A stretch of DNA of 64,000 nt from Olivibacter sp. XZL3 (lineage in GTDB: Bacteria; Bacteroidota; Bacteroidia; Sphingobacteriales; Sphingobacteriaceae): positions 62,001-126,000 of the forward strand of contig NZ_SBJH01000095.1 in the NCBI RefSeq assembly GCF_004368405.1, in the 5' to 3' direction. The translations under genes and the position numbers were made by a program. Below are positions 1 to 64,000 of this stretch, piece by piece (position 1 is the stretch's first letter; each line of letters opens with the position of its first letter). The notes below the pieces were generated by a model that worked only from the letters and a program-made list of their open reading frames with translations, was not told the DNA's origin and did not search any database.

Positions 1-71
1 GCAAGACATCAATAATTCAAAAGTAAAAAGTCAAAAGGCTTTGCTGAGGGTGACGACTGGAGGAACACCTG

Positions 72-147
72 CAACTGATAACTGACAACCGGCAACTGAC
101 AACCGCAACTGACAACTGGCAACTGGCAACCGGCAACCGACAACTAT
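72..147. repeat. Heptanucleotide tandem array, about 11 units
   Basis: Eleven consecutive units of the form CAACYGR (caactga, caaccgg, caactgg and similar), all 7 nt except one 6-nt unit at 100-105. The array runs into the first base of the stop codon of the neighbouring methyltransferase gene. The units vary mainly at positions 5 and 7, so the array is moderately diverged. The 71 bases before it hold nothing else that I recognise. Confidence 0.85.
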
Positions 148-1313
148 CAAGATCTCTTTATCAGCCTAGCCACGAACATGGTATCGGCTCGGTGTTCATA
201 GCCTTTCAACAGGGTCATACGCTCTACGGTTAAACCCAGTTTTTCGGCAAAAGCTATCTGCTCTTCATTTTCTTGTCTATACATGGAGCAGGTAATATAC
301 ACGAGCGGCTTATTGGCCTTCAAGTGTCGAACGGTATTTTCCAGAATAGCGCGCTGAAGTTCCACAAAATACTGCAGTCTTCTGCTATTAAAATGCTGCA
401 TCATTTCGGGGGTTCTACCCCAGGTTCCGGAGCCCGAACAAGGCGCATCCAGTATAATCCCATCAAAGGTTTCATCACCAAGTATGACGGATGGATCTTT
501 GGTAAGGTCAATAATTTTCCTTCGATAGTGCTTAATGGCAGCCTGCTCAAAGCGTTCATCCAAGTTTCTTAATATACTGGACCTTACATCACTAACAAGC
601 AGGTCGACACCGGGGTATGTTTGCATTAAAAGAAGCGACTTTCCTCCGGAAGCGGCACAAGCGTCCCACCATTTCTCTCCCGCTTTCGCTTCAAAATAGG
701 TACTTGTTTGTTGGGAAGAGCGATCTTGCACTTCATAAGCACCTTTTATTTCTGCATATTGATCAAGTTTGACACCATTATCGAGTGCCAGACAGTGGCT
801 ATCAACTGATTCGTAGTGCAGGTTGTTGCGCGTCAAACAGTTTTTAACAACGTTCTCCGCCCCCGGGTGGATCCGTATAAAAAGTTTTGGTTGCTGAAAC
901 AAACTTTTCAGAAAGCGCTGTGGCTCCAAGCCCGTCGAAGCATCCTTTATTAAAGGAAAAACATCATCTATATTAAAAGGGAACAATTCGGATAAAAGGT
1001 GCAGCTTTTTGTCGATCTCTTCTCCTATGGAGTCAGCCAAAACCGGATTGAACAATGCTACTACATCACTTTCAGCCGCGCATAAATATTCAGCAACCGT
1101 CAAACGTTCTAAAAATGGCCAATCCGCAAGTGCCTTACCCAGTCGGAAATAATTATAGACCCAACGCGAGAGCGTACGTCTATCATTGGATCCCATTTGC
1201 TTATTTTCTTTAAAAAAAAGGGTAAGGAACCTCGAAAGCGGCTCTTTACCCTCATAGGTGTTCAACAAACGTTCGAAGCTTCTTAGCTGTTGTGAAACAC
1301 GCTTTTCATTCAT
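147..1313 (-). CDS. RsmB/NOP-family RNA (cytosine-5) methyltransferase
   Basis: SAM-dependent m5C methyltransferase of the Fmu/RsmB/NOP2 class, expected to modify rRNA or tRNA in the cytoplasm. The 388-residue protein has the SAM-binding motif DACAASGGKS around residue 218, motif IV DAPCSGSGTWGRTPE around 290 with the product-release cysteine, and motif VI YITCSMYRQENEEQ around 342 with the catalytic TC cysteine. The N-terminal ~200 residues are the less conserved RNA-binding part. The protein is slightly shorter than E. coli RsmB and has no obvious NusB-like domain, so the exact target base is not predictable. The start is an ATG, 12 nt after the end of the upstream lipoprotein gene, so the two are probably co-transcribed. 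The stop codon abuts the heptanucleotide array. Confidence 0.9.
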   Translation of the reverse strand: MNEKRVSQQLRSFERLLNTYEGKEPLSRFLTLFFKENKQMGSNDRRTLSRWVYNYFRLGKALADWPFLERLTVAEYLCAAESDVVALFNPVLADSIGEEIDKKLHLLSELFPFNIDDVFPLIKDASTGLEPQRFLKSLFQQPKLFIRIHPGAENVVKNCLTRNNLHYESVDSHCLALDNGVKLDQYAEIKGAYEVQDRSSQQTSTYFEAKAGEKWWDACAASGGKSLLLMQTYPGVDLLVSDVRSSILRNLDERFEQAAIKHYRRKIIDLTKDPSVILGDETFDGIILDAPCSGSGTWGRTPEMMQHFNSRRLQYFVELQRAILENTVRHLKANKPLVYITCSMYRQENEEQIAFAEKLGLTVERMTLLKGYEHRADTMFVARLIKRS

Positions 1314-1325
1314 TCCGATTTTTCT

Positions 1326-2576
1326 TTATAATGGTCTGTAAGACTGACCATTAAATTGCAATAAACGCACACTGTTATTGACATAACCGGTAGCGGGATC
1401 ACGCACAAATTCAAAGCCTATTGATACCCCTTTGTGTTTTTCTTTGAGTAGTCGGTCGGCGTAATCTTTTGGATACATCGCTAACAACCTGCCGAAGAAC
1501 ACGCCCGTATCATAGCCTTTAAAAGCGAACTCGGTGGGATTAACGTTAAACGAAGAGAAGTAATCCCTTTTAAATTGCTGTACTTCCAGATTTTTCTCAT
1601 CAACAAAGTAAGAAGAACTGATAGAAGTACGAAGGGCTGCCAGGTAATCCGGGTTCAAATCGAACCGGCTCCAGTTCGGGTGACCGATTAAGGAAATATC
1701 GTAGGCACTTTCCGTTTTCAGTTTATAGAGGCCTGCCAGCAGCTGTGCTATAAAAAACTGATTAGTAGAAGCGTTTACAACGATGTTCCTTCCGACGGTG
1801 TTCAAATTTATTTCGATTTCACCTAAGTCGGTTACCTCATTATACTTCACATCTAATTTATCCAAGCTGGCACGGAGTGGAACGAGCAGCTTTTCACTGT
1901 CTTCATCTATGTTATTTATGATGACAACATGATCCCCAATCTCAAATTCGGACGCAATATAGTTGGCCAACACCTGTGCATGAACGCCAATTGGCGGTGT
2001 AACCGTCACCAGCTTATTCGTCTGATATTGAGAAGGACTGCGGGCCGCCAAAGGCGAAATCTGCAACTTGCCAGCCAAGTTTGCCGCCGTGCTGAAAGCA
2101 TCGATTTCTGTTGGAAAGATCGGGCCAACTATCAAAGCCGCTTCTTCTACACTTTTTCCAACCGCTAATCTTTTTACTTCGCCGGCATTGTCGCGACTGT
2201 CCAGCACCTCCAGTTTAAAATTATTGCCATTCCTGGTCAGATTATCCAGTCCTAATTTGAAACCCTGATAAAAATCCAATGCCAAGCTAGCGCGCTCTAC
2301 ATCTCTTTTGCCAGGCAAAGAGTCCACTACCTTATCCAATTGGAAAGGCAGTAGCAGGGCGATATTGTTGAAATGCCGCTTCTCGACAATCTCCTTATCC
2401 CGTTCCTTACGCTCCTCTTTAGTCGGCGCCTCTTTGGAAGGCTCTTTTGTATCTTTGCTACCTCCTCCAGGTCTTAAAACCTTGGGAGCGCAAGCTCCGA
2501 GTGTACCTAAAAGCAGCACAAAAGCGAGTATTTTACTCCCACTCAATGGTAGCCGGTGGTTTTGAACTAATATCAT
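1326..2576 (-). CDS. Lipoprotein with type 1 periplasmic-binding fold
   Basis: Exported lipoprotein with a hydrophobic segment ending in the lipobox-like LGAC, then a charged Lys/Glu-rich linker to about residue 68. A domain of the LivJ/LpoA-like type 1 periplasmic binding fold follows (IALLLPFQ strand, then [12 protein letters not shown]). Such domains bind amino acids or, in LpoA, activate a peptidoglycan synthase; which applies here is not visible. The start is uncertain: ATG at 2576 gives 416 residues and a 44-nt overlap with the guaA end, while TTG at 2546 gives a shorter signal peptide and a 14-nt overlap. Either way translation is probably coupled to guaA, and an rRNA methyltransferase gene follows closely. 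The specific function is unknown. Confidence 0.75.
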
Positions 2577-4083
2577 AAACAACTCGGTTTATCCCTTTTA
2601 CGTGATTAATAATTTCGTTTGATATCTTCGCTAAAAGATCATATGGAAGATGGATCCAATCAGCCGTCATTCCATCCAGCGAACCGACGGCCCTCAGTGC
2701 AACGACATACTCATAAGTACGTTCATCTCCCATGACACCTACAGACTGCACAGGCAAAAAGATTGCCCCTGCTTGCCAGACTTTATTATACCAGCCCGAC
2801 TCGCGTAGATTTCTAATATAAATAGCGTCGGCCTGTTGCAGGATGTTTACTTTTTCAGCGGTAATTTCACCGAGGATACGGATACCTAATCCTGGTCCGG
2901 GAAAAGGATGCCGGCCCAGAATCAAGGGATCGATCCCCAAGGCTGCTCCGACGCGGCGCACCTCATCTTTAAACAGTGTATTTAACGGTTCTACCACCTT
3001 GAGTTTCATGAAGTCCGGAAGTCCGCCCACATTATGGTGTGATTTGATGGTGGCAGAAGGCCCTTTAACGGATACTGATTCAATTACATCCGGATAAATG
3101 GTGCCTTGACCCAACCACTTTACTTCCACACCTTCGGGCAGCTCCTGCTGTACCTCATGGGCGGCGCTGTCAAACACTTCGATGAAAGCTCCTCCGATGA
3201 TTTTTCGCTTCCTTTCCGGATCGCTTACGCCTTTCAGTTTATCATAAAAAAGCGCTTTGGCGTCGATACCTTTTATGTTTAACCCCATATGCTTATACGA
3301 ATCGAGCACCTGCTCAAACTCGTCTTTGCGGAGCAAGCCATTGTCGACAAATATACAATGCAGGTTTTTTCCAATGGCCTGATGTAAAAGCACCGCTGCT
3401 ACAGACGAATCGACTCCTCCAGATAACGCAAGAATTACATGATCGTTTTGTAATTTTTCTTTTAACTCGGCAATAGTCGTTTCAATAAAGGTATCAGGCG
3501 TCCAATCTTGGCTGCATCCACAAATATTTATCACGAAATTTTCCAGTAATTTCTTCCCGTCTAAACTATGGGTAACTTCCGGGTGAAACTGAATCCCGTA
3601 GGTATCGGAATTCTTAATATGATAGGCGGCTACTTCGACTTTATCCGTACTGGCAATGATCTCAAAGCCCTCGGGCACCTGTTTGATCGTGTCACCATGC
3701 GACATCCACACCTGTGAATCAAGCGGAACGCCCTTAAGCAAGGCGCTTTCTTGATTAACGAACAGTAGATTCGCCCGGCCATATTCCCTTATTTCGGAAG
3801 GAGTCACCTCTCCACCGGAATGTTGAGCGATATACTGAGCGCCATAGCAAACCCCCAACAGCGGAACCGTTCCGTGAAACTGATTGAAGTCTATCTGCGG
3901 CGCGCCTTCTTGGCGAACTGACGAAGGGCTGCCCGACAAAATAACGCCTTTTACATATTCGTCAACGGCAGGAAGATGGTTGAAAGGATGTATTTCACAA
4001 TATACATTTAGCTCTCTGACCCGGCGAGCGATCAACTGTGTGTACTGCGAACCAAAGTCAAGAATAATAATTTTTTCTTGCAT
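2533..4083 (-). CDS. guaA: GMP synthase (glutamine-hydrolysing)
   Basis: Converts XMP to GMP using ATP and glutamine, the last step of de novo guanine nucleotide synthesis, in the cytosol. At 516 residues it has the usual length. The N-terminal class I glutaminase carries the nucleophile Cys79 in GVCYGAQ and its His/Glu partners in FHPEVTHS near 170. The ATP pyrophosphatase domain starts with the PP-loop [10 protein letters not shown] near 220. The C-terminal dimerisation domain ends in the family-typical IEWE. The perfect promoter -7 match TAACTTTG (minus strand, 4095-4088) lies so close to the ATG that it would give a nearly leaderless mRNA, but no -33 element is visible. Otherwise guaA may be read from accA, 47 nt upstream. 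Confidence 0.97.
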
Positions 4084-4107
4084 GGGCCAAAGTTAGGTAT
4101 TTTTTTT

Positions 4108-4128
4108 ACTTTCTTCCGCAGAAAGTAG
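4108..4128. other. Intercistronic hairpin between accA and guaA
   Basis: Perfect inverted repeat ACTTTCT - TCCGC - AGAAAGT with one extra flanking T-A pair, just after the accA stop codon. On the minus (mRNA) strand it is followed by an A-run rather than a T-run, so it does not look like a terminator in the direction of transcription. It may be an mRNA-stabilising or processing element. Confidence 0.5.
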
Positions 4129-4130
4129 AT

Positions 4131-5084
4131 TTACTCCACGACAACGCCCATTGAACAGAATTTTTCAATCCGTTCATTCACCAGTGTTTTGACGTCTTTC
4201 GAGCTGAGCGCAAGAATATCTTTTACCACTTGGTCTTTTATCGTTTCGGCCATTTGAGTGGGGTTTTGATGTGCACCTCCTAAGGGTTCGGGCAATATCC
4301 CATCAATGAGGCCATTGCTGTACATGTTTTCGGCTGTCAGTTTTAAACATTCAGCTGCCTTTTCTTTATAATCCCAGCTTCGCCACAAAATAGATGAGCA
4401 AGACTCGGGGGAAATGACCGAATACCAGGAATGCTCCAACATATACACCTTATCACCAACACCGATACCGATAGCGCCACCGGATGCACCTTCGCCAATG
4501 ATAATACAAATAACCGGCACCTTCAGCACAGACATTTCCAGCAAGTTCCGGGCAATTGCTTCTGCCTGTCCGCGTTCTTCGGCTTCGATGCCTGGATAAG
4601 CGCCCATTGTATCAACAAAGGTCACAACGGGTTTGCCGAATTTCTCTGCCATCCGCATGAGTCGCAAAGCCTTCCGATACCCTTCGGGGTTAGCCATACC
4701 AAAATTGCGAAATTGTCGCTCCTTGGTATTCTTACCTTTCTGATGACCAATAACCATGACCGAATGTCCACCCAATTTAGCCAAGCCTCCCACAATCGCC
4801 TTATCATCCCGCACATTGCGGTCGCCATGCAGTTCCACAAATTCGTCACAGATCATTTGAATATAATCTAAGGTCTGCGGTCTGTCCGGATGACGTGCCA
4901 TTTGCACCTTTTGCCAACCGCTGAGGCTGCTATAGATCTCCTTACGGGTTTCTTCCAGTTTGCCTTGCAATTCGGTAACGGTTGCCGACATATCTACTTT
5001 CGTCTTCTCGGCCACTTGGTTTACCTTCTCAATCTGCATTAAGAGATCCGCAATCGGCTTTTCAAAATCAAATGTTGTTTCCAT
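4131..5084 (-). CDS. accA: Acetyl-CoA carboxylase carboxyltransferase, subunit alpha
   Basis: AccA pairs with AccD (not in this window) to transfer the carboxyl group from biotin to acetyl-CoA, making malonyl-CoA for fatty acid synthesis. The 317 residues match the family length. The N-terminal coiled region is followed by typical AccA segments: [11 protein letters not shown], the [13 protein letters not shown] stretch, the GHQKG site, and the oxyanion-type glycine motifs [15 protein letters not shown] and [12 protein letters not shown] around residues 160-205. The start is the ATG at 5084, preceded by a weak promoter-like signal. Confidence 0.96.
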
Positions 5085-5102
5085 AAAGAAAATTTGGGGC
5101 TG

Positions 5103-5134
5103 CTAAGATACAGATTATTTTTTTATACCATAAA
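5103..5134 (-). promoter_or_regulatory. Possible accA promoter
   Basis: On the minus strand TTTA (5134-5131), a 20-nt spacer and TATCTTAG (5110-5103) resemble the Bacteroidota promoter TTTG/TAnnTTTG with one mismatch in each box. It sits about 20 nt before the accA start. The resemblance is weak and the region is AT-rich, so chance is possible. Confidence 0.3.
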
Positions 5135-5174
5135 AGCCTGTTTAAAATTCATCTTTGCCATGGATTCTGTTTGA

Positions 5175-6845
5175 TCAGTGGTGCTTCGGTATTTGATCTT
5201 TTGTCAACACTTGCTTTTCGCTCAGCAACTTTTCTTTCAACAGCGTATAGGGAACATCCTGTATTGCCAATTGTTTATCGATCGCAATTTCGGCCGCCAA
5301 GGCGGCGCTCTGTCCGAGGATCATAAACACCGGCTCCATCCTGATGGAGCCAAAGGCTATGTGGGAACTCGACATACATACCGGCACCAGGAGATTGATG
5401 CATTCCTCCTGTTTAGGAATAAGTGAGCCATAGGAAATCTGATAAGGTCCCTTTTTCGGTGTTACCCCGATATCCCCTTCGTTTTGAACATAGCCATCCT
5501 CCTTAATATAGCGTTGCACATTATGTGAATCCAATGCGTAGGATCCCATCCCCACGGGATCTTTTATTTCCCTTTCGCTGAAGGTATCGTGTTCGGTCAT
5601 GACGTATTGTCCGATCATCCTACGGGCCTCCCGGATATACAGTTGATGAGGCCAGTGATCATTATCGGTAAACTCATCCTTTGCCAGTCCCCACTGCGCC
5701 ATTTCTTCTCGAACATGTTCCGGCACCTTCGGGTCATTTGCCAGGAAGTACATCAATCCTTTTTGATATTGCTCATGCTCCTCGATAATTTCTTTTCTTC
5801 TTTCATAGCTTGCCTCCGGATAATCGTAATTCATGCCGATGAAATCCGTACTGAAGGGTCCATGGTTATTGGTATCCGTCTTCCTGTTTGGAATCATGTC
5901 AAATTTTTGGAACGTTTCGTTCCAACCCGCAGCAAAGACCCTCGCCAACAGTTCATAATTTTCCGCCTGATAACCTGGAGGCTTTGGAAAAGGCACCCGA
6001 TTATCCGGATGATTACTTAAACACATCCTGAAACAGTAAGCTTGGACACGCCGATCGCCCGCGCCGTATGCTCCGGGATCTACTGCTGAAACCCCATAGA
6101 GTAAGCCACTGGTTGAGTCGCCCGGCACTTTATACGGACTGATATTTGTATCGAAATAATGGCGATGATGCAACACCCCCGTTTGTACCCCATTCCATTG
6201 CTCGCCATAAACATTCTTAGCCTCCCGGCCAACATGATAACTCACACCGGCTGCTGCCATCAAATCGCCTTCATAGCTTGCATCGATAAACATCTTGCCT
6301 TGGTAAGTTTTTCCACTTAAGGTGCGTATAGAAATAATCCTACTCCCCTCTTTTTCTACGCCCGATTCCCGATCCAGCCATTCATTCCGGTGTATTTCCA
6401 AAGCGTATTCTTTTACATAATTCTCAAAAGTCTGCTCGGCGACATGCGGCTCAAAAATCCACATCGTACGGGCGGCGCCGTCCATTGCCGGCGTACCCTG
6501 CCCTTTGTTGCCATATGCACTATGTTCTTCCCATTTCCAGGCAGCGCTGTCCTGATAATGCTGATAAACGCGATGGTAAAAATCCCTCGCCAGACCACCG
6601 ATAACCGATTTATCACCGGTATCGGTAAAGCCAAGTCCGCCTGCGGACAAACCGCCTAAATGGGTGTCGGGAGCAACGACAATGACCGATTTCCCGGACT
6701 TCTTCGCTTGCACCGCCGCGCTGATGGCAGCCGAAGTGCCTCCGTAAATAACGATATCTGCATCATAGTTATGCGGATCCCTCGCTTTGCAGGCCAACAG
6801 GCATCCGGCAATCAAAAACAAAATAAAAAATCGTGTATTCATCAT
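5175..6845 (-). CDS. Exported FAD-dependent oxidoreductase (lipoprotein)
   Basis: Member of the FAD_oxidored family (PF12831-like) with unknown substrate. The N-terminus is a lipoprotein signal ending LLAC (Cys19), so the enzyme is probably anchored in the envelope. The dinucleotide-binding motif follows at once as VIYGGTSAAISAA (near residue 30), a family variant of GxGxxG. Other family blocks are GGLSAGGLGFTD, DASYEGDLMAAAG (near 188) and the C-terminal SSHIAFGSIRMEPVFMILGQSAALAA (near 490-515), where the second FAD-contacting region lies. It lacks a twin-arginine signal. Length is 556 residues. It is the last gene of the sigma/FecR/SusCD locus and is clearly related to the gene 18 nt upstream, so the pair looks like an old tandem duplication. 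I cannot predict the substrate. Confidence 0.85.
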   Translation of the reverse strand: MMNTRFFILFLIAGCLLACKARDPHNYDADIVIYGGTSAAISAAVQAKKSGKSVIVVAPDTHLGGLSAGGLGFTDTGDKSVIGGLARDFYHRVYQHYQDSAAWKWEEHSAYGNKGQGTPAMDGAARTMWIFEPHVAEQTFENYVKEYALEIHRNEWLDRESGVEKEGSRIISIRTLSGKTYQGKMFIDASYEGDLMAAAGVSYHVGREAKNVYGEQWNGVQTGVLHHRHYFDTNISPYKVPGDSTSGLLYGVSAVDPGAYGAGDRRVQAYCFRMCLSNHPDNRVPFPKPPGYQAENYELLARVFAAGWNETFQKFDMIPNRKTDTNNHGPFSTDFIGMNYDYPEASYERRKEIIEEHEQYQKGLMYFLANDPKVPEHVREEMAQWGLAKDEFTDNDHWPHQLYIREARRMIGQYVMTEHDTFSEREIKDPVGMGSYALDSHNVQRYIKEDGYVQNEGDIGVTPKKGPYQISYGSLIPKQEECINLLVPVCMSSSHIAFGSIRMEPVFMILGQSAALAAEIAIDKQLAIQDVPYTLLKEKLLSEKQVLTKDQIPKHH

Positions 6846-6863
6846 TCGATTTACAATTTAAGG

Positions 6864-8867
6864 TTATTCTTGGTCGTCCTTAGGAACAAAGAGGACCGCA
6901 TTGGCGGCTATTACTCCTTTTTCTCCACTTGCACGCATTTCCACATAAGCGTCTTTACCGGTATTCGGCTGAATGCTCACTGTGGCCAGTTCGATCCAGT
7001 CGCCCGAGGTCTGCCCCTCTATATTGATTTTTGACACATCGATTTGCTGTTCGATCGTATCATTACCGTTGAAAACACTCAAGTTCAGCCGATTTGCACC
7101 TTCTTTTAATTTAGGAAAATACGTATAAAGCCTGTAATCTCCTGCTTTTAGTTCTTTTGCAATAAAACGGAACTTCACGTTGGCGTCAGTATTATCGGCC
7201 ACGAGGTAGGCCCTACCAAAACCGCCGCTATGCCGCAACTCCCATTTACCGCTTCGTGTTATCCGACTGCTATCCTGACTGTCAATCAATACGTCCGCTT
7301 TTCTGCCATCCGCTTTTGGGTTTGCGGCGACGGTCCTTCGTATTTCATTTACATCAACATCCTGTACCGCTTTGCTTTCATCGATGGCGAGGCAGGCGGC
7401 CACCGCAGCAGACTGGCCCAGCACCATAAATACCGGTTCCATACGGATCGATCCGTAAGCAATATGGCTGGCAGATAAACAAACCGGTACAAGCAGATTT
7501 TCAGCTTGCACTTGCTGCGGCACCATAGCGCGGTAGGAAATTGGAAAGGGTGGAAAGCCGCCAACTTCCACGTTCCCTTCGTTTTTCACCATCCCGTTCA
7601 CCACCAGTCGGTCGCAGTTATGAGAATCCATGGTATAAGCGGCAAATGCCACCTCATCATCCACCCGTTCCCTACCTTGGCAATGATGTTGTGTCATCAC
7701 AAGCGCTCCAATCATTCGGCGGGCTTCCCGTATATATAATTGAGGGCTCCAGTGGTTGTTATCCAAATACTCGTCTTTCGGATAACCCCATTGCAACATT
7801 TCATCGCGCACCTTTTGTGGCACCGAAGCATCATGTCCTACAAAGTAGAGCAAGCCTTTTGTATAATCCTCGTGCGCTTTGATGATTTCACGTCTACGAT
7901 TATAATCGGCTTCCGGATACTCCCAATTCATTGCAATCATATCCGTAGAAAAACCATTCCGGTTATTAATATCCGTTTTCCCATTCGGCATCAGGCTCCA
8001 TATAAAGACATCATTTAAGCCTTTCCATGGATTCTTCTCCTTTATTCTTTTCAGCAATTCGTATCGTGTGGGATCGTAATTTTCAGGCTTTTCGATTGCT
8101 ATGCGATTTTCGGGCACATTGGTTAAGGTAATGCGGTAATTATAAGCCTGTACCTTTTTATCGCCGGTACCAGTCGCTTGTAAACGGCTATTGCTGATAC
8201 CCCAAAGCAAACCACTGCTTGAATCGCCGGGGATCTTATAAGGGTCAATCCCATCCGGTATTTGATGACCGGTCATTAGCTGCACGCCATTTAGCGTTTC
8301 ACCGTACACCCGGTTATCCTCCCTCCCAACGTGATAAGCTACGCCCGACCGAGCCATCAAGTCCCCTTCATAGGTGCAATCCAAGTATACCTTTGCCTTA
8401 ACCAAGGTCGATTTCGACGCTCCGCCCGTCGGAGAAAACCGGACTTGTTGTATGACACCTCCCTTCTTCTCAACCTCCGCCAGCTGCTGACGATATAATA
8501 TGGTCACCTCACTTTTCTTCATATATTGCCGAAAGATTGCTTCCGCTACTTTAGGTTCAAAGATCCACTGCTCAAATTTTCCATAATGCAGCCCGAGCTT
8601 CCGATAAAAATCAAGTGCCAAACCTTTCACAACATATTTATTACCGATATCGGTATAACCGAGGCCACCTGACGACATACCGCCCAAGCGACCGCCCGGT
8701 TCTACCAAAACGACCGACTTACCTGCTTTTGAAGCCGTATAAGCAGCGATCACCCCTGCTGATGTACCACCATAGATGCAGATATCGTATTCTTCTTTTA
8801 GGGATTGAGCCTTTAAAAGAGAGCAAAAGAAAAGTGGCAGTAAACAATAAATACTTAAAATTCTCAT
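6864..8867 (-). CDS. Exported FAD-dependent oxidoreductase with golvesin-like C-terminal domain
   Basis: A 667-residue relative of the following gene. It starts with a Sec-type signal peptide (cleavage probably after LLKAQS) and the flavin motif CIYGGTSAGVIAA. Shared blocks are GGMSSGGLGYTD, DCTYEGDLMARSGVAYHVGRE and ASHIAYGSIRMEPVFMVLGQ. From about residue 525 a beta-rich module is added, with the words SGKWELRHSGGFGRAY and GDYRLYTYFPK. This resembles the golvesin/xanthan-lyase C-terminal domain, thought to bind sugar or polymer. The start is the ATG at 8867, 12 nt after the SusD gene, so the genes are one operon. Because SusCD imports oligomers, a periplasmic oxidation of an imported saccharide or related compound is a reasonable guess, but it is only inference. 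Confidence 0.85.
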   Translation of the reverse strand: MRILSIYCLLPLFFCSLLKAQSLKEEYDICIYGGTSAGVIAAYTASKAGKSVVLVEPGGRLGGMSSGGLGYTDIGNKYVVKGLALDFYRKLGLHYGKFEQWIFEPKVAEAIFRQYMKKSEVTILYRQQLAEVEKKGGVIQQVRFSPTGGASKSTLVKAKVYLDCTYEGDLMARSGVAYHVGREDNRVYGETLNGVQLMTGHQIPDGIDPYKIPGDSSSGLLWGISNSRLQATGTGDKKVQAYNYRITLTNVPENRIAIEKPENYDPTRYELLKRIKEKNPWKGLNDVFIWSLMPNGKTDINNRNGFSTDMIAMNWEYPEADYNRRREIIKAHEDYTKGLLYFVGHDASVPQKVRDEMLQWGYPKDEYLDNNHWSPQLYIREARRMIGALVMTQHHCQGRERVDDEVAFAAYTMDSHNCDRLVVNGMVKNEGNVEVGGFPPFPISYRAMVPQQVQAENLLVPVCLSASHIAYGSIRMEPVFMVLGQSAAVAACLAIDESKAVQDVDVNEIRRTVAANPKADGRKADVLIDSQDSSRITRSGKWELRHSGGFGRAYLVADNTDANVKFRFIAKELKAGDYRLYTYFPKLKEGANRLNLSVFNGNDTIEQQIDVSKINIEGQTSGDWIELATVSIQPNTGKDAYVEMRASGEKGVIAANAVLFVPKDDQE

Positions 8868-8879
8868 ATTATTTCATCA

Positions 8880-10343
8880 TTAGTATCCAAGATTCTGATC
8901 GTTTGCATCCAAGGCATTGTTATTATCCATTTCGGCCTTTGGAATTGGCCATAAAAACTGACTATCGCTTACTTCTTTTCCTTTGGCTGTGCGGATAATT
9001 TCTTTAACACGGTCGTTCCCGAGACGTTTGAGATCATTCCATCGCTTCCCTTCTACCATAAACTCATAGGCACGTTCTTCGAATACCGCATTCCTAAAAG
9101 CCGCTTGGTCTAAGCCCGCCAGATCGATTGCTGGATTAGCAACCTGCGTATTTGCTCCGTATGCGCGCCTTCTTACTTGGTTAATAGCCTCAAAGGCTGC
9201 CGGACTCGGCCCGCCCTCTGCCTGACTTGCCGCCTCCGCATAGATCAACAGCACATCCGCGTATCGAAGTACCGGCATATCATTCCCGCTAGCATCTACT
9301 GCTACCGAAGACAAGTCCGAGAACTTCTTAAATTGATAAGGCTCATTGGATGGCAGCTGCACGAGGGCACCGCTATTTCGATGGACATAAGAGCCGTATA
9401 AATTGAACGCTTTCCGAAGGTCGTCGTCCGACCAATTCGCTATGAGCGGAAAAGTCTCGCGCGCATAGATGGTTCGAAATCCATAAGGCGCGTATAAGGT
9501 ATTCTCCCCATGAATATACACAAGATATTGAAAGCCTTGTCCGCCCGAGGAGGAATATTTAAAGGAGAATATTTCTTCCGGACTACTCGTGACGCCGGCC
9601 CCGAATAAATTATCGAAATCTTCTGCTTCGGCTACCGGAACGAGTTGATAGGTTCCGGCGCGGATTACCTCATTCGAAAGGTCGCGTGCCGCTTCCCAAT
9701 TTTCCAAGGTCAAGTAAACATAAGCTAACAGCGTTTTGGCCGCCAGCGCGCTCGGCCTGCCCGGTACCGTTGCTATATTGGGTAAATCGTTACCGGCGAT
9801 TTCCAAATCGGCAATAATAAACTGATACACCTCCTCCACGCTACTGCGCGGCATGTCGGTCGGGTCATTTAACGATTGCCTCAAGGGTACACCGGCAAAA
9901 TTTCTTACCAGATCAAAATAAGCCAAAGCCCGTAAAAAGCGTGCTTCGGCCAAAAGAGCGGCCTTTCCAGCTTCATCCATGGCAATATTCGGCACCTTAT
10001 CCAAAACCGTATTGGCTCTTAAAATAGCACGATAGGCTAGCGTCCAAATGGTTTCTGCCCGGGCAATATTTGCACCATCCAAGCCATTGTATTCACTTAC
10101 CGGTGCAAAGGAGCCCCTGCCATTTGCATAATCGGAACATGATTCCGTTAGCAACATATAAAAGCCGCCATAATACCCTAACTCGCGAAAAGGCGCATAA
10201 ATTGCATTAACCGCAGCTTCGGCATCTTGCTCGGTTTGATAAAAATTTTCTTCCGACAAGCGATCGCTTGGAACTTCTTCGAGGGTCTTTGCACATCCCG
10301 CCAAAAAAAGCATGACTATAAAGAGATATTGGAATGGTTTCAT
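8880..10343 (-). CDS. SusD/RagB-family nutrient-binding lipoprotein
   Basis: Surface lipoprotein that forms the lid of the SusC channel and captures the substrate. The signal peptide ends in LAGC (lipobox). It has SusD-like N-terminal and TPR regions (AKAALLAEARFLRALAYFDLVR near 135) and the C-terminal RagB block with LRYADVLLIYAEAASQ and EERAYEFMVEGKRWNDLKRLG. About 487 residues is typical. I chose the ATG at 10343 because it leaves a compact signal peptide; an in-frame ATG at 10352 adds three residues. It lies 38 nt downstream of the SusC partner and 12 nt before the FAD enzymes. Confidence 0.93.
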   Translation of the reverse strand: MKPFQYLFIVMLFLAGCAKTLEEVPSDRLSEENFYQTEQDAEAAVNAIYAPFRELGYYGGFYMLLTESCSDYANGRGSFAPVSEYNGLDGANIARAETIWTLAYRAILRANTVLDKVPNIAMDEAGKAALLAEARFLRALAYFDLVRNFAGVPLRQSLNDPTDMPRSSVEEVYQFIIADLEIAGNDLPNIATVPGRPSALAAKTLLAYVYLTLENWEAARDLSNEVIRAGTYQLVPVAEAEDFDNLFGAGVTSSPEEIFSFKYSSSGGQGFQYLVYIHGENTLYAPYGFRTIYARETFPLIANWSDDDLRKAFNLYGSYVHRNSGALVQLPSNEPYQFKKFSDLSSVAVDASGNDMPVLRYADVLLIYAEAASQAEGGPSPAAFEAINQVRRRAYGANTQVANPAIDLAGLDQAAFRNAVFEERAYEFMVEGKRWNDLKRLGNDRVKEIIRTAKGKEVSDSQFLWPIPKAEMDNNNALDANDQNLGY

Positions 10344-10381
10344 TGTGTACATAATAAAGATTCAAAAAGTTGTGAATACCT

Positions 10382-13300
10382 TTAAAAACTAGCCTGTAGT
10401 CCGAACGTAAAAGTTTTAGCAACCGGATAACTGGTTTGATCGATTCCGATGGTGGTTGCTGATTGGTTCGTACGGGTACTTACCTCAGGATCATACCAAG
10501 AATAGTTGGTACGCGTCCATAAATTCTGGCCACTTGCATATACCTGAAGCGCCTTAATAAAGGAAAGCTTGCTCACCGGAAAATTATATCCCAGCCGAAT
10601 GTTTTTTAGGCGGATAAAAGAGCCGTCTTCAATGAAACGATCTGATTCACGGAAGCTGGAAGCGACACTGACCATGGGATTAGGCGCATTTGGATCCGGA
10701 TTCTCCGGCGTCCAGCGGTCTAAACTACTGCGCACCTGATTCTCTCCGAAATTGAAGGCATTGGCATGATTGGATAAGTTAAAATTAAACACGTCCACTC
10801 CCTGCGTTCCCTGAAAGAAAACATTAAGCGTAAAATTCTTGTAGCTCAAATTATTGTTAAATCCAAAAATAAAATCAGGATTTGGGTTGCCGATAATGGT
10901 GCGATCCAAATTATTGATTACGCCATTATTATCTAGATCCCGGTATTGAATACGTCCTTGTTCATTCAAACCATCTTCTTCAAATCCAAAAAACACACCC
11001 ACGGGATGGCCTTGCCTTACTAAATTCGGACTTACACTTAAAGGTATGGAAAGCGCCTGTCCGAAAACGTCCGCGTTATTCGCCAGTTCCAATACCTTAT
11101 TTCTATTGGCCGAAAAATTCAGGGAAGCGTCCCACTTAAAATCGCCTCTGAAAAGATCTGCCCCTAGTTCAAATTCGACTCCACGGTTACGGATTTTACC
11201 GATGTTCTGGAACTGAGAAACGTAGCCAGTGGAGGTTGGCTGCGGAACACTCGCCAACAGATCACGCGTATTCTTATTATAAAAATCGAATGTAAACCGA
11301 ATGCGTTCGTTCAGCAGGCCGAGATCAAAACCCACATTGGTTTGCGTGGTGGTTTCCCATTTAAGGTCAGGATTTGGACGGATATCCTGTGGGGCGAAGC
11401 CTGTATATAAATTATCACCAAGAATGATATTAAAGCCCGACAATACATTGAGCGACCCGTAGGGATTAATGGCCGTATTACCCGATTGCCCCCAACTGGC
11501 CCTGAATTTCAAGTTTGAAATAGCTTCCACATCTTTCAGAAAATCCTCTTGGTTTATCCGCCAGGCAAAAGCCGTTGATGGGAAATACCCCCATTGGTTG
11601 GTCGTTCCAAATCGCGAGGAGCCATCTGCACGAATACTCGCCGTGAACAAATACTTACCTTGGAGGGTATAATTCGCCCGCAACAATCCTGACAGCAGTT
11701 TCCACTCCAAAACGCTGGCCTGCGGCGTTCCGATTACCGTTGCTGCTTGCAGGTTATTGTTTTTCAGGACATCGGTGGTAAAGCCACTTGCGGTCTGACT
11801 GTTATTATGTACAATCTCCGATTGATAGGTGATTCCTCCGGTAAGGTCTAGCTGATGGATGCCAAAGGTCTTATTATAGTTTAAAATGTTTTCATTCAGA
11901 AAGTTCGTCCGCGTATAATAAGTGGTACTGGCATTTCCGGCCGGTGTGGAACGGATTAAGCGCGAAGAGTAATAATCCTGTTTGGAATTTGCATAGTCGA
12001 TCCCCGCGGAGACACGCAAGGTTAACCCTTCTACAAAGGTATAAGAAAGGGCCAAATTGGAGAGGACACCACTTCCCGTTGTTTTATTCAAGCGTTCATA
12101 AGCCAATGCTACCGGATTTTCTGCTGCATTGGAGCTAAACGAGTACGGCACAACATTGGAGTAGTTACCGTTTTCATCGTAAACCGGCACCGTGGGAGGG
12201 GCAACCAGCGCGGCGGAAACAACACCAGATCCTCTCGACTGGTTATCATTGGTTAAAGCATCACTGATGGTCCGGCTTAAAATCGTGCTTAAGTTCACCT
12301 TGAACTTGTCGGAAACTTTCTGCTCTAGATTGGATCGGATAGAAGCTCTTTTATATCCCGAATTAATCACGATGCCGTCCTGCCCGAAATAACTACCCGA
12401 AACAGCATAGCGTGTTCGATCATTTCCACCGCCGATACTCAAGCTGTGATTTTGAATGGGAGCCGTACGAAAGATCGCGTCCTGCCAATCGGTTCCCTCT
12501 CCAAAAGCGGCGACCTCCTCCTCCGTAAAATAAGGTGTTACACCATCATTCCGCGCACGTTCATTGGCAATGCTTGCGAACTCTTGGGCATTCAGCATAT
12601 CCAGCTTCTTGATCACGTGTTGAAAGCCGAGATAGCTATTAAAGCTCACTTGATTCAGGTCTTTCTTGCCTGCCTTTGTTGTAATAATCACGACACCATT
12701 GGCACCCCTAGACCCATAGATAGCCGTTGCCGAGGCATCTTTCAATACTTCCATCGACTCAATGTCGGCCGGATCCAGGATGGTGGGGCTACCGGAGATA
12801 GCAAAACCGTCCACCACGTAAAGCGGCTCGTTGCTTGCCAACAAAGAATTCCCGCCACGAACCCGCACATTGATACCCGAGCCCGGGGCGCCAGATCCTT
12901 GAATCACCTGTACGCCCGCACTGCGACCGGTAAGACTTTGCATCGCATTAATGGACGGCAAAGCCGTAATATCCTCCGATTTTACGGAAGTGACCGATCC
13001 TGTCAGATCGCCTTTGCGCACCGTTCCATAGCCCACCACCACGACCTCATCCATGTTTGCAACAAGCTCCTTTAAGGTCACATTCATCGTGGCACCGGCC
13101 TGTACACTCCGTTCCTCTACCGTAAAACCGACGATAGAAAACACCACGGTACCGCTTTCCTTGTTCATATTTAGCTGATACTGTCCCGCAGCATTTGTCA
13201 TCGTCACCTGTGACGTACCTTTCAAGGCAACGGTAACCCCTTCCAAGGCATTGCCTTTGTCGTCCGTCACTTTTCCTCTTATGAGGAATTCCTGTACTGT

Positions 13301-13684
13301 CGGCGTTCTGGGATTTGAAATCTCCTTACGCGAGATCAACACCCGATTTTGTCTAATCTGATAATTAAGCGGTTGATCAGCGAAACAGTACTGTAGAATC
13401 TCTTCCAAATCCGTTTGCTTAAAATCCAAGCTTATCGGATGCGTATCCCGCAAATCCTCCGTTAAATAAAGGAAATGGTATCCTGTCTGCTTCCGTAATT
13501 CACTAAATACTTCTTTGAGCGTTATCTTATTCGCTTTAATACTTGCCTTTTGAGCAAAGACCTCCGCCCCCGCTTGCGAAACGGTAATCATTAAAAGCAA
13601 TAGCGAGATTTTTAACATTACAAGCAGTTTAAGCAGGACATGTGCAGTGTCCTTGCCATTAAATGCAATCAATTTTTTATACAT
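10382..13684 (-). CDS. SusC/RagA TonB-dependent transporter with STN domain
   Basis: Outer-membrane TonB-dependent transporter of 1100 residues, partner of the SusD lipoprotein. After an extended signal region there is an STN (secretin/TonB short N-terminal) domain at about 45-120, the part that signals to a FecR-type anti-sigma factor. Next are a carboxypeptidase-regulatory-like beta-sandwich (GKVTDDKGNALEGVTVAL, about 135-210), the SusC signature VVVVGYGTVRKGDLTGSV, the plug (ASATAIYGSRGANGVVIITT near 317) and the barrel, ending in TFGLQASF with terminal Phe. The STN domain together with adjacent fecR and sigma genes implies that substrate binding induces the operon. A structured RNA element separates it from fecR. 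Confidence 0.95.
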   Translation of the reverse strand: MYKKLIAFNGKDTAHVLLKLLVMLKISLLLLMITVSQAGAEVFAQKASIKANKITLKEVFSELRKQTGYHFLYLTEDLRDTHPISLDFKQTDLEEILQYCFADQPLNYQIRQNRVLISRKEISNPRTPTVQEFLIRGKVTDDKGNALEGVTVALKGTSQVTMTNAAGQYQLNMNKESGTVVFSIVGFTVEERSVQAGATMNVTLKELVANMDEVVVVGYGTVRKGDLTGSVTSVKSEDITALPSINAMQSLTGRSAGVQVIQGSGAPGSGINVRVRGGNSLLASNEPLYVVDGFAISGSPTILDPADIESMEVLKDASATAIYGSRGANGVVIITTKAGKKDLNQVSFNSYLGFQHVIKKLDMLNAQEFASIANERARNDGVTPYFTEEEVAAFGEGTDWQDAIFRTAPIQNHSLSIGGGNDRTRYAVSGSYFGQDGIVINSGYKRASIRSNLEQKVSDKFKVNLSTILSRTISDALTNDNQSRGSGVVSAALVAPPTVPVYDENGNYSNVVPYSFSSNAAENPVALAYERLNKTTGSGVLSNLALSYTFVEGLTLRVSAGIDYANSKQDYYSSRLIRSTPAGNASTTYYTRTNFLNENILNYNKTFGIHQLDLTGGITYQSEIVHNNSQTASGFTTDVLKNNNLQAATVIGTPQASVLEWKLLSGLLRANYTLQGKYLFTASIRADGSSRFGTTNQWGYFPSTAFAWRINQEDFLKDVEAISNLKFRASWGQSGNTAINPYGSLNVLSGFNIILGDNLYTGFAPQDIRPNPDLKWETTTQTNVGFDLGLLNERIRFTFDFYNKNTRDLLASVPQPTSTGYVSQFQNIGKIRNRGVEFELGADLFRGDFKWDASLNFSANRNKVLELANNADVFGQALSIPLSVSPNLVRQGHPVGVFFGFEEDGLNEQGRIQYRDLDNNGVINNLDRTIIGNPNPDFIFGFNNNLSYKNFTLNVFFQGTQGVDVFNFNLSNHANAFNFGENQVRSSLDRWTPENPDPNAPNPMVSVASSFRESDRFIEDGSFIRLKNIRLGYNFPVSKLSFIKALQVYASGQNLWTRTNYSWYDPEVSTRTNQSATTIGIDQTSYPVAKTFTFGLQASF

Positions 13685-13733
13685 TTGTCATTCAGGTTTT
13701 AAAGTTTAATGTGGTTTAGCGACCCATATTTAA

Positions 13734-13798
13734 GACCTAAAGCGATATTTTTATCGCCTTCAGCCAGAGGTGTTAGCCGCACTTCTGGTTTTTAGGCC
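13734..13798 (-). other. Predicted three-way-junction RNA element between fecR and susC
   Basis: Read on the minus strand, an outer stem GGCCTAAA / TTTAGGTC (8 pairs, one wobble) encloses two hairpins. The first is CCAGAAGTG - 7 nt - CACCTCTGG (9 positions, one mismatch); the second is GCGATA - AAAA - TATCGC (6 perfect pairs). It starts 22 nt after the fecR stop and ends 50 nt before the susC start. No U-run follows, so it is not an ordinary intrinsic terminator. It could attenuate, stabilise or process the fecR-susC transcript. Confidence 0.6.
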
Positions 13799-13819
13799 TT
13801 CGGACTCTTCGACTTTATG

Positions 13820-14962
13820 TTACCATATAATCCGCACCTCCTTTCCTTTTTTTTCAAATTGCACTTGTCCTATTGTACTCAAGTCATTTAATAATTCATC
13901 AAGACCTCCGGTCATCGGAAAAGTGCCACCAAACTGTTTAAACGGCATTTTTCCCTCCACGACGATCTGTATATCATACCATCTGGCCACATTCTTCATG
14001 ATGGAGACGATATCCATATTATCGAATATGAAGTAGCCGTTTTTCCAGGCCATGGTTTGTTCTATATTCCCGACACGCTTTTCAATTCCCTGTTTTCCTT
14101 GATAAGTCGTAGCTTGATAACCCGGGCCAAGCGCTACTTGCTTTTCGTCTTTATATACCCGGACGCCGCCCTCCAGCAATGTGGTGATTACTTTTTTATC
14201 AGAAGTATAGGCTGATACGTTAAAGTGCGTACCTGTTACCTCGATCTCCGTCTCCAAAGCCGTAATCTTAAATGGCCTGGCGGAATTAGGCGCTACCTCA
14301 AAGTAGGCCTCCCCCTCTAAGGACACCCGCCGTTCTCCACCCGTAAAAACGAGTGGATAGCTTAATTTACTTGCTGTATTCAACCAAACTTGAGTGCCAT
14401 CTGGCAAACTCAGCTGAAACTGCTTGCCATTGGGTGTTGAGATTGTATTTTGTGCAACCGCTTCCGCTGCCATTGGCGAAGCGTCTCCATCGGATTCATA
14501 AACAAGCAAACCATCGCGCGTTTTTCGGATCGACACCCCCTGTTCTTCAATAAGCGCTCCTTCTTGTTGATCGAGGTTTATCTTGGTTCCATCGGCCAGC
14601 GTTAAAACGATGCCGTCTACTGCATGTGAAACCGATTCGTTAATAACCAGTCGATCTATTTTCTCCTCTTTTTTCTGTTGATATTGTGCTATCCATAGAT
14701 ATCCTAGCAACAGTAAGAAAGAAGCGGCCACGCCTTTGATCCATAAACGCCTAATTATTTTATCTCTTTTGGCTAGTCGTTGCCTATCAATATTTTTCTT
14801 GATCCGGAGGCCCATTTGGATCTTTTCTTCCTCACTGCTCCAATCCCAAGCACCCGCTATAGGTTTACGAAGCATCTTGTCTTCGAGCCATTTTTGCTCT
14901 TGTACCGTGCACTCGCCAGCAGCATATTTCCGTAAAAGTTCGCGCAATTTTTCTGGTTGCAT
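13820..14962 (-). CDS. FecR-family anti-sigma factor
   Basis: Inner-membrane signal transducer that holds the cognate ECF sigma factor until the STN domain of the outer-membrane receptor signals. The N-terminal cytoplasmic part (1-85) has the FecR/PupR N-terminal-like region with the conserved WxxxxxE pattern. One membrane helix lies near 88-105 (VAASFLLLLGYLWIA). The periplasmic FecR domain has GKQFQLSLPDGTQVWLNTAS and GEAYFEVAPNSARPFKI around 180-235, and a DUF4974-type C-terminal domain follows (FDNMDIVSIMKNVARWY). Length is 380 residues. It is located between the sigma gene and susC. Confidence 0.93.
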   Translation of the reverse strand: MQPEKLRELLRKYAAGECTVQEQKWLEDKMLRKPIAGAWDWSSEEEKIQMGLRIKKNIDRQRLAKRDKIIRRLWIKGVAASFLLLLGYLWIAQYQQKKEEKIDRLVINESVSHAVDGIVLTLADGTKINLDQQEGALIEEQGVSIRKTRDGLLVYESDGDASPMAAEAVAQNTISTPNGKQFQLSLPDGTQVWLNTASKLSYPLVFTGGERRVSLEGEAYFEVAPNSARPFKITALETEIEVTGTHFNVSAYTSDKKVITTLLEGGVRVYKDEKQVALGPGYQATTYQGKQGIEKRVGNIEQTMAWKNGYFIFDNMDIVSIMKNVARWYDIQIVVEGKMPFKQFGGTFPMTGGLDELLNDLSTIGQVQFEKKGKEVRIIW

Positions 14963-15081
14963 GGCTTCGTTTGATAATTGGATAATCGGTCTTTTATAGA
15001 TAAGAGCTTTTTACCACTGCAAAGTAGTAGAGGAAATTTATTTTTTTTGCAAGAGGTGGCGTCCGTTCTTCAAGCGCCTAG

Positions 15082-15669
15082 TCAGCGAGCAAGATCAATG
15101 ATGATGAGCAAGACTAAATAGGGGATATATTCCTCATCGATTTTTAAGCGGAGGCTTTTTAACGCATTGTTAATTTGCTTCTTGACAGTTAAATCGGATA
15201 TCTGCAACTTTTCGGCGATCTCCTTATAGGAAAGATGCTCTTTCCGGCTTAACAGAAACACTTCGCGCATCCTTTCCGGCAGTTTATCAATTTCAGCATC
15301 TATGAGATTGGCAAGCTCTTTCAAATCGAGATTTTCCTCCGGGCTGTTTAAAGGCTCGCCATAGAAGATTACCAGTCGATCTACGACCTCCGTTCGTTTT
15401 AAATGCTCACGTAAGCGCTTAAAGGCAAAATTGCGGGCCATAATAAAAAGATAGGCTTTTATCGATCGCACGCGATGCAAATTATTGCGCAGTTCCCAAA
15501 ACGAGACGAATGTTTCCTGTAAAACATCGGCAACCTCCTCCTGTTCGGGCAGAATACGCTTCACAAATCTGAACAGTGCTTCCCAGTATTCATTGTATAA
15601 AGCGGCAAAAGCCTGCTCATCTCCCTTTTTGAGTAGGCATAATTGGTCGTGATCGCGTTCCTTTGCCAT
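15082..15669 (-). CDS. ECF RNA polymerase sigma factor (FecI-like)
   Basis: Sigma-70 family factor of about 195 residues with region 2 (ADVLQETFVSFWELR, then SIKAYLFIMARNFAFKRLRE) and region 4 with its helix-turn-helix (LPERMREVFLLSRKEHLSYKEIAEKLQISDLTVKKQI). The ATG at 15669 was chosen; the reading frame continues upstream only to a TTG at 15714. It heads the sigma-fecR-susC-susD-FAD-FAD operon and presumably activates the susC promoter when FecR is released. A near-consensus -7 box (GAATTTTG) lies upstream without a visible -33 partner. Confidence 0.92.
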   Translation of the reverse strand: MAKERDHDQLCLLKKGDEQAFAALYNEYWEALFRFVKRILPEQEEVADVLQETFVSFWELRNNLHRVRSIKAYLFIMARNFAFKRLREHLKRTEVVDRLVIFYGEPLNSPEENLDLKELANLIDAEIDKLPERMREVFLLSRKEHLSYKEIAEKLQISDLTVKKQINNALKSLRLKIDEEYIPYLVLLIIIDLAR

Positions 15670-15960
15670 AAAATGGTGAATTAGGCTTCCTTGGTCTATA
15701 CTGCAATAATACAAAATTCCGTAGAAAAAGGAAGTCGTTCTGCGTAGACCTTGATCCCTATGCCTTTATCTCCACACCTGTTTAGAACATTTCCAAATAA
15801 GCGCTTAACCGCTAAACATACACCTTTCATCTCTTTTTTTTCTTAAATTCGCCTCGCTTTAACAGCTGAGAATGAGCGCAGCAGAGCAATATAGCTGGGT
15901 TTGTTGCTCCATCACAGCCCCTAAAGCGTTGTAACATCCAAAACAAAAAACATATATAAA
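15670..15960. other. Divergent intergenic region, sigma gene / aconitase
   Basis: About 290 bases without a gene. It holds the start regions of both divergent transcripts. I see one small inverted repeat, GAGCAA (15884-15889) with TTGCTC (15904-15909), in the probable aconitase leader, and no convincing consensus promoter for aconitase. Confidence 0.5.
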
Positions 15961-18231
15961 ATGGCATTTGACATAGACATGATCAAAGCGGTTTACGGAC
16001 GCTACGAAAGCCGTATAGCAGCGGCCCGCAACGCTGTTGGTAAACCTCTTACTTTAACTGAGAAAATTTTATATGCCCACCTTTGGGATGGTGAAGCAAA
16101 AGAAGCGTATGGCCGTGGCAAGTCTTATGTAGATTTCGCACCCGACCGTGTAGCGATGCAAGATGCAACGGCGCAGATGGCTCTTCTTCAATTTATGCAG
16201 GCTGGCCGTCCGCAAGTAGCTGTTCCTTCAACAGTACACTGTGATCACCTGATTCAAGCGAAAGTGGGTGCTTCAAGCGATTTGGCGGTAGCGACTGACC
16301 AAAACAAAGAGGTGTACGATTTCTTAGCATCTGTGTCAAACAAATACGGCATTGGCTTCTGGAAACCGGGAGCGGGTATTATCCACCAAGTGGTATTAGA
16401 AAATTACGCATTCCCAGGTGGGATGATGATCGGAACAGACTCACACACGCCGAATGCCGGTGGTTTGGGTATGATTGCCATTGGTGTGGGCGGTGCGGAC
16501 GCTTGCGATGTGATGGCAGGACTTCCGTGGGAGCTCAAATTCCCTAAGCTGATCGGGGTAAAATTAACGGGCAAATTAAGCGGTTGGACAGCAGCAAAAG
16601 ACGTGATTCTGAAAGTTGCAGGCATTTTAACCGTAAAAGGTGGCACCGGAGCTATTGTTGAATACTTCGGAGAAGGTGCCCGTTCTTTATCTGCAACCGG
16701 TAAAGGTACCATTTGTAATATGGGAGCAGAGATCGGCGCTACGACTTCTATTTTCGGTTATGACGAAAAATCAGAAGCCTATTTGCGCGGTACCGATCGT
16801 GCGGACATAGCAGACTTAGCAAACAGCATCAAAGATCACCTTACTGGCGACAGTGAAGTATATGAAAATCCTGAGCAATATTTTGATCAAGTAATTGAAA
16901 TCAATCTCTCTGAGTTAGAACCACATATCAACGGTCCGTTTACTCCGGATCTTGCTTGGCCAATTTCTAAATTCGCCGCTGCCGTTAAAGAAAACGGCTG
17001 GCCTGAGAAATTAGAAGTAGGACTGATTGGCTCTTGTACAAACTCTTCTTATGAAGACATCAGCCGCGCTGCTTCGCTGGCTCAACAAGCGGTGGATAAA
17101 AACTTAGTAGCTAAATCGGAATACACCGTTACGCCAGGTTCTGAGCAGGTTCGGTATACGGTAGAGCGCGACGGCTTCCTTGATACTTTCGACAAGATCG
17201 GTGGCGTTGTTTTAGCCAATGCCTGCGGACCTTGTATTGGACAATGGGCTCGTCATGGTGCAGAAAAGAAAGAAAAGAACTCCATCATCACTTCTTTCAA
17301 CCGCAACTTTGCAAAACGTGCCGACGGTAACCCGAATACGCATTCGTTTGTAGCGTCTCCAGAAATTGTTACCGCTATGGCGATATCCGGCTCTTTGTTA
17401 TTCAATCCGTTAACCGATACGCTAACCAATGAAAAAGGAGAGCAGGTTAAATTAGACGAGCCACAAGGATTGGAATTACCGATAAAAGGTTTTGCCGTAG
17501 AAGATGCGGGCTACCAAGCGCCTGCAGAAGACGGAAGCCAAGTACAAGTGCTTGTAAGTCCGACATCCGATCGTCTGCAACTGCTTGAACCGTTCAAAGC
17601 ATGGGAAGGCACTGATCTAACCGGTTTAAAATTGCTTATAAAGGCAAAAGGTAAATGTACCACGGATCATATCTCTATGGCAGGTCCTTGGCTCAAATAT
17701 CGCGGACATTTGGACAATATCTCCAATAATATGCTGATCGGCGCTATTAATTATTTTAACGATTCCGCCGATAATGTTAAAAACCAACTTACAGGAGAAT
17801 ATGGCCCGGTTCCGGCTACGCAACGTGCTTATAAAGCTGCCGGAATCAACACCATTGTTGTTGGAGACGAAAACTATGGAGAAGGTTCTTCAAGGGAGCA
17901 CGCAGCGATGGAGCCTCGCCACTTAGGGGTTCGGGTGATATTGGTTAAATCCTTTGCACGTATCCATGAGACCAACCTGAAAAAGCAGGGAATGTTGGCG
18001 CTCACATTCGACAATCCGGCCGACTACGATCTTATTAAAGAAGATGATACCTTCGACATTGTTGGCTTAACTGAATTTGCTCCTGACAAGCAATTAACCG
18101 TGGTATTACATCATGATGGAACGGAAGATCGCATTCAGGTAAATCACACTTACAATGCGCAACAGATTGAATGGTTTAAAGCCGGAGGCGCTTTAAATAT
18201 AATTCGCAAGAATCAAAGCCAACAGGCTTAA
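15961..18231 (+). CDS. acnA: Aconitate hydratase
   Basis: Interconverts citrate and isocitrate in the TCA cycle. At 756 residues it is of the mitochondrial-like aconitase type. The 4Fe-4S cluster cysteines are visible in [10 protein letters not shown] (near 358) and [11 protein letters not shown] (near 422). The C-terminal swivelling domain has [17 protein letters not shown] near 640, containing the substrate-binding Ser-Arg. The ATG at 15961 gives the usual N-terminus. It is monocistronic, divergent from the sigma operon and followed by hairpins. I use the symbol acnA loosely; clade-specific naming varies. Confidence 0.96.
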
Positions 18232-18246
18232 TAAATTGAGTAGGAA

Positions 18247-18267
18247 GATAGGGATTAATTCCCTATC
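18247..18267 (+). terminator. Hairpin after aconitase
   Basis: Perfect stem GATAGGGA - TTAAT - TCCCTATC, starting 15 nt after the stop codon. The T-run behind it is poor (tatccttt). A second perfect hairpin, GTACCG - TT - CGGTAC, follows at 18289-18302. Together they probably mark the 3' end of the aconitase transcript. Confidence 0.5.
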
Positions 18268-18374
18268 TATCCTTTCACACCACGCTGCGTACCGTTCGGT
18301 ACAGGGCGGTTCCTTAAGTTTTGATTCCAACCTTTTGGTAATCATCTGATAAGAACACAAAGAAATCGACCTCT

Positions 18375-19505
18375 TTATCTCTTTTTGCCCGTTCTTTTAT
18401 TATACCAGATAAAGAATCCTGTTATGGGCAAGGAAGCGCATACCAGTGATATCATAAAGGCCAGGCATTTTCCTCCTATACCACCAATACGCCCAACATG
18501 CACATCGTAGTTATAGCGGCCTATCCAATCTCCCCCATTAGCCTGCTCTATATCTTTCTGCCAATAATGAGGCATGGAAATAGGCTTCAGCGAATACCGA
18601 TCGAAATGGCGGATCACCGCTAGATGAGCCGTTTCCGGAGCCGGATTATCCGTTACGGTGACGACATCCTCCTCTTTATCGGGCATTACAAAACTTAAAG
18701 CGTAGTCAGGACGATGTTTATCCGCCCCCAAAAGTTGCCAAACCGAATCTACTGCGTCCATAGGGCTCAGATTGCTCCGCTCTTGCACGATGCTTTTGGG
18801 TAGTTCCCGCTTAGGCAGTTGTTTTCCACCAGAGGCGAGCCAATAGACCGAACCGGAGAACCAGGATAAACTGATAAAAATACCGGTACAAGCAATTACC
18901 AGGAAAGGCAAGAAAGCATAAAAGCCCGGCACATTGTGGAGATCATAATTTACCCGCTTTGGCCCCGCCCCCCACTTCATGGTCAAGGCATTTCGTAAGA
19001 GCCTTTTGTTCCATTTCTTTGGCCACCACAAAACCAATCCACCCAACAACAAAACGATGTACACCAATGTTGCATAAGAAATAATCGCATGGCCAATCAT
19101 CCCCGGCAATAGCAAGTTCACGTGCAAATGCAATACCACCGGAAAGAAACTGATTGTATTCTCTTTAATTTTCAATATCCGGTGCTGATAAGGATCTACG
19201 AAAGCCGTCCTCGGCTTCCCTTCCAACACAAAATCCATCACCACACTCCGCCCCTTTCCTAGGTAACGCAGCCCTCTGATATCACTCTTGGGCAGGGAAT
19301 CCAATAAGATGGCTCCCATTTTCTTAGGTGATTCATGAAAGGCAGGAGCGCGTTCCACACGTCTCCAAGGCTCCCGGTAATCTTCAATTTCCGATTGAAA
19401 AGTCAGGATACAGCCCGTTATCCCTAAGATAAACACCACCAGCCCAGACAATAATCCGAGCCAGCGGTGTAAGAAAGCATTAATTTTCAACAATCTCTTT
19501 TTCAA
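18375..19505 (-). CDS. PepSY-domain inner-membrane protein
   Basis: PepSY_TM family membrane protein of about 376 residues. The first helix is at LHRWLGLLSGLVVFILGITG, with further helices near 145-165 and 195-225 and a C-terminal helix before the basic tail. The family includes proteins linked to siderophore handling and ferric reduction. No ATG is available near the beginning. I prefer the TTG at 19505 because the purine-rich AAAGGGG stands just before it and it falls 8 nt past the receptor stop codon; the TTG at 19529 would overlap that gene. It is the last gene of the sigma/FecR/siderophore-receptor operon, which supports a role in iron uptake. Confidence 0.85.
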   Translation of the reverse strand: MKKRLLKINAFLHRWLGLLSGLVVFILGITGCILTFQSEIEDYREPWRRVERAPAFHESPKKMGAILLDSLPKSDIRGLRYLGKGRSVVMDFVLEGKPRTAFVDPYQHRILKIKENTISFFPVVLHLHVNLLLPGMIGHAIISYATLVYIVLLLGGLVLWWPKKWNKRLLRNALTMKWGAGPKRVNYDLHNVPGFYAFLPFLVIACTGIFISLSWFSGSVYWLASGGKQLPKRELPKSIVQERSNLSPMDAVDSVWQLLGADKHRPDYALSFVMPDKEEDVVTVTDNPAPETAHLAVIRHFDRYSLKPISMPHYWQKDIEQANGGDWIGRYNYDVHVGRIGGIGGKCLAFMISLVCASLPITGFFIWYNKRTGKKR

Positions 19506-19512
19506 CGCCCCT

Positions 19513-22155
19513 TTACAATTTAATCCCAATACTCAAAATAGCTCTTCTCGACCACAACGGATAATAGCCTCCGTACATCCCATAGGTATAGCTTTTTTCG
19601 TCGGTCAAATTCGTGACATTCATCCGGGTAAAGAAGTTTTTAAAGCCATAAGCTACCGACAGGTCTACCGTACCGTAATCAGGCACCAGTTCTGTTTCCC
19701 GGTTATAGCTCGTTGCATAATTCTTCCCTCTGAACGAATAGCCGCCGCCCAGCTCAAAACCTTTCAAGGCCTTTTGCTGGAATTTATAGTTTAACCATAA
19801 ATTGGCGATCACTTTGGGCGAACCTCCCAACTGATTGTCTTTGGGATAAGCGGGATCATCCACAATGGTGGCATCGATATACGAAAAAGCCCCGTTGAAA
19901 AATAAATTCGGTAAAATATAGCCGTTCATATCCAATTCCAGCCCTTTACTGGAATGATTGGCTCCCAGGTAGGTAGCCGTTCCCGATTCCGCGCTATAAT
20001 AGCTATGTTCAAAAGTAGGTTCTTCTGTCAGTCCGGTTACATATCCCGTAATATTCTTCTTATCAATCTTAAAGGCCGCCAGGGTGATCCCGAATCGATC
20101 ATCCAATAAGCTGCTTTTAATCCCCGCCTCGTACTGATGCGAATCAGAAGGATCCAGCAATTGCCCTGTGAACCGATCTTGCCCGTTCATCTCAAAGGAG
20201 TTAGTATAAGAAGCAAAGGCAGACATCCATGTAAGCGGTTTAAACAACACCCCAAAGCGCGGGTTGAAGATCGTCTGCTTATCCGGCACATAGGCTGCCG
20301 GAGCCGGACCGGTAGACCAAGTAGAAGACCGTTCCACGTGATTCAGGCGTAACCCTATGAGCAATTGCAATCGCTCCTCGAACAGTGAAATCTGATCTTG
20401 CGCATAAGCACCGAAGCGTCTCCGCTGCGTAGAAGGATCCCCTGGTGTTCCCCGATTGTCGATAATCAGGGTAGATTGCCCATACACCGGATGATATAAG
20501 TTAATGGCACTGTCTAAGGTACCCCAACCCGAAAGCGAACGGTCGCGATCATCATAGAGGTATTCCAGTCCTAATAAGACATGGTGCTTCGTGGCACCGA
20601 TATCAAGCTTACCAAACAGGTCTAAGGTCGATCCCCAGCCCCCGTATTCGCCCGTTTCGGATGAATACGTTCGGTCAATATCTCCCGCCTCCGTTAAACT
20701 GGCCAAGGTAAAAGACATCCAGCCATATTCCCTCGTAGCCTTGGTGTAATAGGACATATTGCGTAAACGCCAGTCGTCCGACAGCTTGAACTCCAAGGTC
20801 GAAAAAATATTCTGGTCGGTACTCCGGTACACATTGGCCGGTTCCCCCAAAAAAGTCCCGAATCGCAATTTCGACAGTCCAGCATAGGTATTATCCGGAG
20901 AAATTACACCTGGATCCATTGTCCGGTCATCATCATAATACACCCCTTCTAGATTCCAGGTCAGGTTAGGAAGGACTTTCCAGGTTAGGGATGGTGCAAA
21001 TAAAAAGCTTTTATTGCTGATTTCATCCCGGAAGCTATTTGATTTTTCCAAGGAAGAATTCAATCGGAACAGCACCGTTTTGCGTTCATTCAACGGCCCT
21101 GAGATATCGAAGGTCGGGCGCAGCAAGGAGTACTGCCCTAACTTCATTTCAAAACGTTTATAATCATAATCCAAAGGCTTTTTAGTCACCAAGTTCATCA
21201 CCGATCCCGGAGCGATATCCCCATATTGGATGGAGGCAGGGCCTTTCAGCACATCGATCTGCTCAATATTATCGCCATACAACTGTCCGGCAGCATTGGA
21301 TACCGCCACTCCATTACGCATGATATTCAGCGCAAAACCACGTCCTGTAAAACTATCATAGCCCCCAGCATAGGAACTCGCATAGGTTACGCCGCTGACA
21401 TTCGTAATAGCTTCCCGAATAGAAGTCACCTGCCGCTGTTGAAGTTGTTCCTGCCCAATGATCTGCACCATCATTGGAAGATTCTCCAAAGGGATGTCAC
21501 TTTTGGTCACCGAGGAAGTTTTTCTCTTCTGTCCCGTCACCTCCACTTCCTGTAAGGCCTGTTCAGAAGCTTCCACCGTAAAATTCACGGTACTAACTTT
21601 ACCGGCCTGTACCTCGACCGTTTTTTTCTCAGCCGTTCCACCCACGAAGCTAATGGCAAGCGTTCGCTCGCCCGCCTCCACTCCGCTTAAAGTGAAATTC
21701 CCTTGGTCGTCCGTCATAGTCCTTGCTCCCCCAACGACCGAAATGGTCGCAAAACCCAAGGGTTGCCCATCCCGGGTGCTTACCTTCCCCTTCAAGTGCC
21801 CCTTCCCTTCCGAAGCCTGCAAGTTGATGCGATTTCCATTTACCGAAATCCGCGCGACCCCATCTCCAAAAAGCGTGGTAAGCACCTGTTCTACCGAAAC
21901 ATCATCCTGATCGATTGTAACAATCTTTTCCACGTCCAATAAGTTAGGACTATAAGTAAAGCTGCACCCGGTGGTTGTTTCAATCTCTTCCAGCACCTCG
22001 GAAATGGAAACACGGCTTCTATGCACGCTGATTTTCTTCTCTAATAAGGCCTGTTGAGCGGTGACACACAAGGTAAGCAGTGTAAAAAGAATAATTAAAA
22101 GGCTTGTTTTCAACGCACGGGAAAACAACGTAGTGCTAAGTAGCAAAAAGTTCAT
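19513..22155 (-). CDS. TonB-dependent siderophore receptor with STN domain
   Basis: Outer-membrane receptor for ferric siderophores, of about 880 residues. After the signal peptide (cleavage near VTAQQ) come an STN signalling domain, a carboxypeptidase-regulatory-like domain (GKVSTRDGQPLGFATISVVG), and a plug with the siderophore-family pattern LENLPMMVQIIGQEQLQ and IDVLKGPASIQYGDIAPGSVMN. The barrel ends in RAILSIGIKL. The frame begins at a TTG (22218) inside a hairpin, so I chose the ATG at 22155, which starts directly with a hydrophobic signal peptide. The STN domain matches the upstream fecR and ECF sigma genes. The substrate is inferred from family and from the PepSY neighbour. Confidence 0.92.
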   Translation of the reverse strand: MNFLLLSTTLFSRALKTSLLIILFTLLTLCVTAQQALLEKKISVHRSRVSISEVLEEIETTTGCSFTYSPNLLDVEKIVTIDQDDVSVEQVLTTLFGDGVARISVNGNRINLQASEGKGHLKGKVSTRDGQPLGFATISVVGGARTMTDDQGNFTLSGVEAGERTLAISFVGGTAEKKTVEVQAGKVSTVNFTVEASEQALQEVEVTGQKRKTSSVTKSDIPLENLPMMVQIIGQEQLQQRQVTSIREAITNVSGVTYASSYAGGYDSFTGRGFALNIMRNGVAVSNAAGQLYGDNIEQIDVLKGPASIQYGDIAPGSVMNLVTKKPLDYDYKRFEMKLGQYSLLRPTFDISGPLNERKTVLFRLNSSLEKSNSFRDEISNKSFLFAPSLTWKVLPNLTWNLEGVYYDDDRTMDPGVISPDNTYAGLSKLRFGTFLGEPANVYRSTDQNIFSTLEFKLSDDWRLRNMSYYTKATREYGWMSFTLASLTEAGDIDRTYSSETGEYGGWGSTLDLFGKLDIGATKHHVLLGLEYLYDDRDRSLSGWGTLDSAINLYHPVYGQSTLIIDNRGTPGDPSTQRRRFGAYAQDQISLFEERLQLLIGLRLNHVERSSTWSTGPAPAAYVPDKQTIFNPRFGVLFKPLTWMSAFASYTNSFEMNGQDRFTGQLLDPSDSHQYEAGIKSSLLDDRFGITLAAFKIDKKNITGYVTGLTEEPTFEHSYYSAESGTATYLGANHSSKGLELDMNGYILPNLFFNGAFSYIDATIVDDPAYPKDNQLGGSPKVIANLWLNYKFQQKALKGFELGGGYSFRGKNYATSYNRETELVPDYGTVDLSVAYGFKNFFTRMNVTNLTDEKSYTYGMYGGYYPLWSRRAILSIGIKL

Positions 22156-22205
22156 ATTTTTGATAAAAGTAATGTGATTAAAAAACGAAAAATTCCATTG
22201 CTTGC

Positions 22206-22241
22206 GCCCGGTATACAATTTTGGCGATGCGTATGCCGGGC
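22206..22241 (-). other. Stem-loop between fecR and siderophore receptor
   Basis: On the minus strand GCCCGGCATAC - 14 nt - GTATACCGGGC forms an 11-pair stem with one wobble. It lies 18 nt after the fecR stop and about 50 nt before the receptor ATG, with no U-run directly behind it. It occupies the same relative position as the structured element in the first sigma/FecR locus. Confidence 0.65.
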
Positions 22242-22258
22242 TTCTTCCTCTGTATTAA

Positions 22259-23227
22259 CTATCTATATAAAGTAACCTCCTTGTCTTTAATTTTATAATG
22301 TATATGAAGTGAAAAAGCCACGTCTTGCAAAACTGCCGACAATGAAGCATTTTCGAAGTTTGCTTTCACACGGTAGGCCGCCAGCTGCGGGTCATCCCAG
22401 TTGATTTTGACGTCAAAGCATCGTTCCAGTTCTGCCGCCACCTCTGGTAGCGGTAGGTTATCGAACACTAGCCCACCTTGGGTCCAAGCTGTTTTCCGGT
22501 GGCTATCTACCTTTAATTTCAGCATCTCCGTACCGTTGAACCGGCCTTGAGTATTAACCCCAAGAATGAGTGTGTCTGATTGACCTGGCGCGGTAAATTG
22601 CACACTCCCTTCTGCTACCGTCAATACGTCGGCGTCATTTTCCCTACTCGTTAGATTGAATTTGGTACCTAACACCTTGGTCGTTGTCCTTTTAGTTTGC
22701 ACCAAAAAGGGATGTTCCGCCTCCTTCGCTACCATAAAGAAGGCCTCTCCTTCCAGATAAACTTTTCTTTCTTTTTTCGAAAATTTCGAGGGGTAGCGAA
22801 ACGTAGTGCCTGCATTTAAGTAGACCTGCGAACCGTCGGGAAGCGCCAATTTCATTTTTTTCCCATAGGGAACTTTTAACTCTTTCAAGGCATGGGCTTT
22901 TTCACCGAACAGATTCAACCCGGCAGATTGAAACACATAAACACCACCAGCCATCAGCAAGAGCAGCAAAGCCGCGACCATGGTTCTTTGCACCCGGGCA
23001 GGCTGAAACAGATTCCGTGTTTCCCTTACATCTTGCTCATTGGATTCTTGTTGTTCCAAAATACGCTGCCACAATTTTTCCTTCGTCTGCTCTTCATCGG
23101 TAGCATTCCGCAACTCATAGGCCACTTCAGGGACATCAGCAGTCATCCATTGCTCCACTGCTTTCCGCTCTTCTGTTGTACACTTACCAGACCAGTACTT
23201 CTCCAGCAAATGCTGATTCACTTCCAT
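22259..23227 (-). CDS. FecR-family anti-sigma factor
   Basis: Inner-membrane regulator of 322 residues paired with the ECF sigma gene 60 nt upstream. It has a cytoplasmic N-terminal part, a single membrane helix near 82-98 (MVAALLLLLMAGGVYVF), a periplasmic FecR domain (YGKKMKLALPDGSQVYLNAG, then GEAFFMVAKEAEHPFLV), and a DUF4974-like C-terminal domain (FDNLPLPEVAAELERCFDVKI). It presumably relays the iron-siderophore signal from the STN domain of the receptor. Confidence 0.93.
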   Translation of the reverse strand: MEVNQHLLEKYWSGKCTTEERKAVEQWMTADVPEVAYELRNATDEEQTKEKLWQRILEQQESNEQDVRETRNLFQPARVQRTMVAALLLLLMAGGVYVFQSAGLNLFGEKAHALKELKVPYGKKMKLALPDGSQVYLNAGTTFRYPSKFSKKERKVYLEGEAFFMVAKEAEHPFLVQTKRTTTKVLGTKFNLTSRENDADVLTVAEGSVQFTAPGQSDTLILGVNTQGRFNGTEMLKLKVDSHRKTAWTQGGLVFDNLPLPEVAAELERCFDVKINWDDPQLAAYRVKANFENASLSAVLQDVAFSLHIHYKIKDKEVTLYR

Positions 23228-23287
23228 GCTATGCTTTTTAACATACCAGTCGGAGTTCGGGCCATTTACCCTTAGTCAAAAAGAAAA

Positions 23288-23842
23288 TTATTTTTCGGTA
23301 AGCTGATTGGTCAATTTCGTTTTTAGGAAACGAAGGGCTTTAGTGAGGTGCGCCTCTACCGTCTTTTCAGAGAGCGAAAATTGTTGGGCAATCTCCGGAA
23401 TGGTCAGTCCCTTGTTCCGGCTCAAGGTATACACCTGCTGACATTTATAGGGCAACCTTCCGACCTGCTCTTCCAGAAAATGATTCAGGTCTTTGTAAAA
23501 TACCGCTTCTTCCGTATTATTAATGCTCTCTTGGAAATCGTTCGACAGCAGATGCCGCTGATTTTCCCTTTTAAATTTTTCGCGGTAATAATCGCTAATC
23601 CGGATGCGAACCGCACGAAACAAGTAATGTTCCATGCTGTTATTCACCTGCAAATGCTTCCGGCGCTTCCAGATGGAGCAAAAAACATCCTGCACCAGAT
23701 CCATAGCAGCTTCGTCATCCCGAATATGGTGTTGACAAAAAGCGACTAGTGGTTTCCAATATTGGTCAAAAAGGGAGCGAAAGCCGACTTCGTCGATCAA
23801 ATCATCCGCGTTAGCTTTCCTATGCTTTTTAAACGTTATCAC
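23288..23842 (-). CDS. ECF RNA polymerase sigma factor (FecI-like)
   Basis: Sigma-70 family factor of about 184 residues. Region 2 is DEAAMDLVQDVFCSIWKRRK with NSMEHYLFRAVRIRISDYYRE; region 4 has LPYKCQQVYTLSRNKGLTIPEIAQQF then LSEKTVEAHLTKALRFLKT. There is no ATG at the front. The frame extends to a TTG at 23869, but that codon overlaps a perfect -7 promoter box, so transcription should begin downstream of it. The GTG at 23842 is therefore the better start. It is the first gene of the iron-uptake operon. Confidence 0.9.
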   Translation of the reverse strand: MITFKKHRKANADDLIDEVGFRSLFDQYWKPLVAFCQHHIRDDEAAMDLVQDVFCSIWKRRKHLQVNNSMEHYLFRAVRIRISDYYREKFKRENQRHLLSNDFQESINNTEEAVFYKDLNHFLEEQVGRLPYKCQQVYTLSRNKGLTIPEIAQQFSLSEKTVEAHLTKALRFLKTKLTNQLTEK

Positions 23843-23866
23843 CAGGTTGCTTTTTTTAGACGGCAA

Positions 23867-23899
23867 CAAATATACTTTTTTAATTGGAATAATTCTAAA
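23867..23899 (-). promoter_or_regulatory. Promoter of the sigma/fecR/siderophore-receptor operon
   Basis: On the minus strand TATATTTG (23874-23867) matches TAnnTTTG perfectly, and TTTA (23899-23896) stands 21 nt upstream as a 3-of-4 match to the -33 box. Transcription would start near 23860, about 20 nt before the GTG chosen for the sigma gene. Confidence 0.5.
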
Positions 23900-24500
23900 T
23901 AGACTCTTTATTTATCTAAATAGCGTTATGCAAGGGCGGAGATAAGAAAGTTAGAAAGAAAGTCCTAATTATTGAAGTTTTTTACCACAACCGTCGGTAA
24001 CCCTAAAGCAAACCATTTTTCTATTTTTTTTATTTCATTATCCCCAAACATAAGCGGTATTTACTGCTTTTTTATCAAAAAAAAAGATAGAAAATAGAAA
24101 TAAAACCAACTTTTTATTCAAAACAGTTTGACATTATCAATATTTTAGCTAGTTTAGAAAAAAAAATCCAACTAAATCAAACAATCGATCTTAAAACAGG
24201 GATCGTCCATTTTTTTTGTACCATAAAAGAACAAAAAAGATATTTTATACAATACATGGGTTATATACAACAAAAACCCATAAAAACATTAACCAATTTT
24301 CATAAGCATTTCTATTAAACAGAGCCCTTTTATAGATATAAAGCCAAAAACAAACACCAATAGGCCTAAAATTTAGCTAAAAAAAGGGATAAGGGACAAT
24401 TTGTACTATCAAAAAGGTAGTCACAGGGAGATTTGTGTGTCATTAACGAAGGTATTACATCTAATTCTTTATTATTATATGAACCATTAACCCAATAATC
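23900..24500. other. Long AT-rich divergent control region
   Basis: About 600 bases between the sigma operon and the second SusC/SusD pair, very rich in A/T and with no credible reading frame. It holds a promoter-like pair at 24128-24158 and a short inverted repeat (ATGGGTT ... AACCCAT, roughly 24256-24282). The length suggests a long 5' leader or several regulatory sites for the susC gene. I see no recognisable riboswitch. Confidence 0.5.
24128..24158 (+). promoter_or_regulatory. Possible promoter of the second susC gene
   Basis: TTTG (24128-24131), a 19-nt spacer and TAGTTTAG (24151-24158, one mismatch to TAnnTTTG). If used, it gives a leader of about 335 nt. The sequence is AT-rich, so a chance match is possible. 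Confidence 0.3.
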
Positions 24501-27500
24501 ATGACAAATCGTTTATTAAATCTGTCCTATTTCTTATCTCTGTTAACTTTTATTTCCTTCGCTCAGCTTGCCTTGGCGCAAACAGCCACGCAAAGAATTA
24601 CGGGTACCGTCACCGATTCCGTAAGCGGTGAGGCCTTGACCAATGTGTCTATCATCGAAATAGGCACAACAAGAGGCGTAGCAACCGATGCAGACGGTCG
24701 TTTTGCGATTACGGTTGCCCCCAACGCCAAACTTGTTTTCTCCTACATTGGGTATCAGCGAAAAGAAATCGCTATTGGCAGTCAACATGTACTTAACGTA
24801 AAAATGGTTACTGATGCCCAAGAGCTAAGTGAAATCGTAGTTGTTGGTTATGGCACACAAAGCAAGAAAGAATTTACCGGATCTGCCGCCCAAATTTTGG
24901 CAGACGAAGTAAAAGATGTTCCTGTCCAAAGTTTCGATCAGGCCTTATCGGGGCGTGCCGCCGGTGTCAATATTTCCATCCCGAACGGCCAACTGAACAA
25001 TGCACCGGTCATACGGGTGCGAGGCATAAACTCTATTTCCCTAAGCTCTTATCCGCTCATTGTTGTGGATGGAATTCCAATCAATACCGGCGACGTGTCG
25101 GCCAGTTCCAATGTGGCCAATAATCCTTTGGCAGACATCAACCCGGCAGATATTGAATCCATTGATGTATTAAAAGATGCCGCTTCAACGGCTATTTACG
25201 GCTCGCGTGCCGCAGCGGGGGTTTTATTAGTTACGACCAAAAAAGGAAAACAAGGTTCTGCCAAAGTAAATTACCAAGGATGGGTGGGCATTTCGAATGC
25301 CGCGAGGTTGCCGACACAATTGGATGCTGAACAATATATGGCGATCAAGAATGAAGCAGTGTTGAACAGTAAAATACTCGGAGGCAATGAAAACAACGAT
25401 AATGTCGCTTCTGCATTGTTCTTCCCTATGTATAATGAAGACGGTTCCCTGGTAAACACAAACTGGTACGATTATATTTATCAAACGGGCGTGTCGCATA
25501 ATCACTCCATCAATGTCAGTGGAGCAAGCGAAACGACGCACTATTACTTCTCTGCCAACTCTACCGACCAAAACGGCATCCTGCGGACCAATGAATTCAA
25601 CAGAAGAGGCGTCCGCTTTAATTTAGATCATCAAGTGACGCCTTGGTTACAAGTGAAAGGGAGCTTGAACTACACAAAATCCTTTAACCAATCGCCCAAT
25701 ACAGGTTCCAGAAGCGGACAGGCCCAGGCGATCGCCGGCGCTGCGAGGATGTCATACATCCTACCTCCGAATGTCCCGCCCTATAATCCGGACGGCACCC
25801 CTTATATCAATACGGAATCACCTGCCGGAACGATCGGCAATGGAAATAATGAAGTGACCTGGGTTTACTATAACCCGATTGCTTTTTTTGACCTCGCGAG
25901 GTATAGCTCGGCAAACGACCATATTATAGGGAACGTCGGTGCTACTTTGAACCTAGCCAAAGGACTCACCTTTACCACCAACTATTCCCTGGATCGAACC
26001 AATATATCAACGATCAGTGCAGTCAGCCCTGTTCAAGGATCGGGTTCTTCTACCAATGGTTCGGTTACAAACGTTTCGGGCGTTATGGATAACTGGAATT
26101 TCACCAACACATTAAATTACGACACACGATTTGGAAACCACCACCTCACCCTATTAGGCGGTTACGATGCTCAAAACTTTGAGGTAAATCGCTGGGGAGC
26201 GAATGTGCAGCAAGCAGCCGATCCCTTTTTCACTGATTACCAAGGAAACTGGGGCGCTGTAACACAGAGCGGCAACCGACTTGCCACGAAGTCCTTTCTC
26301 TCTTACTTCTCCCGGGTATCCTATGACTTTGGCGGAAAGTATTTCTTCACGCTCAACTTCCGAAGGGACGGTGTTTCTTCGCTGGGGGCAGACAAGAAAT
26401 GGGGAAACTTCGGCGGGATCTCCGGCGGGTGGTTGTTATCTGACGAATCTTTCTATAAGAACTCTTCCTTAGCCAATGTGATGAATTCCGTAAAATTACG
26501 GGCCAGCTGGGGCCGTGTTGGAAATGGCAATGTAGATGAATATGCCGCACTGACCTTATTCGGTTCGGACCTTTATGGAGGTGCCCCAACCTGGGCGCTT
26601 AGTCAGGCCGGGAACGCAGACCTCGGCTGGGAAACCAGCGAACAAACGAATATTGGTGCCGACCTAAGCTTCTTCAACAATAAGATGCAGGTAGAGCTCA
26701 CCTATTTCTACAACAATGTGAACGGCCTTATCCTCAGCGTTCCGCAAGCACCTTCTAAGGGTATTCCCGATAATTCAATTTTGGGAAATGTGGGCTCTTT
26801 GACCAACAAAGGTTTAGAATTCAGCATTAGCTCTGACAACATACGGACTTCGAAGTTCTCGTGGAACACCTCTTTCAATTTTACCTACCTGAAGAACAAT
26901 GTTACTTCCCTGGTTAATGAGGGAGACCGGATTTTAACAACCTCCTCGGGCGATGCCAACATTTTCAATGTCACCCAGGTCGGCTTACCCGTAGGAACCC
27001 TGTTCGGTGCCATTACCGATGGAGTCAATCCGGATAACGGCCGACTCATCTTTGTTAACGCAGCAGGCGAACGCGTTCAATTCACCCATGTAGCAGACAC
27101 GGAAAACGGCGATTATCGCTGGTCGTACCTCGACGGAACCGAAGCCCCTGCAATTACCGCTTCCGATTACCAGCCCATGGGCAACACCTTACCGAAGTGG
27201 CAGGGCGGTATCAACAATACGTTAAATTACGGTAGCTTTGACCTCTCCTTTAATTTCACCTACGGAGGCGGTTACTATATGTTCAACGGAAACAGGGGAA
27301 CCTGGATTGATCAGCGGATGTTCAACAACTCGACGCGTGTACTCGACCGATGGACAAGCCCTGGTCAGGTAACCGACGTACCAAGGTTGGTTTATAACGA
27401 CAATTTTGGCAGTGCCAATATCCCGAATATATCGGCCAATGTAGAAAAAGCAGATTTCCTGCGTCTGCAAAATCTAGCCCTTGGTTATTCCCTTCCAAAG

Positions 27501-27695
27501 ACATTCTTATCAAAAGCACACATCAATTCACTCAGGGTTTATTTACAGGCAACTAATTTGTTCTTGATCACAGGCTATACCGGCCTCGACCCGGAGGCGA
27601 GTATTAATGGCAACACCACGACCTCGTCGGGACTTGACTATAATTCTTTGCCAAACTCACGCACTTTTACACTGGGCGTTAACGTAGCCTTTTAA
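24501..27695 (+). CDS. SusC/RagA TonB-dependent transporter (no STN domain)
   Basis: Outer-membrane transporter of 1064 residues with signal peptide (cleavage near LALAQ), carboxypeptidase-regulatory-like domain (ITGTVTDSVSGEALTNVSI, about 31-110), the SusC signature EIVVVGYGTQSKKEFTGS, plug (AASTAIYGSRAAAGVLLVTT near 240), and a barrel ending in NVAF. Unlike the SusC at 10382-13684 it has no STN domain, so it should not be regulated through FecR contact even though it is divergent from a sigma/fecR operon. It is followed after 59 nt by its SusD partner. The transported compound is unknown because no degradative enzyme is adjacent. Confidence 0.95.
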   Translation: MTNRLLNLSYFLSLLTFISFAQLALAQTATQRITGTVTDSVSGEALTNVSIIEIGTTRGVATDADGRFAITVAPNAKLVFSYIGYQRKEIAIGSQHVLNVKMVTDAQELSEIVVVGYGTQSKKEFTGSAAQILADEVKDVPVQSFDQALSGRAAGVNISIPNGQLNNAPVIRVRGINSISLSSYPLIVVDGIPINTGDVSASSNVANNPLADINPADIESIDVLKDAASTAIYGSRAAAGVLLVTTKKGKQGSAKVNYQGWVGISNAARLPTQLDAEQYMAIKNEAVLNSKILGGNENNDNVASALFFPMYNEDGSLVNTNWYDYIYQTGVSHNHSINVSGASETTHYYFSANSTDQNGILRTNEFNRRGVRFNLDHQVTPWLQVKGSLNYTKSFNQSPNTGSRSGQAQAIAGAARMSYILPPNVPPYNPDGTPYINTESPAGTIGNGNNEVTWVYYNPIAFFDLARYSSANDHIIGNVGATLNLAKGLTFTTNYSLDRTNISTISAVSPVQGSGSSTNGSVTNVSGVMDNWNFTNTLNYDTRFGNHHLTLLGGYDAQNFEVNRWGANVQQAADPFFTDYQGNWGAVTQSGNRLATKSFLSYFSRVSYDFGGKYFFTLNFRRDGVSSLGADKKWGNFGGISGGWLLSDESFYKNSSLANVMNSVKLRASWGRVGNGNVDEYAALTLFGSDLYGGAPTWALSQAGNADLGWETSEQTNIGADLSFFNNKMQVELTYFYNNVNGLILSVPQAPSKGIPDNSILGNVGSLTNKGLEFSISSDNIRTSKFSWNTSFNFTYLKNNVTSLVNEGDRILTTSSGDANIFNVTQVGLPVGTLFGAITDGVNPDNGRLIFVNAAGERVQFTHVADTENGDYRWSYLDGTEAPAITASDYQPMGNTLPKWQGGINNTLNYGSFDLSFNFTYGGGYYMFNGNRGTWIDQRMFNNSTRVLDRWTSPGQVTDVPRLVYNDNFGSANIPNISANVEKADFLRLQNLALGYSLPKTFLSKAHINSLRVYLQATNLFLITGYTGLDPEASINGNTTTSSGLDYNSLPNSRTFTLGVNVAF

Positions 27696-27754
27696 CCCCT
27701 ATGGAATGTAAAGAATTATTGAAAGCAATTTTGAACTTTTATAACAAAGAAAAA

Positions 27755-29215
27755 ATGAAAACAAAAAATATTCTCAAAATAGTTTGCTTCGTCTCCGTCT
27801 TCAGCACCTTACAGTTCACGTCTTGTAGCGAATCGGAATACCTCGACCGCGTCTCTCCCACCGAGCTGAGCGACGCCGATATTTTCAGCACTCCTGCCCG
27901 AATCGAAGGATTGGTTAATGGCATATATGCCGCTTTAAAGGACGCTAATTTCTACGGAGGTCGGCTGCTCATGTTTCTGGATGCCGGCGGAGAAGATTTT
28001 ATCAATACCACCGTAAATTCCTTTACCGGTTTTGAAGCCTGGGCGCACACAGTGAATTCCGGATCAGCAGATGTGATTAATGTATGGTCGGCGGGCTATA
28101 CCACAATCAATAACGCCAATATAGTGATCGATGGACTGAGTGATCCGGAAAACGCAGCCGTTGTTGGCGATCAGCTGGCAGCCCAATATATCGCCGAGGC
28201 GAAGTTTCTACGTGCCTTATCGTATTATACGATGATTACCCTATTTGCCCGTCCTTATATCGACGACAACGGAGCTTCTCCGGGATTGCCTTTAAGGCTT
28301 CAGGCTGAAACATCGACAGAAAACAACGATTTAGCGCGCAGCACCGTTGCGGAAGTGTACCAACAGATCATCCAAGATCTGGATGAAGCAGAATCCGATC
28401 TGCCAGACAACTATGCCAACGCTTTACTCAACACCACGAGAGCACATAGCAGCACGGCTATTGCGCTAAAAACCCGCGTTTACCTCAGTCAAGCTAATTG
28501 GCCTCGTGTAATTGCCGAAGCACAGAAAATCGTCCCTCAGGCGAGCGCACCTTTCTCGACCACCTTTGGCGTACAACACGCGCTACAAGCGGACCCGGTC
28601 AGCGCTATTATGATAGACATGACCACCACGGAATCTATTCTATCCATGCCTTTTACCAATTTAGACTATTACAGCGGCCAGAACGCCATTGGTTATATGT
28701 ACGATCAGAATGCCGAATATTACTTAAACCCTGCCGGTATATTCGGAGATAGCCAATGGGCGGAGACAGATGCACGAAGGGGCTTTTTACGCTTAAACGC
28801 CAACAACGGGCGCAGTTTCCTAACGAAATTCGGAAATCAGTCTCCTTACCTCATCTACATCCCGGTTATCCGCTATTCTGAAGTTTTATTGAACTACGCC
28901 GAAGCGGCCGCTGAGACAGGAGATGTAACGATGGCCGCCAGTCTACTGAATGCCGTCCATGCGCGATCGGATGAATCCTATACTTTTTCCAATGAGGTGT
29001 TATCCAACAGTACCGGTCTGGTAGATGCCATTTTAAAAGAAAGACGCATAGAACTCTTAGGAGAAGGATTCCGTTCGAACGATATTAGGCGGCGCTTGCA
29101 AACGTTCCCCGCCAAGTCGGGGCCAACACCTGCTCAGGCTGTAGCGCCAAGTGCCAGCAATTATATTTGGCCGATTTCGAACAATGAGTTAGTAACAAAT
29201 GCTTTGATCAATTAG
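27755..29215 (+). CDS. SusD/RagB-family nutrient-binding lipoprotein
   Basis: SusD partner of the SusC just upstream. The ATG at 27755 gives a standard lipoprotein signal ending FTSC; an in-frame ATG at 27701 would add 18 charged residues that do not fit. The mature part shows the SusD pattern: LVNGIYAALKDANFYGG, AEAKFLRALSYYTMITLFARPY, IRYSEVLLNYAEAAAETG and KERRIELLGEGFRSNDIRRR. Length about 486 residues. No glycosidase or sulfatase is adjacent, so this is an orphan SusCD pair. Confidence 0.93.
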   Translation: MKTKNILKIVCFVSVFSTLQFTSCSESEYLDRVSPTELSDADIFSTPARIEGLVNGIYAALKDANFYGGRLLMFLDAGGEDFINTTVNSFTGFEAWAHTVNSGSADVINVWSAGYTTINNANIVIDGLSDPENAAVVGDQLAAQYIAEAKFLRALSYYTMITLFARPYIDDNGASPGLPLRLQAETSTENNDLARSTVAEVYQQIIQDLDEAESDLPDNYANALLNTTRAHSSTAIALKTRVYLSQANWPRVIAEAQKIVPQASAPFSTTFGVQHALQADPVSAIMIDMTTTESILSMPFTNLDYYSGQNAIGYMYDQNAEYYLNPAGIFGDSQWAETDARRGFLRLNANNGRSFLTKFGNQSPYLIYIPVIRYSEVLLNYAEAAAETGDVTMAASLLNAVHARSDESYTFSNEVLSNSTGLVDAILKERRIELLGEGFRSNDIRRRLQTFPAKSGPTPAQAVAPSASNYIWPISNNELVTNALIN

Positions 29216-29233
29216 GTTGTTAGCTTTACACGA

Positions 29234-29276
29234 GGCTGTCTTCTATATTTGCTTGGAACAAACATAGGAGACAGCC
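29234..29276 (+). terminator. Long hairpin after the second susD gene
   Basis: GGCTGTCTTCTAT pairs with ATAGGAGACAGCC over 13 positions (one wobble); inside it TTTG (29248-29251) pairs with CAAA (29259-29262), leaving a 7-nt loop. There is no T-run, so it may act as a 3'-end stabiliser or processed end rather than a simple terminator. It lies 18 nt after the stop. Confidence 0.5.
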
Positions 29277-29382
29277 ACGTTCTCCAAGATCAAGCCGAAG
29301 TTGAAACCGCCCCTTATTTAACCGAAATTTCACAGAAAATTAACCCGCAACTCATACGTGATTATAAAATTTGCTAAAAACA

Positions 29383-29613
29383 ATGTCTACAACCATGGAA
29401 AGCTTCAACATCGAAATCACTGACAATCAATATTTGATACGTTTACAGCGTTCAGAGTTTGATCTGAACACTTTGTACACCTTGTTAAAAAATTTAGGTG
29501 CCGATATACCCTCTTTTAGGAGCAATCGCATTGATTTGGACGACGACATGATCAAAAGTTATCGAAACGAAGAGGATCTAGGCGATCGTTTCGACTATTT
29601 ATTAGATAAATAA
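29383..29613 (+). CDS. Small conserved-looking hypothetical protein
   Basis: A 76-residue acidic protein from the ATG at 29383; a second ATG at 29395 is also possible. It has no signal peptide or membrane helix, and no motif that I recognise. The pattern is alternating strands followed by a helix, ending in a run with many Asp (DLDDDMIKSY ... DYLLDK). It stands alone between the SusCD pair and the PUR-family gene. It is accepted as a gene because the frame is uninterrupted, the composition is protein-like, and nothing else fits here. Confidence 0.6.
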   Translation: MSTTMESFNIEITDNQYLIRLQRSEFDLNTLYTLLKNLGADIPSFRSNRIDLDDDMIKSYRNEEDLGDRFDYLLDK

Positions 29614-29754
29614 TCGTTTAAACGCACAATATTTTTTCATTTTTTTATTGCACCTCTAAAAGATAAAAAAAATGCTGAAAGAGGCATTCAAGTCGCTTTT
29701 TAAACCAAAAAACCAGCCGTTGATAAACTATTTTTCTACCATTGTAAAAATCTA

Positions 29755-29787
29755 TTTGCATTATTAGAAAATATTGATTTATATTTA
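29755..29787 (+). promoter_or_regulatory. Promoter of the PUR-family gene
   Basis: TTTG (29755-29758), 21-nt spacer, TATATTTA (29780-29787, one mismatch to TAnnTTTG). Predicted start of transcription is about 30 nt upstream of the ATG at 29824. Confidence 0.4.
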
Positions 29788-29823
29788 TACCGAATCGGAG
29801 AACTTAAACTTAAAGATTTGACA

Positions 29824-30150
29824 ATGGGAGATTTTGACAACAAAGAACGGGAAGAAGTTTTTTCAAAAAAGGTAAGAGCAGGAAAGCGCACCTATTTTTT
29901 TGACGTGAAGGCCACGAGATCGAATGATTACTATGTAACCATTACAGAAAGTAAAAAGAGACTGGAAGATGGCGTGTTTGTGAAACATAAAATTTTCTTG
30001 TACAAAGAAGATTTTGAAAAATTTGCTGAAGGACTTAATGACACTGTCGAATATATTAAGGCCCATCAAGAAGTAGTTGAAAAACGTTATGAGTTCAGCG
30101 AAAACGGAGTGACTGCTGACTTGAAAAAAGACGACGATTTTTCATTCTAA
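29824..30150 (+). CDS. PUR-family DNA/RNA-binding protein (DUF3276)
   Basis: Small single-stranded nucleic acid binding protein related to Pur-alpha, of 108 residues. The family pattern is visible: KVRAGKRTYFFDVKATRSNDYYVTITESKK, a basic-aromatic strand set typical of a PUR repeat, followed by HKIFLYKEDFEKFAEGLNDTVEYI. I use the ATG at 29824; the frame reaches back to a TTG at 29818. In Bacteroidota these genes are usually short and monocistronic, and here the gene has its own promoter-like signal and a strong terminator. The physiological role is not established to my knowledge. Confidence 0.88.
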   Translation: MGDFDNKEREEVFSKKVRAGKRTYFFDVKATRSNDYYVTITESKKRLEDGVFVKHKIFLYKEDFEKFAEGLNDTVEYIKAHQEVVEKRYEFSENGVTADLKKDDDFSF

Positions 30151-30180
30151 AGACTGCTTAATTGACCGAAATCAGTTAAG

Positions 30181-30208
30181 AGCCTCAACGATTTGAGGCT
30201 TTTTTTTC
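30181..30208 (+). terminator. Intrinsic terminator of the PUR-family gene
   Basis: Perfect stem AGCCTCAA - CGAT - TTGAGGCT followed by eight T, 30 nt after the stop codon. This is the clearest textbook terminator in the window. Confidence 0.9.
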
Positions 30209-30242
30209 TTAAAGTATCTGTTTAATAGCGGCCATCAATAAT

Positions 30243-30296
30243 CTTCATGATCCTTCATCCCATGATTGTGCGTTCGATCATGAAGGTTTTGTTTTT
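30243..30296 (+). terminator. Second hairpin with T-rich tail
   Basis: CTTCATGATC (30243-30252) and GATCATGAAG (30276-30285) form a perfect 10-pair stem around a 23-nt loop, followed by G and then a T-rich tail. It lies 35 nt after the previous terminator and just before the decayed metallopeptidase start. It may be a backup terminator or the end of a small RNA. Confidence 0.45.
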
Positions 30297-30326
30297 AAAA
30301 AACATCATACACCAAATTGGACTATT

Positions 30327-30407
30327 ATGCGCCCGAAAGGCAGAAGGGAAAGCGACAACTTTGAAGACCGCAGAGGGATGTCGGGAAGAGGTTGTGTAGA
30401 GAAGTAA
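30327..30407 (+). pseudogene. Remnant of a YpfJ-type neutral zinc metallopeptidase (N-terminal stub)
   Basis: A 26-codon frame reading MRPKGRRESDNFEDRRGMSG, then six more residues and a stop. The words GRRESDN-EDRR are the hallmark N-terminus of the YpfJ/Zn_peptidase_2 family (E. coli YpfJ begins MRWQGRRESDNVEDRR, from memory). The family is normally close to 290 residues with a membrane helix and an HEVGHH zinc site; none of that follows here. The sequence runs within 50 nt into the DUF983 start. The best reading is a large internal deletion that left the first ~20 codons. Its short length keeps this tentative. Confidence 0.6.
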
Positions 30408-30454
30408 ACAACGATGAAATTAGCACAATCTGAAGATAAAATTGTTCAATCTAC

Positions 30455-30889
30455 ATGGAGCACGACAATCATTCCACTAAATTTATTCCAGCCTTTCCGG
30501 CAATGCTAAAAGGAAAATGCGCTCGCTGTAGGCGGGGCAACATGTTTAAGAGCTTTTTCTCGAGTGCTATGTATGAAGAGTGCAGCCATTGCGGCTTAAC
30601 TTTTGAACGCAATCCGGGTTATTTCTACACGGCCATGTATGTAACCTATGTTTTTAATGTCGCCGAAATCGTAACGCTTGGCATTGCCACCTTTGTGCTG
30701 TCGGGCGGATCCGACAACCCTTGGTTATATGTAGGTATTATTATTCCGGGAATCTTACTTTTGGCACCACTCAACTTTCGGTATTCCCGTATTATACAAA
30801 TGTATTGGCTAGACCCGACGCTCAAATACCGACCGGAGTTATCAGGCGACAAAACGGATCCGCAAGAAGCAAAAGACAATAAGGCCTAG
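30455..30889 (+). CDS. DUF983 zinc-ribbon membrane protein
   Basis: A 144-residue protein with a predicted zinc ribbon (Cys22-x2-Cys25 and Cys43-x2-Cys46, in KCARCRRGNMF and CSHCGLTF), the DUF983 hallmark ERNPGYFYTAMYVTY, then two hydrophobic helices (about 60-85 and 90-110). Function is unknown for the family. The start is the ATG at 30455. Its stop codon ends directly against the stop codon of the convergent small membrane protein gene. Confidence 0.85.
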   Translation: MEHDNHSTKFIPAFPAMLKGKCARCRRGNMFKSFFSSAMYEECSHCGLTFERNPGYFYTAMYVTYVFNVAEIVTLGIATFVLSGGSDNPWLYVGIIIPGILLLAPLNFRYSRIIQMYWLDPTLKYRPELSGDKTDPQEAKDNKA

Positions 30890-31051
30890 CTAACTGCGCC
30901 TTGTGTTCCGCCTACGCGCCAAACCTAATACAAGTGCTACGATGGCCAGCACCAACGCTATATAAATCAGGTTTCCTACAGCGTACACAAAAGTACCGAT
31001 TGCCCATCCTACCAATAATATAATTGCGATAATATAAAATAGTGTTCTCAT
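30890..31051 (-). CDS. Tiny membrane protein, lmo0937/DUF5670 type
   Basis: A 53-residue protein with two hydrophobic helices separated by a glycine/asparagine turn (TLFYIIAIILLVGWAIGTFVY, then GNLIYIALVLAIVALVLGLA) and a very basic tail RRRNTRRS. This is the layout of the lmo0937/DUF5670 family. I chose the ATG at 31051 because the residues upstream do not fit the family. It is often seen in several copies in Bacteroidota and is suspected to be stress-related; I have no evidence for its function here. Confidence 0.75.
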   Translation of the reverse strand: MRTLFYIIAIILLVGWAIGTFVYAVGNLIYIALVLAIVALVLGLARRRNTRRS

Positions 31052-31128
31052 AGAGTATCTGTCTGTTACTAGAACAACCGACGAGCTTATCCTTTTGTTT
31101 TTCAGCAAGGGATAACAATCGCACAATC

Positions 31129-31160
31129 ATTGCATATAAAGCCAATTTTATCTAAGTTTG
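31129..31160 (+). promoter_or_regulatory. Promoter of pyrR-pyrB
   Basis: ATTG (31129-31132, 3 of 4 to TTTG), 20-nt spacer, and TAAGTTTG (31153-31160, a perfect TAnnTTTG). Transcription would start near 31167, giving a leader of about 95 nt. I found no terminator-antiterminator structure in that leader. Confidence 0.5.
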
Positions 31161-31261
31161 CAAAACATAAGTAATACTTCCATTAGCTTGAGGCAATTAC
31201 AAAGATTAGCGGGGAAAAAGAAGAAAACAAGGTTTTATACGCTTAACCAAACAGATTTCTA

Positions 31262-31813
31262 ATGCAACAATCTATACTATTAAGTGGTCCAAAATTCCAG
31301 ATCACCATCCAGCGTCTTTGCCAGCAGTTAATCGAAAACCACCACGATTTTAAGAACTCGGTCATCATCGGTATCCAACCAAGAGGAATATATCTTGCAA
31401 AACGGATACGCGAGGAGCTCCAGCGGACATTAAAGGTAGACGACATTTTGTTCGGAGAGCTAGACATCACATTTTACAGAGATGACTTTCGGCGCAAAGA
31501 AAATGGCCCGCTTGTTCCGAACAGCACCAATATAAATTTCGTAATTGAAAACAAAAAGGTCATTTTGATTGATGACGTGCTATGGACAGGTCGGACTATT
31601 CGGTCTTCGCTCGATGCGATACAAGCCTTTGGTCGGCCCGAGAAAGTGGAATTACTGGTGCTGGTTGATCGCCGATTCTCTAGGCATCTACCTATACAGC
31701 CAGATTACATAGGCATACAGGTCGACTCCATTAACTCACAACGCGTGATCGTCAATTGGCATGAAACTGATACGCAAGACCAAATAATTCTCTTAACAGA
31801 AGAAAACGATTAA
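31262..31813 (+). CDS. pyrR: PyrR: uracil phosphoribosyltransferase / pyr operon regulator
   Basis: PyrR-family protein of 183 residues. The PRPP-binding motif is KVILIDDVLWTGRTIRSSLDA (near residue 100), and the other family blocks are GIQPRGIYLAKRI and VLVDRRFSRHLPIQPDYIG. In Gram-positives PyrR binds pyr mRNA and also makes UMP from uracil. Here it lies 18 nt before pyrB, with no visible attenuator in the leader, so regulation of the classical type is unproven and it may act mainly in salvage. Confidence 0.93.
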   Translation: MQQSILLSGPKFQITIQRLCQQLIENHHDFKNSVIIGIQPRGIYLAKRIREELQRTLKVDDILFGELDITFYRDDFRRKENGPLVPNSTNINFVIENKKVILIDDVLWTGRTIRSSLDAIQAFGRPEKVELLVLVDRRFSRHLPIQPDYIGIQVDSINSQRVIVNWHETDTQDQIILLTEEND

Positions 31814-31831
31814 ATTTTTGATTGCATAAAA

Positions 31832-32770
31832 ATGGCAGAAACAGCACAACAGCTAAGCACTCAACACCTTCTCGGCATAAAAGATCTTACCACAGAAGAT
31901 ATACACTTGATTTTGGAAACGGCTAGCACTTTCAAAGATGTCATTAACCGCCCAATCAAAAAGGTGCCTTCCTTGCGAGATATTACCATAGCGAATGTAT
32001 TTTTCGAAAATTCCACGCGGACGCGGCTTTCTTTTGAGCTCGCCGAAAAGCGCCTGTCTGCCGATGTCATCAACTTTGCGGCCTCCTCGTCGTCGGTGAG
32101 CAAAGGAGAAACGCTGATTGACACGGTCAACAACATATTAGCAATGAAAGTGGATATGATTGTTATGCGTCACCCCTATCCGGGTGCGGGCGTATTCTTG
32201 AGCAAACATGTCAATGCGCAGATCATAAATGCCGGCGACGGTGCACATGAGCACCCTACACAAGCCTTACTCGACGCCTTCTCCATTAGCGAGCAATACG
32301 GCGACGTTGCGGGAAAGAAGGTTGCCATCATTGGCGATATCCTACATTCGCGTGTTGCCCTTTCGAACATACTATGCCTGCAAAAATTAGGGGCCGAGGT
32401 GCTCGTTTGCGGTCCAACGACACTCATTCCGAAATATATCGCTTCCTTAGGCGTCAAGATAGAGCATGATTTACTCAAAGCGCTTCGTTGGTGTGATGTA
32501 GCAAACATGCTGCGGATTCAATTGGAAAGGCAAGACATCAACTACTTTCCGTCTTTACGCGAGTACTCCATGTTGTATGGTTTAAATAAAACCATCCTCG
32601 AATCGTTGGATAAAAAAATAACCATCATGCATCCCGGTCCGATTAACCGCGGCGTGGAAATCACCAGTGACGTGGCTGACAGCAAGCATTCGATTATACT
32701 TGATCAGGTACAAAATGGTGTCGCCGTCAGGATGGCTGTGCTGTATCTACTTGCCGGAAAACGAATTTAG
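31832..32770 (+). CDS. pyrB: Aspartate carbamoyltransferase, catalytic subunit
   Basis: Joins carbamoyl phosphate and aspartate, the first committed step of pyrimidine synthesis. The 312 residues fit the catalytic chain. The carbamoyl-phosphate site is [13 protein letters not shown] (near 57); other blocks are [35 protein letters not shown] (near 138) and the aspartate-site region [12 protein letters not shown] (near 268). No regulatory chain (pyrI) is adjacent. It is co-transcribed with pyrR. Confidence 0.97.
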
Positions 32771-32911
32771 ACGCAGCAACCGAAAAAAATCACCGTGCAC
32801 ATTATTTCACAACTATTGCCGTTATAGTAAGAGGTTATTAACATTTGTTAAGTAATAGTGTACAAAACTTCATAACGTCCCATTAATTTAGTATAAAAGA
32901 ATTTGAACAAC

Positions 32912-35900
32912 ATGTTTAATAAATTCACTCGTATTAGTCTAGCACTTAGTCTTTTTGCCAGTAGTGCAGTGGCCCAACAAAGTGCTTGGCAATCTCTCAA
33001 CCAAGCTTACAAAACAGGTATGGAGCTATACGAAAAAGGGAAATATGCCTCCGCTTACAACCAACTGGGTAAAGTGGAAACCTTACGTACAAGCACCACG
33101 ATTCAACAGGATGAAGGCGATCAAATTTCTTTGCTTAAAGAAAACGCACGATTCTACCAAGCCGTCTGTGCGCTGGAATTAGGTAATCATGATGCAGAAG
33201 GCTTATTCTTAAAATTCATAAAGGATCACCCAACGAGCGCTAATACCAAAGCGGCTTATTTTCAAGTAGGACGCTCTTATTTTGCAAAAAAGAACTACCC
33301 AAAAGCGATTGAGTGGTTTAAAAAGCTGGATAACGGAAATTTAAGCGGCGCCGAGAATACAGAATACCGTTTCAAGCTTGGCTATGCGCTTTTTATGACA
33401 GAAGATTATCAAGCCGCGAAACCGCTGTTTGAGCGCTTAAAAGAAGAGCGAGGGCAATATCAAGAAGCATCGGTTTACTATTATGCCTATCTTTCCTATC
33501 TGGACGCTGAGTATAAGGTCGCACTCAGGGAATTTGAGCGCCTCAAAGGGTCGAAAACGTACGAGAACAGCTATCCTTATTATATTGCAGCGCTCTATTT
33601 CCTCGACAAGCGTTATGACGATGTACTTTCTTATATACTTCCGATATTAGAGCGCACCAAACAGGAAAATGAAACAGAGATATTCCGGATTGTAGGAGCT
33701 ACCTACTTTGCGAAGAACGACTTAGCAAAATCAAAAGAATACTATGATAAGTTTCAGGCTCGCGATCAAGGAAAAACCCAGAATAATCAAGACGATTACC
33801 AGATCGGATATATAGCTTACAAAAATGGCAATTATGAAAAGGCTATTAAAGAGCTAGAAAAGTTAACAGAACCCGATGCCTATTTCCAAAGTGGCATGAT
33901 CATTCTCGGCGATTCATTTCTAAAGCTTGGCAATAAGGAAAGCGCCCGAAACGCCTTTTTTAGAGCGTCCAAACTTGATTTCGATCCGTCTATGAAAGAG
34001 CAGGGACTTTTGAATTACGCGAAATTATCTTATGAGCTGGAATTTCACCAGGTAGCACTGGATGCTACACAAGAATACCTGAAAACCTATCCCCGCTCGA
34101 AAAACGTCGACGAAGCGAAAACCTTGTTAGCAGAAGTTTTACTTAGCACGAAGAATTACCGCTCAGCTGTTGATATTCTGGAATCCATCCCGAAACGGAC
34201 AAAGGAAGCGAATGCCGCTTACCAGAAAGTAACCTATTTCCGCGGATTGGAATACTATAATGAACGCGCATTTGAAAACGCGATTTCTATCTTTATGCGT
34301 TCTGAGCAAAACCCCTACGACCCCGAACTGCTTGCTCTGGCCACCTATTGGAAAGCGGAGGCAATGTATGAAGTAAGAAAATACGGAGAGGCGACCACCA
34401 ACTTCAGCAAGTTTTTACAATATCCGGCTGCAAAGAATACCGACGTATACAACTACGCCAACTACGCACTTGCTTATGCGGCATTCCGCAATGACAATTA
34501 CCGCACCTCCGCCAACTATTTTGCTAAATTCCTGAACAGTGGGGAACCGATTGAGCTTAATACCAGAAACGATGCGATTGCTCGTTTGGGCGATTCATAT
34601 TTTATGCTGAAAGACTATGGTCGTGCCATGGAGCAATATAATAAGCTCATGAGTTCAAAAGCAAAGACGCAGGACTATGCCTTGTTCCAAAGTGGAATTA
34701 TCAGAGGTTTGCAAGGCGATGCCGACGGAAAAATCGCTATTATGACTGATCTGCTAGCGAGATATCCCAATTCAAATTATGCGGACGATGCCAGCTTTGA
34801 GATACCTTACACCTTCTTCTTAAAAGGTGAAAACGAAATCGCTATTCAGGGACTTCAGGATATGATTGAAAAGTATCCGCGCAGTAGCTATGTACCAAGA
34901 GCGCTGGTAACCATTGGCTTGGTACAATATAACAGCGACAATAATGACGCCGCTATCAGAACCTTCCAACGTGTGGTTGAACAACACGCCACAACGGAAG
35001 AGGCAAAACAAGCGCTGAAATCCATACAGAACATTTATATTGATAAAGGTGACGCGCAAGGATTTCTGGATTATGCAAGTACAACCGCCATTGGTGACCT
35101 GTCCACAGCCGAACAGGACAATATAACCTTCCAGGTGGCAAACAACTATTTTTCAAGGGGAGATTACCAAGCAGCTATTGACGCGGTAAACGCTTACTTT
35201 GATAAATTCCCCAAACCCTTACAGGAAAAATTTGCACGCTTCATCCGGGCGGAAAGCTTGTACAAAACCGGGCATCCACAAGAGGCATTGCACGACTTCA
35301 ACATTATTTTGAACGATTGGACCAGCGCTTATACGGAACGTACGCTATTGAGCGTATCTAATTTATACCTCGATCAAAAGAAATATAACGAGGCGATCGC
35401 TCCTTTGAAGAAATTAGAACTGACCGCCGAATATAAGTCGCACTACAGCTTTGCCATTAACAATCTGATGGTGGCTTACTTCCATATTCACGACTTCGAT
35501 AATACGCTTATGTACGCACAGTATGTTAGAGAGTATGAGAAGTCGTCTGTAGAAGATAAGGCAAAGGCCGACCTATACGCAGCGAAGGCACATATGTTGA
35601 AAGGCGACTTGACTACAGCCAGAAAAGAATTAGAAAGTGCCGTGGCAAGCAGCCAAACCGTTGTTGGCGCGGAAGCAAAATATAATATCGGCAAATTGCA
35701 ATATGAGGCAGGCGAATACAAAGCGGCTCAAGAAACTGCTTTCGACCTAATCAAAAATATGCCGTCATATGATTACTGGGTGGCCAAAAGCTTTATTTTG
35801 TTGGCCGACTGTTATATCAAGCTGAAAGATGAATTCCAGGCAAAGAGCACCCTACAAAGTATTATCGAAAACTATGAGGGCAAAGATGACATCATTCCGA

Positions 35901-36070
35901 CGGCGAAAGAACGTTTAGAAAAAATAACCGGAAAGAAAACAGATAATAAGAAAGCAACAGATAGTGTAAAAACGAAAAGCGACTCTACTGCGGTAGACAG
36001 CGTTGAAACTGACAGCACGGTCGTAGAACCAGACAGCGTAGCGCTGGATTCGTCGGCAGTTGAGAAATAG
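32912..36070 (+). CDS. Large exported tetratricopeptide-repeat protein
   Basis: A 1052-residue protein with a Sec signal peptide (LALSLFASSAVAQQ) and TPR units over almost its whole length. The 34-36-residue period and alternating Ala/Tyr/Phe positions are obvious, e.g. AYFQVGRSYFAKKNYPKAIE and EAKYNIGKLQYEAGEYKAAQ. The last 45 residues are a low-complexity tail rich in Asp, Ser, Thr and Val (DSTVVEPDSVALDSSAVE). The ATG at 32912 is preferred over an in-frame TTG at 32903. It heads the block barrel - SPOR protein - ExbB - ExbD - TonB-like, so it is probably a periplasmic scaffold comparable to CpoB/YbgF of Tol-Pal. That comparison is inference from domain and context. Confidence 0.85.
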   Translation: MFNKFTRISLALSLFASSAVAQQSAWQSLNQAYKTGMELYEKGKYASAYNQLGKVETLRTSTTIQQDEGDQISLLKENARFYQAVCALELGNHDAEGLFLKFIKDHPTSANTKAAYFQVGRSYFAKKNYPKAIEWFKKLDNGNLSGAENTEYRFKLGYALFMTEDYQAAKPLFERLKEERGQYQEASVYYYAYLSYLDAEYKVALREFERLKGSKTYENSYPYYIAALYFLDKRYDDVLSYILPILERTKQENETEIFRIVGATYFAKNDLAKSKEYYDKFQARDQGKTQNNQDDYQIGYIAYKNGNYEKAIKELEKLTEPDAYFQSGMIILGDSFLKLGNKESARNAFFRASKLDFDPSMKEQGLLNYAKLSYELEFHQVALDATQEYLKTYPRSKNVDEAKTLLAEVLLSTKNYRSAVDILESIPKRTKEANAAYQKVTYFRGLEYYNERAFENAISIFMRSEQNPYDPELLALATYWKAEAMYEVRKYGEATTNFSKFLQYPAAKNTDVYNYANYALAYAAFRNDNYRTSANYFAKFLNSGEPIELNTRNDAIARLGDSYFMLKDYGRAMEQYNKLMSSKAKTQDYALFQSGIIRGLQGDADGKIAIMTDLLARYPNSNYADDASFEIPYTFFLKGENEIAIQGLQDMIEKYPRSSYVPRALVTIGLVQYNSDNNDAAIRTFQRVVEQHATTEEAKQALKSIQNIYIDKGDAQGFLDYASTTAIGDLSTAEQDNITFQVANNYFSRGDYQAAIDAVNAYFDKFPKPLQEKFARFIRAESLYKTGHPQEALHDFNIILNDWTSAYTERTLLSVSNLYLDQKKYNEAIAPLKKLELTAEYKSHYSFAINNLMVAYFHIHDFDNTLMYAQYVREYEKSSVEDKAKADLYAAKAHMLKGDLTTARKELESAVASSQTVVGAEAKYNIGKLQYEAGEYKAAQETAFDLIKNMPSYDYWVAKSFILLADCYIKLKDEFQAKSTLQSIIENYEGKDDIIPTAKERLEKITGKKTDNKKATDSVKTKSDSTAVDSVETDSTVVEPDSVALDSSAVEK

Positions 36071-36118
36071 GCTTTATAAATTTTAGAGATCATTCATACT
36101 ATCTAAATAAAAAGAACC

Positions 36119-37855
36119 ATGATATTGAATTCTTCAATGTTAAAATATACATTATTAATCGGCTTAGGTTTTTGCTCTTTCGCAGCTTTCGCGCAAGAAG
36201 AAGAACAAGTACCTCAAGAAGAGGCTAAAGGAAATTTAGGAGAAATTGAAGTCGTTAGAGACTATAGGCCTATTCTGGCTGACGCGGTTAAAATCAGGCA
36301 AAGTCCGGATCTCACGAACAACCGCAAATATTTGTCTAAACTCAATTATTCCACTTTCGACCGAAAACTAGACATCAACACGGGTACTCACCGTTTGGAG
36401 ATACAGCAATTGCCGGCTATGCGTCCCGACGTATTAACCAATAATTACGCGAAGATAGGCGCTGGGAATTTTAACACCCTTTTAGGTGAGTTGTATATCA
36501 GTAATGGCGAGGATGAGGCCCTTCAGGTAGGCGGCTTCGTTAAACACCTGAGTCAAAAAGGTTCGGATTATGAAGGACAAAATTTCAGTGAGCAAAAGAT
36601 AGGTTTATTTGGAAGAAGTATCCTCGATCGGATTACGCTAAACGGAGAGATCGGGTTTAATCGCTACGCGACTCGCTATTATGGTTTCGTACCCCTGCAA
36701 CCCGATTTAAATACAGACCCTGTTAAACAACACTATAACGACATCTATATTAAGGGGGAATTAAATAGTAATCACGTAGACAACGAGGAGCTGTTGAGTT
36801 ACTCATTAAAGGTAGATGGCTATCTTTTCGGAAATGCTTTCTCTTCAAAAGAGAATTCGTTTGCCCTCAGCGGTAACATCAATAAAAAGATCAACGCCTT
36901 TAATGTAGGAGCAAATTTATCTGGCGATTTCACCGGTTTAGAGAGCAACAATTTGACCTTAGGTAACCATATAGCCCGTTTAAATCCTTATATCCGTTTT
37001 CAGGGATCAAACTATAAATTGACCTTGGGAGCTACCTTTGTAAGCGAATTTGGCGGCGACGAAACGCGGAATAACATCTTTCCAAGCGTTGATTTCGACT
37101 TTGCTTTAGTGCCGGAATATGCCAGTATTTATGCTGGTGTGAAAGGTGATGTTGTTAAGACCTCGTTCCGAACATTAGCCAATGAGAATCCCTTTCTTAC
37201 AGAAAGCCCATTTATCGACACAGCCAGTAATACGCTGGCGGTTCATAATATGCTCGAAAAACTGCATGTCTTCGGTGGGATAAAAGGAAATGCAGGTGCG
37301 ACATTCGGTTATAAAATCGGTGTATTTTACAAGCAGATCAGCGATCTTCCATTTTATGCGATCCAGCCCAATGCGCCGTCGAGGTACGGTATCATCTACG
37401 ACCGCGGAGAAAAAAATAAAGTCTTTGGTCTAGAAGGCGATGTCAACGTCCGCGTATCCGAGGCGGTGAGCTTAGGAGGTAACCTCCTCTTCAATGAATA
37501 TGATTTGGAGAATGAGGCAGAAGCGTGGTTTATTCCGAAACTGCGTCTAGCAGCGAACACACGCATCAATATTAGCAAAAAAGTCTATTTGGATGGAGAA
37601 CTGTTCTTCAACGATGCGATGAAAGCCAAAAGTTACCAGCCGTACGCTGGGATAGGTACGATGGATCCCACTGCGCCTGTAACAGTATCTATGCCCTCAT
37701 TCCTTGATGTTAGCGCCGGATTGGAATACCGGGCTACGAAACAGATTGGTGTATATGTAAGGGGAAATAACCTGTTGAACAAAGGTTATGAACGATTCCT
37801 ATATTACCCACGTTTAGGCTTTAATATAATAGGTGGCGTTAACGTTTCGTTTTAA
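36119..37855 (+). CDS. Plugless outer-membrane beta-barrel protein
   Basis: A 578-residue exported protein with signal peptide ending CSFAAFAQ. It has TonB-receptor-like barrel strands with alternating residues and a C-terminal strand NIIGGVNVSF ending in Phe, the usual outer-membrane insertion signal. There is no plug and no carboxypeptidase-regulatory domain. The mature N-terminus has the segment GEIEVVRDYRPILADAVKI, which resembles a TonB-box region or a periplasmic contact site. It is 48 nt after the TPR gene and 41 nt before the SPOR gene, so it is the likely outer-membrane part of the same complex. Its substrate or ligand is unknown. Confidence 0.75.
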   Translation: MILNSSMLKYTLLIGLGFCSFAAFAQEEEQVPQEEAKGNLGEIEVVRDYRPILADAVKIRQSPDLTNNRKYLSKLNYSTFDRKLDINTGTHRLEIQQLPAMRPDVLTNNYAKIGAGNFNTLLGELYISNGEDEALQVGGFVKHLSQKGSDYEGQNFSEQKIGLFGRSILDRITLNGEIGFNRYATRYYGFVPLQPDLNTDPVKQHYNDIYIKGELNSNHVDNEELLSYSLKVDGYLFGNAFSSKENSFALSGNINKKINAFNVGANLSGDFTGLESNNLTLGNHIARLNPYIRFQGSNYKLTLGATFVSEFGGDETRNNIFPSVDFDFALVPEYASIYAGVKGDVVKTSFRTLANENPFLTESPFIDTASNTLAVHNMLEKLHVFGGIKGNAGATFGYKIGVFYKQISDLPFYAIQPNAPSRYGIIYDRGEKNKVFGLEGDVNVRVSEAVSLGGNLLFNEYDLENEAEAWFIPKLRLAANTRINISKKVYLDGELFFNDAMKAKSYQPYAGIGTMDPTAPVTVSMPSFLDVSAGLEYRATKQIGVYVRGNNLLNKGYERFLYYPRLGFNIIGGVNVSF

Positions 37856-37896
37856 TTATTAAGCTTTTTAAATTTGCCGACTCAAACGAAAAAAGA

Positions 37897-38937
37897 ATGC
37901 TCAATTTAGGCCAATACTTGTATCAGCTCTTACTCCTCCACCCACAGGTTGGTGTACCGGGTATTGGTGTTTTTTCAAAGAGCCGTATTGCGGCTCGATA
38001 CGATGAACAATTGGAAAAGTTTTTGCCTCCAGCAAGTAGCTATTCCTTGGTTCCGCAGGCGGTGACCGACAGCCATTTAGTCGACTGCGTAGCGAAATCT
38101 CTTCATCTATCCAATGAAGAAGCCCTAGCTGCTATAAGCGAGGCGATAAGTCACCTACAAACAGCGATCAAAGAACAGGGCGAAGCTAAACTGCAGCCTA
38201 TCGGTACGCTTAAAGAGACTGCCGGTATCTATACATTGGTTGCGGAGGCCGATCCAAGCTTTTGGGGATTACAGCCTATTGGCGACTATAAGAAGACGAC
38301 TGTCTCCGAAGAGCTGCCTATCATATCGGAAGCAGAAGAAGCGAGGCCAGACGAAGTGAACGCGCCTATTCTTGAGCAAGAAGCACCGTTTGAAGCAGAG
38401 GCGGAAGAAGTACCGAGCCAAGCAGCAAGCAGTAAACGCACATGGCTCTGGGGTTTAACGGCTGTTGTGTTTATTGGCCTGATTGGTTTCTTGGTGTGGA
38501 AGCGCCAAAACGCCGTTATTCCGAATGATCCTGTCCAAACAGCTATAACACCAGTTGACACGACCGATCACGCAAGTGGCGACGGGCAGCAACCGTCGGC
38601 CATTGTACCGGATACAGCAACAACCGTTCATCCGGCAGATAGCGTCGCCGATACACTGCGTCAAGCGCCGGCACCGGAAAAGGAGCCGCTGGTGCGGAAA
38701 GCGTCTAAAGAAAGACCTTTTTCCATCGTAATCGGCTCATTCAAAACGCTGAGATTGGCCATTGAACAGGCTAAATATTTTAGAACGATCGGTATCAATG
38801 CATTTGTCCTGGAAAGCAATATGCCTAACAACAGGAAAAAAATATGCTATGGCTCCTACGCTACGAAAGAAGCAGCCAAAGAAGAGTTGGAAAAAGTTAG
38901 AAATGAGATAACCAAAGAAGCATATATATACCCTTGA
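37897..38937 (+). CDS. HU-CCDC81 and SPOR domain inner-membrane protein
   Basis: A 346-residue single-pass protein. Residues 1-115 match the bacterial HU-CCDC81-type region (LGQYLYQLLLLHPQVGVPGIG ... IGTLKETAGIYTL). An acidic linker, a membrane helix near 187-207 (WLWGLTAVVFIGLIGFLVW), a Pro/Ala/Thr linker, and a C-terminal SPOR domain (FSIVIGSFKTLRLAIEQAKY ... CYGSYATKEAAKEEL) follow. SPOR domains bind glycan strands stripped of stem peptides at the septum, so the protein should localise at division sites. The HU-like part would sit in the cytoplasm, possibly binding DNA or a cytoplasmic partner. It lies between the barrel and exbB. Confidence 0.85.
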   Translation: MLNLGQYLYQLLLLHPQVGVPGIGVFSKSRIAARYDEQLEKFLPPASSYSLVPQAVTDSHLVDCVAKSLHLSNEEALAAISEAISHLQTAIKEQGEAKLQPIGTLKETAGIYTLVAEADPSFWGLQPIGDYKKTTVSEELPIISEAEEARPDEVNAPILEQEAPFEAEAEEVPSQAASSKRTWLWGLTAVVFIGLIGFLVWKRQNAVIPNDPVQTAITPVDTTDHASGDGQQPSAIVPDTATTVHPADSVADTLRQAPAPEKEPLVRKASKERPFSIVIGSFKTLRLAIEQAKYFRTIGINAFVLESNMPNNRKKICYGSYATKEAAKEELEKVRNEITKEAYIYP

Positions 38938-39018
38938 CATACAAATGCCGGGAATAAATTTTATCTTGGCACCGATATTAAACAAACAGTGTAAAACAAA
39001 ATTATTATTTAATAGAAC

Positions 39019-39720
39019 ATGTTCTTATTACAAGTCACAGACACACCCGCAACATTGGATTCCATGCTGACAGCACCAGGGCCCTCTACCGCACCCATTG
39101 AAGATTTAAGTTTGTTAGATCTGCTTATCAAAGGAGGATGGGTGATGGTTCCCATCGCTATTCTGGCTTTCTTAGGCTTAGTCATTTTCATCGAAAGATA
39201 CTTAACCATAAAAAAGGCATCGCGCTACGATTCAAACCTGATGATTCAGGTGAAACAGCACATTATGTCGGGCCGCTTAGAAGCTGCATTGGCGTTATGC
39301 CGTAACAGCAACGGTCCGTTAGGTGCTATGCTCCAGAAAGGACTTACGCGAATTGGCCGGCCGATCAAAGATATCGAGGGAGCGATTGAGAATGTAGGTA
39401 AATTGGAAGTATCGAAATTGGAGAAGAATATCAACGTTTTAGGTATTATTGCGGGTATCGCGCCTATGTTGGGTTTCGTTGGTACGATCATTGGAGTAAT
39501 TACCATCTTTCATGAAGTATCTATAAAAGGCGTAATTGAAATTGGCACGGTATCCGGCGGATTATATACAAAAATGATCACCTCGGCTTCGGGGCTTATC
39601 ATTGGTATCATTGCCTATGTAGGTTACCATATTTTAAATATGATGGTTGACCGTTTAATACTGCGCATGGAAACAGATGCCATCGAATTTATCGATCTAT
39701 TAGATGAACCCGGAAGCTAA
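39019..39720 (+). CDS. ExbB/TolQ/MotA-type proton channel subunit
   Basis: Inner-membrane motor subunit of 233 residues. It has three membrane segments: WVMVPIAILAFLGLVIFIERY (about 37-60), LGIIAGIAPMLGFVGTIIGVITIF (about 140-168) and SASGLIIGIIAYVGYHIL (about 188-210). The middle one carries the ExbB/TolQ glycine-rich signature. With ExbD/TolR it converts proton flow into movement of a TonB/TolA-like protein. The three motor genes are packed with gaps of about 20-26 nt. TolQ versus ExbB cannot be settled by sequence alone. Confidence 0.93.
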   Translation: MFLLQVTDTPATLDSMLTAPGPSTAPIEDLSLLDLLIKGGWVMVPIAILAFLGLVIFIERYLTIKKASRYDSNLMIQVKQHIMSGRLEAALALCRNSNGPLGAMLQKGLTRIGRPIKDIEGAIENVGKLEVSKLEKNINVLGIIAGIAPMLGFVGTIIGVITIFHEVSIKGVIEIGTVSGGLYTKMITSASGLIIGIIAYVGYHILNMMVDRLILRMETDAIEFIDLLDEPGS

Positions 39721-39746
39721 GCGAGGCTTCTTAAAAAAGATTTCTG

Positions 39747-40157
39747 ATGAATTTAAGGAAAAGACACCATAGACCGGCCGCAGAAGTGCATACATCGGCA
39801 CTGAACGACATCATGTTCTTCTTGCTGCTCTTCTTTTTATTAGCTTCTGCAGTGGCTAATCCGCAAGTCGTGAAACTCCTATTGCCACGTTCCCAGTCGG
39901 GAGAGCAATCCGTAGCGAAGCGAACGATAAGCTTGTCTATTAATAAAGAATTGCAGTACTTTGTAGAGGATAAACCGGTATCGCTGGATCAGTTAACGCC
40001 TACCTTACAAAATTATGTACAGGAGGGGCAGGAATTAACGGTTCTTTTATACGTAGACAGGACGGTAGCAATAGAAGACGTCATTCAGGTTATGGATATT
40101 GCCAACAAACTGAAGATCAAACTTGTTTTAGCTACCGAGCCTAAAGAGAAGAGTTAG
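39747..40157 (+). CDS. ExbD/TolR-family motor subunit
   Basis: A 136-residue single-pass protein. The membrane helix contains the essential proton-binding Asp in SALNDIMFFLLLFFLLASA (Asp near residue 21), followed by a periplasmic domain of the TolR/ExbD fold (ISLSINKELQYFVEDKPVSL ... LYVDRTVAIEDVIQVMDIA). It partners the channel protein immediately upstream. Confidence 0.93.
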   Translation: MNLRKRHHRPAAEVHTSALNDIMFFLLLFFLLASAVANPQVVKLLLPRSQSGEQSVAKRTISLSINKELQYFVEDKPVSLDQLTPTLQNYVQEGQELTVLLYVDRTVAIEDVIQVMDIANKLKIKLVLATEPKEKS

Positions 40158-40179
40158 CATTTAAATTGGAGAGCGCGTG

Positions 40180-40998
40180 ATGAACCATCAGCATAAGCAA
40201 GAAAACAACTACCCAAAGGCATTTGCCATATCAGCGGGAGTATTTGCGGCATTCCTACTGATGAGTTTCTTTTGGATGTTGAGCCAACCGGCTATCGAGT
40301 TCGGAACAGGCGGATTGATTGTGAACTACGGGACGGCTGAGGAAGGAATGGGAGAAGATTATATGAGTCTAGACGAGCCTTCTATGGATCCGAATGCAAA
40401 TCAAACGCGTCCGGACAAAGTTATCCCCAACGAAGAACCTACCCCTGTGGCATCTCAGGAAACCAACGATAAAACGGTGGTTACACAAGACGTAGAGGAT
40501 GCGCCCGCTGTGGTAACAAAAGAAAAAGCAAAACCGACTTCGAATACGCCGACAATTACCCCAGAGAAAAAGGAAAGTAAACCAACGGTGAATCCTAATG
40601 CCCTGTACACCGGCAAAAAAAATAACGGTGTGGGTGTGGGTGACGGAACGGGATCCACGCCGGGGAATCAAGGGAGCTTACAAGGGAATAACATGGCCAC
40701 GAATTACGGTGAAGGAGGATCTGGCAATGGCCTGGTAGGCTTACCGAACCGATCTTTTGCTGTCATGCCACAGATTGAAGATAAAGGACAGCTCTCAGGG
40801 CGGGTGGCCGTAGAAATCACCGTCGATCGAAACGGGGTTGTAACCCGAGCAAGGGCGGGTGCGAAAGGCACCACGTTATCGGATGCGTCACTGTGGGAAA
40901 AATGTGAGACGGCGGTTAGAAATGCGCGGTTAAATGCAACGGACGGAGGCCCCGAATTTCAGTCAGGCATTGTCGTGTTCAACTTTAAAGTAAAGTAA
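40180..40998 (+). CDS. TonB/TolA-like energy-transducing protein
   Basis: A 272-residue protein with an N-terminal membrane helix (AFAISAGVFAAFLLMSFFWML), then a disordered linker rich in Pro, Glu, Thr and Lys (residues 60-150), a glycine/asparagine-rich stretch, and a compact C-terminal domain (LSGRVAVEITVDRNGVVTRARAGAKG ... GIVVFNFKVK) of the TonB C-terminal type. I chose the ATG at 40180, which has GGAG about 8 nt upstream; a GTG directly precedes it. It would span the periplasm and contact an outer-membrane partner, probably the barrel encoded in the same block. Confidence 0.85.
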   Translation: MNHQHKQENNYPKAFAISAGVFAAFLLMSFFWMLSQPAIEFGTGGLIVNYGTAEEGMGEDYMSLDEPSMDPNANQTRPDKVIPNEEPTPVASQETNDKTVVTQDVEDAPAVVTKEKAKPTSNTPTITPEKKESKPTVNPNALYTGKKNNGVGVGDGTGSTPGNQGSLQGNNMATNYGEGGSGNGLVGLPNRSFAVMPQIEDKGQLSGRVAVEITVDRNGVVTRARAGAKGTTLSDASLWEKCETAVRNARLNATDGGPEFQSGIVVFNFKVK

Positions 40999-41019
40999 GG
41001 ACGCTCGTTTTCCCGAACC

Positions 41020-42324
41020 ATGAATTACCTCGAAGTAATAGATTATCTGTATAGCCGTCTGCCGATGTTTACGCGCGACGGCTCCGCAGCTTTCAAGAAA
41101 GATTTAACCAATATCCGGGCACTTTGTGATGCCTTGAAAAATCCGGAAAGAGCGTTTAAATCCATCCATATAGCGGGCACGAACGGAAAAGGGAGCAGCT
41201 CCCATATGCTGGCAGCGATATTGCAGACTGCCGGATATAAAACCGGCCTTTATACCTCGCCTCATTTATTGGATTTCAGAGAGCGAATAAAAATCGACGG
41301 CGAGCTGGTGCCGCAGGCCTTTGTAGTCGATTTCGTTAAAACCAACCAAGACTTGATTGAAGCCATACAGCCTTCTTTTTTTGAGGTGACCGTAGCGATG
41401 GCCTTCCGTTATTTTGCCGATGCAGCGGTCGATATCGCCGTCATTGAAACAGGTCTTGGCGGCCGACTGGATTCCACCAATATTATCGAGCCGGTAATGA
41501 GTTTGATCACCAATATCGGTTACGACCATATGAACATGTTGGGGAACAGCTTAACGGAGATCGCCGGAGAAAAAGCCGGCATTATTAAACGCAAAACCCC
41601 AATTGTGGTTAGCGAAAGACAGGAGGCAATCGATTCTATATTTATCAACCGGGCGCAGGAATTAGCCGCTCCGATCGTTTTTGCCACCGATCAATGGATC
41701 ATCGAGGCGTGCTCCATGGAGGCACAGTCTCAACATTTAAAGGCAATACCCAAAGAAACAGGCGCTTTAAAGGCAATTGATATTCATTTGGATTTGAGAG
41801 GGAGCTATCAGCAGAAGAACCTCCCCGGCGTACTAAGTTCCATTTGTGTATTACAAGAAAACGGCTTCACAATCACCGAGCGTCACCTGGTTGACAGCTT
41901 GGCAAAGGTTCAAGCACTGACCGGTTTAATGGGGCGCTGGCAAACCCTGTCGACACAACCGCTGACGATTTGCGATACGGGCCACAATGAAGCCGGCTGG
42001 AAAGAAATAATCAAAGATTTGTCCCGTACGCCCCATCGGAAACTACACATCGTACTGGGCGTTATGCGGGATAAAGACATCGAACATATGCTTACCCTGC
42101 TTCCCAAAGAAGCAAGTTTCTATTTTTGTAGTCCGGGTTTTCAACGCGCTCTCCCTGCAGTAGAGTTAAAAGTGCAAGCCGTCGGCTATGCATTGATTGG
42201 GGAAGCTTATGATAGTGTGGAAGACGCGGTTAAGGCTGCTCAAGGCGTCGCATTAAAAGAAGATTTGATTTTCATCGGTGGAAGCACTTTTGTGGTGGCC
42301 GAAGCCTTGCCCCTTTTTCAATAA
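41020..42324 (+). CDS. folC: Dihydrofolate synthase / folylpolyglutamate synthase
   Basis: Adds glutamate to dihydropteroate and to folates in the cytosol. At 434 residues it has the family length. The ATP-binding motif is HIAGTNGKGSSSHMLAAIL (near residue 50), followed by TGLYTSPHLLDFRERI and the Mur-ligase-like segments ETGLGGRLDSTNI and TNIGYDHMNMLG; the C-terminal domain has ICDTGHNEAGW. It is 21 nt after the tonB-like gene, so it is probably the last gene of that transcript; the metabolic function need not be related. Confidence 0.96.
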   Translation: MNYLEVIDYLYSRLPMFTRDGSAAFKKDLTNIRALCDALKNPERAFKSIHIAGTNGKGSSSHMLAAILQTAGYKTGLYTSPHLLDFRERIKIDGELVPQAFVVDFVKTNQDLIEAIQPSFFEVTVAMAFRYFADAAVDIAVIETGLGGRLDSTNIIEPVMSLITNIGYDHMNMLGNSLTEIAGEKAGIIKRKTPIVVSERQEAIDSIFINRAQELAAPIVFATDQWIIEACSMEAQSQHLKAIPKETGALKAIDIHLDLRGSYQQKNLPGVLSSICVLQENGFTITERHLVDSLAKVQALTGLMGRWQTLSTQPLTICDTGHNEAGWKEIIKDLSRTPHRKLHIVLGVMRDKDIEHMLTLLPKEASFYFCSPGFQRALPAVELKVQAVGYALIGEAYDSVEDAVKAAQGVALKEDLIFIGGSTFVVAEALPLFQ

Positions 42325-42347
42325 TCTGGTCTATAGCAATGGTAAAA

Positions 42348-42381
42348 GGGCTTGTCTAAAACATGATCTTTAGACAAGCCC
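42348..42381. terminator. Bidirectional hairpin between folC and the GH92 gene
   Basis: GGGCTTGTCTAAA and TTTAGACAAGCCC form a perfect 13-pair stem around an 8-nt loop, located between two convergent genes (24 nt from the folC stop, 14 nt from the GH92 stop). The T-run is short on both sides (four T on the minus strand). Confidence 0.7.
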
Positions 42382-42395
42382 GATAATGTACTAGC

Positions 42396-44684
42396 TTATT
42401 GCTCTCTTGAGAGCGAATACGGCAAATCTGCATCCAACACGCCGCGCGATTTATTCGGTTGACTTCCCATGTCAAAATCAATCGTTGCTCCTTGTATTAA
42501 CGCTTCATGCGAGAAGAAATTCCGCGTATACGAGTTACCATTCAACCGTAGGTTGTCGATGTACCTGTTATCCACGCTATTATTCGGCGCGTTTAATATA
42601 ATCTCTTTTCCACTAGCCAATTTAATCTTAGCCTGTTTAAATAAAGGCGCTCCTATAACATACTGATCGGTAGCCGGTGCCACGGGGTAGAAGCCAAGGG
42701 CTGAAAACACATACCAAGCCGATGTCTGGCCATTATCTTCATCACCGCAATATCCATCCGGCGTAGGCAAATACATTCTATTCATGGTCTCACGAACCCA
42801 ATATTGCGCTTTCCAAGGCTCATTTGCATAGTTATACAAGTAAATCATATGCTGAATAGGTTGATTTCCATGCGCATATTGCCCCATATTGGCAATCTGC
42901 ATTTCGCGAATTTCATGAATAACTTGTCCGTAATAACTATCGTCGTAAATAGGCGGCAAAGTAAAGACCGAGTCGAGCTTATTCGCGAATGCCTTTTTGC
43001 CTCCCATCAGGTCAATCAGTCCCTGTATATCATGAAACACCGACCATGAGTAATGCCAGCTATTTCCTTCTGTAAAGGCGTCGCCCCACTTGAAGGGATT
43101 AAAAGGTTTCTGGAAATTACCGTCTTGATTTTTCCCGCGCATCAATCCCGTTTCCGGATCAAATAACTTCTTATAGTTTAAACTTCTCTTTCTATAAAGT
43201 TCAACTTCCTTTTTAGGCTTATTCAATTTTTTCGCCAGCTGGTAAATGGCAAAATCGTCATAAGCATATTCCAGGGTCCGTGCCGCATTTTCATTGATAT
43301 CTACATCATAAGGCACATAGCCGAGCTTGTTGTAAAACTCAGCACCGGCCCGTCCAACGGCGGTCAGCGGTCCTGCATTATTTGCACCGTGTAACAAAGC
43401 CTCATATAGGGTTTCGATATCGTACCCCCGTAGTCCCTTAATATAGGCGTCTGCCACTACAGATGCAGAGTTATTGCCCACCATCACATTTCTGAGACCG
43501 GGGCTGGCCCACTCTGGAAGCCAACCACTTTCCTTGTAGGCGTTTACCAATCCTTCCTGCATCTTCGTATTCATTTCGGGATAAACAAGGTTCAGGAACG
43601 GGAATAAGCACCGGAAAGTGTCCCAAAATCCAGTATCAGTAAACATATGGCCCGGAAGTACTTTTCCATTATAGGGGCTATAGTGAACAACGTTTCCATT
43701 TGCATCGTATTCAAAAAACATGCGGGGAAATAAGAGTGTACGATACAGATTGGAATAAAAGGTACGTACTTGATCGATGCTGCCCCCGCCTACTTCTACC
43801 CTACTCAGTGCTTTGTTCCAGATGGCTTTACCTTCTTCTTTTAACGTTTCGAAACTCTTGTTTCCGATTTCCTTCAGGTTTAACGCAGCCTGTTCATGAC
43901 TAATAAACGACGAAGCGATCTTGACGTTCACTTGTTCACCCGCCTTATCGGTTTTAAAATGGATCATTGCACCAGCGTGCTCTCCCTTCAATTCCACATC
44001 GTCCGGTTGAAGCTTATCTCCATCAAATACGGCAACATCATCAAAGGGCCTATCAAATTCCATCACAAAATAATTCTTGAAATTCTCCGGAACGCCACCG
44101 CTATTTTTGGTAGAATAACCGATAATCTTATTTTCATTAGGAATCACTTTAACATAGGATCCCTTATCAAAAGCGTCGATGACGACATATGCGCTGTCGG
44201 TTTTTGGGAAAGTCATTCGAAAGCGCGCCGCTCTTTCCGTAGGGACAATTTCTGTGGTTACATCATGATCGGCTAAGTAGACACTGTAATAATAAGGGGT
44301 AGCCACTTCTGCCTTATGCGAAAACCAACTGGCTCTATCATCTTCGTTAAATCGGGCAGCTCCGGTAACAGGCATAATGGCAAATTGCCCGTAGTCGTTC
44401 ATCCATGGCGATGGCTGATGCGTTTGTTTAAAGCCTCGTATTTTATCCGCATCGTATGTATACATCCAACCGTCGCCCATTTTTCCCGTTTGGGGCGACC
44501 AAAAATTCATGCCCCAAGGGAGAGCAATGGCAGGATATGTATTGCCGGTAGATAAACTGTGTTTAGACAAGGTACCTACCAGTGTGCTTACATAATCAAC
44601 CGGACTCGAAACTGTCTTTACTTCCTGCGCCCAAAGGCCGAAAGTAAACATAAGCATAGAAAATAAAGGGATAAAGCGTTTCAT
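42396..44684 (-). CDS. GH92 exo-alpha-1,2-mannosidase
   Basis: Exported calcium-dependent alpha-mannosidase of 762 residues with a Sec signal (MLMFTFGLWAQ). Family words include GDGWMYTYDADKIRGFKQTHQ, DTGFWDTFRCLFPFLNLVYP and GDEDNGQTSAWYVFSALGFYP. As I recall the Bacteroides enzyme Bt3990, its key residues are Trp88, Glu533 (acid), His584, Glu585 and Asp642/644 (base). The counterparts here, all at a constant +6 offset, are Trp94, Glu539 (in TEGNSW), His590-Glu591 and Asp648/650. The Trp plus His-Glu set is the alpha-1,2 signature. It would trim mannose from imported or surface-bound mannans or N-glycans. It stands downstream of a barrel gene but not of SusCD. Confidence 0.93.
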   Translation of the reverse strand: MKRFIPLFSMLMFTFGLWAQEVKTVSSPVDYVSTLVGTLSKHSLSTGNTYPAIALPWGMNFWSPQTGKMGDGWMYTYDADKIRGFKQTHQPSPWMNDYGQFAIMPVTGAARFNEDDRASWFSHKAEVATPYYYSVYLADHDVTTEIVPTERAARFRMTFPKTDSAYVVIDAFDKGSYVKVIPNENKIIGYSTKNSGGVPENFKNYFVMEFDRPFDDVAVFDGDKLQPDDVELKGEHAGAMIHFKTDKAGEQVNVKIASSFISHEQAALNLKEIGNKSFETLKEEGKAIWNKALSRVEVGGGSIDQVRTFYSNLYRTLLFPRMFFEYDANGNVVHYSPYNGKVLPGHMFTDTGFWDTFRCLFPFLNLVYPEMNTKMQEGLVNAYKESGWLPEWASPGLRNVMVGNNSASVVADAYIKGLRGYDIETLYEALLHGANNAGPLTAVGRAGAEFYNKLGYVPYDVDINENAARTLEYAYDDFAIYQLAKKLNKPKKEVELYRKRSLNYKKLFDPETGLMRGKNQDGNFQKPFNPFKWGDAFTEGNSWHYSWSVFHDIQGLIDLMGGKKAFANKLDSVFTLPPIYDDSYYGQVIHEIREMQIANMGQYAHGNQPIQHMIYLYNYANEPWKAQYWVRETMNRMYLPTPDGYCGDEDNGQTSAWYVFSALGFYPVAPATDQYVIGAPLFKQAKIKLASGKEIILNAPNNSVDNRYIDNLRLNGNSYTRNFFSHEALIQGATIDFDMGSQPNKSRGVLDADLPYSLSREQ

Positions 44685-44732
44685 TAGATTTGTGATTTTG
44701 CTTGATTCAATATAGTGCTGACTTGGTTAATT

Positions 44733-44749
44733 TGAGGATTTTTTCCTCA
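44733..44749. other. Small palindrome upstream of the GH92 gene
   Basis: TGAGGA - TTTTT - TCCTCA, a perfect 6-pair inverted repeat about 49 nt before the GH92 start. It may be an operator or a leader hairpin; nothing more can be said from sequence. Confidence 0.35.
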
Positions 44750-44836
44750 TGGGGCTAATATATGTAAAATAATTTATATAGCTAAAACGTTAAAGCTGAA
44801 ATTGGTTTCTTCCTTGTTCCGTACTGGTGTAGTGCA

Positions 44837-44850
44837 ACCGCCTAGGCGGT
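44837..44850. other. GC-rich palindrome after the barrel gene
   Basis: ACCGCCTAGGCGGT is a perfect 14-base palindrome. It is nested in a competing inverted repeat, CAACCG (44835-44840) with CGGTTG (44853-44858). It stands 25 nt after the stop codon of the large barrel gene in otherwise AT-rich DNA. It may be a protein-binding site or part of a 3' structure. Confidence 0.45.
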
Positions 44851-44874
44851 GACGGTTGGGCTTAGCGGCCACGA

Positions 44875-47604
44875 TCAGATTTCAGAAGGGAATTTTTGTA
44901 GTCGGATATTAAGGGATACCAAGAAGTAGCGAGCAAGGCGATTGTTCTGCATATCCATAATGCTATTACCTATAATTTCGCGCCGCACACCCCTGTTCTT
45001 GTTAAAAAGATCAAAGCCTTGGAATCTAATTGCCAACATATCGTTTTGCAGAAAGGACTTTTCTATATAGACATTTAACAAGGTTGGATTTACATTGATA
45101 GAGCTGCTATATCCCGAATTGAAATTTTGTGAAAAATCGGCACTGACGACCCAGTTGTCCGGCAGATAGCCCTTTCCGCCAAAACCCAGACTAAAGGTAT
45201 TCGCTCCGGCATCCATAAAAGACGGAATGTTATACTTTATCTTATTAAGCGTATAACTGCTTCGTAAATCTGCTTCGACTAAATCCTCGATTTGGAAGTT
45301 GACCTGTAAATTTTGTGAGAAGATCATATTTTTCGCGACGTTCCTTACATTATTGATGTAGGCTAAATTATTCGCATAGTCCATCGAGCCATTTAGGTTC
45401 AGTGTCAGCACTTTTCCTGCCAGGGGAGCGCTGTAATGATAAAAGCCCCGCAGATCGTAATAACCATTGGCATTCAAAAATTCGGTTTCCTGTATGGTGC
45501 TGTTCAGTGAACTTACCCGATTGGTTACCACCTTATCCTGTATATGCGTAAACGAAAAATTGGTAAAAAGCGAACTCCCGTTTTGTATGTTAAAACTTCT
45601 ATACTGGAGGCTGACGGTGTTCATAAACTCCGGTTTCAAATTTGCATTTCCTACGACGATATATTGTGGATTGGAGACGTCCCTCACGGGTTGAATCTGG
45701 GTGAACGCCGGTTGATTATTTTGACCTCTATAATTTAAGGAAAGGTTACTGCTTTTATTAATCGTATATTGAAAACGGGCACTGGGAACGAAATTCAAAT
45801 TATTTATATGGGTAATCACATCCCTCGAGGGTGTTTTGCCATCCAACTTGGTAGGTTGCAGGGCAAAACCCACTGTATATTTAAATCGTTCTAAACTTCC
45901 TTGATAGTTGACCCCAAATTGATGTGTTTGAAAGAGGTAGTCATAGTCAATGCTCAAGGAATCCACCAGAGATTCCCTGGATCGGATAGAATCGATGTCA
46001 AACGTGTTTCTAGCATTGGCTATAGAGTTGGATTCGTATTGGTAGTTGAGTTCCAAATAGCTCCGTTTCGTTACCGGCTCGGTATAAGAGATGCCCAACA
46101 AGGCACTGCGATTGTAGCTGAAATTATCCAGTCGCTGTTTAAACTGTTGGTAACCTACCTCCGGGTCGCTATACGCGGAGTCGATACTCATAGAGAAATC
46201 ATCTGCCAGATCCTTTCTAGTCCGCTTATAGTATTCCATTTTTGCCGTTACACTTAAATTCCTTCCTCTTGTCGGAAAGCGATGATTATAAAAAAGGTCC
46301 AAATCAAAGTTCGGATCATTATGGGTTCCGGAGGTGTTATAATGTCTGTCGGTAAACACCCTGTTATCCGTAATTGCACTGCGGCTCTCACTTAGCAAGT
46401 CATTCGTATTATAGGAAGCAGTGGGCGTAATTTTCAAGTAATTCGCTGAATCTATATTGGCTTCAACCGTCCAGGTAAGCTTATGTTTCGTATTATTGGA
46501 AAGCGATCGAACTTCGTCGAGTGAGTTAATAAGTCGATTCTGATAAACACTGGTCAGTCTCGTTGTTCCGATCGTCTCATTTTTACGTTTTGTAAAGGTA
46601 TACCCACCGTAGACAGACACACCCTTTGCAACCTCGTCGCGGTAATTAAAGCCAATAGAGTTTGTACTATTAATACCGTCTCCTCCATCGATCATGCTAC
46701 TCAAGTCGCCTCCATTCCTGCTTCCGGCACCGCTGAGATCGCCAAAGCTGAACAAGCTTGTGTTGGTGTTATTGCTTGACCCTAAAATAGAGACCTGCTT
46801 ATTTCCTTTAAACTTGTTCGCAGAAAAACTACCAATATACCGGCCGTGCACTTCATCATTCACATCCGTACCACCTCCCGCCGTCACCTGGCCGAAGGTT
46901 CCAAAGTTCCTATCCTCCTTAATGGTTACATTGAGCACCTTTTCGGGTTCGGTATTTCTAATGCCTGTGATATTCGCTTGATCTCCGTAATCGTCTATTA
47001 TCTGAACATTTTCCACAATTTCGGCGGGCAAATTACGCGTTGCGGTAAGCACATCGCCGTCGAAAAAGTCCTTTCCATTTACCTTAACCCTCGTTACGCG
47101 TTGTCCCTGCGCGTCAATATTCCCATGCCTGTCTACCAGTAGGCCGGGCATTTGCTTAATCATATCCTCTAGCAGGGCGTTCTTACGCGCAGCATAGGCC
47201 TTTGCATTATATTGAATAGTATCTTGTTTAATTACGACGGGAACCACTCCATAAACTGCAATTTCCTGGAGTTCATGCGGCTGTTCCTTCAAATTTACCG
47301 TTACAAGTTCGGTAATAGGAAGTAATACATTGGAAGTATAATGCCTTTCATATAATTGAAAGCCGATTAAACTGAAAGCTAACTTAAAGTCATTTGCAGC
47401 GACTTTGTTAAAAATAAAACGGCCATGTTCATTGGTACTCACCATCATGGTGTCGTTTTTTGCGTAGAGCCTAACCGTCACGCCGACAAGGGGTCTACCG
47501 GTAGAATCCTGCACCACACCGCGCACCTCTCTTGTCTGAATCTGCCCCTTTGCACTTATAACAAAAGAAAAAATGACGATTATGCAAAAAAAAGCCCGCT
47601 GCAT
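44875..47604 (-). CDS. Outer-membrane barrel protein with carboxypeptidase-regulatory-like domain
   Basis: A 909-residue exported protein. Signal peptide (IVIFSFVISAKG), then a carboxypeptidase-regulatory-like domain (VRGVVQDSTGRPLVGVTVRLY, about 27-110), a plug-like part (MIKQMPGLLVDRHGNIDAQGQ and PAEIVENVQIIDDYGDQANI, about 150-225), and a large barrel of the OMP_b-brl_3 type. It resembles TonB-dependent receptors that lack the SusC signature and a SusD partner. The C-terminus (FLVSLNIRLQKFPSEI) is not a clean aromatic end. It is probably transcribed with the GH92 gene about 190 nt downstream. The ligand is unknown. Confidence 0.85.
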   Translation of the reverse strand: MQRAFFCIIVIFSFVISAKGQIQTREVRGVVQDSTGRPLVGVTVRLYAKNDTMMVSTNEHGRFIFNKVAANDFKLAFSLIGFQLYERHYTSNVLLPITELVTVNLKEQPHELQEIAVYGVVPVVIKQDTIQYNAKAYAARKNALLEDMIKQMPGLLVDRHGNIDAQGQRVTRVKVNGKDFFDGDVLTATRNLPAEIVENVQIIDDYGDQANITGIRNTEPEKVLNVTIKEDRNFGTFGQVTAGGGTDVNDEVHGRYIGSFSANKFKGNKQVSILGSSNNTNTSLFSFGDLSGAGSRNGGDLSSMIDGGDGINSTNSIGFNYRDEVAKGVSVYGGYTFTKRKNETIGTTRLTSVYQNRLINSLDEVRSLSNNTKHKLTWTVEANIDSANYLKITPTASYNTNDLLSESRSAITDNRVFTDRHYNTSGTHNDPNFDLDLFYNHRFPTRGRNLSVTAKMEYYKRTRKDLADDFSMSIDSAYSDPEVGYQQFKQRLDNFSYNRSALLGISYTEPVTKRSYLELNYQYESNSIANARNTFDIDSIRSRESLVDSLSIDYDYLFQTHQFGVNYQGSLERFKYTVGFALQPTKLDGKTPSRDVITHINNLNFVPSARFQYTINKSSNLSLNYRGQNNQPAFTQIQPVRDVSNPQYIVVGNANLKPEFMNTVSLQYRSFNIQNGSSLFTNFSFTHIQDKVVTNRVSSLNSTIQETEFLNANGYYDLRGFYHYSAPLAGKVLTLNLNGSMDYANNLAYINNVRNVAKNMIFSQNLQVNFQIEDLVEADLRSSYTLNKIKYNIPSFMDAGANTFSLGFGGKGYLPDNWVVSADFSQNFNSGYSSSINVNPTLLNVYIEKSFLQNDMLAIRFQGFDLFNKNRGVRREIIGNSIMDMQNNRLARYFLVSLNIRLQKFPSEI

Positions 47605-47724
47605 ATAATACTTAATCCTACCGATGCTTTAATAGTAACGAGAAATAACTTTAAATCTTATGAACACCCTAATATAGCTGAATTAATGTTTATTTCATTG
47701 GATTATTTTTTTTATGCAGATCGC

Positions 47725-47797
47725 TAGTGGGAAGTAGGGAGTTGTAGCGGGAACAGTTAATAGTTAGTAGGTAATAGTCCGTTGGGAGTCGTAGTTA
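47725..47797. repeat. Degenerate heptanucleotide array
   Basis: About ten successive 7-nt units (tagtggg, aagtagg, gagttgt, acagtta, atagtta, gtaggta, atagtcc ...) in which AGT recurs with 7-nt spacing. It is much more diverged than the array at 72-147 but has the same period, and its AGTT-rich strand corresponds to the complement of CAACT. It lies between the start of the barrel gene and the ferritin terminator. Confidence 0.5.
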
Positions 47798-47802
47798 CAA
47801 TC

Positions 47803-47841
47803 AAAAAGAGCCACTAGTTTATCACTAATGGCTCTTTTTTT
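47803..47841 (-). terminator. Terminator of the ferritin gene
   Basis: AAAAAGAGCCA pairs with TGGCTCTTTTT; inside, TAGT (47815-47818) pairs with ACTA (47824-47827), with one mismatch between the two stems. It starts 17 nt past the ferritin stop and has a T-run in either direction. Confidence 0.85.
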
Positions 47842-47857
47842 GTTTGAAACGCAGCAC

Positions 47858-48385
47858 TTATTCCGCGTTATACGTCACCTTCGGTACATGTTTGTCAATT
47901 TCCCAACGACCGGTACCTTCCTCACCAATTACATCAAACATTTCCAAGATTCTCCTTGCTACATATTCTTCCTCAATCTGTTCTGCTAAGAACCACTGAA
48001 TAAATTGAAAAGTAACAAAATCTTTTACTTTGAAACATTTTTCTGCTATTGTATTAAACTGAGCCGTTACATGCATCTCTTGTTCTAATGCCAACTCAAA
48101 TACACTTCTGAACGATTCAAAATCTTTCGGTACGTTCACAATCTCAGGTGAAATCGCTTTTCCACCGCGATCGTTGATATAATTAAACAGCTTCAGCATG
48201 TGGTGTCTTTCCTCATCGGCCTGTTTAGCGAAATAGCCGGCGCTGAAATCAAAACCCTGATCATCGCACCAAGAAGACATCGCTAAATAAATAGCAGAGG
48301 AGTGTGCTTCCACTTTTACCTGTTCGTTTAATATGTTTTCTATTTCTTCATTTAACGAAGTTTTTAATCGCAATAGGTCTTTCAT
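47858..48385 (-). CDS. Ferritin (non-haem, FtnA type)
   Basis: Iron-storage protein of 175 residues assembling into a 24-subunit cage with ferroxidase activity. The four-helix pattern carries the ferroxidase ligands: Glu in NEQVKVEAHSSAIYLAMSSW, the ADEERHHMLKLFNYINDRGG motif and EQEMHVTAQFN, with FLAEQIEEEYVARRILEMFD for the last ligand. I chose the ATG at 48385; the upstream in-frame residues do not fit the family. A perfect -7 promoter box lies about 50 nt upstream. Confidence 0.95.
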   Translation of the reverse strand: MKDLLRLKTSLNEEIENILNEQVKVEAHSSAIYLAMSSWCDDQGFDFSAGYFAKQADEERHHMLKLFNYINDRGGKAISPEIVNVPKDFESFRSVFELALEQEMHVTAQFNTIAEKCFKVKDFVTFQFIQWFLAEQIEEEYVARRILEMFDVIGEEGTGRWEIDKHVPKVTYNAE

Positions 48386-48435
48386 ACTCAAATAATTAAT
48401 AACCAATGGAGCCGTCGGCGCCATTCAATCTTTAA

Positions 48436-48443
48436 CAAAGATA
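48436..48443 (-). promoter_or_regulatory. -7 promoter element of the ferritin gene
   Basis: Minus-strand TATCTTTG, a perfect TAnnTTTG match, giving a leader of about 45 nt. I see no convincing -33 TTTG at the right distance, nor an obvious Fur-box palindrome. Confidence 0.4.
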
Positions 48444-48534
48444 ACAGAATTAACACTTAAGTTACTTAAAATAAAATCAATACGTATTCAGTCTAAATTA
48501 CTGACCCTATCTCAGGAGGCGAAAGGAACGTATG

Positions 48535-48611
48535 TATTGGCAGGGATCTGGTTTATAACCACCTTTCGGCAGCTGAAGGTGCCGACATCGGAAATAGTCG
48601 TTTTGCCAATA
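48535..48611 (-). other. Structured intergenic segment after the small Cys protein gene
   Basis: An outer stem TATTGGCA (48535-48542) with TGCCAATA (48604-48611) encloses an inner hairpin CACCTT (48560-48565) - 10 nt - AAGGTG (48576-48581). It directly abuts the stop codon at 48612. There is no T-run, and it may be a 3'-end structure. Confidence 0.4.
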
Positions 48612-48974
48612 TTAGCAGCTTAGCAGGGAGGACACCTTTAAGCAATCCTTAATCACGCCCGGCAATTCCATCATAAACTTCGCACCTTGCAGCAGCTCCT
48701 TTAATCGCAGCACTTCGGTTACAGTAAGTACAAAACAACGTTGCGATCGAAAAGGCATTAAGATTGTTAAATCAGCGCTCGATGCCGGCGCATACAGCAA
48801 TTCATCTACCGCTATATCGGCCACCTGCTTTCTAAAGTTCAAAAAATCGGCCACCTTAAAGGGGGTACAGTCGCCTGCAAATTCCAGCCAATAACAATTT
48901 TTATTGCTGCATTGCAATACCGCACCATGTTCTGTTCTATAAATCTCTTCTAAACTTGCAAGACCACAAAGCAT
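48612..48974 (-). CDS. Small hypothetical protein, DUF6686-like
   Basis: A 120-residue cytosolic-looking protein starting at the ATG 48974. It has an early Cys pattern (MLCGLASLEEIY, then LQCSNKNCYWLEF) and a later basic-aromatic segment (LMPFRSQRCFVLTVTEVLRLKELL). I think it belongs to the Bacteroidota family DUF6686, from memory of that pattern; the assignment is uncertain and no function is known. It lies 76 nt from the UbiD-like gene. Confidence 0.6.
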   Translation of the reverse strand: MLCGLASLEEIYRTEHGAVLQCSNKNCYWLEFAGDCTPFKVADFLNFRKQVADIAVDELLYAPASSADLTILMPFRSQRCFVLTVTEVLRLKELLQGAKFMMELPGVIKDCLKVSSLLSC

Positions 48975-49050
48975 ATTCCGCAAACATTTTTATTTACCCA
49001 TGCGAATATAGGGATTATGTATAATCAGTCCAAATTAATGGATATAAATT

Positions 49051-50889
49051 TTAAATGATCCCAAAAAGGGAGCCTCCTCGACTGCCGAGCCTATCCACGC
49101 GTTTTTCGATTTCGGGTACTTTCTCCAAAGTCGGCGCGTGATGAGGTTTGCTACGCGCATCGATGATCAAGGGGCCCCTACAGCCCCAATGCTTATGTTC
49201 GACAAAACTATCGACGCCGTATATATCGTGCGAAGGATTGCTTCTGGTAAAAGCTACCCAAACAAAATTGTTAATATGCTCGGCGGTGAAGGTCAAGTTA
49301 TCACAAAGCACGATTAAGGCGATACCTTGCAGATCCTTGGCGACCAGTTCCTTTGTAAGGAACTCCAGTTCTTCAGCTACTTGTGGATAAGACGAAAAAG
49401 GCGGAGCCTGAACAGCCAATATGCCGGGAATTACCATTTTTTTGTGATTAAAAGGTCTCGGAAGATCCAAATCCGCAGCGATTTCCGTCCAGAGCGCCCT
49501 CTTAACCGTCCCCGCAGCCGCAAAAACCACTTTCGAGCCCGAATTCAGTCCGTCACCGCTATAATCAAGCGTATCAATGGTCGTCTGTGTATGAAAATGG
49601 AGATCTCTTGTGAAGTCTATTCTTTCGAAGACGTGGATAAAAAAGGCCGGAATATCATGTATATCCAGCGATGGATTGTCTTCCTTGGCAGTTATAAACA
49701 AATATTTAGCTAAACTCAACTGATTCTTCCCCAGTATCTGATTCGCGATGGTCAAGATTTCCTGCGGTCTATCAATTTCGAGATAAGGGGTATACCGTTC
49801 GGAGCCGACGGCGAATAGCAAAGGATGCACACCGGCAGCATCGACCGCATGGACTGCGTGGAGCCCATTGATTTCTTTGGGAATGGCCGGGCCACTGATT
49901 TCATGAATCAGTTCCCCGAAACTGGTATCCTCTTGGGGAGGCCTCCCTACTACAGTGAATGACCAAATGGCGTCTTTTCGATGATAAACATTATGCACGT
50001 GCATCAAAGGGAAAGGATGCGTAAGGCTGTAATAGCCGATATGGTCGCCAAAGGGTCCCTCCGGTTTATTTTCATTCGGGTATACCGTTCCTGTAATTAC
50101 AAAGTCGGCATCGGCGGAAATACAAAAACCTTCGTCATCATAAAAATAACGGAATCGTCTATTGCCGAGCGCTCCCGCAAAAGTCATCTCCGAAAGGCCT
50201 TCGGGCAAAGGCATTACCGCTGCCAAGGGATGGGCGGGCGGTCCGCCGACAAATATACTCACCTTAAGCGGCTTTCCGAGCTCATTGGCCTTCGTTTGAT
50301 GGATGCCGATCCCCCGGTGCAGCTGGTAATGAAGTCCGACTTCTTTATCCTTTAGGTAGTCGTTACCCCCAAGCTGAATGCGATACATGCCTAAATTGGC
50401 CTGCATGATCCCGGGTTTAGTGACATCTTCCGTATATACTTGAGGCATCGTAATAAAAGGACCACCGTCCATGGGCCAATTGACAATCTGAGGCAGGGCG
50501 CTGATGCTCGTCTTTCCATAGTTTATGGGGCTCTGCTTGCCAACCTTCATGGGTAAGGCTGCCAAGGCGTTCAGTGAGATTCCTGCGTATTTCAACGGAT
50601 TTTTAAGCGCCCGCATGGGATCCATTTTGAGATCAACCATTAACTTCATGTTAGGAAGCGTATCCCTGAACATAAAACGCGACCGCGCCAAGGTACCAAA
50701 CAGATTAGAAACTGCGGGAAATTTACTACCTTTTACACGCTCAAAGAGGAGTGCAGGTCCGCCATGCTCGTATACCCGTAAATGAATGGCAGCCATTTCC
50801 AGATAGGGGTCCACCTCTTCCTTTATTCGTATTAAATGCCCATGTTGTTCCAGATCCTTTACACATTCGGCCAAGCTGTTATATCCCAT
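49051..50889 (-). CDS. UbiD-family prenylated-FMN decarboxylase
   Basis: Decarboxylase of the UbiD/UbiX system using prenylated FMN, about 612 residues. The signature KPEGPFGDHIGYYSLTHPFP is present, as are the N-terminal HGGPALLFERVKGSKFPAVSNLFG and the segment VVGRPPQEDTSFGELIHEI. Bacteroidota homologues are usually annotated as menaquinone-biosynthesis decarboxylases, but the substrate cannot be read from sequence. I chose the ATG at 50889, preceded by a purine-rich stretch; the frame extends 32 more codons without family similarity. The family-typical UbiX partner is not in this window. It lies 107 nt downstream of the aldolase gene. Confidence 0.88.
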   Translation of the reverse strand: MGYNSLAECVKDLEQHGHLIRIKEEVDPYLEMAAIHLRVYEHGGPALLFERVKGSKFPAVSNLFGTLARSRFMFRDTLPNMKLMVDLKMDPMRALKNPLKYAGISLNALAALPMKVGKQSPINYGKTSISALPQIVNWPMDGGPFITMPQVYTEDVTKPGIMQANLGMYRIQLGGNDYLKDKEVGLHYQLHRGIGIHQTKANELGKPLKVSIFVGGPPAHPLAAVMPLPEGLSEMTFAGALGNRRFRYFYDDEGFCISADADFVITGTVYPNENKPEGPFGDHIGYYSLTHPFPLMHVHNVYHRKDAIWSFTVVGRPPQEDTSFGELIHEISGPAIPKEINGLHAVHAVDAAGVHPLLFAVGSERYTPYLEIDRPQEILTIANQILGKNQLSLAKYLFITAKEDNPSLDIHDIPAFFIHVFERIDFTRDLHFHTQTTIDTLDYSGDGLNSGSKVVFAAAGTVKRALWTEIAADLDLPRPFNHKKMVIPGILAVQAPPFSSYPQVAEELEFLTKELVAKDLQGIALIVLCDNLTFTAEHINNFVWVAFTRSNPSHDIYGVDSFVEHKHWGCRGPLIIDARSKPHHAPTLEKVPEIEKRVDRLGSRGGSLFGII

Positions 50890-50996
50890 GTATTTTGTTT
50901 CTTTTCTCTCGCCGTCAAACTTAGATAAAAAGCCCTTTTTTCCCAAATGTTTAGGTTTTTTGATAGGTGAACACCAAGTGGTCAACAGCAGGACCC

Positions 50997-52055
50997 TTAG
51001 GCTAGGGTAATCTCTTTCGCGAGGTATACCTCTTGCACCAGGCGCAACAGCTCCACCCCCTCGCCGAAGGGGCGTTGAAAAGCTTTTCTACCTAAAATTA
51101 ATCCTGTCCCACCTGCACGCTTATTAATTACCGCGCTTCTGATTGCTTCCGCCAAATCTGTTTCACCCTTTGCCTCGCCTCCGGAATTTATCAAACCGAT
51201 CCGCCCGTTATATCCGTTTAATACTTGATATCGACACAAATCGATAGGATGTTCCGAGCTGAGATCGGTGTACATCCGCGCGTCACTTTTAGCAAACTGG
51301 ACAGCGGTAAAGCCTCCGTTGGACTCTGGCATTTTCTGCTTCAGTAAATCGGCCTGTATGGTCGCCCCGATATGATTTGCCTGCCCCGTAATATCAGCAG
51401 CGGTCTCATAATTGATTCCGTCTTTCTTAAATCCACTATTTCTGGTGTAGCACCATAAAACGCAAGCCATCCCGAGCTCATGAGCTCGCTCAAAAGCCGC
51501 TGCTACTTCCACAATCTGCCTACTTGACTCCGCGGATCCAAAATAGATGGTTGCACCGACTGCTGTCGCTCCTAAATTCCAGGCCTCCTCCACCGAGCCA
51601 AACATAATCTGATCATATTTGGTAGGGTAGGTCAGCAGTTCATTGTGATTTATCTTGACAAGGAAAGGGATTTTGTGCGCGTATTTACGTGCTAAAAGCG
51701 CTAAGTTGCCGAAGGTCGTTGCAACGGCACTACAGTCGCTCTCTATGGCTAACTTGATGATGTTTTCCGGATCAAAGTACAAGGGATTTGCGGAGAAAGA
51801 AGCCCCGGCGGTATGCTCAATGCCCTGATCGACCGGTAGGATCGATAAGTAGCCCGTACCGGCCAACCGGCCATGTCCGTATAAAGAGGCGAGCGACTTC
51901 AATACTTGCGGATTTCGGTTGGAAGGAACAAAGACATCGTCAATAAACGTTGGTGAGGGCGTATGCATTTGCTGTTTGTCAATCGTTTTGCAAACGTGAT
52001 TCAATAAGTCGTCCGCGTGATCGCCCAATATTTCCTGAATTTTTTGTAAAGCCAT
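50997..52055 (-). CDS. Class I fructose-bisphosphate aldolase (FbaB/DhnA type)
   Basis: Schiff-base aldolase of the archaeal/FbaB type, 352 residues, splitting fructose-1,6-bisphosphate in glycolysis or acting in gluconeogenesis. Typical blocks are [16 protein letters not shown] (near 72), [10 protein letters not shown], the [12 protein letters not shown] segment, [19 protein letters not shown] and [12 protein letters not shown] (near 320), the phosphate-binding part. It needs no metal, unlike the class II enzyme. The start is the ATG at 52055. Confidence 0.92.
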
Positions 52056-52262
52056 TGTCTTGAATTTTAATGAAGTTCATGAGAGTACATATTCTTTCAG
52101 AACACTTTAGGCGGAAGTTAGTTCTCAGAAAATTCACATTAATGCCTATCAATTGTTACCCCTTAAACTTTTCCTAAACTTGATTATTTACTATATTCGT
52201 TTTTCATAAAGCGATTGCTTTCGCTGTACTTATTATGAAGTACCAATAAATAGAAGCATTCT

Positions 52263-52937
52263 ATGGATGAAATACGAAGGCGCTTTGGCGAGATATCCGA
52301 GAAATACGACCAAGAGCGCGAATTCCTAATCCCCTGCTTTCAGGACTTTTACCATATCAGTCTTCCACTGATACAAAGCCATCGTCATGCAGAAACACTA
52401 TTAGATATCGGTGCTGGCACAGGGCTATTTTCTTATTTCGTTTATCAAGTTAACCCCAAGCTTAAGTACACCTTGCTGGACATTTCACCCGAAATGCTTG
52501 CCATCGCCAAAAGACGCTTCACCGGTTTAAGTAATATCTCCTACCTGGAAATGGATTATAGAGAACGTTCGCCTGTAGGAAAGTACGACATCATTATCTC
52601 ATCCCTCTCCATTCATCATTTAACCGATCAAGAGAAGTCGATTCTTTACAAACGTATTTTTAAAGCCTTGAAGCCCGATGGCTTATTCATCAATGCCGAT
52701 CAGGTTCTAGGTAGAACACCGGCGATTGATAATTTTTATAAAGAGCAATGGCGTCGTTCCGTTATCGAATCCGGATTAAGTCAAGAGGCGATACAAGAAG
52801 CCTTTAAAAGAACCGCTTTAGATAAGTTGGCCCCTTTGTCCTGGCAGCTAAATGAACTGCAGCGCATAGGCTTCAACGAAGTAGACTGCATTTATAGATA
52901 CCATAACTTTGTCGTTATGGTAGGAAGAAAGACCTAA
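52263..52937 (+). CDS. Class I SAM-dependent methyltransferase
   Basis: A 224-residue cytosolic methyltransferase. The SAM-binding motif I is ETLLDIGAGTGLFSYFV (near 44), followed by the acidic post-I residue in YTLLDISPEMLAIAKRRF, motif II DIIISSLSIHHLTDQEK (near 113), and ALKPDGLFINADQV. The substrate cannot be predicted; the closest annotated types are small-molecule methyltransferases. Its last 4 nt overlap the end of the convergent deaminase gene. Confidence 0.85.
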   Translation: MDEIRRRFGEISEKYDQEREFLIPCFQDFYHISLPLIQSHRHAETLLDIGAGTGLFSYFVYQVNPKLKYTLLDISPEMLAIAKRRFTGLSNISYLEMDYRERSPVGKYDIIISSLSIHHLTDQEKSILYKRIFKALKPDGLFINADQVLGRTPAIDNFYKEQWRRSVIESGLSQEAIQEAFKRTALDKLAPLSWQLNELQRIGFNEVDCIYRYHNFVVMVGRKT

Positions 52938-53383
52938 AACTTAACGGCACTTACGCCGAATCTATTGAGAAAGTCGACACCTTCGTCCGAAGCCAGCCCT
53001 TTATATTCGGCATAGGAATATTTATACAACACCTTCATAATACCGGCCGAATAAATTAAGCGAGCGCAGGGCAAGCAGGGCGATAAGGTGGTATATAGCG
53101 TTGCTCCTTGCAGGCCTGCTCCGTTCTTTACGGCATACAGAATGGCGTTTTCTTCAGCATGCAACGCCAAGGAGCAGCTCCCTTTTGAATCGCGGGCGCA
53201 ACCATCCACCGGCCATTCCTGATCGCAATTATGCGTGCCCGACGGCGGTCCGTTATACCCGATGGAGATAATTCGGGTATCTTTAGCGAGAACGGCACCT
53301 ACATGCGCCTTTACACAATGTGAGCGTTCCGCAAGCTCCAGGGCTAGGTTCATAAATATCTCATCAAAGCTGGGTCTTGCCAT
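52934..53383 (-). CDS. Deoxycytidylate deaminase-like protein
   Basis: Zinc-dependent deaminase of the dCMP deaminase/ComEB family, 149 residues. The zinc-binding catalytic motif is LHAEENAIL (His/Glu near 74-77) with the two cysteines in LSPCLPCARLIYSAG (near 102). The N-terminal KAHVGAVLAKDTRIISIGYNG and DCDQEWP-type insertion fit dCMP deaminases. It would convert dCMP to dUMP for thymidylate synthesis. The start is the ATG at 53383. Confidence 0.92.
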   Translation of the reverse strand: MARPSFDEIFMNLALELAERSHCVKAHVGAVLAKDTRIISIGYNGPPSGTHNCDQEWPVDGCARDSKGSCSLALHAEENAILYAVKNGAGLQGATLYTTLSPCLPCARLIYSAGIMKVLYKYSYAEYKGLASDEGVDFLNRFGVSAVKF

Positions 53384-53582
53384 CTCTTTTCGGTTGTTAC
53401 ATTACAAAACTGTTACAGAGCTGATTAACCATTGAAAAAATATATGCTTAAGGCTCCAAAATGCGCGCTATACTGCGTTACAAAAATAGAATTAAAGTGC
53501 AGATTTCACGAAGCTTTTTTCAACACAAAGTACCATTTAATATTTTTTTACTATACTTGCAGTTCAACCAAGTAATGAAAAC

Positions 53583-54212
53583 ATGATTGAAGTAATCATT
53601 TCTGGTATCGGTTTGGGGATTATTTTATCTTTTCTCACCGGTCCAGCATTCTTCGCATTACTGAAAACAAGTATAGAAAAAGGCTTCCACGGGGGATTGT
53701 CTTTTGCGTTTGGCGTGTTCATCGCCGATGTCATGTATGTAGCACTTGCGTTATACGGATCTTCTTATATTGCTAGCGAAAAGGAAATTCTCCTTCCACT
53801 TGGTATTGTAGGAAGTCTGGTGCTGCTTGGCGTTGGTATCCATTATATCCGTAAAAAAGTCACTATTAAACGTACGAGATGCTTATCCAAAAGAGAACAT
53901 AGCGGCTATTTTTTCAAGGGATTAGCGATGTGTATCTTTAACCCAACTCTGTTGCTCTATTGGATCAGTGTAACAAGCGGTGTGGTTTCCATCAGTGATA
54001 CTTTTGACTTAAAAAGAATCATCCCTTTTTTCGCCTGCGTTCTTTTCACCCAATTGGGGATAGACTCCTTGAAAGCTTTTTATGCTGACAAGCTGAGTCA
54101 TAAGATAGAGGAATGCACGCTAAATAAAATTAACAAATTTGCGGGCGCCCTTATCATTGTTTTCGCGTTGCGATTAATGTACGAACTAGTATTTACCCAT
54201 ACGATCGTTTAG
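53583..54212 (+). CDS. LysE-family membrane exporter
   Basis: A 209-residue membrane protein with about six hydrophobic segments, starting with ISGIGLGIILSFLTGPAFFALLKTSIEKGF, which contains the LysE/RhtB-family N-terminal GP pattern and the later CIFNPTLLLYWISVTSG. Family members export amino acids such as lysine, threonine or homoserine lactones. The substrate is not predictable. It is monocistronic, with a strong terminator downstream. Confidence 0.85.
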   Translation: MIEVIISGIGLGIILSFLTGPAFFALLKTSIEKGFHGGLSFAFGVFIADVMYVALALYGSSYIASEKEILLPLGIVGSLVLLGVGIHYIRKKVTIKRTRCLSKREHSGYFFKGLAMCIFNPTLLLYWISVTSGVVSISDTFDLKRIIPFFACVLFTQLGIDSLKAFYADKLSHKIEECTLNKINKFAGALIIVFALRLMYELVFTHTIV

Positions 54213-54330
54213 GAAATAGGGAAGCGCAAGGGAATAAGTCAATATAGGGAATCTATAAACGGACTTTAACCTATGCCTGTGCTTGAGTGCCCCAAAGCGG
54301 CATCCGTTGATCCTTCAACAACTTCGGATA

Positions 54331-54364
54331 AAAAAAACGGGCTGGATAAAATTCCAGCCCGTTT
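54331..54364. terminator. Bidirectional terminator between lysE-like and purF-like genes
   Basis: AAACGGGCTGGA - TAAAAT - TCCAGCCCGTTT, a perfect 12-pair stem. On the minus strand it is followed by a run of T (complement of 54331-54337), so it ends the purF-like transcript well. It also serves the convergent exporter gene. Confidence 0.9.
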
Positions 54365-54390
54365 CTACTATATTCTTTTAGTAAGCGAGA

Positions 54391-56301
54391 CTAAGCCGAG
54401 TAATAAGCACGTACATTCTTACCTTCTACCCAGTTCATGAAAGCTCGGTTTACAACCTTATTTCCTCCAGGAGTTGGATAATCCCCGGAGAAGTACCAAT
54501 CACCTTTGTTCTTGGGACAAGCCACATGCAAATCTTCCAGCTTCTGGTAAATCACTTCCACTTTGGCCTTGATATCAATAGGCGTCACAATACGGGCAAT
54601 CTCAGCCGAAATTTCCTCATAAGTGAACGGCTCATAAATGGCCTTGACATGATTTGGAACCATGGTTTTATCCATATCCAAGGATTCTACACACTTTTGG
54701 TAAACATCGTCAATAATGTAATTCATGCCGTTTTTACGTAGCAACGAAATAGCCGCTTCGAAGGCGACGAATTCGCCCATTCTCGACATATCAATACCAT
54801 AGCAGTCAGGATAACGTATTTGAGGAGCAGATGAAACAATGATGATTTTTACAGGATTAAGTCGATCAAAGATTTTCAGTATACTTTGTTTTAAGGTCGT
54901 TCCTCTAACGATGGAATCATCGATCGCTACAATCGTATCCTCTCCGCTCTTCACCACCCCATAGGTTGTATCATACACATGAGCGACCATATCTTGCCTA
55001 TCGGCGTCTTGTGTAATAAAGGTTCTCAATTTGGCGTCTTTGATACTCAGCTTCTCAAATCGGGGCGAGATATTCAGCATTTCCTCCAATTCATTATCAG
55101 AGATCTTGTCCGACCTTTTCAACAGCGTGTCTTTCTGTAATTTGCGCACGTAATTATTAATGCCGTCCGTCACCCCGTAAAAGGCAACCTCTGCCGTATT
55201 GGGTATAAAAGAAAACACCGTATTCTTTATATCGTAATTGATTCCTTCCAAGATAGCTGGACACAGCAATTTCCCCAGTTGCTTCCTTTCCTGATAGATT
55301 TCGGCATCGCTACCCCGCGAAAAGTAAATTCTTTCGAAAGAGCAGGACTTTTGCTCTTCCTGCTCGCGGAACATCTCTTCGGTAATGGTCCCATCTTTTT
55401 TAATAATGAGTGCATGTCCCGGCTTGATCTCACGAATATCTTCAAACTTAATATTAAATGCAGTTTGGATGGCCGGGCGCTCTGATGTAACCACCGCGAT
55501 TTCATCGTCATAGTAATAATAAGCCGGCCTAATTCCAGCCGGATCGCGCATAACGAAGGCGTCACCATGGCCAAAAATACCGCTTATTGTATAGCCCCCG
55601 TCCCATGTTTTCGCGGAACGGCGAAGAATGTTCGTCACGTCGAGATTTTTGGCAATTAGCGCACTTATCTCCACATTGGAATAACCTTCCCTTTTGAATT
55701 TATCAAAGAGTTCCTGATTTTCGGTATCCAAAAAGTGTCCTATTTTCTCCAAAACGGTAACCGTGTCGGCCTGTTCCTTTGGATGCTGTCCTAATTCGAA
55801 AAGCTGCTCCAACAACTCATCGACATTAGTCATGTTGAAATTACCTGCAATTACCAAATTGCGGCTCATCCAATTGTTCTGCCTCAAAAAGGGGTGACAG
55901 TTTTCAATACTATTTTTTCCGTGAGTTCCGTAACGTAGGTGTCCCAATAGCACCTCTCCTACAAAACTCATATTCTCCTTTAACCAATGCGGATCTTGAA
56001 ATAGTTCAGGTTCAGTTTGCTGAAGGGCCGCGAACTTGCGCTGAACGTATTCGAAGATCTCTGAAACCGCACTAGAGCCCATGGCTCTATATCGGCTGAT
56101 GTATCGATTACCTGGCTTTATATCAAATTTAATGGTCGCAATACCGGCTCCATCCTGTCCGCGGTTGTGCTGTTTTTCCATTAATAAATAAAGCTTATTG
56201 ATGCCGTACAGCGATGTACCGTACTTTTCCTGGTAATAAGAAAGAGGTTTTAGCAAGCGAATTAATGCAATGCCGCACTCGTGTTTAATTGAGTCACTCA
56301 T
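54391..56301 (-). CDS. PurF-like amidophosphoribosyltransferase
   Basis: Class II glutamine amidotransferase fused to a type I phosphoribosyltransferase, 636 residues. The N-terminus MSDSIKHECGIALI suggests a propeptide of eight residues cut to expose the catalytic Cys9. The PRPP loop is TIVAIDDSIVRGTTLKQSI (near 465). Other PurF words are modified: the usual FARPDS is FSRGSDAEIYQ here, and the protein is about 130 residues longer than common PurF, ending in a conserved-looking GDWYFSGDYPTPGGNKVV segment. It could be the pathway enzyme making phosphoribosylamine, or a paralogue with a different role. It has its own promoter and terminator. Confidence 0.85.
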   Translation of the reverse strand: MSDSIKHECGIALIRLLKPLSYYQEKYGTSLYGINKLYLLMEKQHNRGQDGAGIATIKFDIKPGNRYISRYRAMGSSAVSEIFEYVQRKFAALQQTEPELFQDPHWLKENMSFVGEVLLGHLRYGTHGKNSIENCHPFLRQNNWMSRNLVIAGNFNMTNVDELLEQLFELGQHPKEQADTVTVLEKIGHFLDTENQELFDKFKREGYSNVEISALIAKNLDVTNILRRSAKTWDGGYTISGIFGHGDAFVMRDPAGIRPAYYYYDDEIAVVTSERPAIQTAFNIKFEDIREIKPGHALIIKKDGTITEEMFREQEEQKSCSFERIYFSRGSDAEIYQERKQLGKLLCPAILEGINYDIKNTVFSFIPNTAEVAFYGVTDGINNYVRKLQKDTLLKRSDKISDNELEEMLNISPRFEKLSIKDAKLRTFITQDADRQDMVAHVYDTTYGVVKSGEDTIVAIDDSIVRGTTLKQSILKIFDRLNPVKIIIVSSAPQIRYPDCYGIDMSRMGEFVAFEAAISLLRKNGMNYIIDDVYQKCVESLDMDKTMVPNHVKAIYEPFTYEEISAEIARIVTPIDIKAKVEVIYQKLEDLHVACPKNKGDWYFSGDYPTPGGNKVVNRAFMNWVEGKNVRAYYSA

Positions 56302-56318
56302 AGTTGGAATTGAGCATG

Positions 56319-56348
56319 CAAAATTACATATTTAAACAACTTTGCAAA
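56319..56348 (-). promoter_or_regulatory. Promoter of the purF-like gene
   Basis: On the minus strand TTTG (56348-56345), 18-nt spacer, and TAATTTTG (56326-56319), both perfect to the Bacteroidota consensus. Transcription would start about 10 nt upstream of the ATG, giving a very short leader. Confidence 0.55.
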
Positions 56349-56381
56349 AAGAAAGCCTCCTAAAAATAAACACCACTATGT

Positions 56382-56415
56382 AAAAAAAACAGGAGCCTCT
56401 CCATCAAGAGGCTCC
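56382..56415 (-). terminator. Intrinsic terminator of amtB
   Basis: On the minus strand GGAGCCTCT - TGATGG - AGAGGCTCC, a perfect 9-pair stem, followed after two bases by eight T. It is 42 nt past the amtB stop codon and upstream of the purF-like promoter. Confidence 0.9.
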
Positions 56416-56457
56416 GTGGTTTTAGACAAAGCGTGCCTAAAGATATTGGTTGGTTAA

Positions 56458-57774
56458 TTAAAGCTTCTCTCCATGTTGACTGATATCCAGTCCCAGCTCC
56501 TCCTCCTCCGGAGAAACGCGCAATTTGCTAATTGCATTCGTTAGTCTCAGCAAGATGAAAGCAGCGATAAATGTGTAGGCGACAGATCCGATCAGACCAA
56601 TGAGTTGAGCCCAAAACAAAGATGTTTCGCCAAAGAATAATCCGTCGGTAGCAACCGCAGAGTTTACTTGCTTGGATGCAAAAACGCCTGTGAGCAGCAT
56701 ACCGATCATACCTCCTACACCATGACTTGGAAACACATCCAATGTATCATCCACGTTTGAACGTGTTGTACGCCATTCAACCAGTAGGTTACAGATAATC
56801 GCTGTCACGACGCCTATAATGAGTGAATGTGGAACCGTTACAAAGCCCGCTGCAGGGGTAATTGCAACCAATCCAACCACCACACCAATCGAAACGCCTA
56901 GTGCCGAAGGTTTCTTTCCTCGCGCGGCATCAAAAAATATCCAAGCCAAAGCTGCTGCTGCCGAGGCCGTAGTGGTAGTCGCCAAAGCGGATGCTGCCAG
57001 GTGATTTGCACCAAAAGCGGAACCTGCGTTGAAACCGAACCATCCAAACCACAAAAGCCCCATACCGATCAGTACGTAGGTTACGCGAGCCGGGTCGTGT
57101 CCATTGCCGTTTCCTCTTTTCAAGAAGATAGCGGATACAAATGCAGTTACACCGGCAGACATATGCACAACCGTCCCTCCGGCAAAGTCCAACACCCCCA
57201 TGCTGGCCAGTATTCCCTCCGGATGCCAGGTAGCATGGGCCAAAGGAGCGTATATAAAGATGAAAAACAGGCAAACAAACAAGATATAAGAAGTAAAACG
57301 AATGCGTTCCGCAAAAGCGCCGGTTATCAGCGCTGGCGTAATAATGGCAAATTTTAACTGATACATCGCAAAAATGGCTAGTGGAATGGTAGGAGCTCCC
57401 TCCCAATTCGGCCCGTCTAGCACTCCCTTAAACATGAAAAAAGTAGCCGGGTTCCCGACGATACCGTGCAAAGACTCGCCAAATACTAAGCTAAAACCAA
57501 ATACTACCCAAATAACGGCCACGATGCACATACAGATGAAACTTTGGAGCATGGTCGAAATCACATTCTTTTTCTTGACCATACCGCCATAAAAAAATGC
57601 TAAACCGGGCGTCATGATTAATACTAAGGCTGTCGACGTCAACATCCAAGCCACATCTGCGCCGTCGTATTCCGCAGCCGCGTTTGCAGACAGAGGAACG
57701 GAGGGAAAAATCAGCGCCAAAAGCACCACAAGTAAGATAAAAATGAAAGGAATCGTTGATTTTTTCGAATTCAT
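56458..57774 (-). CDS. amtB: Ammonium transporter
   Basis: Inner-membrane trimeric ammonium channel of 438 residues with a cleavable signal (FPSVPLSANAAA) and about eleven helices. Family landmarks: TPGLAFFYGGMVKKKNVIS (near 60), the first pore His in DFAGGTVVHMSAGVTAFVSA, FNAGSAFGANHLAASA, and the second pore His in FPSHGVGGMIGMLLTG. The ATG at 57774 was chosen because it starts the signal peptide; the frame extends 19 codons further without purpose. No glnK/glnB gene is adjacent, which is unusual for amtB in many bacteria. It has a perfect promoter with an overlapping inverted repeat. Confidence 0.95.
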   Translation of the reverse strand: MNSKKSTIPFIFILLVVLLALIFPSVPLSANAAAEYDGADVAWMLTSTALVLIMTPGLAFFYGGMVKKKNVISTMLQSFICMCIVAVIWVVFGFSLVFGESLHGIVGNPATFFMFKGVLDGPNWEGAPTIPLAIFAMYQLKFAIITPALITGAFAERIRFTSYILFVCLFFIFIYAPLAHATWHPEGILASMGVLDFAGGTVVHMSAGVTAFVSAIFLKRGNGNGHDPARVTYVLIGMGLLWFGWFGFNAGSAFGANHLAASALATTTTASAAAALAWIFFDAARGKKPSALGVSIGVVVGLVAITPAAGFVTVPHSLIIGVVTAIICNLLVEWRTTRSNVDDTLDVFPSHGVGGMIGMLLTGVFASKQVNSAVATDGLFFGETSLFWAQLIGLIGSVAYTFIAAFILLRLTNAISKLRVSPEEEELGLDISQHGEKL

Positions 57775-57799
57775 ATGATATTTCGATATAACTGCGGGC

Positions 57800-57832
57800 C
57801 AAATATATATAATATTTTTAAAACAGAACAAA
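57800..57832 (-). promoter_or_regulatory. Promoter of amtB
   Basis: On the minus strand TTTG (57832-57829), 21-nt spacer, TATATTTG (57807-57800). Both boxes are perfect. Transcription would start about 20 nt before the ATG. Confidence 0.6.
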
Positions 57833-57839
57833 ATGTTCT
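57825..57839. promoter_or_regulatory. Inverted repeat overlapping the amtB -33 box (putative operator)
   Basis: AGAACA - AAA - TGTTCT, a perfect 6-3-6 inverted repeat that covers the whole -33 element of amtB. A protein bound here would compete with, or contact, RNA polymerase. A nitrogen-responsive repressor or activator is a natural candidate, but the binding protein is unknown. Confidence 0.5.
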
Positions 57840-58040
57840 ACTTTTTTAACAGATAAACCGAACATCTATTAAAAATAACATAAAACATTTCCAAAAAAGT
57901 GCCGATCAAACAGCAAAGCCGGCAAAAAGAAAGCTTTTAAACGGTGTCTGGAGAATAAAAAAACAGCAAAGAGTAGGAAAAAGAAATGCAATTTTCCGCC
58001 ATAGCGGCAAGTCGATTGGATAAGTAAAAAAACTCAAGCG
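57840..58040. other. Gap between nuoN and amtB
   Basis: About 200 AT-rich bases without a gene. A weak stem (minus-strand GCCGG...CGGC, 57901-57923) followed by six T could terminate the nuo transcript. Nothing else is recognisable. Confidence 0.35.
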
Positions 58041-59531
58041 CTAAAGTAAGTCGAGCACCACAGCCGGGAAAATACCGAACAAAACAGTTAGCAGACACAA
58101 AAGAAAGGCCGTTATTAATAAAGCGTTTAGCGGAGCCTTTTGCTCGCTTTGTTCCGCAGCGCTTCTTAAAAACGCCTGTAGCGGAATTTTAAAATAAAAA
58201 AACAAAGCCACCACGGTTGTGATTGCTCCTGTGACCGCCAGCAGCAGCCATACCAAATCTGCCTCTGCCTGATAGGCGGTGAGCACTGCCGAAAAAGTGA
58301 GTAATTTAGCAACAAAGCCCGCCGTTGGCGGCAATCCGATAAGCGAAACCATTAAAATCGTTAGAGCGACCATTACTGCTGGATGAGATTTTCCTAAACC
58401 TCGATATTGGCTAATTTCGGTTAATCCCAATTTCTCTTCCAGATAATCGGCCAGCATAAACACCCCCATATTCATGATCACGTAAGAAGCTAAAAAAAAG
58501 AAAAGGATCGGAAAGGAACGCTCAACATCCGCTAATATGATCATCACTAGGAAACCCGTATGCCCGATGGAGGAATAAGCCATCATGCGCTTCATATTGT
58601 TCTGCCGGATCGCCACTAAATTCCCCACGAGCATGCTCGCCATAGCGATGACAGCCAAAAGGTAAAAAAGCGGCCTGGGTATAGCTGTATCTAGCGTTTG
58701 GGGCCAGGATAAAACAAAGCGTCCGAGGAGGACGATCGCTCCTATTTTCGGCGCGGTGGATAAAAAAGCAGTGACCGGCGTAGGCGCTCCTTGATATACG
58801 TCCGGACTCCAAAAGTGAAAAGGAACAAATGAGAGTTTGAATCCGATGCCTGTCAATACCAACAAAGTAGCCAGCATAAATACAGGAGCCGGCATTGCCA
58901 GAAGCCCTGTTAAATGGCGAGCGTCAACAAAACTAAGACTACCTGTATAACCGTAAAAAAAAGACAAGCCGTATAGCATAATTGCTGAGCATACCGTTCC
59001 AAAGAGCACATACTTTACAGCAGCTTCACTTTGTTTATTATCACGCGATAAATAGGCCACCATCACGTAAGAACCTATAGAAACCATTTCTATGGTAATA
59101 TATACCATCAACCAATTCACCGCAATAGCCATCAAATTCAGTCCGATATGAACGGCGAGTAAAACACTCAGTAAATCATCCATCTTTTTAGGATGATTTC
59201 GCAAAGGTTGATTATGGTATACAAAAATGCAGAACAGCAGGCAAACAAAACCAATGAGCACCTTCAGCAAAGCGCCGTTTGCATCGGGTAAAATCATCTC
59301 AAAAAAAACAGGGCCCGCAGCAGGCGAAGAGCTTTGAAGAACCGCAGCAAGACCGGCAGCCACAATACCGGTAACGCTCAGCCACCAGGTCACTTTAGAC
59401 TGACCTTTCGAAATTCCGGAGAATATGCTTAACAGAAAAGTAGTCGCTAATATAAATTCCGGCAACAGGAAGGGTAGCCCATCCAATACGCCATTTAACA
59501 ACTTACTTATTTGTGGAATGTATTCTCTCAT
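58041..59531 (-). CDS. nuoN: NADH-quinone oxidoreductase subunit N
   Basis: Antiporter-like membrane subunit of complex I, about 496 residues with some 14 helices. The conserved charged residues of the proton path are present: Glu in YITIEMVSIGSYVM (near 145), Lys in GIGFKLSFVPFHFWSPD (near 228), Lys in STAPKIGAIVLL (near 258) and Lys in GFVAKLLTFSAVL. The ATG at 59531 was chosen over a GTG at 59540. It is the last gene of the nuo cluster, 12 nt after nuoM. Confidence 0.95.
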   Translation of the reverse strand: MREYIPQISKLLNGVLDGLPFLLPEFILATTFLLSIFSGISKGQSKVTWWLSVTGIVAAGLAAVLQSSSPAAGPVFFEMILPDANGALLKVLIGFVCLLFCIFVYHNQPLRNHPKKMDDLLSVLLAVHIGLNLMAIAVNWLMVYITIEMVSIGSYVMVAYLSRDNKQSEAAVKYVLFGTVCSAIMLYGLSFFYGYTGSLSFVDARHLTGLLAMPAPVFMLATLLVLTGIGFKLSFVPFHFWSPDVYQGAPTPVTAFLSTAPKIGAIVLLGRFVLSWPQTLDTAIPRPLFYLLAVIAMASMLVGNLVAIRQNNMKRMMAYSSIGHTGFLVMIILADVERSFPILFFFLASYVIMNMGVFMLADYLEEKLGLTEISQYRGLGKSHPAVMVALTILMVSLIGLPPTAGFVAKLLTFSAVLTAYQAEADLVWLLLAVTGAITTVVALFFYFKIPLQAFLRSAAEQSEQKAPLNALLITAFLLCLLTVLFGIFPAVVLDLL

Positions 59532-59543
59532 AAATAACACTAC

Positions 59544-61145
59544 TTATTTTGCGCCACTCACCAATTCAATTAAAGAAAGTACGGAAGCGTTTATTTTATC
59601 AAAAGCCAGGGAGGGCATCAGACCGAACAAGAGTGCCAAAATCACCATGGGTACCAAAACGAACGTTTCCCTGCCGTCGACGTCCGTTAGCCGTGCCTTC
59701 CATTCATCTCCTCCTTTTAATCTGGTCTCTCCAAAAAACATACGTTGCAGTGTCCATAAAAAATAAGCGGCACTTAATAAAATTCCAATTGCGCCGCCGA
59801 TGGCCATCCACCTCGGCAGCAGCCCGTTAACACTTTCCGCGTTGAATGCTCCGATGATGGTAAAGGCTTCCGCAATAAAAGCCGAGAAGCCCGGTAATCC
59901 AAGAGACGCAAAAAACGCGATTGCTACAAAAGCCGTATATTTGGGCATCATGGTTCCCAGACCCCTGAAGTTATAGATCATCCGATCATGCACCCGATCA
60001 TATATTATTCCTACCAGAAAGAACAGCATCGCGGATAAAAATCCGTGACTGACCATTTGAAACATTGCACCACTCAGTCCCTCTGGCGTCAAAGAAGCGA
60101 TTCCTAAAAGTACAAACCCCATATGCGAAACGGAAGAATAAGCGACCAAACGTTTCAAATCCTGTTGTGCCAAGGCATTAAGCGCCCCGTATAGGATGGA
60201 AATTACCCCAATAAGTCCGATCCACCACGCGCTGTCCAGTGCGATATCAGGAAAAATACTGTAGCATATCCTGATCATACCATAGCCCCCCACTTTCAGC
60301 AGTATCCCCGCTAGAATGATAGAAATGGGCGTAGGCGCCTCCACGTGTGCATCAGGCAACCAAGTGTGCAGCGGTACGATCGGCACTTTAATAGCAAAAG
60401 CGATAAAAAGAACGATAAATGCGAGCAGGCGGGCAGCTATGCCAAATAGTTGATAGTCGCCCGAAACCGAAAAGATGGAGCCATCTAGGTAGTTTTTACC
60501 GTCCATCATGTGCAATAAATTAAAGGTATGGTTTCCGGTAACCGGGTCGATAACCGAAAAATATAAGCCGACCATCACCAGTAACATGAATACCGAACCG
60601 AACAAGGTATAAAGAAAAAATTTCATGGCTGCGTATTCTCTTCTTGCTCCGCCCCAAATGCCTATAAGAAAATATAGCGGCAGCAGCATAACCTCGTAGA
60701 ACACATAAAAAAGGAAAAAATCGAGCGCCACAAACACACCCATAACCGCCATATTGAGCAATAACAAGAGGGAGAAAAAACCTTTAGGCTGCTTATCAAT
60801 CTTCCACGAAGCCACAACGGCTACGAACATCACCAAGGCGGTTAAGAACAAGAACAAAATAGAAAATCCGTCGACCCCTACGAAATAATCGACCTCCAAA
60901 CTACCCAAACTGCCCAAGTTCAACCTAATCCAAGGGAGCTTCTCTACGAATTGGTAACTATCTATTGCAGAAACTCCAGCAAGCTTTTCGTCAAACGAAG
61001 TATACATATAAGCCGCGAGCAACAGCTGTACCGCACTTACGCCCGCTGCAAGGTATTTGTAGAGGGCTTTGTAGGCCGAAGGCACCAGCAATATAAGAAG
61101 CGCTGCAAGTAAAGGCAAAAAGATTAAAACAGACAATAAGCTCAT
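59544..61145 (-). CDS. nuoM: NADH-quinone oxidoreductase subunit M
   Basis: Antiporter-like subunit of complex I, 533 residues, about 14 helices. Conserved residues are visible: Glu in FYEVMLLPLYFLIGIWGG (near 150), Lys in FAIKVPIVPLHTWLPDAHVEAP (near 247), Lys in GILLKVGGYGMIRI, and Glu in FSAFIAEAFTIIGAF (near 425). It is packed 9 nt after nuoL and drives proton pumping with L and N. Confidence 0.96.
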   Translation of the reverse strand: MSLLSVLIFLPLLAALLILLVPSAYKALYKYLAAGVSAVQLLLAAYMYTSFDEKLAGVSAIDSYQFVEKLPWIRLNLGSLGSLEVDYFVGVDGFSILFLFLTALVMFVAVVASWKIDKQPKGFFSLLLLLNMAVMGVFVALDFFLFYVFYEVMLLPLYFLIGIWGGARREYAAMKFFLYTLFGSVFMLLVMVGLYFSVIDPVTGNHTFNLLHMMDGKNYLDGSIFSVSGDYQLFGIAARLLAFIVLFIAFAIKVPIVPLHTWLPDAHVEAPTPISIILAGILLKVGGYGMIRICYSIFPDIALDSAWWIGLIGVISILYGALNALAQQDLKRLVAYSSVSHMGFVLLGIASLTPEGLSGAMFQMVSHGFLSAMLFFLVGIIYDRVHDRMIYNFRGLGTMMPKYTAFVAIAFFASLGLPGFSAFIAEAFTIIGAFNAESVNGLLPRWMAIGGAIGILLSAAYFLWTLQRMFFGETRLKGGDEWKARLTDVDGRETFVLVPMVILALLFGLMPSLAFDKINASVLSLIELVSGAK

Positions 61146-61154
61146 ATTTCCAGG

Positions 61155-63212
61155 TTAAGGACTAAAAATCTTTAATCCAACAAATAACACAATTAACAAA
61201 ACTAAAAACATACTAAACAAATAGTATTGTATCTTCCCTTTTCTTGAACCGCGCAATACACCGCCCGCAAAAACGGCAGCCTTTCCGACTCCGTTTACCA
61301 AGCCATCCACCAAGGCCCGATCAAGCCATTGCGCCGTATTGGCAAACCAACGGACAGTACCTGCACCTGTATCTACTAAGCCGTCCACTATTGTGCGATC
61401 AAATGCGTACAACATCTTCGATACCTTCAGTAGCGGCTTAACGATGCCTTTTTCATACATTACATTGAGATACCACTGCGCAGCGGAAAACTCATAAAGC
61501 CTACCACGCAAGCTGCCCTGCGGATATTTACCTTGTGCATACCATCTCCAAGCTATAAAAATCATCACAATGGCCAGTCCATTGACTGCCGCTGGCACAA
61601 CAGTATGATATATATTAACGCGTTCCAAGGTCTCCGGCAATTCGAAACCTTTAATTATCCAGGTATCTTCGAATAGGAGTGGATTATATGAAAATAGCGG
61701 AAAGAGAGAGCAGAGTCCCAAAAACAGCATGGGAAGCAGCATGCCACGGGGCGCTTCATGCAGATAGTTTGTCCCTTGACCGATTGCAGAAATCCTGGGC
61801 TTTCCATAAAACACCTTGAATACTAATCTAGCGATATAGAAAGCCGTCAAGGCACTGGTCACTAACAAGGACACCGGAATAAACTTCCACCAGGCAGACT
61901 GCCATTCGGCCCATTCGAAAGCAAAAATCAGAATAGCATCTTTAGAGAGGTAACCGGCAGTTAGCGGTAAACCTGCGAGTGCAAGGGCCGCCACCAGCGT
62001 TAAGCGGAAAGTATGAGGCATATACCGTCGCAATCCCCCCATATTCCGTATATCTTGCGGATCTAACTCGAGTTTAAGCGTTTCTTTTACGTGCTGCATC
62101 TCATGTATGACTGCTCCGGCTGAGAGGAAAAGTAAACACTTAAAAAACGCATGCGTAACCAAGTGAAAGATAGCCACGCCATATTGCCCGATACCTATGG
62201 CAACCATCATAAAGCCCAATTGCGAAATGGTAGAAAACGCTAATATTTTCTTTATATCCTGCTGCGTGAGGGCGATGGTAGCAGCCATCAGCGCCGTAAA
62301 GGCACCTATAGCACCGATGAGCAAAAGTATCTGCGCATCAAAAAGCGGAGAAATCCTTACGAGCATGAAAACACCTGCAGCAACCATGGTTGCCGCGTGA
62401 ATCAAAGAAGAAACCGAGGTAGGCCCCTCCATCGCATCAGGTAACCAGATATGAAAAGGGAATTGGGCCGATTTCGCCATTGCACCTAGAAAGAAGGCTG
62501 CTCCTGCGATCGTCAACCAAAAAGCTGGCATAGCATGCTGCGCGTATCGCCATTCCACACCATCGTTAAAGGCTTCCCGTACCATTCCATGGTCTCCAAA
62601 GAGTGCGACTAAATCCAGTGTCTGAAACTGCGTATAAATAATCGCTATTCCGATAAGAAACCCAAGATCTCCTATCCTGTTAATCAAAAAGGCCTTTTTA
62701 TTGGCCTTTATGGCGGCAGGCCTTGTAAACCAAAAACCGATCAATAGATAGGAAGCAAAGCCCACGAGCTCCCATCCTATATACATAAGTAACAGGCTAT
62801 CGGCCATCACCAGGCCAAGCATGGCGAAGCAAAAAAGGCTGAGGTAGAGCCAATATCGATGGATGCCGTAATCGCCCTTCATGTAAACCATTGAATATAC
62901 GTGGACGGGAAGTGCAATGGCACACACGAGCAACAACAGGAGAGCCGACAAATTATTCAGTAATATACCCGCTTTGAAAGAATGCTCCCCTATCCGGAAC
63001 CAGGATGTTTGTTGATGGACTTGCTGCCCGTTCCAAACAGTGGCAAAGATAAAAATTGCTGCCAGCAGGCTTATCGCAATCGCCACTGTAGCCGGAATTC
63101 CGCTTCGTAACCGTTTTCCCGCAATGGCGGAGAGACCAAAAGAAATGAGTGGAGCACACAGCACAATAAGTGCCGCTAAAACAGGTGTTGATATCTGACT
63201 CAGCTGGTCCAT
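61155..63212 (-). CDS. nuoL: NADH-quinone oxidoreductase subunit L
   Basis: Distal antiporter-like subunit of complex I with the long lateral helix, 685 residues. Key sites are intact: Glu in LMYIGWELVGFASYLLIG (near 145), Lys in AMAKSAQFPFHIWLPDAMEGP (near 245), Lys in QQDIKKILAFSTISQLG, and Lys in HAFFKCLLFLSAGAV (near 357). A long C-terminal part ends in a last membrane helix (YYLFSMFLVLLIVLFVGLKI). It starts directly after the nuoK stop codon with no gap. Confidence 0.96.
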   Translation of the reverse strand: MDQLSQISTPVLAALIVLCAPLISFGLSAIAGKRLRSGIPATVAIAISLLAAIFIFATVWNGQQVHQQTSWFRIGEHSFKAGILLNNLSALLLLLVCAIALPVHVYSMVYMKGDYGIHRYWLYLSLFCFAMLGLVMADSLLLMYIGWELVGFASYLLIGFWFTRPAAIKANKKAFLINRIGDLGFLIGIAIIYTQFQTLDLVALFGDHGMVREAFNDGVEWRYAQHAMPAFWLTIAGAAFFLGAMAKSAQFPFHIWLPDAMEGPTSVSSLIHAATMVAAGVFMLVRISPLFDAQILLLIGAIGAFTALMAATIALTQQDIKKILAFSTISQLGFMMVAIGIGQYGVAIFHLVTHAFFKCLLFLSAGAVIHEMQHVKETLKLELDPQDIRNMGGLRRYMPHTFRLTLVAALALAGLPLTAGYLSKDAILIFAFEWAEWQSAWWKFIPVSLLVTSALTAFYIARLVFKVFYGKPRISAIGQGTNYLHEAPRGMLLPMLFLGLCSLFPLFSYNPLLFEDTWIIKGFELPETLERVNIYHTVVPAAVNGLAIVMIFIAWRWYAQGKYPQGSLRGRLYEFSAAQWYLNVMYEKGIVKPLLKVSKMLYAFDRTIVDGLVDTGAGTVRWFANTAQWLDRALVDGLVNGVGKAAVFAGGVLRGSRKGKIQYYLFSMFLVLLIVLFVGLKIFSP

Positions 63213-63518
63213 TTAGTCTTTCAAATCGTTAATGTCGTCTGGATTAATACTCTTATAGTGTTTATATACATTCAGTATAATCGCCAACGCAACCGCTACA
63301 GCGGCGGCAGCCAAGACGATAGCGAATAAAGCAAAAGTTTGGCCTCCGTAGAGACCGCCGTCATATCTGCCGAAAGCCACCAAATTTAAGACCGCCGCAT
63401 TAATCATTAGCTCAATGCCCACCAATACCAGAATAGCATTCTTCTTGGCCAATACAGCGTATAACCCGGTGGAAAACAACAAAGCACTGACCAGCAGGAA
63501 ATGGGTTAGGCTTATCAC
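63213..63518 (-). CDS. nuoK: NADH-quinone oxidoreductase subunit K
   Basis: Small three-helix subunit of complex I (ND4L), 101 residues, starting at a GTG (63518) that overlaps the nuoJ stop by 4 nt. The N-terminus MISLTHFLLVSALLFSTGLY and the motif VGIELMINAAVLN with the essential Glu36 fit the family. The second conserved membrane Glu (E. coli Glu72, in AAAEA) is replaced: the matching segment here reads VLAAAAVAVALA, with Ala73 at that position. This leaves the subunit with only one of the two glutamates in its half-channel. Confidence 0.95.
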   Translation of the reverse strand: MISLTHFLLVSALLFSTGLYAVLAKKNAILVLVGIELMINAAVLNLVAFGRYDGGLYGGQTFALFAIVLAAAAVAVALAIILNVYKHYKSINPDDINDLKD

Positions 63519-64000
63519 GGTTCCTGATTCTCCTTCCTCGCCAAATGAGCAGCGCCCATCAATGCCATCATCAGAAACACAGAAACCACTTCAAAGGGCA
63601 ATACATAGCGCGTCATGAGGTTAATTCCTAAATGATGTATGGTATTATCTTGATACCGAATCAACAGCTGTTGCTGCTTCGCCTCGGTGATCCACTGCGG
63701 CTCGTTTATTGCCACCTGCCATACGACACTGAGCAGCATCGTAAAAAAGCTAATAGCTATGATTCCTGCCTGCCAAGATGGCATCCCAAAAACACCCTTG
63801 ACACCCGACTGTAAATCGCTCAGCAATACCTTATTTGACAACATAAACGCAAACAGCATTAACACTAAGACGCCGCCTACATAAACAATGACCTGCGTTA
63901 CCGCCACAAAATCGGCCAAGGCAAAAACATAAAGACCGGCCACAGCAAACAGCGTTACAAAGAAAAGGAACAAGCTCCGCACTAGATTTTTCATGGAAAC
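63515..64000 (-). CDS. nuoJ: NADH-quinone oxidoreductase subunit J (5' end outside the window)
   Basis: Complex I subunit of the ND6 type. The visible part has VIVYVGGVLVLMLFAFML (the helix with the conserved pi-bulge region) and the C-terminal PFEVVSVFLMMALMGAAHLA. An in-frame ATG at 63994 would give 159 residues, but the protein would then lack the first membrane helix of NuoJ. The frame stays open through the last six bases, so I read it as partial, continuing past 64000. The nuoA-I genes are presumably beyond the edge. Confidence 0.9.
   Translation of the reverse strand, partial: VSMKNLVRSLFLFFVTLFAVAGLYVFALADFVAVTQVIVYVGGVLVLMLFAFMLSNKVLLSDLQSGVKGVFGMPSWQAGIIAISFFTMLLSVVWQVAINEPQWITEAKQQQLLIRYQDNTIHHLGINLMTRYVLPFEVVSVFLMMALMGAAHLARKENQEP

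Follow-up and report, generated by a model that had tools for sequence, protein, structure and literature searches.

The NuoK subunit of complex I encoded in the window (the whole stretch of 64,000 nucleotides from Olivibacter sp. XZL3 analyzed here) has the first of the two buried glutamates, Glu36, and carries an alanine in place of the second, Glu72 (E. coli numbering). On the sequences collected, a NuoK that lacks Glu72 is the mark of one of the two types of complex I in Sphingobacteriaceae, hereafter the A-type, and of two rare lineages besides. We favor, with a probability of roughly 0.6, the reading that the A-type enzyme is a working proton pump whose ancestor lost Glu72 and whose NuoK relay would operate with one carboxylate.

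Across nuoK the plus strand is broken by stops, and the NuoK frame lies on the minus strand (Table 1). Its product scores 89.1 bits with Pfam PF00420 (cut-off 26.1) and 98.2 with the NuoK model NCBIfam NF004320 (cut-off 57). An AlphaFold model of the window NuoK alone predicts helices at residues 4-24, 28-52, and 59-89 (mean pLDDT 85.6), consistent with the three transmembrane (TM) helices expected of NuoK/ND4L, and a fold search with NuoK returned mainly complex I and Mrp chains together with two unrelated chains at ranks 36 and 47. An earlier note on this DNA had claimed that Glu36 is kept and that alanine occupies the Glu72 position; the alignment with E. coli NuoK and the codons GAG and GCT bear this out. 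Owing to a one-residue insertion, the window numbering at Ala73 is that of E. coli plus one. Residues 62-82 (FALFAIVLAAAAVAVALAIIL) include zero charged residues, and TM3 is without an acid. The second buried glutamate is conserved in known NuoK/ND4L members, and is not itself family-defining.

Table 1. Positions of the complex I genes and NuoK residues discussed in the text (window coordinates)
Feature	Position	Strand	Remarks
nuoK, putative A-type 11-subunit complex I	63213..63518	minus	101 aa, GTG start; without Glu72, with Glu36
NuoK Glu36	GAG 63413-63411	minus	present in 258/258 distinct NuoK cores collected
NuoK Val43	GTC 63392-63390	minus	aliphatic site linked to Glu72 loss
NuoK Ala73	GCT 63302-63300	minus	E. 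coli NuoK Glu72 position, by alignment with E. coli NuoK 3rko
nuoJ, cut at window end	63515..64000	minus	whole gene 183 aa, L001 1800-2351
nuoL	61155..63212	minus	E144, D178, K229, H254, H334, H338, K399, D400 (E. coli numbers) kept; D82 is Asn86
nuoM	59544..61145	minus	E144, K234, K265, H322, H348, E407 (E. coli numbers) kept
nuoN	58041..59540	minus	E133, K217, K247, K395 kept

The absence of Glu72 is shared by the relatives of the window NuoK. Among the best 80 of 193 confirmed relatives (at named loci), site 72 is Ala in 46, Thr in 17, Ser in 16, and Gly in one, with Glu in 0/80 and Glu36 in 80/80. These 80 belong to Olivibacter, Sphingobacterium, Parapedobacter, Mucilaginibacter, Arcticibacter, and another member of the Sphingobacteriaceae; the nearest named relative among the matches listed is Olivibacter jilunii (94% identity). 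Since none of the best 80 of 193 relatives has Glu at this site, Ala73 is not a sequencing error. Together with these relatives, the dN/dS of about 0.01 between the nuoK genes of the window and of genome G001 (with a dS of 3.4, near saturation) also rules out a pseudogene; the comparisons with G003 and G002 gave dN values of 0.12 and 0.22, with dS not computable. A glutamate shifted within TM3, which the earlier note had raised beside sequencing error as another way to explain the alanine, is absent from the window, and none of 126 Glu72-less NuoK ORFs (a set in which one gene can recur under different loci) has an Asp or Glu 12 or fewer alignment columns away from it, so that neither explanation holds.

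The wider collection of 323 NuoK ORFs, reduced to 258 distinct cores, was chosen by similarity to the queries, and its counts are not prevalences: site 72 is Glu in 165, Ala in 49, Thr in 22, Ser in 18, and Gly in 4. The 93 distinct cores without Glu72 fall into three lineages and have solely Ala, Ser, Thr, or Gly there. The survey covers Bacteroidota, and outside that phylum the E. coli sequence and the PDB alignments shown. NuoK rows from the sister group, in other Bacteroidota families, have Glu72 in 24/24 cases, as do 40/40 further NuoK sequences that were fetched (31 from outside the class, three seen before). Within the family, 18 of 25 Sphingobacteriaceae genomes examined (two of the 25 less than 80% complete) have a match to the window-type NuoK at 99 bits or more, with the remaining matches at 77 bits or less. 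The question of whether the substitution is clade-wide in Bacteroidota, which the earlier note had posed, therefore has a divided answer: it is fixed in the Sphingobacteriaceae A-type sequences collected, and it does not extend to all Bacteroidota, as the sister NuoEFG-free enzymes and the canonical copy keep Glu72.

The window genome (G000; 5.36 Mb in 122 contigs) encodes a second NuoK, 48% identical to the window copy, in which Glu72 is present. Its canonical (B-type) operon comprises nuoC, D, E, F, G, and H-N, and nuoB falls immediately outside the fetched stretch; the same operon in G001 and G003 starts with nuoA and nuoB. Around the window, the only nuo genes are nuoH, I, J, K, L, M, and N. 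NuoD and NuoB family searches located second copies on other contigs, and the A-type gene set (A, B, C, D, and H-N) is complete over three loci, nuoA-nuoB (L127), nuoC-nuoD (L126), and nuoH-N (L112). The nuoA-nuoB locus adjoins purK/purE-like genes and the nuoC-nuoD locus lies near a pdxH-like gene (names read from the sequences). An incomplete seven-subunit complex at the window operon was considered and dropped once nuoAB and nuoCD had been found at the two other loci. NuoE, NuoF, or NuoG matches were found in 0/31 fetched A-type loci, and the single NuoF copy of the window genome lies inside the canonical operon. We infer that the window NuoK belongs to a separate 11-subunit, NuoEFG-free complex I; copy numbers and co-occurrence suggest that the 11 A-type products form one complex.

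Among 17 A-type genomes examined for NuoD, NuoB, and NuoF, 16 contain one or more complex I sets besides the A-type. The remaining one, the Olivibacter congener G002 (estimated to be 99% complete), has one NuoK, with Ser at site 72, one NuoB, and one NuoD, and searches of it returned no NuoF match and no NqrB match. The A-type enzyme is probably functional, because G002 has only this enzyme and neither of these two matches; purifying selection on nuoK supports the same view. As to the surroundings of these genes, an ammonium-transporter-like gene (56458-57831) lies downstream of nuoN, and a gene for a pyruvate-oxidase-like TPP enzyme (L112 9048-10784) upstream of nuoH, as it does in G001 and G003 (both names read from the sequences). 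In some other families, the 11-subunit genes look scattered too, and G303 and G485 (family f15) have a single A-to-N cluster with murI-like and other genes interspersed. In three Sphingobacteriaceae genomes (G004, G008, and G011; L118-L120), NuoK, NuoD, and NuoB each have three matches and NuoF has two; an open frame of 585-590 aa in G004 and G008 that includes one of the NuoD matches may be a fused NuoCD.

The residues that carry charge elsewhere in the membrane arm have been retained to a large extent. In the A-type sequences, NuoH E157, D213, E216, E220, and E228 are present in 16/16, as are NuoN E133, K217, K247, and K395 (16/16); NuoM E144, K234, K265, H322, H348, and E407 are present in 17/17, and so are NuoL E144, D178, K229, H254, H334, H338, and K399 (site 400 is Asp in 14 and Glu in 3) and NuoJ Y59. 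The NuoA FDVE motif is found in 9/9 (two sisters have FEVE), NuoD HPSTHG in 9/9, and the two 4Fe4S motifs of NuoI in 16/16. The NuoB cluster motif is intact in 8/9, the ninth (G002) having only a Ser to Ala change beside a cysteine. The NuoJ E80 site is not kept (Asp 7, Asn 4, Lys 2, Val 2, Thr 1, Ser 1), and the four sisters compared have no acid there either. The charged axis residues of proton-pumping complex I in NuoL, NuoM, NuoN, and NuoH are present with one exception, NuoL D82: its site is Asn in 14/17 A-type sequences and in 2/2 from G466 and G483, and Asp in 15/16 sisters (the other being Asn) and in 6/6 canonical copies. The statement in the earlier note that charged residues are preserved in the other antiporter-like subunits thus holds for the NuoL, NuoM, and NuoN residues checked, apart from this Asp to Asn change. 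NuoL D82 was considered as a partner residue and rejected, as its change is incomplete and it is remote from NuoK in the known architecture. The loss is therefore almost confined to one residue of the examined pathway, NuoL D82 being the other conserved acid that changed.

When A-type NuoK is compared with sister NuoK, polarity also changes sharply at a single further site, position 43, which lies two helix turns past Glu36. In the 93 Glu72-less cores this position is always aliphatic (Ile 79, Val 11, Leu 3), in contrast to the 165 Glu72-bearing cores, where Ile, Val, or Leu is found in 0/165 (Asn 157, Ala 3, Ser 2, Asp 1, His 1, Gly 1). Asn43 together with Glu72 is also seen in the alignments shown for NuoK of Thermus, Paracoccus, Mycobacterium, one cyanobacterium, and one chloroplast. 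E. coli NuoK has Ala43 with Glu72, and mammalian ND4L has Phe at position 43 with the second glutamate retained, so the position-43 rule is not universal. We infer that residues 43 and 72 share one pocket, and the linkage between the two sites names a candidate partner residue for Glu72.

Because related NuoEFG-free Bacteroidota enzymes keep Glu72, its loss is placed on the stem of the Sphingobacteriaceae clade, where no row collected has regained it. By parsimony, two more lineages would have lost Glu72: G266 has Gly72 with Ile43, and G466 and G483 have Ala72 with Leu43. With NuoH-I-J-K-L-M combined (2017 columns from 44 rows, leaving out sites 43 and 72), the tree needs three losses; in it the Sphingobacteriaceae A-type forms one clade (SH-aLRT 100) and G466/G483 are placed elsewhere. 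An AU test rejects the grouping of Sphingobacteriaceae with G466/G483 as one clade (p 0.013, for a group named post hoc and a quick tree). In a tree of NuoI, NuoJ, and NuoK (28 rows), G266 falls outside the A-type clade; it has 20% of the six-subunit columns filled and a long branch. For both of these trees, a locus had to contribute 2 or 3 subunits at minimum. NuoK by itself (215 rows after removal of duplicates and of rows with more than 25 gaps, sites 43 and 72 again omitted) needs two changes, of which the supported branches force one, and gave the independent-pairs test no power. Collectively, these trees make two independent losses of Glu72 likely and three probable, with a separate origin for G266 being tentative.

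In E. coli NuoK, Glu36 is more important than Glu72, and Glu72 mutants reportedly retain part of their activity. Mutants of the E. coli subunit are the subject of studies by Kervinen (2004), Kao (2005), and Torres-Bacete (2012). A passage in PMC13324432 describes a proton route from NuoH E157 through NuoA D79 to NuoK E36, in which protonation of E36/E72 triggers the NuoN ion pair. In the mouse enzyme, ND4L-E70 (the Glu72 homologue) is hydrogen-bonded directly to ND2-E34, which corresponds to NuoN Glu133, according to part of PMC10396290, and simulations described in a section of PMC12529768 find the water wire that joins ND3-D66 to ND4L-E34 broken once ND4L-E70 has a proton vacancy. This last description points to an intact wire when residue 72 is neutral. 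The reports on the wire, on the hydrogen bond, and on E36/E72 are the grounds for proposing a relay by Glu36 alone. In this scenario, charge arriving via NuoH and NuoA at NuoK Glu36 would pass through water directly to NuoN Glu133/Lys217, with no Glu72 stepping-stone; the former Glu72/Asn43 pocket would now be hydrophobic, the small neutral residue at 72 would act as an electrostatic mimic of a permanently protonated Glu72, and the A-type enzyme would pump protons normally. Against a one-carboxylate relay stands a statement in part of PMC7419157 that both glutamates of this complex I subunit are essential.

Another membrane-arm acid might instead have taken the place of Glu72, most plausibly NuoH Glu121 of the window genome (L112 7754-8833, just outside the window), an extra acid where E. 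coli has Ala126. This position is acidic in A-type (16/16; Glu 14, Asp 2), sister (9/9), and third-lineage (1/1) NuoH, in contrast to Gly in 6/6 canonical copies. Moreover, acid gains at NuoH E46, NuoL D138 and D384, NuoM D200, E355, and D387, and NuoA E61 and D138 emerged from a loose first comparison against few sisters, which showed none in NuoJ. However, the sisters that carry Asp at the NuoH site still bear Glu72, so this acid did not arise with the loss, and no gain in NuoH, NuoJ, NuoL, NuoM, or NuoN survived a stricter comparison with a 75% difference threshold and more sisters (H 9, J 12, L 16, M 16, N 10). What is left is NuoA E12 and D138, which lie near the ends of the protein and derive from 2 sister sequences only. 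In the established architecture, NuoA and NuoJ also lie between NuoH and the NuoK-NuoN contact. We therefore regard replacement by another acid as decidedly unlikely. The NuoH carboxylate is a mark of the Bacteroidota NuoEFG-free lineage, an older extra acid that could contribute. Compensation within NuoJ, proposed in the earlier note, finds no support, as no acid gain is seen in the NuoJ of Glu72-less enzymes (17 A-type against 12 sister sequences). The note had also spoken of a J-K-L interface; in complex I, NuoK adjoins NuoJ and NuoN, not NuoL.

An unlikely alternative is that the enzyme still pumps at a lowered stoichiometry, for example with one proton fewer per two electrons, one NuoK switching site being gone. 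A model described in part of PMC9802314 assigns two forward electrostatic waves to the protonation and deprotonation of the two ND4L/Nqo11 glutamates, and with one glutamate only one wave could operate; without NuoEFG, the donor potential may also differ from that of NADH. Stoichiometry is not readable from sequence, however, and the listed pump residues of the antiporter subunits are retained. The change in coupling or stoichiometry raised in the earlier note may hold for the A-type. An uncoupled or decaying enzyme, in which the loss of Glu72 would reflect relaxed constraint, is very improbable in our view. It would fit the presence of another complex I set in nearly all A-type genomes (16/17) and the change of NuoL D82, but not the low dN/dS (obtained from the single computable pair), the invariant Glu36 and other retained channel residues, the restriction of site 72 to Ala, Ser, Thr, and Gly across 93 distinct cores, or G002, where NuoF and any further NuoK match are absent. 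On balance we return to a coupled A-type pump with a one-carboxylate NuoK as the preferred reading.

How charge is transferred through the E-channel from quinone to the pump subunits is debated, and some proposals, as set out in parts of PMC9802314 and PMC13324432, rest on two NuoK/ND4L glutamates. A broader proposition, which we advance tentatively and with the odds somewhat against it, is that a complex I with a single NuoK carboxylate pumps protons and that Glu72 and its Asn43 partner were dropped independently in three lineages. If so, models with two alternating glutamates in NuoK/ND4L would not describe all complex I, and the A-type could differ in its coupling cycle or stoichiometry. 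The family-wide loss amounts to a natural mutation of Glu72; in many species the cell also contains a complex I with Glu72 that can serve as a control, and in one species the A-type is the sole complex I found. Whether complex I needs the second glutamate, and how that residue affects stoichiometry, can thereby be tested directly. The open-access papers listed include no report of a complex I that is naturally without Glu72, nor of this split 11-subunit enzyme.

Complex I-like enzymes with 11 subunits and without NuoEFG are known from cyanobacteria (NDH-1) and other bacteria. The canonical 14-subunit complex I (E. coli, Thermus, Paracoccus, and the B-type of the same genome) shares with the A-type the three-TM fold of NuoK, Glu36, the E-channel and antiporter residues, and the Fe-S motifs of NuoB and NuoI. 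The A-type differs from it in lacking Glu72, in having an aliphatic residue 43 and no adjoining NuoEFG, and in the spread of its genes over three loci. Cyanobacterial NDH-1 has the same ABCDHIJKLMN content, and its subunit 4L (6hum) is the best PDB match of the window NuoK; unlike the A-type, the cyanobacterial and chloroplast 4L subunits keep the second glutamate in the alignments shown. MrpC of the Mrp antiporters is a NuoK homologue without the glutamate pair; in its place, according to part of PMC7419157, Mrp has two conserved histidines, unlike the window NuoK, which also fails to reach the cut-off in any of the MrpC models listed. The sister NuoEFG-free Bacteroidota enzymes (such as those of L180 and L295) belong to the same complex I clade and have the extra NuoH acid. 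In none of the fetched sister loci were NuoE, F, or G matches found beside the fetched genes. L180 and L295 have one A-to-N cluster with a few other genes between, and the sister enzymes differ from the A-type in that Glu72 is kept and position 43 is nearly always Asn.
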